Shown here: positions 1 through 64,000 of the stretch, in pieces
Layout: each line of letters begins with the position of its first letter
How positions within the stretch are numbered: position 1 is the first letter of the stretch
Source of the DNA: Styela clava
Lineage: Eukaryota > Chordata > Ascidiacea > Stolidobranchia > Styelidae
DNA length: 64,000 bases
NCBI RefSeq assembly: GCF_964204865.1
Contig: NC_135252.1
Location: forward strand, 10,437,383-10,501,382
Direction of reading: 5' to 3'
Position numbers and translations under genes: made by a program
Notes under the pieces: generated by a model
Told to the model about the DNA's origin: nothing
The model's input: only the letters and a program-made list of their open reading frames with translations
Database searches by the model: none

Positions 1-2404
1 TATACCTAATCTTTTCACCTAATAATCATTGGTAGGTTGGGTATAAAATTATATAATTCATCACTGGCATTTTGGGAAGTAGTTATCACGGTTTTTAATG
101 CAATTTATGTAGGTTTTCCTGAATTTATTCACATCTAGAAACTCAAATCTATATTAAATACAGATATTAGTAAATTAGAATTATAATAAATAGTTTGCGC
201 GACCCACTGTGCCACTTCAATGTCCCTATTCATACACTCATATTAGTGCCTTGAGACTATATGCTTATATTGATATTGATGTTTCGTAATTTGTTTGCTG
301 TTTATGACGCATGTACACATTGTTTCATTCCCTTGTTTTTCAATTCATACTGATTGAGTGATGTTTTGTCAAAAGCTATTGCAAGATGAAGCAATAATAT
401 GTGGTAATTGCCCATCAAAATGATATTTCGGACTTGATTGTTTCTTGAATTTTTATCTATATGTGTTTTTATTTCACACAAATTATTACGTTCGAGAGTC
501 GACCTATTCCTTTGCCGAATCTTACAGTTAGTTATAATCTGATCGTTCTCGTTTAATAAATGTGCGGTGAATAATTTTCTATTGCTATTGCTTTTTTATT
601 TTATTAATATCTGCACAGTTTGTGAATGGACGATGATTACACTCAATAACATATTTTTCGATGGCAAGTAACATTTGAAAATAATAATTAATACCCTTTA
701 AAGTTTGAACTGCTTTTGATATTGTGGAGTTTTTTAAGAATGTTATGTCATTTTTGGTGTTTTAGTTTAGTTTATTATCTTTTTTAACAATATAAGTCAA
801 TGATGTAATAATAGAACATCCAGAAAGTTTTTGAATACTCCCACGTAGAAAGCTGATTTGTTCCAACCTTATGTTTCTTTAAAAATGTTTGCTACTTTAG
901 ATCGTAGATGGAATTAACGTTTGGTAGTTAGAAGAGGTGCTAACAATACATTTCTTAATTAATTTCTTCCTACATTAAACTCAGCAGATTTGAAATATCG
1001 TGCAATGGTAGAGTTTTTATACTGTGCTTAGCATTTGGGGACACATATACTACTTCTACTAATTTTCATTAGACCCCTTTGTTGTGAATATGAACAAACA
1101 TTTTTCTTAGTTTTGGAGCTTTTTACTTCAAATTTTGATTTTTTTGATGAAAAAATAGTACTCTAGATTTTCTGCAACATACTTATTTCACTGTACCTGT
1201 GGTTGCGCTTTTTTTCCTTTTTCCAGTTTTGATATGTCAAACAGTGACTATATTCTAAAAGATGATAGTAAATTTCATCATTGAATGTGTAAAGCTTAAG
1301 ATAATATTAATTTTAAGAATGGGAAAAGATTGTGGAACCGTATTGGACTGACTGCATTATTCTTTGTATCACTTTTTGTCTTGTCTTTGTCCGCGCTAAA
1401 CATTTTGTCAGTTGTTTTAATTTTCGCAAATAAACAAATCTCGACAAAATTTTCGTTTTTATATGGGACGGAATTTTTTGTTTTGCTTTCAATATTTTTT
1501 TTTCGTTGTTTGCTCTTGTGAATGAACCATTTTGTCGACTGGAACTATTATTTATGAATAAAATTCATATATTAAAACTGTTGAAACCTGCGTGAGACTT
1601 TGTTTTCATTGCTTCAATTGAATCGAAAAAAATACGCTTTTATCAATAAGTTGAGTAGACGAGGCACACATGAACACACTAAGAATAGATTTCTATACAT
1701 GTAAAGCTCTCAAGGTTTTATTTACAATGACACAGAAAATTGCATCAGTCTGTCGATTTATATAAAAGTACATTTCTTAGTATGGAGCAACATGATAAGA
1801 AGAATTCATGGTAATAAAAATGATTTTCCAAATCAGGTTTGTCTGTGACATTTTCAAAAACTGAAAATTTGCTGAATGACATCACGTCATCCAACGGAAT
1901 TCATTAAATGCTTGAACATTGGTCAATGAACAACCGTCTTTGAGAGCGACCAGCAAGCAATACACTGAACGAACGTATTGATTCAACAATACCATACATG
2001 ATTAATTAAAATTGTAAAGCGAATCTCACAAAAGAACGAAGCGATAGTGAACCTATTAAAATACATTAATCAAAACTTGTGAACTTTTCACCTGGTAACA
2101 TTCGCGAAATATTTGCTCAGACATCCGATAAATTCAGTAGACAGGTATATATATATTAAATATGGAATTTTGTTACAACAATATGTATTACGGTTATCCA
2201 TTTTATTGTTACAACTGTATTTGTAAGGCTTTCAATTCTTGAGTTACTTCAACTTTCGCTTTATTTATCACTAACTGCATCTCTGATAATTCTTTTATTT
2301 TATATCATGTCGATTTCATTTGACAAATTTAATACAAAATGTATATTGGTGTTGAGCAATGCCATATTATTTATATATATATAAATGAAAAGTAAAAACC
2401 AGAT
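1..2404. other. AT-rich spacer, no supported gene
   Basis: No reading frame here has coding character together with splice sites. A 63-codon hydrophobic frame at 1330-1521 opens with TTG and looks like chance in T-rich DNA. An AATAAA near 1556 could end an unseen upstream transcript, but nothing else supports one. The part next to 2405 should contain the 3' untranslated region of the minus-strand ligase gene. Confidence 0.6.
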
Positions 2405-5400
2405 TCACAATTTCGATTTATTTGCTTCGTCTCGCATCAAACGTCGAAGTATTTTTCCGCTTGCACTTTTCATAATTTTATCACAAAATTCTATTCCTCC
2501 ATGTAGATGCTTGTATTTTGAAAGTTGACCTTCAAACACAATGCAAATTTTGGAAAACTGGAATAGCGTACTTTAACTATGGTTGACCTCTTTAAACTAA
2601 AAAAAATCATCAATGAAAATGCATTACCAAAATCCCAAAATATTACAGATCGCAGCGATCTATACAGATCGCTGGATTTATAATGGGAGCTGATCAACAC
2701 AAAATCGAACTAGATGTATTTGCTGTTGTGCGTGTTACATTTATATTAACTCCTGCTTCCTAGCGAAATCGATATACCTACTCAAGTGTGCAAATCTTTC
2801 AAAGGAATTTTCGACAACCTCATAGCGCGTCGTGTGTGGCTATTTTCATTTATATATGTATATATATATATATATTATGCTTTCCTTTATCGCGTAATAA
2901 TATTATTCAAATTACCTGCGATATGGTTATGAATCTCCTCTTTTGTTAAACTTGGATCGTTTGGGACAACAAATGCTTTTGCAACTTCTCCTGCTTCTAG
3001 ATCGGAAACTCCAATTACTGCTACATCAGCAATTTTAGGATGGGAAATTAAAACTTCTTCCAGTTCAGCCGGGGCAACCTTGTAATGTTAAATCATAATA
3101 AAAAACTGAAAAAAAAAAGCATTTAAGATACAAAGGTTTGTTATTATTTGACGTACAGTCTTGTTACTGGCATTAGCAGCGTGTTGAATCAAGATTTTTT
3201 GTCTGCATTGATCTGCGCTTGACTATAATCAACTATATTTACTGGCAAGTTGCACGTAACTCGCACAACATATCACTCTAAAAACATTACCTGAAATCCT
3301 TTGTATTTTATTAATTCTTTTAATCGGTCAATAACATAAATCATCTCATTGTTGTCAAAATATCCAATATCACCAGTATGAAGCCATCCTTCTGCATCTA
3401 TCGTGTTTGCTGTTGCTGATGAGTTCTTGAAATAGCCTTTCATTACCTGCAAAAACGATGAAGTAAATGAGAGTTTATGTTTTCTATTATTCAGGTTCAT
3501 TTATATTATGAACGGAATGAAGTTTTGAATATAGACATAGAGAGTGAGTGAGGGATATACCAACTATGGCTATGGATTGGATTCAAAAGAAATACGAGCA
3601 TATACATAATAATACCTTTTATTTGACATGCCTTTGAAGTTTCAGAACTCACCCATACCTGTGGACCTTTCACACACAATTCTCCATTCTGATATGGCCC
3701 TACTTCCGCGCCAGTTTCAATGTTGATTATCTACAAATAACAAAAACGAAGTCTTCAAAAACAAATAAAGACCTCAGAGTATTTATTTTTCATTGCAGTA
3801 TTTTTAATGAAAATGTGCACTCTTTTGGTACATATAAATTCTGCCGTACCCAGCGTCACTGACTTTTAATGCAATGGAATAGAGTAACTTTGGTAGATCT
3901 GTATGTACCAAAATTTAGTCAATTGCCGAAATTTATAGTTACCTTAATCTTTGTGTTAGCACAAACACGACCAACGGAGTTATGCGGGGTCATCTGAAAA
4001 TCAGACGCTACAACAGGAACGCACTCTGTCAGTGCCCAACCTAAAAACATCAAGCCCAAAGTTGAAAGGGTTCGATTACTGAAAATTAGTATAAAAAATA
4101 ATAAAGGAAAATATCATTAAAATCAATAAGCACTCCACGGCAATTCGTGTTGGTATATTTTCAGCACTTGGAAAGAAAAACAAGAAATTCGTTATTGTAC
4201 CAATTAATTATAAAAGCCATATTAAACAGTAAAGCTGTCGTTTACATGATTCGCCAGTTTTTGTGCCTTTGAAATGAATATTTACCAATTTATAAAGACA
4301 TCCTAAATGCTCGTTTCTTCGTTAAAAGGAAAGAATATTTAACGAATGTTAGAACTGATTGATCACCTTGTGCAACTTGGCATTTCAGCTTTGTAGACAA
4401 AATTGATGCAACTTCACGTGGTAGAGGAGCAGCTCCACATTTCAATGATAACAAAGATGAAAGGTCGTACTTTTCCAGCAAAGGGGACTTGGCGAACATC
4501 AGAAGCATTGGAGGAACGCCCGAAAATTGTGTTATCTGCAAAATATTGTTATATAATCAATAAATCTGATATTTAAAATAATACAATCTTGATTTTGTAA
4601 TACCTTGTATTTTTCAATAGATTGGAAACACCTTTCTACATTAAATCTGACATCAAGAACGTGTCGTACGCCCTGGTCCAACGTCGCAAAAGATACCATC
4701 AATCCGTAAATATGAAACATGGGAAGAACAGAATATACACTGTCAGGTTTGAATCCCATATTCATTCTAAAATATACAGGCAAGATTGGAGCAAGCAACT
4801 GGGTTAAATGTAGCAATGCATTATGACGTCATTTGTTGCGTTTTACAAGTCTACATTACTTAGAGCTTACTTATGAATTGACAGACACGACACAAAATTA
4901 TAGTGAGTCAGCATTACACCCTTTGGCATTCCGGTTGTTCCACTCGAGTATGGAAGAAACAAGACATCTTCACGTGGATCGATTTGAACATTCCTTGGAA
5001 AGGCTGTAATGGAGCAATTTCAACGCATAAATTAGATTAAATCTGGATTTTTAAAGTTCTTTGTTATATATACTCAATCCATTCAAGGTCAGTGATCCCA
5101 AATTTATTCAATTAACGAAACAGCAAATATTGTCAAAAGTCTTCGTGAATCTACAAAGTAAGATCGGAAATGATGAATTCGGTAGTTATTTAAATTGGGT
5201 AATTTAATTAAAAAATAGGTTGTTTCTGTTTCTAGTAGATTAAAATTGGATATAAAATTTTTTAAATCCAGATGCACGAGCATGCAACGTTCTTGCCTAC
5301 TTTGAATCAAATCCATATCTATGTCTATTTCGAACGTTCGATATCGTTGATTTAAAACCAACAACCAATTTCCTGGGGAATCGCACGTTTAATAGTCGCT

Positions 5401-6813
5401 ATTCAACTTAATTAAAAAATATTTCATTTGAACTTTTAAATAAAGTTACCGCTTCCATCTTCATCTCTTATAAGATCATCAAAACTCTCAACTCCTGCTA
5501 TCTTTCCAATAGTGTATATTTTCTAGGAAAAAGCGCATCTGATTCTGTTTTATTAGAGGCAAATAAAAAATGACTCGGTGGCTATTGGCTCGATTGAGGC
5601 GACCCAATTTAATATGAAGTACAACATAGAGAAAACTAATTCTAAAACTTTTCTCTGTTCATTAGTATATATATATATATATACATGATTTACACCCTAT
5701 ATATTCTATTCATACCTGCAAAGAAGAAACAATCTCCGCCACATTTTTCACCTTTTCATAAGATGCAGGAACAGCGAATGCCATCGTTGGCTCAGAATGT
5801 TGAAATTGCCTTTTCATTTCATCTGTAATCAAAAATACCAAACATTTTGGCTAAGTAAAATATTTTTTCGTGTTATTTATTAATATCACAATATCAACTG
5901 ATAGTAAACTAGGTGCAATCTCTTTTTCTAGATCAGAATTAAGTTCGTAAGTCACCTCCAGCACTAATTTAATATGAACCTATAAAAAAACTTCCCAAGA
6001 TGGATGGATATGTAACACTACAAAAGTGCGTGTTGAAGGCGTGTGATATTGCTTGGTTTTTAATTTGTTGAAGTATTCAAATTAACGTTCATAGCGCTTT
6101 AGTCTATTGGTAAGAAATAAAAATAATTTTACTTTGTGTATACAATGGGTTAGACGTAGTTATTGTTGCTCCACAAGCGGCAACAGCTAACATAACAATG
6201 ATGTATTCTGGACTGTTTGAAGCACAAGTCGCTACAATATCACCCTTCTTCAATCCTCGCCTTGATAATGCACTTGCACATTTTATGGTGATATTTGCAA
6301 CGTCGCCAAATGTTATTTCCCGCCCCGTTGGAGCATGTATCTGTAAACCACATTAATATATATTACCGTTTTGAAATGCAAATGTTATTAATAAGACCAA
6401 ACCGTTATTATCAACAATATTTAATTTATGTAATGTTTTCTTATATTCCTAATTGCTGCATTATACCCATACATTAACTCCTAAGTTTATTTGAACACAT
6501 GAATTTATTTATTAAATGTAGAAGCGGACTCATTTAATTTCCGTATTCTCCTCAAAATTTCTAAATTGATTTGTAAAAAAGTTGCACGGATCGACTATTT
6601 AATTTTAAAAGTCAAATATTTAAAAAATATCAGATTATCACACATTAAACAATATTTGAAAATTGTGGTTCGTAGTGTGAGAGCCAAAATTGAATTATGT
6701 TTACTCACAATGGCTGTTCTGTCGCAGCGACGACGATACAACGATTTTAAAATATAATCCGTCAAAGAAACTTCAGGAATCACAATTTCTGGATATCTGC
6801 TTACAAGTGGCAT
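2405..6813 (-). CDS. 4-coumarate-CoA ligase-like acyl-CoA synthetase A, peroxisomal (PTS1)
   Basis: ANL-superfamily adenylating enzyme. The family activates a carboxylate with ATP to an acyl-adenylate and passes it to CoA; the substrate here is unknown. Twelve exons (minus strand, first to last): 6709-6813, 6133-6340, 5716-5822, 5450-5522, 4871-5003, 4604-4766, 4367-4535, 3943-4040, 3659-3730, 3291-3446, 2916-3078, 2405-2529. They join in frame to 523 residues, a normal length for 4CL/luciferase proteins. Visible motifs are the AMP-binding P-loop [12 protein letters not shown] (183-194), GWALTE (320-325), GWLHTGD (396-402), [13 protein letters not shown] (416-428) and the C-terminal catalytic-lysine motif SGKILRR (Lys508). 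The protein ends in SKL, a canonical type-1 peroxisomal signal also used by firefly luciferase. The start MPLVSRYPE aligns with both paralogues. The frame is open with GT/AG at every junction, so the gene looks intact. Confidence 0.93.
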
Positions 6814-8919
6814 GATACTATTTTTATACTACCTCAGTTACTTTGAGAAAAAATTTTAAACTGTTAGTGGTATGATTTCAAAATATACTGTATTGTGGCA
6901 TTCGGCACCATATAGCTGTCAACTTTATGATAAACTTTTTTAATTTACCTGATACTAATGTCAACAATGAATAAATTCTTATTTTGTATTTTGTTTGTAA
7001 AAAATCCAGCTACATTATTTTTTCAGAAACAATGCAATAGCAGTTGACAAGCTGCAAAATTCATGCTGCGCGGAGATTCTTAAGGATGAATTGCAACAGT
7101 TGGCGGAAACACACACAGTCGTCAACTGGCTTGATCGAAGCTCAGTTAGATAGACCTCACTTAAATAACCGATTGAGCAACTATTAAGTGCAAATTAATA
7201 AATTTTCTACATCTTGAAAATCGATCATCATTAAACACGAAGTGTACATCACATCTTTTTGTTAAATTCGTGTTGTTGTCGGATTTTATCTTGTTGTCAT
7301 TGCTCTCTCTTTTTAATCCTAACAGTTGTAATAAGTAGCTAACCTCTCAGCCTTATTGAACTCGATATTTCACGAAAATTGTTGTATTTGGTTCAATAAG
7401 AACAAAACATATTCTGTTCCATACTGCATAACAGCACTGTATTGCTTGAGCGCAGATCTCTTCAACAACGTTGGGGACGCTCAGACCTTACCTTACCGGT
7501 ACCGTATCAGTCGTACCAGCGACTTCTTTATTGTGTGATCATCGTTATTTCACTTAGCAGCTGGATTTGAAAAGGAGGTTTACAATATAAGCCTAAATAA
7601 AATTGCAACGTCCATATTTAATTTGTTCTATTGCAATAAAGCTGGCTCGACACTATGACATGACTGCTAGCAAGGCTGTAAGTCTAAACTGAACAAAGTT
7701 TTAATGTTTACTGTCAACCAGACCGCTTTTAGGGTTGATGCCGTTTGTCGGCATATGTAAGATTAATCATTGACTTAACTTCGGCAGAAATGAATGACTC
7801 TTTGTGTGGTATGCAGATGCACGGTGCAGTTTCACAATCCCGTTCGAACATTTTCTGAAATTTGCCGTGACAGTGTATTTCCTAAGGCACATGTGCAAAA
7901 TTAGCAAACACTGGTGCACTTAATTCTGGATTTGGCCAGTTGTATTTCTCGCTGTCATTAGGTAAGTTGCGGGCTGCTTAGTGTTTCCATCCCGCCTAAA
8001 GTTATAATTAATCTGACCACCGGCCTATCCACCACTCATCACATTTTGATCAATTCATTACCAGAACCTTAAAATGCAGTTGGGTGATAAATGGACATTC
8101 ACTCTAATTCTTATCATTTACATATATTTAGGTTTGCCATATATATGAAACAAAAACCTGAACTTTCTATTCGGCATTTTGATAATTTGATGAAAGTACA
8201 GCTAACGCTAGATGTTAAATTGACGCATCAATTGTATAATAATTATGGCATTACTTCTCTTTCACTACTTTAGTGACGTAATTCGCAAATCAGTGGTTAA
8301 TAGACTGCTTCAGTTAAGAAAAAACTTGTATTAATTCTGGATAAAAAAATACATATGACTGACATGCAGCATGATCGGGACATCTACGTCCACCGGGTGG
8401 GGCGACGGGACAGCTTATCAAAATCGAGACAGTCCCAGCCAAACCGGGGCGTATGATAAGCCTATATATATATTGTATGAATACAGAAAGTCAAGTGAGC
8501 AATCGTAGGTTGTAATCGTAATGAAAATTAAAAAAAAAGATTGGAAACACTGATGTAGTAAAACTTTGCACTTGCCTTCTGAATACAACTACAGCCAATA
8601 AATATCTATTATAAAATCATAAACTTCACCTTCAAGAACAGCTACTTGAGTCTGAGTCAAATTGATATGCTTGAAAGACTTATATATTGCGTTGTAAGAT
8701 GATACAATATAATGAATCGGTATAATATAAGAAATAGATTTTAACAGGAATTCTTGTTCACGCTTGATTCGTAATAGGCCTAACTTTTAAAGCCATGTAA
8801 GTTTCTGCCGATTATTACAAGGATCGTTAACGGAAATAACATCGAAATTGGAAAAATATAAATTATTCATTCTCAAATTAATACTATATATTAATATGCA
8901 TAGTAGAGTAAGACCTAAA
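6814..8919. other. Spacer between ligase genes A and B
   Basis: About 2.1 kb, expected to hold the promoter of gene A and the 3' untranslated region of gene B, since both run leftwards. No convincing gene is seen; short frames at 7356-7538 and 8091-8273 have no family features. A GC-rich patch at about 8370-8460 stands out against AT-rich surroundings (see findings). Confidence 0.6.
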
Positions 8920-11900
8920 TCATAATTTAGATTTTTTTGCTTCTTCTCGCAAAACGCGACGTAGAATCTTCCCTGTTGCACTTTTCGCAATGTAATCACG
9001 AAATTCTATTCCGCCATACAGATGTTTATATTTTGAAAGTTGGCCTTTGGAATAAAACAAAATGATTATTCATATGAAGATATGTGAAAAGCATGTATTT
9101 TAGTTTAGCAATTTTGTGAATAAAGCATTACAAGCTCCAATTAGACATTAGTATTGGTCGCTACTGTTTCGATATTGGCTGGCAACAGCGAAGATAATGT
9201 TATCCTATAAGCTTTGTTACATTGGATCTTACACAATTCATCTTTTCTTTTTGCATGTTTTTACTTTTGTTTATTTCTAACGACCCAAATAAAGTTACAC
9301 TTATAACTTTGTTCGTCCAAAACTGTATAGTGTGGAAATATAGACGTACATTGTATTATTGAATATATTGTAGTAAATATTATTCTATCTCTTCACCTGC
9401 GATAAACTTGTGGATCTCGTCCTTTGTTAAACTCGGATCTTTTGGAACAACATATGCTTTTGCAAGTTCTCCTGCTTGGAAATCTGGAATTCCAACAACT
9501 GCTGCATCAGCAATTTTAGGATGAGCAACTAGAACTTCCTCTAATTCAGCTGGGGCCACCTTTTAATGTATAGATAAAACGTGTAAAATAAAAATAAAAA
9601 TACACACAATCCAATCTAATATCACTACACGTAAGTTGCGCCTATTTACTATCAAAGTGAACAAATTACCTGGAATCCTTTATATTTTATCAACTCTTTC
9701 AGTCGATCAATAATAAAAATCATTTCATTGTCGTCATAATATCCAATATCTCCAGTGTGAAGCCATCCGTCTGAATCGATTGTCCTTGTAGTTGCAGTTG
9801 GGTTTTTGAAATAACCTTTCATTATCTACAATATGTTGTAAGCGCATTAAAAATAATGTCGAAAGAAAAAAAAATGCTTAATTTGGATGTTTTTGAGCAT
9901 GACTAGTAGAAAAGAAATTATTTTTCATACCTGAGGACCTTTAACACACAATTCTCCGTTTTTATATGCTCCTAGTTCCGCACCAGTTTCAATATCAATC
10001 ACCTGAGGATAGAAACAAAAAAGGTTCCAACGAAGCTAAAAAGTTGTGGTCCTTGCCTATAGAAATCCCACGAATTATATAGGTCAACTGTTATAAATTT
10101 GAATGCTGTGGTTCACGGACGGGACTTGGTATTCTCAAATATTTGTGCATTGACTCTGATATTATTGTATTAAAAAAATTCAACACACAAATAATCGAAA
10201 CGAAAAATAAAATACTGGGGAAACGTATAATTTGCAAGAAAAAATATCTCTCCTGCTACATCGTAGTAGATTAATTATAAATCGGTGTATTAAGTCACAT
10301 CAACTTATTTATGCAACAACGAGAAAGCTTCTTTACTATGAATCTCCTTAATCCTTTCTAATACACTATTGACCTCCTACAGTTTGACTGTTATAGCGAT
10401 AAGTAATCATGAGTGATGAAATATCCACTTGTCTTATAGCTTAACATCCATCTTATTATTGGTGTTATGAAACACGTGCTTTTTATCAGAACGTGCAAAC
10501 TGAAACGTTGCTGCTTTTCGACGGCGGTATTCCGATACGAATAGTAATATTTTTTTTGTTCTTTCATACTATTGATTATGCTTACGCTTCTTGATTATCA
10601 CTTTCGTTTCTTTTGGCTCTTGGTAATTCTATATTTACTAAAGTATGTTGAAGAAATTTACCTTAATTTTTGTGTTTGCACATACACTGCCAACAGAGTT
10701 ATATGGGGTTATTTGCAAATTCGCCATTGTAATAGGAACACACTCAGTCAATCCCCAGCCTGTCAAGTGTATATATAAGTTTAGTCAAATATCATCAAAG
10801 ATTAAAATATAGGCCCACTGAGACGCAAGTAATATATTTATATTATTTGTTCTTCCATTTGGTATAATATCCTAAGCAAGGGCGGTAAAATATCAGTTTA
10901 AATATTTAAATAAATTGTATTGTTTGCATCAGCCGTAGTGTTAAAAAATATACATCATTGTGTTGGATATAGCACAGCATAAACAATAAGCGTTACCTTG
11001 TGAAACCGGGCAATTTAGCTTTGAAGCCAATATTGATGCGACTTCTCGGGGTAAAGGCGCAGCCCCGCTTGATATTGTTAACAGAGAAGAAAGATCGTAT
11101 TTTTCTAACAAAGGAGATTTTGCAATTGCAAGTAGCATTGGAGGAACGCTGGAGAATCGTGTCACCTGCAAAAATAATGAGTTTTATTCCTATCCTATAG
11201 ATACTTTACTTCTATAGATGAATATTTGACACATTGCAGAACAAACCGACGTTTAAGCAAACACCGCAGGTGATGAAAAAAGTTACTTTTCACTTATTTA
11301 AAAGCTATACCTTATGTTTAAATTGGTTGGTTGGTTGTTTGCATTGTTGTTGCAGGTCAAAATCGCCAGGGCTTTTGATTTTTTAAATTAAAAGGGAAAT
11401 TTACCCAAGAACAATATGTTCCCATATGCACTCTGATCCCCAAGGCTCATCTTTTTACCCCAAATTCTGCATTTAGAAGCAATTTCACCCCACACAAATT
11501 TATCACTTGTGTCCATATACATCTGTGAGTTGTTTAATTATTATATCTGTTACTATAATTCTGGCTCACACAAATCAAATTTGTCTCAGTTTGAAAAATG
11601 AATTTGAAAATAAATATACTTATATCCGTAAATATATCATTATATTATTTAATCCTCTGACCACAAAAAATTAGCATATTATGCCATCGAATTTGGACTA
11701 GGAGATTTTATTTTCTTACACTAATGAATTACCTTGTATTTCTCAATACACTGGAACCAATTTTCTAGATTGAATCTGACATCGAGAACATGTTTTAATC
11801 CTTGATCCAAAGCAACGAAAGCTACCAACAATCCATAAATATGAAACAATGGGAGAACAGAATATATACTGTCGGAATTAAATCCTGGATTTATCCTAGA

Positions 11901-14900
11901 ACATAAAAAGATTGTGAATATTTTGACAACATGTTAAATGCATTTGTTTTTTATATTTGCTCGTTACTGGCTGAAATTTATTAACGGTAATCAATAGTAT
12001 GGTAAATTAACACAACACATGAAATCATTACAACCGGATAAAAACGAAGTTAGTTATAAATATACAATGAGAATATGACAAAATTGAAGAAACGTTAGCA
12101 AAAAAAACCGTCTTGATAACAAAGTTTTGAATTAATCCATCCATTCGATTTAATGATGTAAAAATTTGCCTTGTCGATAAGATTAAATAAAAATACGTGA
12201 GTCGTAACGTGCTAATTCGTAATATGGTTGTATGATTATATCCTTACTTGCACATTGTTATGCATGATATAAAGTTGTGATGAGTCAACATCACACCTTT
12301 TGGTAACCCAGTTGTTCCGCTTGAATATGGAAGAAACAAAATATCTTCACATGGATCTATTTGAACATTCCTTGGAAAAGCTGAAACGAAACAATTCAGA
12401 AAAGTAAATAAGAAAGCAAAGCTAAAATTGCAATAAAGAAGGATATAAATGCTTACTAAATTTTAATAGCTATTTATTCATACCAGTTCAAATTATCTTA
12501 CATTTATGTCTCACTCACGGAAAACTGCAGAAAATTGTACTTACTCTCCTGCATAATATGCCATATTTCAATGTAACTTCTAGACCAGGGGTTCCCAAGC
12601 TTTTTTTAGAACGACCCCAAAGACAACTTTCAAGTGTCCAGTGCGACCCCAGGTCAATATATATATTTTCAATAATGAAACTTCTGAAGCTTCCTTCACT
12701 GGACTTTTGAGTTTGGTCATGTGGTGATATTAAGTAAAATAAGCTGAAACCAAACAGTGATGTCGCAATAAGCACCTACATTTTCTATAGCATCAGCATA
12801 GAGCAATGCCTATGAGCCTGTTTTACAGTACGCCATGGTACAAGCTGCTAAATTTAACATGATTTATCAAATCTTAGATGTTTTGTACATTCATCCTCCA
12901 CCATACCTCAGCGACCCCACCGACCCCATGACCTGTTTGCGACCCCACCTACTTATCACTCCGACCCAATTTGGGGTCGCGACCCCTGGTTTGGGAACCT
13001 CTGTTTTAGACCTTGTAAGATTTCGACGTATTGCAAACACTTAGTTAACATTAAAGAACACAAGCGAATTTGTGACTTACCACTTCCATTATCATTACTT
13101 ATGAGATCATCAAAACTCTCAACTCCGGCAATCTTTCCAATGGTGTAAATTTTCTATACGAAAATACAGTTAATTTTTTTAAGTAAACCGCTTGAATGGA
13201 AGCATTTTTATTAAGCACTTTTTTATGCACTTTAAAAACATTTGACAATGAGTGGAGATTTTAAAAATTAGATTTTATTCTTTTTGATATTTCATTTATT
13301 GTGATGTCAAGATCATCTTTTGGTGCTCGTGTAGTATGTGAACCAACATGACGGACACCAGAACGTAGTATGTGTATCAGGTTAGCGTTAGGCCATAATT
13401 TAAGGTACAAATACTACGGGAGTCACTGGGATAGTCCCCGAACTCGTAATAAAACCAAAATAGGGAAAATTAGGATAAAATTATGTCCTAACATGGTACA
13501 CATACTACGTTCGTACGGTGTCCGCCATCTTGGTGCACATACAACGGGAGCGCTCGCCTTCGTTATTGATGTAATAATATAACCGAGAACCCGAAACGAG
13601 TGTGGATTATGTATCACTGTAGAGTGTAGAGCTTGGTTCTACTGGTCACCATAGTGGGTCAGGTGACTACGCCTAATGGTATGAATCTAGTCTATACCAT
13701 AACTATGTTCAATTTCTGTATTGTAATTATTACCTCCAATGACGGTACAACCGCCGCGACATTTTTCACACTTTCATATGCCCCGGGAATAACAAATGCC
13801 ATTTTTGGCTCAGAATGCTGAAACTGATGTTTTATTTCATCTGTAAGCAAAAATATTAAAAAAAAAAACATAACAACGAGTGAATTTAGCGGAAGCGCAA
13901 TATCACTAATGTAGTCTTAGTTAACAGTGATGAAGGCGCCTACTGGTGCCATTTTTTTCTGAGTTCTAACATTATGAGTTGGTGCTAAGATGTTAGTTAT
14001 TTGTAAAACTATTGTTACTTCAGGTTCATCCTGATTTCATATACAAAATATTTGTCACGGAAAATTTATCAATCTTACGTTCTGTATACATTGGATTGCA
14101 CGTAGTGATTGTTGCACCACACGCAGCGGCAGCTAAAAGAACAATGACGTATTCCGGACTGTTGGAAGCGCATGTTGCTACAATATCACCCTTTTTCAAT
14201 CCACGTCTAGCTAATGCACTTGCACATTTTACAGTCGTATTTGCAATTTCTCCAAAGGTGATTTCACGGGCAGTGGGTGCATCAACCTGTCAAAATATAT
14301 AAACAAAATTCTTGCACATTTTCGATTAATATATTGATCATATCCTAATACTTAGTCAAGTAGATAAAATGATGGAAGCGGTGTTTGTATGTTTAACCAA
14401 TGCGAAGTAAGGTCTAGAATTTCTTCTGTAATCCCATATTTAGAACGTACATTAACCAATAAATAAGACATACGTTTCATACTAATTCCCGTTTTCTTAG
14501 TAATCTCCTTTATTTTTCTATAAATTTCACAATGAATCGTGAGTCGAGTGAAACTTTTTTGAACTTTCGGACTCTCCCTCGAATTGAGTCACCAAACATT
14601 TAAAAAAAGATTAGATCACCATTTAAACAGAATATTGACATCAATTTTTTACTAGTTTTGGGCATATGTCTTAAACAACAAAATCGAATCGGGGCTGAGC
14701 GTCTCTGTTTGAGCCACATTTTCTTTGCCCAACGCACTCTGGTATAAATGTGAACACAAATACACAGCATTTCTGTAACCTTATAATATACTGTAAGGTT
14801 GAATAAAAGTTATACATATATATACTCACGATAGCTATTCTGTTGTAATGTTGATAAAGCGATTTGAAGATGTAATCCGTTAGAGAAACTTGAGGAATCA

Positions 14901-14931
14901 CAACTTCAGGAAATCTGCTTATGAGCGGCAT
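8920..14931 (-). CDS. 4-coumarate-CoA ligase-like acyl-CoA synthetase B, peroxisomal (PTS1)
   Basis: Paralogue of the gene to its left, same superfamily and predicted reaction (ATP-dependent acyl-adenylate then acyl-CoA formation). Exons: 14830-14931, 14079-14286, 13734-13840, 13081-13153, 12248-12380, 11733-11895, 10997-11165, 10662-10759, 9931-10002, 9670-9825, 9397-9559, 8920-9044. They give 522 residues in one open frame. Exons 2-12 match gene A in length and phase exactly. Motifs are [12 protein letters not shown] (P-loop, about 182-193), [26 protein letters not shown] and TGKILRR (catalytic Lys507). The C-terminus KKSKL again ends in SKL, so peroxisomal import is likely. Introns carry mobile DNA: an hAT-like element at 12586-13003 and an inverted-repeat MITE at 13324-13551. 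Exon boundaries are predicted by eye. Confidence 0.93.
12586..13003. mobile_element. hAT-like non-autonomous element (MITE)
   Basis: The ends form a terminal inverted repeat: CAGGGGTTCCCAA at the left and the complement of CAGAGGTTCCCAA at the right. Flanking 8-mers TTCTAGAC (12578-12585) and TTTTAGAC (13004-13011) differ at one base, as expected for an aged 8-bp hAT target duplication. The ends are rich in GACCCC. No transposase frame is present. It lies in an intron of ligase gene B. Confidence 0.8.
13324..13551. mobile_element. Long-inverted-repeat MITE with CCAAGATGGCGGACAC-type end, copy 1
   Basis: Left arm begins GCTCGTGTAGTATGTGAACC and continues to a GACGGACACC block; the right arm carries the complement (GTGTCCGCCATCTTGG near 13519-13534) and ends ...CGGGAGC. 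Inner arms also pair (GTATGTGTATCAGGTTAG against CCTAACATGGTACACATAC). A near relative lies at about 20124-20360 in ligase gene C and a partial one at about 44100-44200. It is non-coding. Exact termini are uncertain by a few bases. Confidence 0.75.
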
Positions 14932-16896
14932 TTTGGTATCAAGACTTCGTTTCTATCGCCTTGAAAATTGAATTAGGAAATTAGCTTGTTGTTTGAACTA
15001 ATAACAGCTGTTTAAAGCACTTGTGTGACACGAAAATGTTCCTTCCGTATGTAATTCTTAAATATTTTTGACTATGTCTGTTATTGACGCATGCTCGAAA
15101 CTTGAATCTGACTTTGAGATATTGTATGTGATCACGAGTAACGTAAAATACGTTACACAAGATGTAATATTCTTCCGATATAATTATGTAAATCTAACTA
15201 CACTCTCTGCCTTTCAAATCTGAATGCGCACTGCAATTTCGTGAACCAGGTATATATAAAGTGAATGTTGATAATGGATGACTTCATTACAATACATACA
15301 TCACAGATAGAACGTCAAAATCCCGCTGCTATGAATGGATATCTAGAATAACCATGGCGATGTCTTGAGGTATAATATACGTATAAGTCCGCTCATGAAT
15401 CCTGTTTAACTCTCAATTCTGACTCAAAACGTTATAGGTTAAGAGCCAATTGTCCCGCATTGCAAAATGACTGTGCGTGTCATATTAAACTATTGATTAG
15501 AACTTATCATGATGCACTTTACCTACCGACGCAGCTAAACTATAAGGTTCTGGAATGTAAATACAACCTGAAATAACCGCACAGTCGCTACACGGATGGC
15601 AGGAGTATGTTCGATAAACCGTTAACGGCTTTCATAGGCAAATAAATTAATCATTGACTTATTGGTATGTAAAATGACCAAAGGCCCATCATAAGCTGTA
15701 TTGATCCCATATCAACTTCACACATATGCCATGGATGGCCGCCTAGGGCCCTAGAAGCAAGTCATCGCTGAAAGCTTCTTTTTGCACAAACCAATCTCAT
15801 TAACCTGCATACAAGAATATTCAATCCAGTCAGCAAATGTTGGCTAATTATAGGTATTCGTAGATAAAGTAAATGCAAGTGCATGCCGTTAACGTATGTA
15901 TCAGAGCACGAAATTATAATTTTGAACTGAGTGGGTGTATGATTGTTTATGTATCTTTCAATGTTTCCGTATGACAAGCATGAAATACAATACGCATGAA
16001 TGGAACGCAGTCGAAGAATAAATACTAAATACGCAGTTTTTTCTTGCTGCCATGATCGCGTTTCCTTTCCATTGACGCATCCTGGTAACAGTCTATCTAA
16101 AACTACATAAGGTAATAAAAAGCTTTGGATAATAGAGTGAATGTATATATAATGTCTTCTGCCTTGAGAAGTATGAAAAATCAAAAGTAATAAGGTGTAT
16201 ATAAACTTAAAAGATAGTAGTTTACACACACAGACAAGAAAATGAATTTTTAGTCGCTTACAAAGATTTCAAAATTGTTAAAATATTGCATACGCAAGAA
16301 TCAATAATATATTCCAATAAAAGTACTTAGGCTCCAAAATAGGCTCCAAAAGTTCATTTTGATTTATTTCATTTTAATGAGCACATATTTCTGCAATGCA
16401 AATAGGTAAATCAGAGACAAATTTTCGCCTGTTTTGCCATGTAAGTCGGGTCGAGATATATAGCAGCTATGAAGCTAAATACCATTCAAAAATTCCGGCA
16501 ATGTACATATTTACAATGAGCTATCAAAGGTTTACCAACAGTTAATGCAGTTTGATACTGATGTCAGATGCAATTCAACAATTCGTTAATAATTTACCCG
16601 GCATACACTACTGAATATGATCAGTAAAATGAGGAACATCTATATAGAACTGAGAGAACGAGACTTAATATTTGCTACGGCTAGCACCGACCAATGCTAG
16701 ATTAGGTCCACTGTCAACCTGCCATGTTTGTCTAGAGTTTATACGATCTGAGCTACCAGAAGCTTCATTTTGAATTACTAAACTATCTTAATAAAACTGA
16801 ATATTAAAACTAGCAGTGTAGCTGGTTTTCTGAAATAATTATAAACAGGAATAGTCTGATTCTATGTGGAAAAGAAAGAAGAGTGTTGAAAGCACG
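14932..16896. other. Head-to-head intergenic region between ligase genes B and C
   Basis: The start codons of gene B (minus, 14931) and gene C (plus, 16897) face each other across about 2 kb, so both promoters should lie here. A TATA-like TATATAAAG is seen near 15252, too far from either start codon to assign without a transcript start. A 155-codon open frame at 15762-16229 (minus) begins with GTG and shows no recognisable domain; I do not call it a gene. Confidence 0.6.
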
Positions 16897-19800
16897 ATGC
16901 CGATAGAAAGTCGATATTCCGAAGTCGTAATTCCCGATATTTCTTTTTCTGATTACATTTTCAAATCTTTGCGTCGCTATGGAAATAGAGTCGCAATTGT
17001 AAGTAATATTCAGAGATATATTTGGATAAGTAGAACTTCAATGCACCTACGAATTCGAGCAAGATTTAAATTGATAGCGTCCAATTTCATTTGCCGTTTC
17101 TTGATTGCCGAGATTCGTCGAAATAGCGAGTTGAGAGTCAATTTTTCTTCACTTAGGTATAGTGCTGACTGCTGACATTGTTCACTTCTAACTATAAGCG
17201 GTTCTGAGGTGACAGTGGTGAATGCTAGCTACTCACACATTCGGATCTACTATAATTATTAACGTCAATTTTCTCTCTTATTCCCATAAAATGTATTAGG
17301 CCACCAGTGTGGTATTTCAAAATAAAGCGTAACAATACTTTTTTGTAGATCGAGGCGGGCACAGGACGAAAACTAACATTTAAAGACATTGAAATCGAAG
17401 TGTTGAAGTGTGCAAGTGCGTTGTATAAGCATGGAGTAAGGAAAGGTGATATGGTGGCAACTTCGGCCTGGAACAGTCCGGAATATATCATCGTAATTTT
17501 GGCAGCTGCGGCTTGTGGCGCCACAATTACCACTTGCAATCCATTTTACACTGAAGGTAAACATGAGTTGAATCCAAAAATAATAAAGTAAAGTTATAGA
17601 ATTTTTCACGTAAATAGCTTCGGCTGGCCGGACAGTGGCCCGCGGGCCGTATGTTGCATCCCTCTGCTGTAAAAAAATGATAATAAAGATAAGAGTATTA
17701 CATATATTCAAATTCGATTTTTCCCCAAATCTAATTATCACTAAGTTGTATTTTCAAGTAAGATATAATCAAAATATTCATTTATCAATAAAATATATTT
17801 TAATGAAATTAAATCATATTTTTAGATGAATTACGACATCAGTTGAGTGATTCTCAGCCTAAACTAGTCTTCACTGTAACAAGTTCGTACCAAAAAGTTA
17901 AAAACATTTCCTCGACGATATCATCAATTCAGGTAGTGTTCGACCGAATGATGCCATGAAGGTCAGATCTTTCATGGCTAATATAGCGTTGACGAAGTGA
18001 TTGCTTCCTGATTGTTTTGCATGTTCGTCGTCATTCAAGGTCAAACACGTTAGCAATTTCAATAACGCTTTTGGCAAGAAATTATGAAACTCAGTCTTCT
18101 TTTAAATTGTTGAGTTTTCCTGAGATATCATCCTTGTTTTGCTTTATCTATGACCATACAACTTACTTTACGAATCCTAAAAGGCTCTTTTCACAATGAA
18201 AATTACGTTTAATGAGAATATTTTGAACTCTTCCTCTTGCAGAAAATATGCAACTTGGGCAAACTCGATGGGGCAGAAACTTATGAAGATCTTGTCAAGA
18301 ATGAAGATGGAAAAGGTAAATTGCTACATTCCTTTGTAACACAATCACAATAATTCAGTTAGTGGTAATCTTCCTTACATCAATCTTATATTTATTCAAA
18401 TTGTTATTTTTATTCCAAGCTGAAATATGCAAATGTGACAAATACATTAACATGATTTTTCCTAACTCCGAGTTGATGTTGAAATTTATTTATTTGAAGT
18501 CGTTTGAAAACCCAAAAAGTATATTTTATTGTAACATATCATAAAATAGTAATATCCTATTACAATTAGAGCGCTTTCCTTTTCTAAAGCTAAGATAATA
18601 ATGAACTACAAACTGACTCCCATCATGTGAAACCGCAAGCAAAAGATCCAATTTTAAACTTCGACACATACTAAAATATGGATATTTGAAAAAAATTGTA
18701 AGGCTTCTTCCAAGTTTCTGAAACAAAATTACAAAATTATTTTCGAAAGATTCATTAAAATTAAATAATATTTTTTTTTTCAACAGATTTTCCAACTGAC
18801 ATCCAGATCGATCCGCGAGAAGATATATTGTTTTTGCCATACTCTAGTGGCACAACTGGGTTACCAAAAGGAGTTATGTTGACCCATCGAAATTTCGTTT
18901 CCAGCCTTGTCATCTTTAAGTAAGATATATTTCTTCTATATTTTAAAAACATTTTCACATTATCACAACATTATCCGCTCAACCATATTGCAACAATTCG
19001 GGAATAATCGAATCTACATCTGTGATGATTTATCAGACCCATTTGTATGAAAATTGATATAAAAGTGAAAGGCTGCACAACTTCATACAAAAAGACAATG
19101 TCATACAAAAATTATTAATTACTAAAAATAAATGAAGAATATTCATTCATCCACGGTATTCATTCGTTAATCATCTCTATAACAGGGTTAAAACAGGACT
19201 TAGTCTGGATTGCATCTATACCGTTTTACCAATATTTCACATGACTGGATTGCTGATAACATTTAAAGCCTTAGATCAGGGCCAAAAGCATCTGCTGGAC
19301 GTTCGATTTGATGTTGAAAAATTCTTGGCTAATATAGAAAAATACAAGGTAATCTAAAATATATGATGCCTTTATATTATATTTGTGCAGATAACTGTTG
19401 ATCAGTCAGCATCATATGTTTTGATAAACAAATATTTGAGTGCCTGATAAAACCATATGTCTTCAACTGAATTTAATTATTTTCTTTTTTAAATTTTGAA
19501 TGTGCATTTGAAAGGCTAATCAAAATGGGTACGGTCTGGCTTCCTCTAATGAACACCAACACTTGTACCATTCGTATACCGACCCTGAATGTGTTTGAAT
19601 GACTAGATCAGTGGTTCTCAATCTTTTTTCTTTTGTGGCCCATTTTTGTAGCCCAACAATTATTGTGGCCCATCAACCTTTTATTGTAAGGGGAAAATTA
19701 CAAGAAAAATCAAGATCTTTCTGCAAAAATGAACACTCGAAACGTTTATAAATAAACTGGGAATTACCTCTCAGTAGCAGAAAACAGCGTCGTTGATTGC

Positions 19801-22800
19801 TGCTACAATCTATTGTGACATAAATAAAACTAGCAATTTTTAATAGTTCTGTGGCCCACCTCAAAATATTACTGTGGCCCAGCAATGGGCCATGGCCCAC
19901 TGGTTGAGAACCAGTGGACTAGATTAATTAATTTTATGTTACAGGTAACATCGTTTATGAGCGTTCCTCCTATGCTCATGAAGATAGTGAAATCTTCTCT
20001 CATAAGCAAATATGATTTGTCATCTTTGCGAAACGTTGGTTGTGGTGCTGCTCCATTGCCAATGGACGTGGGCGAATCGGCTAAGAAAAAATTGAACTGC
20101 AATCTTAGCCAGGGTAAATATATGGTATTTCTGTAGTATGTGAACCAAGATGGCGGACACGGGAATGTAGTATGTGTACCAGGTTAGGGTTAGGACATAA
20201 TTTTATTCCAATTTTTCTTATTTTAGTTCTATTGCGAGTTTGGGGAGTAACCAAGAGACTCTCGTACTATTTGTACCTGAAATTATGGCCTAACCCTAAC
20301 CTGCTACACATACTACAATCCGGTGTCCGCCATCTTGGTTCACATACTTCGGGAGTACCAAATATATACCTTCATAAAGCTGATGAAAGCTTTACGAGAT
20401 CAATAGAATAAGTATATTTAACAATATCAAAGTGGATGTAATTGTTTTTTGATTATTTATTGTAAATAATGTTTGGTAAAGAATGTGACATTTGCTCTGT
20501 AAGTCAATCATCACATGCAACTAAAAGTATGAGAGTGAGCTCGCACTTGACATAGGTTCTGAACTACGGGTTAATTTATTGTACCTTATGCTGAAGCAGT
20601 TGGGACAAAAACTTTCTCTTTGTTCAGTGTGCAATCACTTTATCTTTTACGTATTGTCATCAAATTATTACTAGTCTCTTTTTTGTTGCTGTTGTTAATT
20701 TTGCTAATTTGAAAACGTTTGCTATACCAAGTTACAATTTAGCTTTGGTTTTCATATATTAGAGGATTGTTTCATTATTTGTTTTCATATTCCGCACACT
20801 TTCTTTTTAAATATGAAGTTGGAATTGTTTGAATGACAACTCAACAAAACGGAGGATTAGCGATAATATATTGAATGCTAATATATATATTCTGAAGTTT
20901 CCATTGTGTTTAATATTTTACTTTCGACTGCAATGAGTATTATGCGCATACCAACTTGATCTTTCATAACAGGTTGGGGTCTGACGGAGGCTGTACCAGT
21001 TGTGATGACTCATGCATCTTATAGCCCGGTGAATTCAGTTGGAATCGTGTGTGCTAACACGCAACTCAAAGTATATTATTTATTGGTTGTTGTTGTTATT
21101 TCTTGGATAAATATCACTTTTATCATTTGTCGATAGATCGATTGTTTTCACATCCTACCTTTAAAATTCATCTACAATTTTATTGTTCTTTTCGATGAAC
21201 TTTTTTTGGGCTCTTCGATGACTTTATCTTCAATTTAGTTTTTCAAATTGCTTCAAGAAGGGCGTATCGTGGTGTGTGTACATTGGAAACAAAAAGTGGT
21301 CATGTGACTAATTATATAAAGTTTTTACCACACTTCACTATAATATTAATAAATAAATGGACTTTCACTACGTGAATGAGGTAATCAATTCTAGGATTAG
21401 AACAAATTGATAAATTCAAATCTTAAATTATTGCCTTTTATCAAAGCTATGTTGCTCTTTCATGAAAAAAATAATTAAATAGCTTTTTTAAAACACTTTG
21501 TTGTGTATGTTACGAGATGGAATTTTTATTAAATCATATAAAACATCACTTACAGGTAATCGACGTTATTACTGGAAAAGAACTTGGACAAAATGAACAT
21601 GGGGAACTGTGCGTGAAAGGGCCTCAGGTATGTCTAAAATCTGAGTCTATTCAGCGGCTATTTGCTCGAAAACTTGCATTAAAATTAGGAATGATGACAT
21701 ACACTTCATCTGTAATAATTATGCATTTTTATTTTAACGTTTTCTTTGTACGATGAGTTTAATTCGGATTTAATTCTTTTTTTATTTGATTTTTTTCATT
21801 TCAGTATTTTATGGTATTGACGTTGACGACGTGGACAGTAATTATTGTACTATTAATACCATTGTAAAGTTTAAAAAACATTTTTCTGAGATAATTTTTG
21901 GAATTTTCGTATGTTTACAAACAATTTGTTTGGCAATTGCAGTTTATTGTTACTGAAACCATTTAAATATCAGTAACATTAGCGCACAAAGTGCCTCATA
22001 CATAGTTATATTGATCAAATTACCAAAATTGTCATTACCTAGAAATAATAACATTGTATTGTTACATCTCAACTTATTAAAACGAATTTTGCAATTTGAT
22101 TTATATCAATTATCCGTACTTATGAGACGACTGTAAGCAAACTATTATATTAACCATTCACATGTCAAAATAGTGACATCTTTACCGACTTTTTGAATAC
22201 TGACTTTTTGTCTATAATAAGCAGGGCCGGATCATGTCTTTTAGAGGCCCTGAGCACTTGAGACTTTAGTGCCCTATAAATAAAAATAAGCAAACATTTT
22301 TATCATCCCGACAAATATTGAAATTTGGATCGTCTGACCAACTCAGATAATTTTATTAAACACCGATGCACTATTGAAAATTCGTTTAAGAAAATTTCTA
22401 TGGTAAACCCTCAAATTAATTAGGATTGTGTAATTCTACAATTCGACGTTTAGGTCATGAAAGGATATTTCAAGAACCCATCATCAACTGCTGATACAAT
22501 TGATGCGGATGGATGGCTTCATACTGGGGATGTCGGGTACTATGATGACAATGAATTGATTTATATTATTGATCGCATTAAAGAACTGATCAAATATAAA
22601 GGATTTCAGGTGAAACATGTATATTATATATAACAGATAAAATATAATAAATTCAGCTTTCAATTTATAAAAATCGGGCATCTAAAAGCCATTCGTCAAC
22701 TGAAATTCTTTTACAAAAAATTTGTTTTCAAACTGACATTGTTGGCAAAAAATGTAAATTTCATTTTGTATACAGGTTGCCCCTGCTGAATTAGAAGCGA

Positions 22801-23357
22801 CACTAGTTGCCCATCCTAAAATTTTCGAAGCAGTCGTTATTGGAGTTCCGGACCAAGAGGCAGGAGAACTTGCAAAAGCATTTGTTGTTCCAAAAGATCC
22901 GAGTTTAACAAAAGAGGAGATCCACGAATATGTAGCTGGTGAGAGCCTTTGCGATTCCGCATTTTTGCTCTTTACATTTGTGATTTAAATTTGATTACTA
23001 TATATTACGGCAACCATGCTATAGATTGGCAATGATAGTAATTCAGATTTGAAAAGTATCTTTTCGCCAACAATTCTTCACAAAACAATACTAGTATCTA
23101 TTCTAGAGTAATCGAGTTTGTAACAAATATCAGACATTTGAGCATTAAATGGGAACTTTTTTTATTCGCAGTTCTTTAACTTTTTTCGTCTATCGTGGAC
23201 GGTAATAAAAATGATTTTTTATTTACGTATTTTTAAAGGTAAATTGACAAAGTACAAGCACCTGCATGGTGGCATTGAATTTCGTGACAACATTGAAAAA
23301 ACTCCCAGTGGGAAACTATTGAGACGAAAACTACGTCAGAGCATTGCCAAAAACTGA
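16897..23357 (+). CDS. 4-coumarate-CoA ligase-like acyl-CoA synthetase C, no C-terminal SKL
   Basis: Third paralogue, opposite strand. Exons: 16897-16998, 17349-17556, 17826-17932, 18243-18315, 18787-18919, 19186-19348, 19945-20113, 20973-21070, 21556-21627, 22454-22609, 22776-22938, 23239-23357. They join to 520 residues; exons 2-11 have the same lengths and phases as genes A and B. Motifs are intact: [38 protein letters not shown], and SGKLLRR with the catalytic lysine at 507. The tail ends AKN rather than SKL, so the PTS1 seen in A and B is absent. I chose Met16897 because [13 protein letters not shown] aligns with both paralogues; an in-frame ATG at 16864 would add 11 basic residues. The active-site-region sequence IFHMTGLL also departs from the FHIYGL of A and B. 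An AATAAA at 23559-23564 fits the 3' end. Confidence 0.92.
19609..19916. mobile_element. hAT-like non-autonomous element with exact 8-bp target duplication
   Basis: It begins CAGTGGTTCTCAA and ends with a near-complement, TTGAGAACCAGTG. Exact flanking duplications GACTAGAT sit at 19601-19608 and 19917-19924. GTGGCCCA-type motifs recur inside. It sits in intron 6 of ligase gene C, and the exact duplication suggests a fairly recent insertion. No coding capacity. Confidence 0.9.
20124..20360. mobile_element. Long-inverted-repeat MITE with CCAAGATGGCGGACAC end, copy 2
   Basis: Left arm GTATGTGAACCAAGATGGCG (20136-20155) is the perfect complement of the right arm ending TTCACATAC at about 20346. 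Inner arms containing TAGGGTTAGG and CCTAACCCTAACC also pair. The whole element can fold into one hairpin. It is related to 13324-13551 and lies in intron 7 of ligase gene C. Confidence 0.82.
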
Positions 23358-26300
23358 TTATAGCAAGCTTCATGGGGTGAAAAGTATTATTTATAAATTC
23401 TCAGAAAAAAATGAGGCAATCCGTTATATCAAACTGCATTCTTTTATCATGCAATAACTAAATGTAGGGAGAAATACCTTTTAATTAATCCGAAATCCAT
23501 TTAATCTCTTTATGATTGAAATCCTTAGCGCATCAGTTTATTATGGTTTGTCGAATGGAATAAATTTATGTCGATCAGTTCGTCAGTTTGAATACAATTC
23601 TAAAGCTCATGTAAATTTGTTAGTAGAAATGCAAAAGAAAAAAAAGAATATGTTTTGGACACAGAGATAAGTATGTTCAAAAATAAAATATAAATTTGAT
23701 TACAGTATTTAGTAGAATAGAGAGGCAACAGACAGCAAAAGTTTAAAAGTAGTGGCTTTGAAAATAAGTTCCCGCGAAATCCTCTTATTTTCTTGTGGGT
23801 TAATAAATTTGAATTCAGTTCGATAATTCTATCCTGCGCCATTTTCTTTTGATTTCTTTCTATATTGAAGTTAGACTATCATTAAATTTCTATGCCACAT
23901 CACTGGTCGCATTTATAATATAAAAGTGATAATGCATAGAATTTCATAAGTTCTCATTTTCATAAAATATGTTTTACAATTTGTTACTTTCCGCCTAATT
24001 ATGATTATTGTTTGAAAAAATTTATGAAAATTTAATAATTTTTAAATAAAAATGGCATGATTCACAAAAATCTGATATTTTTAGTAGAGGAAACTTTTGA
24101 AGAAATTGAAGATTAGTGAAGTACTATTTAGTGCACAAGTTGACGTTCATGTAACAATTGTCGTTTTGCGCGGTTTCGTTACTATCATAAAGTAATATTC
24201 AGTTCACGAAAAGCGAAAGAGAATACAGTATAAAGAAGAAATCTTAAAATCCATCATTTTCCCAAAATTTTGACAAAAATTTCTTTTCGAAGATTTTCAG
24301 TAGTTAAATATGGAAGTATCCCTTAAAAAGGAATTGTTTTTACAGTTTACATTTTTTCGCATGGATAGTCTTGGCCCCACATTTTTTACACAGAGTGTTG
24401 CTGTTTGCTAAAAAGCTACGATTGGAGTAATTTTATTGAGAAAACCATGGGAAAAATTATTTCGTGATCTTCACAGAAAGTTGTGTCTAAAAATAAACTC
24501 AAATCTTTTGAAAACGTAGATGAGATGTATCTGTTGAATACAGTAAAGAATGTACATGACGTTGTAACAATGACAAGCAGATTATAAACAATTTAGTTGG
24601 GTTTTCGATGTGTAACAGTGATATATATTAAATAGACCACTTGGCATTATTCGATGACGATGTTTCGTTTTATACCTCTGTGAGGTTTTTCTTGACGCAT
24701 TTGTTAGAGATGATGAACCACAATGAGCTATTTGTGTATTATTCTGTTTTCACATGACACGTTTTGTCTGACTTTTACCTTTACTAAATAATAATTTCGC
24801 CATTTTGACGAAAACGTTTGAACTGCGGCAAAATAAACGATCATGGATATGGTTATAATTGAAAGTACATTTGACGCTGAAAATGAATAGCCTATACGGA
24901 TAATTAATAGTATTAGAGTCTATATGACGTTAAAAGTTGGCCTTATTGTGTAATTAGTATTTTGACCAATTAAAAGTGGCAATAAACATTTTCGTTTTTT
25001 TTCATTTATCCGTCACTTGTACGAGTTGAAACACTTACAAAATTTTAATGACTTATAATTTCAACCTCAAAACGGTTATTGTTGGGAGATTATTAACAGA
25101 TTCTTTCTCGTAATAATCAACAAAGGTTATTTTCGAAATGTCTATAAGAACCAGGCTCTTGAAATGAATTAATATTTCAAAGTACAGACAAAAATTATTA
25201 CGAGGCTTTAATTAAAATTTCTCTCATTTTAGAAATTCAGTGACTCATCTATAATGGGCAATTACAACGCTTTACGGACAATTTAAAACTTCTTTATATC
25301 GATTAAGAGATTATAGTTATTCACAACGATGTGATGAAATCTATCAACGTTTCTGCAATTTCAAAGAAATTTTAACCAGTACTCTTTGGTACGTCGCAAT
25401 TTGTGGTACCATTCATGTGAGCCAATTGTCACAGTTCTGCCGAATTTTAGTTAACTTGCCCATATTTATATCTGAATTATAGACATTTAGTTTTAGAGGT
25501 CAATATGGTTGTGTAACAGGCAGCATAAAATTTGAAGTAGAAAAGTTTATATTCAAATCAAAGATCTGAACAAGTCAAATTCTTTGTGTGAGCCAATTTA
25601 ATTTTAATTTAATTCAGATTAGGAGTAACGACGTAGGAACAATTTTAAGATTAATGCGGATAAATGGCACTTTTGAATAGCATAAGCATCTTTGTTACGT
25701 TATAAAAGAAATGAAAAATGACTATTTTTTGTCATTTTATAAGTGCTTACGATTGATCATTAATTTTTTATTTACAAACCAAAAGGTAATTTTATACATT
25801 GGATTGCATTTTGAAACAGTGGTATTATAGATAAGCATAGTATACAATAGAATGTTGTAGTGTATCAGCATTATTCATACCTAACTTGGAATAAAACTAA
25901 TATATATTTTTATATATTAATATTTTTTTAGTGTTAATAGTGTCTGTTGATTCGAACAAATCGATTTGTCTGAATATATGTTAGATGAGAGTGGGGTAAA
26001 TGTACTCGCTTTATTGCAATAAAGTATTTTTTATTCAATTTCTGCTTAATCTATATCAATTTTTCAAATAATATAGTGGATTTTAATGATGTGATATACA
26101 AGTGATATAGCCAATTTTTTTTATGTTGAATTATATTTTCTCTTCAACATTGTGACACTGTATGTGTACACGACATTAAAAGTGTAGGTTTACGTTCAGT
26201 GTGCGATAAAATACGGGGAAAGCAAAAATTTTGTTTTGCCTTTTTTTATATAAGTCAACAAGCGATATAGCAAAGTCTTTTTGTGTTGAATGATATTTTC

Positions 26301-28383
26301 TCTTTAACATTGTGACATTGTATGTGTAAACGACATTAAAAATATATGTTTACGTTCAGAGCATGTTCACGTTCAGCGTACGCTAAAGTGCGGAGAAAAC
26401 AAAATTTTTGTTTTGACTTTTTTGGACATAGAGTTTACGTTACACACTTGAACTATTAGAACTCAAGTAGCTATCACTTAGTGACATTAATTAGCCTTCG
26501 AAACTGTAGAGGCCCCTTGTATAAAACAATAAATAACAGCGAGCAAAATACGTTCGATAATATCTTAATTGACAAGTTGTGTAAATAAAAAAGTTTTGTT
26601 ATAAAGTTCAAAATGGGCGTAAATTTTAGTTAAAGAATTTATGTTATCTTGTTTTAAATGTATAACTATATAAACAACATTCACATATAAACAAAGATAT
26701 TTAAAAAAAGGAATAGTAATGATAATGGGAATTAACGGTAACATTAACAACAATTCGGTGAGGATTCGTGATTGTTCGTAAAAATGGTAATGGTAAAAAT
26801 ATCAGAAGTACATTAAAAACATTTCATAAACGTCAAACAAAATTGTGAGATATAGACAGATTTTGGGTAAATACTTCAAATTTAATGATATAAGCGATGA
26901 GTCAATTGATTAAAATAATCAGCACCATTGTTTTTATGGATAGAAGTTGACGCTGTGGAAGCTCTATTATATAAGTGTTGAAATGAAGTCAATGGAATGC
27001 CTATATCTTTGTGCTATATGATGGACACTTGATATCGCTTTGACATGTTTTAAAATGAATAAATACAATTGTTTTCCGGTATTGGTTCAGAATAAAATTT
27101 TAAATTTGAATATTAGTCATCGAACTGTATATTTTCGAACAATGCACGTTGTCCTCCAATACGAAGCTGTAGTACTTTTTATAATACTCAATTATTTAAT
27201 GATTACAGACACCTCACTCAATGTTGGTCTGATCCTGCGACATATATATATATATATATATATATTACACTGATTTAAAATGGATATCTTAAATCGTGCA
27301 CTTTCCAAATAAATCCAGTACTTTGCATAGCAACATGTATGGCTTAAATGCCTCAATTGCACGAACTCAAATATCACACAAACTCAAATGCACGGAAACA
27401 AAATCTTAAGTTATCGAACACAAAAGGCTCACTTGTTCGCACCATATTCGTACTGATCATTTATAAGGGCTTGGAATGAGACCACAACAATATATATTTC
27501 GACTTATATCAAAGTGGTTTGTTGGGAAAATCCTTTAGAATTCTGAATAACTTTTTGAACTTATACAGAAGAGATCATACAGGGCGTCAACACCGCATCC
27601 TCCTGCTAATCCCTCAAAATCTTTCGGTGTTTATATCAATCAAAGGATTACACCATTTACCGGACTGGCCGTATAGTAATAGTTGCTTTTATATACTGAA
27701 ATGACATAAAGAACAGCAGTTGAGGTTTTAAAAACACACCACCTACAGGCTTCCAAGTATCGCGTGAGTACCTGAAATAAGATGACACGTAATTGTTCTG
27801 CGTAAGGAAGATATAAATGTCAAAAAAAATGGAGAAAAGTTCATCGTGGTATTCAGCGGCAGTTTAAGTAAACCTACTTTTGCATTATGTGTCGTCATTT
27901 TGGGTCACATATACATATATATTAAATTTGTTTACTGCTCCAAATAAAATTAACGTTTCAGGACTTCCGATAGTTTGCTATTTGAAATTTTTTTCATAAT
28001 ATATAGGTTAACGTTGTCGTATCGAGAAACCAGTACATACGCGCTTTAAATGAGAAATTTCAGAATGAAGTTTACAATTTTTGCATGCAAGAAAATTCAC
28101 AAAAAGTATGACAGGGAAATGTCTTTATCGAGAATGACGTGTAGAGGGTCAAGAACAATGTCGACGTAACATGATGTGAGGCAACAATAAACCGCAACAA
28201 AGGATCAACTTACGAAATATTTTATAAACGCCCATGGCGGACAGTTCGATGAAACCTTTGTTCCTGATCCTCGTTAAAAATAATTAAAAAATATCAACCT
28301 TGCCGAAATATTATACAATATAGATAGATTAGCACGGTCAACTAATAATATATGCTTAAGTTTTAGAGTAATCATATAAAAAA
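23358..28383. other. AT-rich intergenic region
   Basis: About 5 kb between ligase gene C and the protease homologue. The first part is the likely 3' untranslated region of gene C, with AATAAA at 23559-23564. No coding exon is supported. A diverged direct duplication of about 150 bp is present at 26100-26420, and a TA-dinucleotide run near 27240. Short open frames (for example 23600-23842 minus, 26565-26753 minus, 27040-27273 plus) have no recognisable features. Confidence 0.6.
26100..26420. repeat. Diverged direct duplication, unit about 150 bp
   Basis: Two adjacent copies, about 26100-26250 and 26260-26420, share the order GATATAGC, GTTGAAT, ATATTTTCTCTT, AACATTGTGACA, TGTATGTGTA, CGACATTAAAA, TTTACGTTCAG, then a GCGGGGAAA-like/GCGGAGAAA motif followed by AATTTTTGTTTTG. 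Differences are substitutions and small indels, with a local extra TTCACGTTCAG in the second copy. Function unknown. Confidence 0.75.
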
Positions 28384-31300
28384 ATGAGACCTAGCTTTTA
28401 TATACGATTACTAGTAATTGGAATATTTATCAGCTTATTGTGTTGTGTGCAACAGGGATACACGTTGCGAATACGTGATAAGAGGTTAGAAGGTAAGTCA
28501 AAATGCGATCACAATATACGTTTTAGTCAGATAATGACAGCGTGTGAATATTTTTTATTGTATGTTTTTTTTTTACTTTTGCGCCTTTTGCGCAGTAAAA
28601 TATATATACCGTTATCTTGAAATATTTTCTTCATTTTATTATGTAGTAATTATTATTATTTCAGTCTTCTCAATTTTATCAATGTTCAGATTTAGAATTG
28701 AGAGTTACGGGAGGTTCCAATGTAAAAAGAGGAGAGTATCCATGGCAGGCGTTGATCCTAATCAAAAAGAAAAATCAAGCCACTGGTACATTGACTTTAT
28801 GTGGCGGTACATTGATTAGCACAAAATGGGTTATAACTGCAGCACATTGCGTTGAGTGAGTACATAACATATACGTTCTTCTACTGCTGTACGCCATCTT
28901 ATTATGCGAATCACGCGGCATCATATTTTAAGTGTATACCGCAGTGGCTCCGAAATTTTTTAAAATCGTTACCCCCAAACTAAATTGCAGAAAGCTCAAT
29001 TAACGCTTTTACAAAATTTCGATTTTAAACGATAATACTATATTCGGTTTCGCCTCCCAATCCAATTTTAAGATGCTGAACTTGTGATTGCTTAGCATTT
29101 TAGCCTGGCTACATTGTGATGTAACACTGCTCATTGACTAGATGTGTACATTACACGTCCGACTATTTCCCAGGCTGTCGAAAAGAACGGGTTTTACAAA
29201 AGGAATTACTGAGACAGTGATCGTCTGAACTACCTCCTGATCAATAGGAATCAGTTTGGGAGCCATTGGTGTATACATTAGCAATGATTAAATATTATAT
29301 ATACTAATATACAATAAATTATGTCCGACTGATTTGAGAAGGAGGGTATTAAACACCCTCGCCAATCCATAAACGGTTTCTGAAAAAAAATGATAGTGAA
29401 CTTGATGAAGACTATTTTGTCGAACTTTTGTCCTACAACCTCAATAAGTTCCACATGTTAACAAGCAAGTAATTTGCTTATTCAGCAACATCAAGCCCGA
29501 CCGCTAAACAGTTCGAATTTTCCTCATAATTTCTGCAAAGAGTTATTACGCGGGCCCGTAGGTATTCACAGGGGTCCGCTTTTTCAAATATAAATCACAT
29601 TTATTGCAAGCAAAGACTTCTGTTGACATAACATGAGTGTATATATTTAATTTGATTATAGTCCAATATATGCATGAACTTAGATAATGTCAGAAGCTAA
29701 AATCGAACATTTGTGATTCGTGAATCATCCTTCCTACACCTTTCCCTAGCACTTAGCACGATACACCAAACGTCAGATAAATTCTAAGTTGTAATGTGTT
29801 AGTTACACATTGTTTATTTTTAACTTTAATCCGTTCTAATGGATTATTGTGTGGTAGAATTTTTTATCTTAGGAAGTTACTTTGCAATTTTCAATTTAGA
29901 AATTACGCCAAAATGAGAATATATTTTGGAGTATGGAATGTTACAAATCGTGTGGAAGTTGGAAGAAAATTATCAAGTGCAAAGAATGTAATTCCGCATC
30001 CTTGTTATGACGGTAAGTGGTCAATATATTACTTACTCTCATTGAGCTAATGTCGTCGGGAAAATAAAAAACTGAGGCGTCCCGTCAGCTGTGATCTGAC
30101 TGTTAAATGACCAATACCTCACGTACGACAGTCGCCCCGATAGTACATTGCCCTATCGTTATTTGGGACGCATGATAAATTGTTTTCGCTTGCACACTCA
30201 CTGTTTAACTGTCACTCAAAAATTTCTTGACTGTACTGATTCTGACCCCATACGTCACAAAACCAGCACGAGCGCCACTACGTCTGGTTACTCATGTCTA
30301 GTTTAAGTTAGTATTTGTCCACTTGCGATGAAATAATTTTATTCTACTATGTCGCTTTGATCTTTAATGACAGATCTGGATCGGAGTACCTCCGATAACT
30401 CGCGACCGCTTGAAACTTTAAACTGTTACGTTTTGATCTGCGTACAATTGAGTCTTCAGATTATCTACGTTTAGTCGCCTATTGTGCTGTCATCTTTGTT
30501 ACAGCACATTAGGCTAATTTTCTTCGAAAATTTGCGATATTAATTGCGATGGATTGTTGATCAATTATACTATGCGTAACGTTACCTTCGAATTGGCTGT
30601 ACTGCGCATGTCTTGAAAATACCAAATTTAGCATAACCTTTTACTCATTAAACGCATGGCGTCTGATATATCTGTATTTCAAACCCCAGCTACAGTCAGC
30701 AAAGTAACCTGCGATACACCCACCCCATTACAAACAATTTATAAGCACATGAGAGCTATGCCCAAATATATGGACACGTTACCGATTCCAAGAAAAGCAC
30801 CAACATTAAAAGACATCAGTTATAACAGTGAGTGCAAGCCCCGCTTTTACGAGACAGTTACGAGTTAGTTCAGTGTCACCGCGCTGTGTTACGGTACCGG
30901 AACTACCCTATCTTTAGAAGTTCCTGTCTTGTGACAGCGTGAATTGAAGTTGCAAGATGGTCCGACTCGCAACTGTAGTAACACCAACGATCCGAGTCAC
31001 TGCTGTAATATAACACGATATTCGGCGCTATTCGCCATTCCCCATTAACAAATCTTAGCAAAGCAAGGATTTCGTTACGAACCACCGACGTTCGATGACA
31101 CGTGATCAAAATAATATAAAGAAGAGTGCCAGTATAAAAACAATGTGCAACTGCAGACGTCATTGCAAACAAAAACTAATCACAGTTATAACTAACAGTT
31201 ATATTTGAAATAAACAAAAGTAATAACTTTCAAAAAAAAATTCCATCTTTAACCCCTGAAAATTTTGAAGAAATTGGTCCAATTATCAAAGAAAAAAGCG

Positions 31301-34300
31301 GTTTTGTAAGATTTCCACTAGGTATCCTATTCTGTGTCAAAAAACAAGAACAACAAGGGAGCTATGCTCAAATATATGGACACGTTTACCGATTCCAAAG
31401 CAAGCCCCAACATTAAAAGACATCAGTTATAACAGTTCTATTAATTTCAAGAGTCTTGCTGCACACTTACACAAATATATTTCTGTAACGTTCTTCGTGT
31501 CTTGCTGCACACTTACACAAATATATTTCTGTAACGTAACGTGTAGACTTCTTCAGACAAGCATTTTACAACTATCAACGATAGTTGATTTGGTTGTACA
31601 ACGATAGTTGTAAAATGCTTGTCTGAAGAAGTCTGACCTCGGTCAGACGAAACGTTACAAAAATATATTTGTGTAAGTGTGCAGCAAGACTCTTGAATTG
31701 AATAGTTATTTTCAATCTTGCTAGAGCATCTTTGCGTTATACGCATACGGATTCATCTGCGCAAAGGCATAGAGCAAGGAAAGGTAGTTAGTTCCACGTA
31801 ACTTCAACTCTTAGTTAAGTTATAACAGTGATTGCGAGCCCCGCTTTCACGAGGCAGTTACGGGTTGGAACGAAAGAATATGAAGAGGAGTGCCAGCGTA
31901 TGTGTCCGCAGAACGTTCGGTGACATCATAACAAACAAAAACTAACCCCACAGAGCTAACAGAAATAAATAAAATAAGTTCTAGAGAAAAATTAATATAA
32001 ACTTAAAAATAAATAAAAAATTTTTAATAAAAAATAAACCAATGAAGATTTTGACGAAATTGGTCTAGTAATCAAGCGGAAAAGCGATTTTTAAGATTTC
32101 CACTAGGTGTCCTATTCTATATCAAAGAACAACATAACAACAAAACAATCGTTATGTCCACTACATGTCCAACAAAAACAACATAATAACCTAAAAGATC
32201 AATGCTCAAATATATGGACACGTCCATCAGAGCGAAACAGTCCTTACCTTTGACGCTACCGGTACCTACGGCGCTGCTCGTCATAGCAGAGCAAGAATTT
32301 CGTTACACACCACCGACGTTCGATGTGCACGTGATCAAGGGAACAAAAAGAAGAGTGCCAGCATAAAAATAAATCCGTTACGTGTCAAAAAAACAAATCC
32401 CACAGTGCTATCAGGAATACTTGAAACAAATAAAAGTAATAGCTTTCTGAAAAAAAAGTTCATCATTAACCACTGAAAATTTTGAGTAAATTGGTCCAGT
32501 AATCAAAGGGAAAGGCGACTTTTCCACTAGGTGTCCAAAAATAATACAAAACGATCGTTATGTCCACTGACGTGTCCAAAATCCATCGTTATGTCCACTA
32601 ACGTGTTCAATAATGATCGCAATGAGCATGATAGAATATTATTACTGACGTCACAAAGGGAAATCATTCATCTGTCAACTAACATTCTAAGGTCACCGAT
32701 GGCATTTGTTGATAATAATCTTTAGCAGAGGAAAACAAAATGGCGATCTAGTTCACAGTCGACATGTTGCAAAAAGGTTATTTTACTTTCAAATTACTAT
32801 ATCATGCCAAAGACTTCTTGCGTTTAATGACAATGACGGCGGTTTGTTTAGTGAGGTTATAGGCGAAAAGTATTAATAGCTAATCTAAAAATTCTGACAG
32901 ACACAATTCTTTTCATCGCAGTAATTACTAGTATATATAAGTACTAGTATATCTTCAACCACCAAAATCCTCTCTTGCGTCTGCTGACAGTTTTATATCC
33001 AAGTCCATTGCAGAGCTGATAATGTATATATGGGGTTGTAGTTTCCAGACAAGTAGTAGATTATCGATTATCACGAGCGCTGTTTCCTTCGGTTTTACCT
33101 AATGTTTCTTGACACAAACACTTTCAGTGTCACAAAACACTAATACCTTGCCATAACTATACAATTATCGGTAATAACCCGTAATACGAGATTAAAAATT
33201 AAATTTAAATTGCAAAGTCATTGAGCCAAAAACTAGAGTTAGAAGCGTGGGTTATCCGGTTCTGATCTTGCACAACAGACCACAACACATGTGATTACGG
33301 TTCCTGTGGTCGAAGTAATAACTTTGGGTTCTCGCAGGCTTTAGTATTTTAGATTGTCAGAGTCAAAGATTATGGATGATTTGTTAAAAATAGTGTTTTA
33401 GGAGAATTTGGCATTTCGTCGCGATACTTTGTGGCAAGGGATTTTGATAATATGTATTTTGAACGGTTATTTTCAGTCGGATGAGAGAAGGCTGAAATCA
33501 AAACAATTATTATTTGTTGAAACAAAAGTTAGGTATAACCAGGCAGAAAATAATGACTGTTTTTGGGGCGATAAATAAAAATCATAGTTTGTTGAATAGA
33601 GACAACAATGCTCAAATCTATGGACACGTAGATTGAATGAATACGCCAGTGATTCTCAAACTTCTTTGTATTGTGACGCCCTTCAAAATATGCTCAAGTT
33701 GCGACTCCCTAACAAAAATACTTGATACCTTTCTTTGAAAGATCTTTTTCGAAAACATTGTTTTTAAACGATCGTACAAAACTTGGGGGATGGGTGGGTG
33801 TACTCTTTTTACAAATGGTATTGAATCTTGTGGGTGAATTCTGAAAAAGTTGCAAGCATTTACTTTATTCGAAGAAATTCAAAAACTACTTGAGAATCTT
33901 CTTTTTATAATTTACTCTACAGTATAATTTTTTACGCAACACAAAACAGGTACAATTTTGCAAAAGGAGAAGAGTTTTGCGACGCCATAGCAAAATTGTA
34001 ACGACGTCGCGACGCACACTTTGAGAACCACGGGAATACGCCAATAACACTATTTTCAACGGCGTTCCCCCAGACGACCAACAAATAATATTTGTTCGTT
34101 TCCTATTCGGATAAATATCCGGAAAATCTTGGGAACGGAGAAGTGTGCGGTATTGCAGTGAAAATTTATATGGTTCACAAACTTGCCATTTGTTTTTACT
34201 TGCTATAAAAATAAACGAAATATGCCGCGCTTTGGTCAAGGAATACCTACCTGAAATGAAATATCTGACAAAATTCTATTTGGTGGCAGTATGAGCCGGA

Positions 34301-37300
34301 ATTGCTTATATGTCATTGTTTTTTTACTCGTTGTCATATTCGTACTTTTCAATCTCTATTTTATTGCATTGGTCTGCCTAAATTGTTTAAACTTTGACAA
34401 ACGAGGCTGACGAACATGACTTGCCAGATGCACATCGGTACCGTAATGGGGAAGGCGTAGCAACGAGATCGCCGTTGACCAGCACGGATTGACATTCGTG
34501 GCAGAAGCGGTTGTGCTTATTGATAAAATAAGTGTTCTCTTGAATTATAATAAAAAAAGCAAAAAATTGGGTGAAATATATGGTTCTATCTATGGTCTGT
34601 TGCGTATCTAAACGTAAAATGGCGCCCAAGGTAAAGTTAAAAATGCGCTCCCATGATCATGGGTTACCAATTTTTATCAACAGCTTTTGTTGAAATGAGA
34701 TACTTCTACGTTAAATTATAAGTAAAATACAGGTTTAAATTGTTTATAATATAAAATTATTTTATTGAAACATTTTACTGAAGCTTGGCACCGAGCCATG
34801 GCTGTCATACCCGTACGCCACTGTTAGATTGTCATAGTTTATAATTTTCAAAAGGCATATTTTCAACTTTATATACGGGAGAATAAGAGCGATTCAAAAT
34901 TTTGGGCTTGAATTGGCTTTCATTCCTACTGATTTATACTCAGAATTCGGAAGGCTTTCTATCCTCGTAAACCAACCCCTGATCGCGGCGTGCGGATGGT
35001 AGACCTGTAATCGTTTTACTAACTTTTTATTGTATACATTTCTGTTATTAACTAAACTTTTCCATCTTTAGCTATATTAAAAAGCGATCGCTTTTAAATT
35101 TCGCATAGTAGAGGGTGGAAGTTATTACTTTTTCAATATTTGACGTCCATTTGTTCAACCTGAATCTCGCTGTTTATTTATAACTAAGTTCATAAATAGT
35201 AAGTGCTTCATGAGCAGCGTATTTTTATGGTGTCGATGTTGCTTGTTTATTTACATAACTGCCCTGTTGTCCTGCGATACTGTCCGTGCGCCCAACTTCA
35301 TTATATATATAAGTTTATAAAAATTCCCCAATTTTTGGTATTGACGGTGACACTGGATTCGTCACCATGTTGTTTATTTTGATACAAAGTTAAGATGAAT
35401 TTCAACATTGCCGCAACAACCAAAGTATTTACATCAATTTGGTGTAAGTCAAAAATTGTTCGATAAACGTTGTCATTCCCGAGGTAATCCGAGGCAAGTT
35501 CATCATTATAGATACAAGCGTAATTGCTCCAAATGTTTGTATTTTTTGTCATATAAAGAAAAACGTTGATGCTAGAGTGTAAGTGAAAAACATATAATAT
35601 CTCCTGCTTTGTTAGACATGCTAATATAGCTTTAACCGTCGTTTTTTGTCAGACTTTTCTCTAAATAACATTTTTACTTTGTACCAATACCTTTGTATCA
35701 ATCCCATTCTAAATATCATCATATTTTGCTTAGGATCTCGGGAAGCAGCATTCTCTGGCTCCAACTTGGCTCTTATAGAATTGAATAAACCCATTTTCAG
35801 CAGAAAATCAATTTGCCTGGATTACGATTGGTCTCGTGACTGGGCAGATTTGTCGTTGGGTAGATCTTTAGGAGGCTGTATTGCTACTGGATATGGTGTC
35901 ACAGGTATGCCAGAAAATTAAATGAATTTTTAATATTTGCTCTTGAACTCGTTTTATAACCAAGTAGACTCGTGCGGAGGGAAAGTCATGGCACGTAAGT
36001 GGCGACTGGAGCGCAAGAAGTTTATTAAGGGTTTGCTGAAACTATCGGAACTATTTATTGGGACGATACTCAAAACAGTTCGGTGACAGATAGTAAAGAA
36101 ATGAAAATTTTTAATATCCCCATTTTGTATTTATGCATTTGTAGATATCAGTGAATAGCAACTAAACACTAGGCATTAGAGTATGCCAGCAATTTTTTTT
36201 TTTTATGAACCAACGATTTCTAAGAAAAAGCTGTTGATATATTTATTTTAATTCTGTTAGCGACGGGAAAAGACGCAGAAATATTACAGAAAGTTGCATT
36301 TTCTACTGTGTCAATGAAAACGTGTGCAAGTTATGGAGGAATGTCAAGAAATAGTGAAATATTGTGCGCTTCTGATGATAAAGTTACTGGAAGAGACACT
36401 TGCAAAGTAAGTTAGAATATGGAAATAATGAATGAAATTTACTGGTAAACACCATAGAATTTACGTGACGACAACTGAAGCTTTTCTATGTTAGGTTAAG
36501 TAATGCCATTTCTATAGAAAAATATAATCGCTAATCGCATTTCGTCAAAATTTTACGTGAGATGCCACGTAATCACTTTGACATGAAGACATTGTGGGCT
36601 GAACTTGACCGGATTTTGACAAAAACGTGATGTTGAGTTTATTTTGATATTTCTTCATCCTATTTATTGTCGCGTGTCTCAGTTTTCTGTTTATAATATG
36701 AAGAAATACTTGACACTCATTCATTTTTCAATGTAATTTGCATCAGAAAACTGCCCAGTTAAATATGTGCCAATGATACACGTATTATCGAATATGTATT
36801 ATCTACTATTCAAGTTTAATCAATGTAAACGACATATACTAAATAATTACCGTAATTCGTCATGTTTGCTGTGTATATCTTTAACCTCTTTGTTTGTAGT
36901 CCGCATATTTCATCAATGACAATTTTTTGGAATTGTTTATGCTATCACAGATCACCAAAAGAGCCCGATTACGAAAACAAAATCGCTATTCTTGTTTATT
37001 GATAAATATCGTTGATCACAATGATGTGGCTGAAGTGCCATGCTGACACCACTCAAACTTTTATACTACAAGACAAATGATTGTTTTTCTCATCAATCCC
37101 AATTTGTTTTTTTCCTAATCTTCTTTTAGAGGAAAGAATATTCTATTTATCAAGAATTTTATTCAATACTACAATTCGATATGCGCTCTATATTGATTGC
37201 AACAAACTTATGGTCATTTTTCATAATAAATAAATAAAACAGTAATTTATATATTAGTCAAAAACTGAAAACGGGATATTGTCACTCATAATCAAATTAT

Positions 37301-39762
37301 GTAAGACTATTGTTGCCCAATTTGAGCTTTTTCTGAACTGTTGTCAACTAGTCTATTAATTCGGACTCTATCGGATGGACGCTGAAACACTTTGATTCTC
37401 TGTTTGTGATATACGTTCAAATCTTTCTGGCAGAGTTTTAACGTCGTATTGATAACATTTCAAACATGAAAAACGATATACCATAGCAGATAACTGGTTT
37501 TGGATTTGACATCGTAAATACCATATCTAGCATGAGTTAGGCTACTTGAACTGATGGATGCAATCAAGAAGAAAAAATTCGTTTGTCATCGAATTAGAGG
37601 CGCATTTTCACGTAATTCGCTATTATGACAGCACATGACTGCGTCATAATGCACATTGAGTTTAAATCCGGTTACTATCAATTCGCCACATTTCTCACGA
37701 TGGCGTGACGATGTGACAATGGCAATCATTAGCTGAATCTTTATATACAAAACCGAAGAAAAGCAATTCAACTAATTATACTATTTCCGGCTTAGTGATT
37801 TGGTATATGAATCAAGCATTAAATATATTTCCCATATATTATGAATATCCTATTTTACATTTACCGCAACCAAAAAATGTTTAAATTTCGAAACAATTAC
37901 ATTTACCGAAGTAGGTCGGGAAACCGCTTCTGAATAATTATGAATTGAAAATTGAAGGAGTTTTATTGTTCTCGTCTCAACAGTTGAATAATTTGATTTT
38001 AAATTACTGCACCGATTACACAGCGGTGGCACGATGGAGAAGGCTCGAATGTTAAACGAAAAGTAGGAAACAATCGCAACGAAGAAGACCAACATCTGTC
38101 AGAAATAACAATTGATCAAGATATACCGCCAAATATATAGAGTTATACTCAGTTTGTCACGCTACATCCTAAAGTCACTGGTTTCATCAGACACGATATA
38201 AACATAGTAATTCATATATGGAATAAGTCGGCGTTGAACTTTAACATAAAGGATAGAGATCAGAAAAAAAATCATATATGTGACGAAAAGGACCTAAATG
38301 TTAAACTAACATAAATATATAGCACTGAAAGTATATATCACAAAATTGAAAAAAAAAAATAATTGGCTGGTTTACGAAAAATCAAATGTATACTAAAAAA
38401 CGTGTCTGGCTTGGCTATTAACGTATTGGCATAATATGTATAACATATCGACTTCTCTTAATTTCGTATAAACCAACACACATAATATTTAATACATCTT
38501 TTAAAACTGATACTAAAAATTAATACAATACTATTCATTTATGGTTGATGTAAAATTCAATAGAGCTACACCTTTTGTATTTCAAATAATCCTTGTTTTG
38601 TGTTTATGAATCGTTTCTGTAACATATAGTTATATATACTCTATAATCAGAAGGAGATATCACGTAATCGCACGCACAAAGTTGTAATTAAGTGATTACA
38701 ACAAAAATTCAAATCATGATATTTGTCATGTTCCATTTTTAATGACTTACCGATCTTTGTGCTGAATATACCACCAAACGTTTACAAAATATGCGAAACA
38801 TAACCGGACAACGGACAATACGCGCCCGTGTTTCTTCATCTCTTATAAAAAAAAAAACTGCTGTTCAAAAACCGGTTATACCGATTTGTGTAATTTTGAA
38901 AATGCAGAAAGCTATATTTATCCGCCGCGCATCAACAATATTCCATTTTATTTCTAGTAAATTTGATGTATGAATTTTGCGTATATCATAAATTGCATAT
39001 ATCGTAAAAATGAATGCTTTTCAAGAAGATTAAATAGATCCGGGCAATTTGAGAACCGACGCACATGCCATATATGAAAATTTCACGTTTACATCTTTGT
39101 TGTTTACTATATATTATCAATTGTTGAAATTTATGATTTAAAGGGTGATAGTTCTGAAATTTGATATTTATATCATAAATACTTTAACATTCAGGGTGAC
39201 ATGGGTGGTCCACTAGCTTGTCCTACGTCACGATCTGGATGTAACGGATATTACTTAGCTGCGGTAACATTAGCCGGATCTTCAAAATGCGGAGAAGAAG
39301 GAAAACCCGGAATTTATGCAGCCCTAGCTCCAAACTTGAAATGGATAAGATCAGGTATATGAAGAATGCGACATTTGTTGGAATTTTTCATTGATGTTTG
39401 TCATATTAGTATGAAGTTGTTGTCTATAATCTCTAAGTATTGCAATTGGGGAGAAACTGATTTACGCAAGATTTTATAACAATACAAATAAATACAATAA
39501 TAAATGAAGAATACCTGCTCAGTTTTTAAACATCAACTTTACTCTAGTGACAGTTTTATGATAACCCGATACTAATATTTTCATTTTTGTTTCAGTGATG
39601 AGCCAAAGAATTCGACGAAATACCCAGCCAAAAACGCAGGCTTACAATTGCGTCAAGCACATTTTGAAGCATAACAACAGTCATTTAGGATCATCATCAT
39701 CTATTGTGACGAGTGTTCCAGAATATCTCGTTTTGAGAGATCTCAACGTCAATGGTATTTGA
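28384..39762 (+). CDS. Secreted trypsin-like serine protease homologue, catalytically dead
   Basis: S1-family (chymotrypsin-fold) protein, 343 residues. Exons: 28384-28492, 28690-28855, 29900-30012, 35734-35904, 36261-36406, 39195-39354, 39596-39762; all junctions are GT/AG and keep one frame. Residues 1-26 form a hydrophobic signal peptide. A propeptide ends at Arg41 before VTGG (residues 42-45), matching the trypsin-type activation site. The His motif TAAHC is intact (His89). At the catalytic Asp position the motif reads SNLALIELN, giving Asn140. At the catalytic Ser position GDSGGP has become GDMGGP, giving Met238. The trypsin-type specificity Asp is kept (Asp232). Two of three triad residues are lost, so it should be a non-enzymatic homologue, for example a binding or cofactor protein; the role is unknown. 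A tail of about 55 residues follows the domain. The 5.7-kb third intron is filled with repeats. Confidence 0.9.
28940..29268. mobile_element. hAT-like non-autonomous element with exact 8-bp target duplication
   Basis: Exact flanking 8-mers GTGTATAC lie at 28932-28939 and 29269-29276. The ends resemble each other as inverted repeats: GCAGTGGCTCC at the left and GGGAGCCATTG at the right. It lies in intron 2 of the protease homologue. No transposase frame. Confidence 0.72.
30600..32560. repeat. Array of diverged repeat units, roughly 440 bp each
   Basis: Landmark strings recur in the same order and orientation: AAATATATGGACACG (about 30765, 31370, 32208), GAGTGCCAG (about 31121, 31896, 32352), AAATTGGTC (about 31272, 32057, 32488) and TTTCCACTAGGT (about 31312, 32096, 32519). 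Spacing between units 2 and 3 is about 430-455 bp. Units 1 and 2 are further apart because a foreign insertion (31436-31817) splits one unit. A diverged related stretch occurs at 57305-57650. The array occupies intron 3 of the protease homologue. No protein-coding potential is visible. Confidence 0.78.
31436..31817. mobile_element. Palindromic insertion with 11-bp target duplication, Penelope-like remnant (candidate)
   Basis: The insertion is bracketed by AGTTATAACAG at 31425-31435 and 31818-31828; the neighbouring repeat unit near 30825 shows the same site once, empty. Two pairs of perfect inverted arms are present: 31449-31482 with 31661-31694 (34 bp) and 31545-31576 with 31603-31634 (32 bp). 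A 39-bp segment is also directly repeated at 31453-31491 and 31499-31537. At 31623-31653 lies CTGAAGA, a 7-bp stem GTCTGAC/GTCAGAC with loop CTCG, then GAAAC, resembling a hammerhead ribozyme core. Long inverted ends plus hammerhead motifs are known from Penelope-like retroelements. No reverse transcriptase is present, so the assignment is tentative. Confidence 0.6.
33647..34033. mobile_element. hAT-like non-autonomous element with exact 8-bp target duplication
   Basis: It starts CAGTGATTCTCAAAC and ends TTTGAGAACCACGG, an imperfect inverted repeat. GAATACGC is duplicated exactly on both sides (33639-33646 and 34034-34041). Lies in intron 3 of the protease homologue. An antisense open frame across it (33886-34239) is incidental. 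Confidence 0.85.
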
Positions 39763-39807
39763 ATAATGAGACACAATTGTCATATTCTACTGTCATTTCG
39801 TATTAAA

Positions 39808-39813
39808 AATAAA
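39808..39813 (+). terminator. Polyadenylation signal AATAAA
   Basis: Canonical hexamer 46 bp downstream of the stop codon of the protease homologue, the expected distance for a short 3' untranslated region. Confidence 0.6.
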
Positions 39814-41420
39814 CAATGCTTAATCCGAACTTCGTTTTGTCAACCACAAGGATTGAGCTTCATCGGTGAATTCAGTGAAAACTGACACTTTGACAAAAAT
39901 GACAAATTTAGTCATTGCTTTTAAAAGATCTTCAACGATCAACAATCAATCATAGAAGTTCCTTCGCTCCAGTTTCAATGATATGACAAAATCGTAAACA
40001 TTTCTCAAATAATACGCTGCTCAGTTTGACCAAATTGTCGATTTATGTTCTATTTTGGATGGTTTAACCATGCAGCCGTTTGTTATTTTACGATTGATAA
40101 AATCGAAACATAAAAAACGTTAAAAAATAACTGACAATTTTTATTGCATCGAACAATTTCATCTATTAATGAATATCGTATATATTTGAAAAAGTGTTTG
40201 CTACATCAAAAAGGAAAATATTTTGGACGTAAATTTTCATTGACGTTCCATAAGAAATACAAACGAATTTTCTATAGTGTAGGCTACCTTTTTTGAAAAA
40301 ATGTCTGTTTATATTAGAATTGATGTACATTCTTCTATTACGGAAAGGCATATTTTCCACTAAATCTCAAAGAGATTGAGAGATTTTTATCAAGCTAACT
40401 TACCGAATTCAAAAAAATAAAAGTATGAATAGCCATGTTTAACAATTCGGAGTTTTTGTGTAAAAATGGAAGAATTATATCTGACATTGTGTAAGTTACT
40501 GATACAAATCGTGAATATCATTCATTTATTGGAGAATCATTTGTAAAATTAATTTGAAAGTTATAGAATACATTCCTGCGCACATTGTTTTCGCAATAAA
40601 TTGTAAATGCATATTTTATGCTGTTAATGATTTGTTAAACAGGCACAAGTGTAAAAACAGATAATATGAAATGACTCAGTATAATGGAATGAAGTATATA
40701 AACAAAAGTAAGGAGACAAAAACTAGTATATATATCGTAATGTTCCATCTTAAATGTTCGAGGCAAAAGTTTGAGTAAATTAAGATTTTATTTGGAAAAG
40801 GGCTAATAATTGTGACGAGGATTGTGAGTCAACACAGCCTCAGTTGTAAAAAATTATCTCTTATACAGATATATATTTAATAAAAAAATAATGTACAGAT
40901 TGTTCAAGTGATTTTATTCCACTCTCATTTAACAATCTTAAATCAAATGTCAACTGAAATATGTAAATAGAAAACTTTATTTTGAAGAGTCAAATCATGA
41001 GAGAAATCAAGAATCAATAATGTTGACATCTTATTAGAAGTGTAAAGCCAACGAGGCGGTTCAATCATATCCACGACGAGATCAGGATCTTATATGAAAT
41101 TGGGCATATATGTTTCATTCTTTAAATATCCACCACCTAAGTGTGTGCCCATGACTTCCTATATATAGTTTATATTCCTAAACTAAAAAAATCACACACA
41201 AGTCGTAAGCAGACAAATTAAATTAATGCAAGGAATTTAAGTAACGTTAATCGTTTTTTACAGTGTTTGATGTCTTCTCCTAAATATCTACAATAAGATG
41301 AGCTACTGAATTAAATTTAGCAAAATGATATTTGTTCAATTTCATTGCTTCTCCGATAAGAAGTAATATTTCTCTCCAGCTCCAGTTTCAGTTTGTCTAG
41401 ACCAGAGTCTCTAGCTAGAC

Positions 41421-41734
41421 CACCGGTTCTCAACCAGTGGGTCATGGCTCACTGCTGGCCACAGAAACATTTTCAAGTCGGCCACAAACCTATTGAAAAT
41501 TGGAAGAGTCATTGATAAAGTTTGTGTGGTTGTAGTTAAATTTTGCTTGCAGTAGCAAGAAATGCTACTGCTGGTTTTGTTGCAGAGTGGTCATTTTCAT
41601 TCAAATTATAAAAGTGAAAGTGTCTATATTGCGGGTAGAATTATTTGTTTTTCTTGTAGTTTTACTCTGGCATGAAAATGAAATTTTTGTGCAATAGAAA
41701 TAGGCCACCGCGGAAAAAAGATTGAAAACCACTG
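41421..41734. mobile_element. hAT-like non-autonomous element, degenerate
   Basis: Starts CACCGGTTCTCAACCA and ends TTGAAAACCACTG, which pair imperfectly. Flanks AGCTAGAC and GTCTAGAC agree at 6 of 8 bases, in line with a worn 8-bp duplication. Internal GGCCAC-type motifs and a TTTTTGTGCAATAG segment resemble the element at 19609-19916. No coding capacity. Confidence 0.68.
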
Positions 41735-43567
41735 GTCTAGACTCCGGAGTTCTCTGGTCCCTTATATTTTGTCTCATGATTGCCCACTAACGACTACTAA
41801 AGTTCCATTAATTGCAACGCCAAATTGTATAAGTTGGATGCGTTATAGATTTTCCAGTCCATTTCGGTTAGCTTTAAATGTCAGGATTTTATTTTGCTCG
41901 CTGCTACCGTCGAACTTGAATAACAAAAGAATTTCGTTGAATATAATGTTGATTGTAGTCCGCGCCATTGTTTGTTGGAAAATGCGAGGTAAATAAATAT
42001 TTTCTTTTCTGTGTTGACATCGATTCATATTAGGGAGGGAGAAGAATTTCGTTTTGTTTGTATTGAGCTTCTTTATTTACTCAATGACAATAGCAGATGA
42101 TGGATAGCGAATACATTCCAAAACTTAAAATTCCTAAATAACCATTGGTTTCTCATTTACCACAAATGAAAGGGATTATGAATATATATAAATATTTGTT
42201 TTTTGTGATTCTGCTCTTTGATCATTTCGGCCGGGGCGTCGAATTTAAGCACTTATTGTATATTACAATTATTATGATCAAGAACGAATAAAATAGTCAG
42301 AACGAAAAAAAACTTAGCATTTGATAGATTGCGTAGACGAAAATTTCGTCTTGTACTAGCTACTGGCAGAAGGCGTTGGCGCTCTCAGTTTAATTTGTAA
42401 ACAAAAACCAAATACCGTTGACGATTCAACGATGTGATGTAATTTATGTGAATAAATGTATCCAGTATTAATTTGAGGCTATAAATTCATAAATTGTGTT
42501 TGAAGAGAATATTTACAGCCAGTAACAACACAATGTATATATATATATTTGTAATCTAGTTGATATTTGCACAATGTAAATCTGCGTTTCGTGGACGTTG
42601 AATTTAGATAACGGCATATTAAAATTTATATTTTTCCGTTAGGTGAAGAGCTTAACAGAGAATATGACAGAGCTTAATAGAATAAATTACACAATATTTT
42701 ACTCAACGCAAGACTATATGAATAAGCTCATGCAGAGGGAAGAATACATCAGAGAGTTCTGAAGAATTGAAATATTTTTCGTTAGATTAGTTTCTCAATT
42801 CCGTATTTAGACATTTGGTGAAGTGATTGGGCTAGTAACAGATCAAAAATTAACCTAAAATCAACAATCTTGTCTATAGTCGATATGTTAACCATAAAGT
42901 TCAAAACATCGCCCCTGAACGTCGCATTGTCCAGTGATTTATACCAAGCGGCATAGCACAACCTCAATGGATATCAGACATTCGAATCTTAGTCGATTGT
43001 GTATACCTTTCGCTTCTTACCAACTGTAAATTTACTTAATATTATTCGAAAACAAGTGTGGTATTTAGTGCACGTCAAAAACCATTGGCGACAGGCTTTA
43101 AAAACCGTCCGCTAAAAAAGTAGTTGATGCATATCGAATCTTCATATATTCCATAGATATAAAGTAGTGCTTCTAAACTACGCTTACGTGAGTTTCTCTA
43201 TATAGACTTTGGAACTATTTATGTGCTGTTCTATTTTCTATTTCGACTTTTTATAAATTCATTTTCATAATCAATTCCCACGAAATACCAATAATGTTTG
43301 TTAGCTCTCGTATCACTTTGATGCTATCTCATTCAAGTATTATTGTGGGAGCGCCACATACGAATCTGAAGTAGAAATAGATAAAGCCCCAGCAGTTCAA
43401 TACACTATATCCAGTATTTCAGTATTCCAGTATTTCAAATTCCTGTCACTGTTACTGTTACGTCATAATTGTAATTAAATTTTGATTTTTTGACTAAATT
43501 CACTTTTTCGAAAGATAATGCGGTATATTTTTTGTTTCAGCTATAGCCTGGATATATATATGTATTA

Positions 43568-46500
43568 ATGGCATTACTTGCAGGGAAGCGAAATGGGAAA
43601 ATCTCATTCAAAAATCTTGTAAGATCAATTATCAGAGCCAGTCGATGGAAGATATCAATAGTTGGCGCAAAAGATGGAACAAGTTCTGAAGATTTGGCCA
43701 ACAAAACATGGTTTGAACTTTATATGGTATACTTTACGGCAGTTCTGCTTTATTTGCTAAAGCAAGCAAAATATAATTTGGATGACTATTACGTTTCTAG
43801 TTTTCTTTCATCAAAAGAAGGCTTTATAAAAAAATTCATATTCGCCTTTTTCGTTCAAGGTACGAAGACAAAGACACATTGCATTTTAACGTGAACGCTT
43901 TCAAAGCAGGAAATTCTAGTAACGCTGGATTATCAAAAAGAGCAAAATTTATTCTGATGAAAAATGCGTGGGAAAGAACAGAAGAAGAACTCGAACTCAT
44001 TCATACAGTCGTCGACCAAATGAAGGTTAGTCAAATTTAGTTTGATTTATGGCGTTGTAAGGTTTTAATGTTTCAAACGTCAAAAACAGGTTTATATTTC
44101 AAATTTGGGTGCTCCCGAAGTATTCGTACCAAGATGGCGCACAACCTGAACATAGTATGTGTACCAGCTTAGGGTTTTCAGGTTGTGCGTCATCTGTATA
44201 ATTTGAATTATTAATTCTCGATGATTGCCAGATGTTTCCCTCTTTTCGCTTTTTGCAATGCTTTCCACACACGATATATGAGTAAAATGGTTTCCTTAGC
44301 ATTAAGGTTCGAAGTTAAAGTTACTTTATAGACATAATCAGACCTGATGAATTGAAAAGTTTTATGTTCAATATCTACTTTCATCTTGACCAAAGTTCTA
44401 ATGTATTAAAAAGCAATTGCAGAGGAATAAGTAAACAAATTTTTCCACATTTGATTGGTACTAAGAAATAAAAATGTTCGTTGCTTTCTCATAGAACTAG
44501 TTTGTATTTTCTTCTTTCAGTGTTTTGAAAAATATCCTCCTATGGTACGGCGAGAGCTTACACGCGTGATGCATTTTGAAACATTTGAAGACGGCCGCGT
44601 GATGCTGCAAGAGGGTCATCAAGGATTTTCGATGTATTTTATTGTTGCTGGAAGTGTCATTGTTCAGGTAGTACCAAGCTTTTCTGAGCTTTTCTGGGAC
44701 GAGTTTGATTTGAGAACAGGCCAGGTTTGAAATTTTGCTTAAATTGGCAACAAGAATGACCTTATCAATGGTCTTTTATTAGAGAAAATCAAATAGGCTG
44801 AAAATACATCGTAATCCGTTTCATTGTTTGGGTTATTCCATTATTCAGTAAATGAATAATTTTGGGGTTTAGGCTTGTATTTTCAAGTCGAGTTGAGTTT
44901 CTTAAGCCACTTCTATTTTGGTGTACATTTGCCACGGTTTCTATTCTTAAATTTTACAAAATTCTTCCAAATCGGAAATTCTAATAAAAAAATTAAGGTG
45001 AGCCAAGAAGATGGTCGAACACACGAAAAGAGGACGCAGACGGTTGGTGAAATTTCAGCAGGATCTTCATTTGGAGAATTGGCTCTGATTCAAGATTGCA
45101 CCAGAACAGCAACTATTGTATGTAAAGGTGAATATATTTTTAATATGGGCATGCCATCAAGCATTTTAAACATCCTCGCTAACACTGAATAATGCTTGTG
45201 GAATTGCAATTTTGAATGTTACATTGGAGAGAACACGGTCATTACTGAAGTGGATCATCACCTTACATAGTTCACATACCATCTGGGTGGTAGCAGCTAA
45301 ATTCATAGCCATGCATCTGGGTTTTAAATAAGTAACGTAAATATAGGTTTTTGAATCTTACCAACGAATATTCAAAAAAAAAAACTGTAATCGTACTTGT
45401 AATGTGTAATCCTTTCATTCAGGAACGTCTCAGTTTCTGAGAGTTGATAAACCTGATTTCGACATGGTTTTAAGACGAAGTTACGAGAAGGAATGGGATG
45501 ACCGCCTGCAAGTTCTATTATCAATTCCATTCTTCAAGTAAATAAATTACTGTTAACTTTCTATTCTAATATCCCATAAATAATTTTACCAGAAAAAAGT
45601 TGTATCTTGTATCCGAATTCTAACCCTTGGACAATTGAGGATTTTCAACAAATTTCCACTCAGTAACTTCACTAATTTGCAATATTAGCACATTTACAGC
45701 CTACATTGATTCTTATTTTCATTTGCTCAAAATAAATAATAAAATGTGGTTATCGTGTCCTAGATTTTCCTAGCAATCGCCACGTCTCATCCACCCTTTT
45801 AAGTTTTATAAAAATGTTTTTCTCGATAAATCTCGAATTAAGTAAAACAAATTATTTACCAGGCAATGGAACGATTTCGATATGAGAAATTTGAACTTGA
45901 ACTGTAGAATTGAAGAATTTTCGTCAGGTTCTGTTATTGTTGGAAATACGAGTGAAGTTTCAGAAAACGTATACTTCGTCGTGTTTGGAGTTTGCAAATT
46001 GATCAGAGTTAGTATATGATTCATTATATCATAAGTTAACGATATAGTTTTCAATCTGTTGTGAAACAAAATTTGGCCGTAGCATAAGCTCTCTTACGTC
46101 TGAATGCATGCTTATTACTAGCGTCGATTGCGGTAAATGTATAAAATAAGCAATTATTGATATCGGTCGAAATAGTATAAAAACATGATATATGTATATA
46201 TGATTCAAACACTAATGCATTTGTAATGGGCATGAAATATTTCATAAATGATTTCGATTGAGTCTGTTGTAAAAGCAGTTAATCTAATAATAAATGTAGC
46301 GCACTTACCAATTTATTTCTAGCAACTGCCTTTATGATCTCGTGAAGATAAAATACCTCGCCATTGGGTTTTTCCAGAAATTATCTTCCGCATCTCTATA
46401 TTTAAAACCAGTTATGCTTTATGGCTTCGGGACTCTAATGCGGTTCTTGAAACTCAATATATTTTGATATAATACCAACCTACTGCTAAAAATTAAAATA

Positions 46501-49500
46501 CAAGCTACTTCCACAATTGCTCTTCAATGTTTATTATGAAACTAGGTTTTGAGCGGAATAACGGGATAAGGTTTTACATTCTTTGCTTTTCTTAGCTTAC
46601 TGAACTCATAAACCTATTATTTTGTATATTCTTATAATATGACGTTGTAAACATCTCTACCTGATAAAAATAGCATGAAGGAATATTTAGTAATGAATAG
46701 AACAATTTTCATGTTTATTATTTTGTACATTACTTTTTGTGTCAATTTCGTGATGTACATATAAATTGTTGCTGACTGTAAAGCAGCGGACTGTAAAGTA
46801 CATTCATTCGAGATATAATTGTAAATCCTAGGTAAATTAAATGATAACTTCTTCACAGTATCTTGCTGTTAACGAACGGTAATGAAACTTTGTTTTACTT
46901 AATCCTCCATATACATTCTTTTCCAACCAAAATTTCATGATCCAGCAATTTTTTTGGTAATAACAAGTAATTGGACGAGTCAAAAAGGGTTCGCAATCGA
47001 TATAATCAGCAGCATTTTAGCAGAAAGTAATATATGTTTGGTTAAGTTTTTATTTTGACCAGTCTCATAGAACCAGTTAACGGTTTCAACTTTTGATTTA
47101 TTACCACGCGATTTGCTTAAAAAAGAAATCTTATATCTACCGCATGCTAGATAAGTGGAAACTAAATTGAGTGGCGCGGTTTTTCGATTTCAAAATAAAC
47201 GATATAAAGAATTATAGGACAATTTTTCTCTCGTTTTCACGATAGCTTTAAAATTGGCGCCAAAGTTAAATCAAATTCATTATTGGTAAAAATGACCTCG
47301 TCGCGATCATGCGGTTTTGTAAACATCAAATTTATTTTATTCAAAACTTTACTTTTTCGGAGGTAAAAAATTGGTTAAACACTAAACTGTATAGTAAGGA
47401 TTGGTATAAGTAATTAGCAAATTAAAACAATGGCAAGAGGCAAATATATAACGGACGTAATCTCACTCAGAGTATTTGTGTGTCTGCCATTATAATTCAC
47501 TACATATAGTTTCTTTGTATCTTTTGTACAAATCCTCGGCTAATAATGGAAACTTGTGAGATTTGAGAAAAACACCCCCACCACGTTAAAATAAGAATTA
47601 GTAATTATCCAGTTAGGGTTAAAATTGATACGAAAATTTTAATTTCATTTCGAACCATAACGGGAAAATTACTAATTTCCTTATTCTGAGCGTTGAGGGG
47701 GGTGGGTGGGTCTACAAAAGATCCATTTCTTAGGTCTATGTAACAAAATAATATTCATGTCTCGAACTCTAGTATCTGCTATCCTTTGCAGATATTTACA
47801 ATTATACCGTATACATATGCAATTGGCAGATTACAGCACCAAAATCTGCTTTAAATCAATCTTGCCTGTAGACTTCTTTTTTAATAGGACAAACTTTTGA
47901 AGCATGGAGTTCAAATGGAGCATAGATTTTATATCAATTCTAACTTTCGGACACACATAAACTATTATATTTTTCGCTTAAAGTGACGGCGCTGATATCG
48001 CTAATAAATACTTACTTGAAACAGCTTCGTGATCCGTATATGTAAATCAAAATTGCTTCTATCGTCATAATGAGCATCATATATTTCATCTTAATGTATA
48101 TTTGGTCAAGATTTTATTTTCATCAATCTGATAGAAAATTGCTTAATGTTGTTAGATCTTTATTTAGTACGACAAAATTTTCCCCAAAACTATATCTATT
48201 GCATAGTCAATAATTGGGAACCAAATTTAGTGTCACGGTTTTTCTATTTCAAAATAAACTCTAAACTGAATTTTGGGACGAAATATCTCTCGTTTTAAAA
48301 TTGGCGCCAACGTGAAATCAAGTTCAAAATTGGTTAAAGCGAAAAGTTATTTTTGTACGCTTTTACCAAAACATGGTAGTCGAATTGAACATTAGCTAAG
48401 CTTATCGCTATACGATAACAATCTAACTGTGTCTCAAGTTAATCCTAAACTTAGTAAATCGCGAGTGATAATCAAATAAAATCGGTCATGTTTTATGTTG
48501 CGGTGACAAAATGACAACAAATTTTAACACGAGATACTGTGACGTCAAACTAGCGAGATCGGGTAGGTTGATAATGTAGTTGTTTCGGGGACTATAAAAA
48601 ATTATGAATACCAGCAGAATGATGCTATAATATGTTTATTTTTGGAAAAAAGTTCACCACGTGTTTACAAATTTAACGCAATATTATCGTGGTAACCATC
48701 TCGAGATGCCTTAATTATCTCAAGATATATCATTATTTTAAAGAAATTAATTAAAAATTGTCATACTTGAATTAATCATATTCCGAAAAGATATTCTGAT
48801 GACCATCCGCGGTGGGTAAAAATACGATGTATGATTTAGAATTTAGATATTAACGTATTACAGCCTTATTAACTTTTTAATGAGTCACGTATTTTCGTGT
48901 ATAAGAAAACGATCATAACACCTATGCATGCATTCAAATATTCACTATATAATAATAATAGGCATCGTCGTCACTTTCATATATAATACGTCCTGTGACT
49001 CTGACGAATATTTGCTTCCTGTTGCCTGTTAAAAGAATTTTACCTATATTCAATAGAAAGCACTTACAGGCTATAACTCTGCTTTCATTGTTTCCTTATT
49101 CGGAGCTTTACCATCGTAAAAGTAGTACATTGTGATAAAATTATTGATTTCCTGTACAATATATTCAATATAAACTCAACTTGAAACTGCATCAGTATTT
49201 GAATAAACACTGATATGATTAAATGTAAAAAGTATTAACTTTTTCCAAAATGACACATTGCTAATCAAAATTTCAAATTGATTAGGGATCATACGTACAC
49301 GAAGTATTTAGGGTAAGCAAAAAATTGAATCTAAAATATATAACTTAATTTTACAGCAAGTCAAAGTACTTCTAACATTTCACGATGGTAAAACTATCAT
49401 CACATTACCAAACAAATCTTCCAGACTCAGCAGCAATAATACCAAAGCAAGCTATGAAACCACGAAAATACAAACTAGATTCTTAGAAATAGGTAAGTAT

Positions 49501-50962
49501 GAGAAAATAATATAAAATGTACACTGTACTGTTATACATATCACTACTTGCTATTGCCAATCGGATTTTAAAAACAATTTGTCATAATTTATATGAAGTC
49601 TGCAAATAAAAATTGCTACTGCTCTTCTACTAATCTGCTACTACCTCTTTTTACTAACTGAAATCACTTATTAGACACGTATGCCCGAGAGGAATAAACT
49701 TGCCTAAAAAATACGGAATGCTTTACTTTTCAGAACATGAAGTATTCATATGCGTTTCGTTTGGTCAGCCTTTTTTTTGACTTGAATTATAGACATTATT
49801 TGCTTATTGGAAGCGTCAGTGCTAAGCCATATCCGAAGGGTATCGAATTTTGTGACGTAACAATAGCAGTTCAATATAATAAAGAATCTCTAAAATCTTT
49901 CATAAATTATAAAAAAAAAATGAATAAGCCAACATAATATACCCTTTCTTATTATATATAGCTATAAATAAATTTTGTGCATTGATTACTTTACAAGTGT
50001 GCCATTTCTACCTACAGGTCTCATTGAACATGGCGATTATTTTGGTGTTGGAGAAAACATGTCTGGTGCTTATGTAATTGCATCAGGAAGAGTTGAATGC
50101 CTTGTGATTCCAAGGCATGTTATTTTATCTCTGGAACGCCTAGGTAAATGAATTAAAAAATCACCAATGTATTTGAATTGACCTCATTGTTTTACAAGCT
50201 GTTATATATTCTATATTTAAAGATACTACGAGTGAGAAAGTAATTAGAAAAGTAGGAGCAGTGAAAGAAATGCTCAAACACACTAAGTCAAGAATGCTGT
50301 CTGAAGAAGAAGCTTATGACAAATGGATGGTAAACTTAGGATGGAAAAATTACAAGAAAAAGGTGGGTGATAGTTCAAATCAAAATTGCATTTTTTCAAT
50401 TTTGGATCTCAACTCGCTAGATACTTTACCGTTGAATAATTTAACTGGAAATATATGTATGCTTGAAATGTTGTGCATCAACATCAAATATATTGCAAAA
50501 AGTTTTCAAAATATAAAAGTCAGATGCAAATAGCAATCAATCGAACATGCAAACAAAATCAGTACTATGTTTTGATGGCTTTTATAAGTTACTAAAATAA
50601 TAAATGTACCTATACATTTTCACAAATTTATTGAATAATTCTTTTGATGTCTATCACAGCCTTCTTCTGACGACAGAGACCACGACGCGAATGCAGAACA
50701 TACTTGTTCTAACGTTCAATTTATCAATAGCTATCGCCCATACACGTAATCGGCTAACAATGTTATTTTTCTGTATTTATAGATTGCCTCTGAAATATTG
50801 TCTTTGCGTGGAATTGAGTATAAGCGACAAACAGGAAAGCCATCGGGACTTCCGAAATTGCAAGAAAGAAAGAAAATCGAGCCAAACCTTCATCATAAGA
50901 GAAATATCGTCTTGAATACACAAAAAAAGAAAATGGCTTCAAGCCTTGACGAATTACGGTAG
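43568..50962 (+). CDS. Cyclic nucleotide-binding domain protein, CNBD2-like
   Basis: About 475 residues. Exons: 43568-43710 (3' end uncertain), 43860-44025, 44521-44667, 44998-45127, 45423-45537, 45863-46007, 49357-49492, 50018-50143, 50223-50362, 50783-50962. All join in frame. The N-terminal FKNLVRSIIRASRW resembles the start of CNBD2-type proteins. A first cyclic-nucleotide fold begins near residue 104; its phosphate-binding cassette FGELALIQDCTRTAT (177-191) keeps the Glu (179) and Arg (188) used by PKA regulatory subunits, so cAMP/cGMP binding is plausible. The second fold (about 230-370) lacks these residues at HGDYFGVGENMSGAY. The basic C-terminus includes MASSLDELR. CNBD2 proteins are linked to sperm function, but no tissue inference is possible here. 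Two choices are open: the donor of exon 1 (TG/GTTTGA is weak), and whether exon 3 extends past 44667. AATAAA lies at 51078. Confidence 0.85.
44100..44200. mobile_element. Partial copy of the CCAAGATGGCG inverted-repeat MITE
   Basis: GCTCCCGAAGTATTCGTACC then AAGATGGCGCACAACCTGAA and AGTATGTGTACCAGCTTAGGG match the left arm of the elements at 13324 and 20124. A short right arm, GGTTGTGCGTCATCT, pairs with GATGGCGCACAACC, so this is an internally deleted copy. It lies in intron 2 of the CNBD gene. Confidence 0.65.
47020..48360. repeat. Diverged direct repeat in a CNBD intron
   Basis: Segments about 47035-47290 and 48105-48330 share TTTGGT-AAG-TTTTATTTT, a GGTTTTTC-ATTTCAAAATAAAC block, TCTCTCGTTTT and AAAATTGGCGCCAA in the same order. 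Divergence is substantial, so this is an old duplication or two copies of one old element. Both lie in the 3.3-kb intron between exons ending 46007 and starting 49357. Confidence 0.6.
47573..47711. mobile_element. Short inverted-repeat element (MITE-like)
   Basis: The left end, CACCCCCACCACGTTAAAAT followed by AAGAATTAGTAATT, pairs with the right end AAATTACTAATTTCCTTATT followed by CTGAGCGTTGAGGGGGGTGG. The element is about 140 bp with no coding potential. The target duplication is not clear. Confidence 0.6.
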
Positions 50963-51944
50963 TTCAATACAGCACGAAGTTTACTTAAAGAATTCTTTGT
51001 TTTATGTGGTAGTTATTGTATATATTTATATATACGCCAGTGTTCCATCCCTTTTCCTATGTTTTGAATGTAATATTAATAAAAGTTAATATTTTGCTTT
51101 AAATGGTGTAGTTTGTGACACCATGCAGATGAAGTCATCGTAATTGCTCATATCTCGAGTGATTTTGAAAAGTGTACTAAGATGTATTATAAATTTTAAA
51201 CAAGCGTTTGGTTCGGGATTGGTCAAAACGTTGTCACAAGTCTTCACTGGAAAACAGAACGATTACTAATAACAAACTTACAAGCAGTCTAGAAATCGGG
51301 GTTACATGAGTATTATTCTCATGGAGTAACATTCCAAAAAAAAAATTAGTGCAACATAGCAAAAATTGAGTGACAAAACTCGTATATATCATAAAGAATT
51401 GTTTATAAGCGAAAATTTGAATTGAAATAGGCTGAAACTACGCTGGAATTTGGATTGCCCCAAAGCCCCTCCTGGGATAACGAAGATAAAATGTTATGTA
51501 ATACGCCTGGCATATATTTCATTAATTGAAACATTCTTTTTGAAATATAAAAATGGGTGTCGTAACTATAAGATCCGTTTGTTTTTTGTTTGTAATGCCG
51601 TCAACTATGTTGGCTTCTATTCTGCAGAATTTCAAGTGGGACTTTATAAATTTTACTATATGCTAAATCTAACGAGGCGCTATATTGAAGGTGTCATACC
51701 AATGTTCTAGTGACTGAGCTTTTTTATCAATCCAAAGAGTTTCTAAGTATACGATAAACGCCCGCTTATGTAAATATATGTTTCGAAGAATGGATGAGGT
51801 TATGTTATCTCTCGTGAAATCGACAAATCTTTTTGACTAACAAGACAATCTCTCTCTTATGCTTCGATAATCGTTGAAAATACTAACAACGAAAGATTGC
51901 CTCAGGGTAATCTATCGCTTTGACGTCATAGCGGCTGCAACGTC
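50963..51944. other. Spacer between CNBD gene and Ser/Thr-rich gene
   Basis: AATAAA at 51078-51083, about 115 bp past the CNBD stop, is a plausible polyadenylation signal. An 86-codon frame at 51450-51710 has no recognisable feature. The sequence just before 51945 is the putative promoter or 5' untranslated region of the next gene; no clear core promoter element is seen. Confidence 0.55.
51078..51083 (+). terminator. Polyadenylation signal AATAAA
   Basis: Canonical hexamer about 115 bp after the CNBD-gene stop codon at 50962. Confidence 0.5.
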
Positions 51945-54900
51945 ATGACAAAAGATAATAAAATATCCAAAGAAGTGCTATTTTTAGACGCGGCGGAATC
52001 TATTTTGAGCGTCCAGCCAAATTTAGATCGCGTTGAATCTAATTTTGTTCACCTCATATCACGTGTCGATCAACATCAATGTCATTTGCCATGTTTTTAT
52101 TATGAAAATGCGATTATAAAATGTAAAATGTTGTCTTCTCTCGACCTTAGTAAGAAGTATATAAAAGTCCCACTCTTGTTGAAACGGGCTTTATTTGCGA
52201 CAACCCCTTGCGATATTGGTATCTGTATTCTTTCTAAAGTTGAAGTACATATGTGTATGCTTCTATATTTGAATCAAGGAGTGAAACTTCTCTGGATAGA
52301 ATGTTATCAAGTTTGGAAGCATCGAGCAACAATATTTCGTCGATTCCCATGAACTATACTGGGTCTATGAGTGCACTACTTTTCGATGACTCGATGGAGA
52401 AAATGGACGTCGACAAAACGTCCTCAGATGTAACGAGGTATCTAGAAGAATACATTGAGTCCAGTTTTAATTTTGCAGAAACGACTTCTTCCTTTTCAGC
52501 AAGCCCCTGTTCAGATCACACTTCTGTATCAAGAACGTCGTCAGATGAAGGTAGTTCAAATAAAATGACGCCAAGTTATACAGTATCAACATGTTCGGAT
52601 GTTTTTTCGCCAACTGATTCTAAAGACTGTAATTTCCAGCTGAACAACATGATTAACACTAGTACAGATGAGTTCCCGTATGAGGACGTTCTCTCATTAG
52701 AAAATGCGCTCGAGGAAGCCGTTGGAGATTCGTTGGAAAATGTTGGTAGCGTGAAAAGTGAATCGAACATGATTCAAAATTTATCGTCTCATACATCAAT
52801 AAGCGGGCAAAATTTTACGATGCCACAACCACCTAACTCAAACCCGCCTATAAGTAATGCGTTTCCAAAAGTATCTCACCGAGTAGTAATCAGTCCGACT
52901 ACAACATTAGTTCTGTCCGATGACGTTATGCGTAAGAAACATCGCCCTCTTTCAACTAACAGCAAATCGACCTCTAAAATAGTGACATCAACCAGCAATC
53001 AACTACATCCTTCCATGGTGCAAAACAGGCCAATTTCATCGAGTTCTGGAAAAATCTCACCCGTAGCAATCAATGTAGGAAGTAACGATCATGCAATAAC
53101 TTCACTTCATTCGATGACGGCAAGCAACCAGAGCCCTCAGTCTGTGGAAACTTCTGACCATTTGGTAAGATGAATACATATAAGATATTGTGATCTTCCA
53201 CCAACCAGTGTTGAACTTAATTAGATAGAGTAGTGAGTGTCAATTTTGTTTAGATCTGAACACGTTCAGGCAACAATAACATCTATTCAAACATACCATA
53301 TTGCAGTTAGCAGAACAAGACGATCAGCAGAATGACGAGAATGTTGAGTGGTCTACCCCAAGGAAAAGCATCCAAGCAATACAAAAGAATCCACTTCCAC
53401 CTGAAGGTTATAAGATAACAAGATATCCATTGAAAAGTCAGACGGATAATAGAGAAGAAAACGTATGTTCAGCAATATTTCACCTTCGATATAATAAAGC
53501 TTGTATTATTGAAAAATCCATCCAAATATAATCAATGGTGATCTATTATTGTACTATTATGAGATAATTATTTTAAATCTTGACAAATTGCATTTGATTC
53601 GATTAGGTATATAAGGTTTGTGTTACCAAATAGTACTTGGAAGTATTAATATGATTATATTTATTTAGACCTGAGTACGAATTATATAACAGTTCTCCCC
53701 CTTTCGAAACCGGTTTTATTCGCGACACTACCTTGCTATACTGATATCTGTATAATTAATTACCAATGTTGAATTACATGCTTCTATATTTGATTCAAGA
53801 AGTCCCGAAAGAATGTTCTTAAGTTTGGAAGCATCGAGTAGCAATATTCTGTCGATTTCCCTCAACTATAATGGTTGTATGAATGCACTATACTTCTCGA
53901 AGTCTTGTCCAAACATTTGAAATTAATTACATCTGCAACATGCTATGGACATTTGTATGAAATAGTATTACATTTAGAAAATACAAGATGAAACGACTGA
54001 TATCATAAATGAACTACGACATCAGCTTCAAAGGGCCAGGATGGAGGTTGATCATCGTCTGAAAGAAGTTGAAGAATGGAGATTATCTGCTCAACAAATA
54101 TTTGATGCAGCAAGAAAAATTCGGGCTCAAATGGAATTAGAAAAGGTATTGGAAATTTGTCCCAGCCTTGGCATAACGAATTTTTGCATTTGGTAATTGG
54201 CCAAATATAAATTTCTATTTGGAAGCGTTGTTCAAAAAGATTGCTATTGTGAGATTTATATAAATTATCTGTCCACCATTGTAAAAATCACAAGCATTTT
54301 TCCCGGCACAAAAACTGATAATTTAGATATGAGGGACGAAAAAAAGCAAACAACAAGTATAATGACAAAAATATTCTTGCAATCATTTTAACGTTTTAAA
54401 AATATTTTCTAAATCAATTATGCAAGCATTTGTCCCATAACTCAACATTTTGCAAAGTGCATACAATAAATTGCATTTTATATATTTTAATGTTGCGCAA
54501 AAGTATTTACAAATAAAACAAATTAATTTCAAAGTATAAAACTTTGTGTGCAATTTAAATTTTCAAGATATCCGCCATTTTGTTTTTCCCAGTGAAGTCT
54601 ATAAAAATAGCAACAATCTAAAAATAAAATCAAGTTTAAAATTAGATTAATCCGAAAGGTATCGCAAACTTGATGAACTCTATTGCTTCATCGTAAAAAT
54701 GGTTGTGAAATACCGCGTGTCGTTAATCATCGAGCTCAGATGTAAAATACCCTGGAGCATATTTTCGTTCGTCGTCACAAAAACTAGAGAATGTTTGAGC
54801 AAAACTTTCTGATGACGATTGTTTTTTATGAAAATGTTGACGAAATACAAACTCTTAGCTAAGTTCAAAATTTTAGCGACAAACACAAATTAAAAATGAT

Positions 54901-56463
54901 ATACGGTATATGAAACATTATGCGGATGGCGCAGTAAGAAATTCACGAATCTCACCCCGGCGTTTAAATCAATCAAAGCAGGAAAAAGTAATGTATTAAT
55001 AAGGGGGTGAAATTGGATCAAGATTTCCATACAATGTCACGTTGTAAAAATGTCTAATCTACTTAAATTTACAATTTATGCAGTCTCGAGCTGATCGTGC
55101 AGAATCGAAGATTGCCCAACTCACTGCACACTTCAGATCAAAAGCTGCAGCAAAAGCGAGAGCAAAGTCCATCGGATCTGAGAAATCTGGAACATCCGGC
55201 AATGTAAATCAATCTTCAAAATCCCCAAATACTGCAGACGCGTCTGGATCAAAAACATCCGGGTCCCCAGATCCGATTATATTAAGTAAGTGTGTCATTG
55301 TCTGGACGTGAGAAAGTGAAAAATAATTAAAAGTGGTAATTCTTGTAAGTAACCACACTACCTTGGCCTAACGTTATCTTCTTCCTGGAAGTCGGAATTA
55401 CTGTTGAGCACAAATCATTGCTTCGTGGTCAATTCACATAACTTATTCAAAACCTAAATGTCAATTGCTACTGGCTTAAAAGGTCCAACCAAACAGATTC
55501 TCCATCCATGCCTGTTTGTAGTAACATGGGGCCTTGTATAGTTTAGTACCACATCCACTTCTAGTTGGCCTGGCTCAACAATTTTTGCATATGTCAATCC
55601 TTATCGGCGGCGCAGATGCCATTTCGGGCGATGGTAATTATACTTTGGCAATCCCTATGACGTGATGGTGACGTCGTAGTGACGTAATTTTTGGATTTTT
55701 GGCATAGTCAGGTGAGGGTTAGGAATACCATATACAAAAATCGTTATGCTACGCCCACTGGAAGTACTTGTGGTACTAAACTATACTAGACCCGTAACAC
55801 CTTCATTTTCTTTACTTGCTAAAGAGCAATTTTTGATTTGTTCTTTGAATAACCAACATAATTGGAATAATGTGGTGGGCTCAAAACTGGAGCGTAATAA
55901 TAGGGAACGATATAAATTGCATCAAATATATATATATATATGAACTAAACAACATAACGTGACTTTTAGGTCGAAAAAGACGACGAACAGTTCCCGAACT
56001 CGATGATGTTACAAAATCACTAGCTTCTTGGTTGATGTCGCAACCATCAGACACAAAAAAGAAACCGGCCACGTCTGCACATCCCAGATCAGTTTCAGAA
56101 AGCGTATTTGGCTTTCAAAAACCAAAAGATGAGTTAGTGTATTCACCACAAATCAACAGCGGTGTGAGGCTAGCCTTGAGGGCAAAGGTGTGTTCTGCAA
56201 GAGCGGATACACTGAACACAGCTCAGGATCTTATAAAACAGACAAAACTGCTTTTGGTCGATCTCCCAACAATACCTGAAAGTTCTTCTAGCGCAAGTAT
56301 CCCGGGATTATTTGAAAGCAGAATAACGATGAGAAATAGGTGGAGTAGTGTTGACAGCGTTCACTCGGCAACGACATGTTCGACAACGCCATCGAGCGGA
56401 AGCGCAAGAGTGCCAATGTCTCATTCTTTGTCAGAGTCATCACTACAAATTAAGAAATCATAA
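51945..56463 (+). CDS. Unrecognised Ser/Thr-rich protein with coiled coil
   Basis: I do not recognise a family. Secure exons: about 52246-53164, 53307-53462, 53978-54145, 55084-55285, 55970-56463 (stop TAA); they join in one frame. The long first secure exon encodes a Ser/Thr-rich, low-complexity, probably disordered segment. The third (residue run DIINELRHQLQRARMEVDHR and onwards) and the start of the fourth (SRADRAESKIAQL) form a charged coiled coil of about 70 residues. The C-terminus holds a basic patch GRKRRR-like (SRKRRRTVPELDD), a FGFQKPKDELVYSPQ segment and a Ser-rich tail. The 5' end is unsettled. An ATG frame from 51945 (MTKDNKISKEVLFLDAAESI) looks coding but overlaps the next frame, and no strong donor gives the right phase; the fallback start is ATG 52301, giving 627 residues. 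A scaffold role is possible but unproven. Confidence 0.72.
53688..53925 (+). pseudogene. Decayed copy of the exon start at 52170-52400, inside the next-but-one intron
   Basis: This intronic stretch aligns along about 230 bp with 52170-52400, including GCTTCTATATTTGA-TCAA, AGTTTGGAAGCATCGAG and TCGATT-CC. The corresponding reading frame stays open for about 50 codons (HASIFDSRSPERM against YASIFESRSETSLDRM) and then stops at CCAAACATTTGA. The base that would form the splice acceptor AG in the parent (TTGAAG) is T here (TTGAAT), so the copy cannot be spliced in the same way. Probably a tandem exon duplication now decaying. Confidence 0.75.
55527..55793. mobile_element. Inverted-repeat MITE
   Basis: Left end GGCCTTGTATAGTTTAGTAC then CACATCCACTTCTAGTTGG; right end CCACTGGAAGTACTTGTGG then TACTAAACTATACTAGACCC. 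These are complements over about 38 bp with a few mismatches. GTAAC occurs just outside both ends and may be the target duplication. It lies in the last intron of the Ser/Thr-rich gene; no coding potential. Confidence 0.7.
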
Positions 56464-57304
56464 TACAATAACGATAATGGAGTGATAAAATTATATTTTT
56501 CTTTATTTCATTTATATTGAATATTATAAATATTGTTTATTGGTACTATTATTATATTTAATTTTAACTTTCATTACCAATATAATGAAAATGTTTACAA
56601 AATGGTGATAACCAATTGAAAAGCATCTGTGGAATGCTTCATATGTCGATAAAAATTCATTTTTTTCTTAATGCAAAAAATAAATTATTTTTATTAAACT
56701 CAAATATGTTTATTCCAATAGTGTTCTGCGTAATGTAGTATAATATCTTTAGCTCATCGCCTATTGTTCCAGTGGTTACAGTCAAATTTACCCTCAAATC
56801 CACATACTTAATCTTATTTATCTAGACGTTTTCCTGTTTATTACATCTCTATGGTATGTATTCTAACATGTATACGATACCACACTACTAATTGTTGTGG
56901 CCACAGATTCTATTTTTCTGTTCTGGAATGTGGTTGCCAATAAATTTCACTTTCATCGTTTTTGTTTGTTAGATCACATGTACTGCATGTCACGTTTTTC
57001 TGGTTAGAACTACAGCAAGTTCTGTCATTACATTAAAGCCAATCGCCCAAATATAGATGCCATACATCATGGAATTTCTTTATCCACCGTCAAAGTGGAT
57101 CAAATTCTCTATTTTGTGCCATGATACATTTCAAAATAAATTGAATGATCTAATTTTTATGTCCCTACTATTGTGTTTTACCCCCTCCATTTGAAATAAT
57201 GTGCATACCGCAGAGGTCTGTGTTTTAATGTAGTCTTAAAAAAAACGTCCTTGAAGATGATGAGATAAGGTGAGCGGTCCAAAATTAAAAAAAAAAGTAT
57301 AATA

Positions 57305-57650
57305 AGAGAGCAATGCTCAAACGTATGGACACAAAAGCCAAAACAAAGTAGTATGGAATCTTTTACAGTGCCGGTAGTCCTCCTCATGAGAAAACTCCAG
57401 ACTTCGTTCGACAACCATATCGCTGAAATACGATTTCGGAACCGCCACACAGTGCGCAATTTTTAATTTTGATGACGTCACAAAAGTAAAACAAATCCCA
57501 TAGTACCCATACTACCCACAGAAGTTTTTGAAATACATAAAAAAGAAATAATCTTCTAGCGACAAAAACAATTTTTAATAAACGACTGAAAATTTCGAAG
57601 TAATTAGTCCAGTAGTTAAAGAGAAGATTGCGAACAACAACAGGAATGCC
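57305..57650. repeat. Diverged relative of the 30.6-32.6 kb repeat family
   Basis: CAATGCTCAAACGTATGGACAC, ACAAATCCCATAGT, CGACTGAAAATTT and AATTAGTCCAGTAGTTAAAG occur in nearly the same order as the landmarks of the array in the protease-homologue intron. This shows a dispersed family and not only a local array. Confidence 0.65.
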
Positions 57651-58833
57651 AACAACAACATTGTGATAACAAACACATTAACACAACACAGGAATTTCAT
57701 GATACCATGATCACAAGAGAGTTTTTCAAGACTGTTAGCGTACTACTTATTTCAAATTAGCGCCACTGTTTAGCTTGTAGGCAACGCGAAATAAAAATTT
57801 CGAAATACATTTTTACTCAACCCTGTGCGATTGTCGCTGATCGTTTATCAATGTAATTTTATTGTAATTTAATTTATCAATGCAATTGATTTTCCGTTAA
57901 AATAGCATCAAAACCCTTTTCTGTAATTCACATTGATTTTCTGATCAGCGTTGTTTTATTGTAATTTATCTTGAAGAGTTGACATGCTAACGAGCAAAGC
58001 AAATACCAGCCATCCGTTTTCAGCCGAAGTATAAATTTTTTACAATAAAATTTTTTTGAAATTGTCCGACATCGGAAATACGAAATAATAATTTCATTGT
58101 ATAATTTGAGACGTTCGGTAAATCTTAAAATGCTGGTAGTTTTTGGGGTTATCACCTCACAAACAAAAAACTATTCGTTGATATTATTCCTGACATGATG
58201 AATCGCTCAGGGAACGTGCTGTGATAAATCACATCAAAGCTTTAAATATTTGCAAAAGCTAAATATTTAATGCGTTCGATGTGTTAGCTACAAAAATAAC
58301 AGCAGAAAATTAAATTTTCTTTCGTGCTTGCATAGTCGAAATTGAATTTATTTAATTTTCGGTCCCCTAACGCAATTTAGGCATGGCTTTTAAACGATTA
58401 AATTATTGCATATTTTCCAAGTAAAATATGCATTGTAGTATGTAGTAACTTGAATTATACTGTAAAATAATCATCAATCAGAAACGTTCACTAAAATTCA
58501 ATACAACTAAAAAGCCGAACATCATTTGATGTAAACTCGATGAAAGATCCGATCAATGTTGTGTTCCATATATGTTATTTCTTATACGGCCCGTAACACA
58601 AGTTCAAGCTGAGTATCTGCCGATTCGAAAAATCAAATCAAATATGTGAACCTTTTGTTAGACGTTTCTCAGCCGATGAACAAACAGAACTTAAACATAT
58701 TCATACTGATACCATAAATAGACATTCAAAGCGATATTTTTATAAGACTAAAATATAGTACTTTTTGATAAATCCGGCTCCGGCCCGCGGAGCAATAGAA
58801 TCTGGCCGGCGACGCTTCGCTGAATTAGAGTAA

Positions 58834-59182
58834 CAAAGCAGCTGTTTTGACGATTATATTCTTTACGAAACAGAATTTATTGTGAGACACGTGTAGACTT
58901 AATTATATTATAACCTAACAAGTATAATATTCACAATCACTCGTTTAATGAGCCTATAATGTAATAATTATGATCAGACAAATGGCAACAATACGAGGAA
59001 AAGATGATGCTATGTACAAATGGTTTAACGGCGCAGTAAAGATTCAAATGGTTAATCTTCGCGCGCTGAGAAATAGGTGCCACCCGTTCGGTTTTTAACT
59101 TTCTAAAAACATGTGCGGCCCGCCAATGACTGCAACCTTACAGTTTGACCCGCGAGTGACGAAAGGTTGCCGACCCCTGCTG
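58834..59182. mobile_element. hAT-like element remnant with GACCCCTGCTG end
   Basis: The right end GGTTGCCGACCCCTGCTG is typical of hAT-type short elements and is followed by TAGAGTAA (59183-59190). The same octamer precedes the proposed left end at 58826-58833. The left terminus CAAAGCAGCTG matches the right one poorly, so the left boundary is less sure. Internal GCGGCCCGCC-type sequence is GC-rich against the surroundings. Confidence 0.5.
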
Positions 59183-60498
59183 TAGAGTAATCTGGTGTCG
59201 AGGGTTTCATTTTGTGATGATCAATAGACCATGTTGTAGAACATTTTTGAGAATTGGAAATAATATTATCCGTTAATCAAGGTTTACATTTGACGCCAAG
59301 GATCTTCGGTTTATCGCAATATCACAAAATAAACATTCAATTAACAGCGTATTGCTGGCATATACTGTACATATTGAATTGGTCATTATTACTGCAATAG
59401 CTTAGGTGTTTCAAAAATATAACAGCCCGGAAGTTTCTATACATTCGAGTATCTTTTGTTTATTTCTGGTCCAAGCCTCGTTTTAACTAAGTTCGTGTTT
59501 TTTGTAGTTTACTTTTGTGTGTGTGTGCTGGAGCGGGCATATGATATTTCATATGTTTTAAACTTTTTTAAAGGTTTTGCTCACCCTCCAGAATTCTCCA
59601 TTTTGAATTTGAGTATCCGAATAAACTATCTATCTATCTTAGTATACAGTTACATTTGAATTTCATTGCATTTGACAACAATTTTTACATCCTATTATAC
59701 CGTCGCTAAATATGTTTGTCAGAATGATCAATAACTTCATCTCCCGTTGGGAGCAGTTATAATTCATTCCCAGTTTTGCTACGGACTGAAATCGAGTTAG
59801 TGGACCGAACTGTCAAAACACGTTCAGAAGTTGGATTTAAATTTGATGACGCAATTCAAGACTGAGAAATATCCTTATCAGCGTAATGAGAACATGAATA
59901 ATTAAATTGAGCAATTGATATCAATCAATCAATGAATGTTTGCTGAATTTGAATTGAACGAAAGTGTAGAATCAAATAGATCACGTGTTTTGATGTTTTT
60001 CTAACTAAATAGTGAATATTAATACTGTTATTGCAACCTAATGCGAAAAAGTCAGCTTGCCAGTTTAATTTCTGTTATGTAGTTGTTTTTGTATGACAAT
60101 TCGGGTCAGTTGTAGAAAGAAAACATAGGTTTCGCTTGAAACTATCCAACTGGACGAACATTTTGCATCGTTACGCTGATTGATAATTTCGGTATATTTG
60201 TTCAAAACTGGCAAGGTGTCAGATATCCTACGGTTCTGACAAACGACGACCTTTTTCTGAAACAAGAAACTTATCGTTTAGTGACTACTAGTACACAGTC
60301 TTGCTTGGGGCAAAAGAGCTATTACTTCATAAAAACAAAAGCTTCGGTATATAACCAGTGCCGCAGTTAAACAAAATGCTACCGGATTCCAACCGAAATG
60401 GGGTTTCTTGAGTATAGTCAAAATCAATAGAACCACATCTGTGCCCTTTTTAGTCTCTGGCGATTGTCACATAAAATTTCTTTGTTTCCGGTCACTTA

Positions 60499-60618
60499 TT
60501 TTGAAACATTGATATAGGTCGCAAATTTTTACAAACACTTCATTTGGAACATTACGAACATTTTGAAACACTGATATAGGTCGCAAATTTTTACAAACAC
60601 TCCATTTGGAACATTACA
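60499..60618. repeat. Tandem duplication, two copies of 62 bp
   Basis: TTTTGAAACA-TGATATAGG and GTCGCAAATTTTTACAAACA then CATTTGGAACATTAC repeat with period 62 and only about two mismatches over the shared length, so the duplication is recent. It is non-coding. Confidence 0.85.
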
Positions 60619-63074
60619 AAGTCTGAGTGAAAACAAGTCGAAAGACTAAAACGTCTTAAATTTGAAAACTAATAATTTTCAACAAAGCGAATCAGAAATG
60701 AAGACAATGCAGAATCGCCAAATAACAATCAATTCCCATGCCTTTGTGGTTTGAAAATTGGCCTTGCAATTTTATTGTACGTTGTTACAGTCGGCATGTA
60801 ATCCAGTTAGGTTAAGGTGTATAATTTGCTTTTAATACAGACGAAATCACATCCACACCATGCGAACAAATGTATGGCTTTCAGCTTTTCGAGATTTCAG
60901 CGGGGTTGAAATATACCGTCACCTCAATTGACTATTAATTGGTCCAGCCGGAAATTGAAGATTCATACTCGGAGGTTAGCCGTATTGTTTGAAATATGAC
61001 AAAAAATTACCACATACATTACCTTATACAATGCAAATAAAATAAATTTAACGTAGTTGGAATGATTGAGTTGTTCCAACTCTGAATTATTTGAAAAAAT
61101 TGATAACCATATTAGCAGCACCGACCATGCTGGAAGGGATTAGTTGATTTGTATCGGCGATATGTCACGGTCCTATCGCTGTTGTGACGCATCTTGCGCG
61201 GTCTTCTGATTGATTTTTGAAGGAGAATATACGCAAACTCAACATTTTTTTAAGCTCAAGCGGATCCAATTTATTATATAAGTGCTTCCAGTGGGGGTAA
61301 TAACATCAGCCGAGGAGAAGCCTCCGTACTACGCACTTGGAAAAAAAATTGTAGATATATTATATATACATGTATTGTCTGTATTGCCTGGGTTGCAGTA
61401 TTGCGATATGTTTTCTAATTTTTTAATGGAAAGGGAGTCCTTGAAGGTTTTGTATAGAAAGCTTATGCTCTAATTAAAATTTAAAACAGTAAAAATTCCC
61501 GTACAATAAAAAAGTGAGATTGTGTTCGCCAAGAGATTAGATTTGTATTTTAGTCACAGTTTTAAAGAATGTACTAAGGAGCGATCTCATAATTAGTGAG
61601 TGCCTATTATTTTCATTCCGCACCTGCATATTCGAATATTACAACTTTTTCCAGTACGGCTGGACTCTTTAATTATTGTTTTATTTTTACATGTAAATAC
61701 ATTTATTCATAAGGGGGTTTGAAAATAGGAAATTTGATTAGAATGCATTTCATTCATATATGTTATTACACGCATTAAGCAGATTTTACTTTTGGGAATA
61801 TAATCCTGAAACCGACATATTGAAATCGAACTTTAATGAAATGAGGAAATGTTAATCGCTATTAAATACTGGAGTAGAGAACAAAGCCACGGGCACTGTC
61901 ATTAAATATATATATATATATGGTTGCAATTTCTGGACTTCCATATTGGAATGTTGCTCTTCCAATATAAAGCGACGTTCAAATTCTAGTCAAACTTGAG
62001 TTAAAGATATTCGGGAGTGCGCAAATCAGGTTTTTTAAAAGTGCTTGCTATCGTGCTGAACATTTGCTTTGCTAATACCAGCAGGGTTTTTAAACTTGAA
62101 GGTGGAACTGACACCAGTTTTCACTATAGGCAAGACAGAGTAGTTTTGCATTTTCGGTTACAAATAAATATTTATTTGGCCGTTTTCAATCTTTTTTTCG
62201 GTCATCGCGATTTAGTTGGAAATACTGAATCCTAAAGTTGCTATTGCATGTGCTTCCATACATTTGTCTCTGACAGTGCACAAGACATTAGAATGTCACA
62301 AAACATGGTAGTATCGAAATCATTCGCCGGATGCAAAAGTACGAGATAAATTGATCCGTTTTTTTAATTAGCAATTCGGACATTTATATAATTATATCTA
62401 AAATTAACTTGAACCGATCGCATACATTTTCGTAGATATAAATAAATAAGCTTTCGCAGTTCTCATGCTGATGTGCAAGCTTGGTGTATGCAATTTTTAT
62501 TATTAACTTATGCTTATTCCAATATGTTATCGGAAATCGTTGATTACAAAAGCAGGGAGTAAAGCACGCATTCATTCTAACACCAGTTTCATAAAATATT
62601 TTGTTTGATCGATTCTTAACATATCTCGATTGTGTGCTATAATTTTATAACATACGATAATGCAGCCGTAATTTGTAGTTGAGGTGAGTATATTTAGCAT
62701 AATATAGAGCGCTGTATTTAAAGTCAATATATATATTCTCTCGCAGCTGCGAATAATGTGCCTTTAGTTGTAGTAAATCTCCCTGTATTTGCGAATTATT
62801 CATACACCTGTTAAACATTATGTAAATATATTGAGAACAAACCCCGCGCGAACGCATAAGCTGGCACTTAACACAGGTTGTAACATAATTATCCGACAAC
62901 AGTGATTGGTAGACAATATGATGTGGTGGTATATTCGACATTGCTGAAACTGATTTTAGACAAACGTTTTTATTAAAATCTTTCTGGTAAAAACGGTTTG
63001 GAGATTTACATTCGTTTTACACATACTTGTTATTGTTATTTTCAGATTTTTAATAGATCAGTATTGTACAGTTT

Positions 63075-63611
63075 ATGAGAAACAGAAATATGACAAAAAC
63101 ACTGTTATTGTTTTTGGTTTTGTTTGGACTGGAATATTTCGTTGATTCGAAAAGTATTGTGAGTGATGATGAAGCAGCTGCAGAGAGCGACATCGAAAAA
63201 AGGCAGCATTGGTCATATGGGTTTGCGCCAGGCGGTAAAAGAAGCTTTCCCCAAATCGCTGAACGTCAACACTGGTCATATGGATTTGCTCCGGGTGGTA
63301 AACGAGAAGAAATACCCACAGACGTAGAAAAGAGGCAACATTGGTCGTATGGATTTGCACCAGGAGGAAAAAGAGAATTCAAGGACATGCCTAATATGCC
63401 TGAACTTAGTGAATTTGAAAAAAGACAACACTGGTCTTACGGTTTTGCTCCTGGTGGAAAGAGAGAATTTAACGATCAGAAAAGAACAGCTTGGCCCGTA
63501 GATATCCCGTTAAATGCTGAAGAAAAACGAAGTGTCTGGAATTATGGATGGGCTCCAAACGCAGAAAGAGAAATTGACCCAGGATATTTTATTCGACAAT
63601 TGCTAATCGCG
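63075..63611 (+). CDS. gnrh: Multi-copy GnRH precursor, first coding exon (3' end outside window)
   Basis: Secreted prohormone. Exon from an acceptor at 63045/63046 with ATG at 63075 (a second in-frame ATG is at 63090); the donor GCG/GTAAGT ends coding at 63611, and the remaining exons lie beyond or near the window edge. Hydrophobic residues 8-22 form the signal peptide. Four identical decapeptides QHWSYGFAPG occur at residues 44-53, 65-74, 88-97 and 118-127, each followed by GKR, which gives cleavage and C-terminal amidation. N-terminal Gln should cyclise to pyroglutamate. Copies 1, 3 and 4 are preceded by KR, copy 2 by ER only. A fifth degenerate unit, SVWNYGWAPN (153-162), lacks the amidation glycine. 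GnRH peptides act on class-A G-protein-coupled receptors to control reproduction; several copies per precursor is a tunicate trait. The frame continues open to 63773, but this is read into the intron. Confidence 0.92.
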
Positions 63612-64000
63612 GTAAGTTCAGACACAAAAATAATCAGAAAGAAATTTAGAAGTCTATCAGAGATTTTCGATTGGGCTATTTTATCTCTACTCGGGCAAAA
63701 ACAGATAGCCCTTCACCCCACCACGGTCATTTTAATCCTTTCCTACGCGTTAATTCTCCGAATCGAAATTTAGTATCAGACACAATCCCATTGTTAACCA
63801 TATTGTAAAGATAAATTTGCAAAGTTTCGAAAAATCATTTCTCAACTACTACTGAAATGATGTTTATTACTTCCATTAGAGAGAGTGAGAGATTTTTTAC
63901 TTCGTCAACCAAAAGAAATTAACAGTCATCGTAATAATAAAAATAATAGCAATAAATTAATTTGATATAAACAGGAAGGAGTGATACGACCGGGCGGTCA
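63612..64000 (+). other. Start of the intron after the GnRH peptide exon
   Basis: It begins with a strong donor GTAAGT at 63612. No acceptor followed by coding sequence is recognisable before the window ends, so the next exon is probably outside. Confidence 0.6.

Follow-up and report, generated by a model that had tools for sequence, protein, structure and literature searches.

Positions 63075..63611 on the forward strand of the window, the 64,000-nucleotide stretch of DNA analysed here, are with high confidence interpreted as a coding exon from a gene for an ascidian GnRH precursor, and this gene is real and very probably functional. The sequence itself, the copies of the peptide it encodes, the constraint acting on these copies, the family match and the GnRH-receptor-like exons that the genome contains are all observed directly. 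A second, diverged precursor with Thr at position 4 of every unit lies on the same contig, and this sister gene is the more unusual of the two results.

Architecture and predicted processing of the precursor exon

The exon comprises 179 codons in an open frame, beginning with an ATG at 63075, containing no stop through 63611 and followed by GTAAGT from 63612. Its translation matches the Pfam GnRH family (PF00446) with 57 bits (E 1.1e-15) against a cut-off of 18.5, while each of the three remaining Pfam rows for the protein falls under its own cut-off; a phmmer comparison of the precursor with the PDB returned no match up to E 1. The precursor is laid out from a basic start through a hydrophobic stretch and an acidic spacer to four repeat units QHWSYGFAPGGKR. 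The putative signal peptide MRNRNMTKTLLLFLVLFGLEYFVDS (63075..63149, +), delimited by hydropathy with a presumed cleavage site, contains the stretch LLLFLVLFGL and reaches a 10-residue hydropathy peak of 3.2 over residues 10-19. The Pfam score, the hydrophobic leader, the processing sites and the amidation Gly together bear out the preliminary description, which had named this region a GnRH precursor.

At its 3′ boundary the exon ends in a likely 5′ splice donor, GCG/GTAAGT, in phase 0 (63612..63617, +), identified by consensus scan and by the frame; were this donor left unused, the frame would continue to a stop at 63771-63773. A strictly filtered scan of approximately 10 kb downstream for a phase-0 3′ exon gave a single, unconvincing 12-residue candidate. 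On the opposite side, a consensus scan marks a possible 3′ splice or spliced-leader acceptor site, TTATTTTCAG (63036..63045, +), which ends 29 bases 5′ of the precursor ATG. According to the portions of PMC3407064 available, the gnrh genes of Ciona have noncoding exons, and two of its GnRH receptor cDNAs carry a spliced leader; the acceptor-like sequence would fit either arrangement.

By analogy with the rest of the family, the leader would send the precursor into the secretory pathway, where prohormone convertases would cut at the KR sites and once at a single Arg. A carboxypeptidase would then trim the KR, the exposed Gly would be converted into a C-terminal amide and the N-terminal Gln would cyclise, and each precursor would yield four copies of one decapeptide, pGlu-HWSYGFAPG-NH2. 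This decapeptide is predicted to act on GnRH-type receptors as a neuropeptide, with receptor activation and physiology extrapolated from other family members. In Ciona, peptides of the GnRH type are also linked to the larval nervous system. Ascidians have no hypothalamus or pituitary according to the accessible text of PMC7697785, and Ciona tGnRHs are linked to gamete release and metamorphosis in the excerpts available from PMC7697785 and PMC12176390.

Repeat units and their constraint

The four units, each of 33 nucleotides and reading QHWSYGFAPG plus the amidation Gly, occupy 63204..63236, 63267..63299, 63336..63368 and 63426..63458 on the forward strand. Units 1, 3 and 4 carry KR on both sides, and unit 2 is preceded by ER, a single Arg in place of a dibasic site, and followed by KR. 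In all four, Gln1 follows a basic cleavage site from which it is able to form pGlu, His2-Trp3-Ser4 and Pro9-Gly10 are present, and the Gly amidation donor is succeeded by KR. With four intact units the precursor is multi-copy, which is the rule in ascidians according to the sections of PMC7697785 available. The spacers between the units are short and differ in sequence.

Beyond the intact units, the end of the precursor contains a decayed unit, SVWNYGWAPNAER (63531..63569, +), in which the pGlu-forming Gln, the Gly needed for amidation and the terminal dibasic site are all missing. It is preceded by KR, followed by a single Arg and retains five residues of the intact unit (W, Y, G, A and P); its BLOSUM62 score against that unit is 40, and when the non-unit residues were shuffled 5000 times no shuffle scored as high. 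That SVWNYGWAPNAER is instead a working, non-amidated peptide with a modulator-like role of its own appears improbable: the KR before it, the five kept residues and a similarity far above that of the shuffles would suit such a role, but Gln1 and the Gly donor are missing and only a single Arg stands after it. Immediately upstream, TAWPVDIPLNAEEKR (63486..63530, +) is a possible further decayed unit that shares 4 of 12 residues with the unit after it; its score is matched by 155 of 5000 shuffles, so that it may, as a faint indication, represent another relic.

Constraint on the intact units is visible at the nucleotide level. Only 9 of the 33 nucleotide columns vary among the four units, all of them third positions, and any pair of units differs at 5 to 9 of 33 nucleotides, always synonymously. 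By hand count, at least 14 nucleotide changes are needed among the four units, all silent; without constraint, 14 silent changes out of 14 would have a probability of 7e-10 at a silent chance of 22/99 per change, or 6e-8 when transitions only are counted (10/33). Because all nine variable columns are third positions, the peptide is under purifying selection. Both earlier statements on this point, that four identical peptides are encoded by different synonymous codons and that this reflects selection on the peptide and not a recent copying event, therefore agree with the synonymous nature of every difference.

The same observations bear on a pseudogene or silent relic as the nature of the exon, a reading that is very improbable. 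The decay of one, perhaps two, terminal units and the failure to find a 3′ exon in the approximately 10 kb downstream would be expected of such a relic; against it, four units have stayed identical through those 14 or more silent changes, and 179 codons have remained free of stops with their processing sites intact. Recent duplication or gene conversion as the source of the identity, suggested by complete amino acid agreement across the 13 residues QHWSYGFAPGGKR, is ruled out by the codon differences between any two units, with the dissimilar spacers and the lack of a detected tandem array pointing the same way. Tandem Repeats Finder reported no array over 62000-64000, as expected from the divergence of codons and spacers.

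The unit array is also set apart from chance by a genome-wide motif search. The strict DNA motif, Q-H-W, a position admitting S/T and a few other codons, four free positions, P-G-G and a final position open to K/R and a few other codons, has 7 sites in the 376.6 Mb assembly, of which 4 fall in the precursor exon and 3 in a single further exon. With the pattern reversed as a control, neither strand of the same assembly gave a site, and the unit array is accordingly not a product of chance. A relaxed motif, lacking the final Gly and basic position, added 3 sites with TGC (Cys) at position 4, two on contig C6 and one on C17; as GnRH units these three were rejected and read as chance, the control giving 7.

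A Thr4 precursor, receptor-like exons and the genomic setting

A protein search with the whole precursor identified one further place in the genome, C3:10043475-10043753, which lies outside the window, 457 kb upstream of the first gene, and shares its contig and strand. The corresponding second precursor frame (L004:1201-1686; located by the reverse search at L004:1204-1686, C3:10043322-10043801) is supported by protein search in both directions, and the reverse search returned only the two GnRH genes, in four matches. The frame begins with a hydrophobic leader, and an acceptor-like AG ending at L004:1182 lies 21 bases 5′ of its ATG. Its three units read QHWTTGIGPG-G-KR, QHWTSGLAPG-G-R and QHWTTGLSPG-G-KR, the middle one bearing a single Arg on both sides. 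Compared pairwise, these units differ at 2 or 3 of 11 residues and at 7 to 10 of 33 nucleotides, 5 to 7 of which are third positions.

The Pfam GnRH model accepts the second precursor narrowly, with 20.9 bits against the cut-off of 18.5. All three units carry Thr4 and depart from the ascidian pQHWS start; the ascidian GnRHs tabulated in the available part of the review PMC7697785 all keep pGlu1-His2-Trp3-Ser4. Since Thr4 occupies 3 of 3 units and the Pfam score nevertheless stays above the cut-off, the second precursor is a diverged relative, distinct from a standard tGnRH. A search of an open-access paper library did not find the Thr4 peptides, its single hit being, by title, an unrelated paper on a T-cell receptor. 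Both precursors place SF after the KR of the first unit and EF after the KR of the last, and these shared residues, together with the repeat structure and the linkage, faintly suggest an old local duplication.

Candidate receptors are likewise encoded in the genome. With the human GnRH receptor as query, 5 of 25 scored candidates matched. Two of them lie on C18, separated by 18.5 kb and on opposite strands; C97 and C17 hold one each, and the fifth match, on C8, is weak and interrupted by six stops. For the exon peptides from L014, L015 and L016/L017, the human GnRH receptor is the best PDB match in all three tested (E 1e-9 to 4e-8), a result partly expected because the same receptor had served as the query that selected these exons; the next matches, to oxytocin, adrenergic or vasopressin receptors, stand at about 1e-3. 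Pfam recognition is weak: L015 matches 7tm_1 at a score under the cut-off, L014 returns no family, and the match of L017, likewise below cut-off, is an unrelated one. The C97 (L016) and C17 (L017) exons are nearly identical and encode an identical 39-residue stretch; they may represent a single locus present twice in the assembly, perhaps through haplotype duplication. In Ciona, 3 of the 4 GnRH receptor genes are clustered, according to the portion of PMC3407064 at hand.

Taken with these receptor-like exons, the two linked precursors may have parted ways, one supplying a single vertebrate-like decapeptide in four copies and the other three Thr4 peptides (pQHWTTGIGPGa, pQHWTSGLAPGa and pQHWTTGLSPGa), the two genes serving different receptors among the several GnRH-receptor-like ones; this reading is tentative, its chances falling slightly below even.

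The wider genome looks like that of a tunicate. A glycosyl hydrolase 6 (GH6) exon on C9 follows a cellulose-synthase-like exon by 1.8 kb on the same strand (L019:6233-9171), and the latter passes the cut-offs of both the glycosyltransferase family 2 and the cellulose synthase models. The joining of a GH6 part to a cellulose synthase is characteristic of tunicates. A search for COX1 gave no match in the assembly.

Within the window, nine other frames were scanned in Pfam, and only 19834-20133 (+) exceeded a cut-off, that of the AMP-binding family (PF00501). AMP-binding-like fragments below cut-off occur at 4535-4828 (-) and 21475-21753 (+), and the fragments on both strands perhaps represent an acyl-CoA-ligase-like gene cluster. 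Similarity to cyclic-nucleotide-binding domains, also below cut-off, is found at 44455-44727 (+) and 44860-45189 (+); one Glrx-like and one DUF2112 match remained below cut-off, and three frames gave no match. Near the GnRH gene, open frames of 309 residues at 52244-53170 (+) and 305 residues at L001:8720-9634 (-) have no Pfam family over cut-off. Eight further frames, seven in the window and one in L001, returned no Pfam family, and in the window neither a tRNA nor an Rfam family reaching its gathering score was found.

Comparison with known GnRHs

QHWSYGFAPG was compared by residue identity with 14 known GnRH peptides. It agrees at 9 of 10 residues with Halocynthia roretzi tGnRH-10 and -11, at 8 of 10 with human GnRH1, GnRH3 and tGnRH-3, and at 6 or 7 of 10 with the other nine. 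As the preliminary description had stated, the peptide departs from vertebrate GnRH1 (pQHWSYGLRPGa) only at positions 7 and 8, with Phe7-Ala8 in place of Leu7-Arg8, and shares with it pGlu1-His2-Trp3-Ser4-Tyr5-Gly6 and Pro9-Gly10-amide. Vertebrate precursors, in contrast to this one, are single-copy according to the accessible text of PMC7697785. The further statement, that most Ciona peptides lie farther from vertebrate GnRH than this one does, is true but weak: among C. intestinalis tGnRH-3 to -8, tGnRH-7 equals it with 8 of 10 residues of human GnRH1 and the other five reach 7. Because tGnRH-7 and H. roretzi tGnRH-10 and -11 are equally near human GnRH1, each at 8 of 10, the decapeptide is not exceptional in its nearness to vertebrate GnRH. 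The single Arg before unit 2, the decayed unit and the one-residue neighbours in H. roretzi are features that the preliminary description did not contain.

The original paper on the H. roretzi GnRHs is reportedly that of Hasunuma and Terakado in 2013. The two H. roretzi peptides, tGnRH-10 (pQHWSYGFSPGa) and tGnRH-11 (pQHWSYGFLPGa), come from one ascidian gene, as given in the part of PMC7697785 available. They carry Ser or Leu at position 8 where the present peptide has Ala, and in that account two kinds of peptide stand against four identical units here.

Ciona intestinalis likewise has two multi-copy precursor genes in its genome, Ci-gnrh1 (tGnRH-3, -5 and -6) and Ci-gnrh2 (tGnRH-4, -7 and -8), according to the same portions of PMC7697785. 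Each Ciona gene described there encodes three different Ser4 peptides, whereas the first gene here holds the same peptide four times over and the second encodes Thr4 peptides. Four identical copies of one peptide are thus unlike the Ciona and Halocynthia genes covered in the available review text, a comparison that extends to those few genes. At position 7, that text gives an aromatic residue in the Ci-gnrh1 peptides and Leu in those of Ci-gnrh2; the first gene here has Phe7 and the second Ile7 or Leu7. Judged by position 7 of these very short peptides, the first gene would resemble Ci-gnrh1 and the H. roretzi peptides, and the second Ci-gnrh2. Ci-GnRH-X, a 16-residue partial antagonist, has in common the pQHWS start and Pro9-Gly10; no such longer form was seen here, the relaxed motif recovering only the seven units and the three Cys4 sites.

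A separate discrepancy concerns t-GnRH-1, which appears with the mammalian sequence pQHWSYGLRPGa in Table 1 of PMC5592718 and as pQHWSDYFKPGa in PMC7697785, as far as the available parts of these reviews go; a misprint in PMC5592718 is the probable cause.

The decapeptide QHWSYGFAPG did not turn up in the open-access library of papers that was searched. As far as this search reaches, the gene is new in sequence and an ordinary member of its family. It adds to that family a decapeptide one residue removed from the H. roretzi GnRHs and provides another ascidian case in which the Tyr5-Gly6 common to vertebrate GnRH1 and GnRH3 is kept. The Thr4 gene is a natural case for testing which changes at position 4 a GnRH receptor still answers, and the linked pair one for testing the origin of the two classes, a test of whether the two ascidian precursor classes stem from local duplication on one chromosome.
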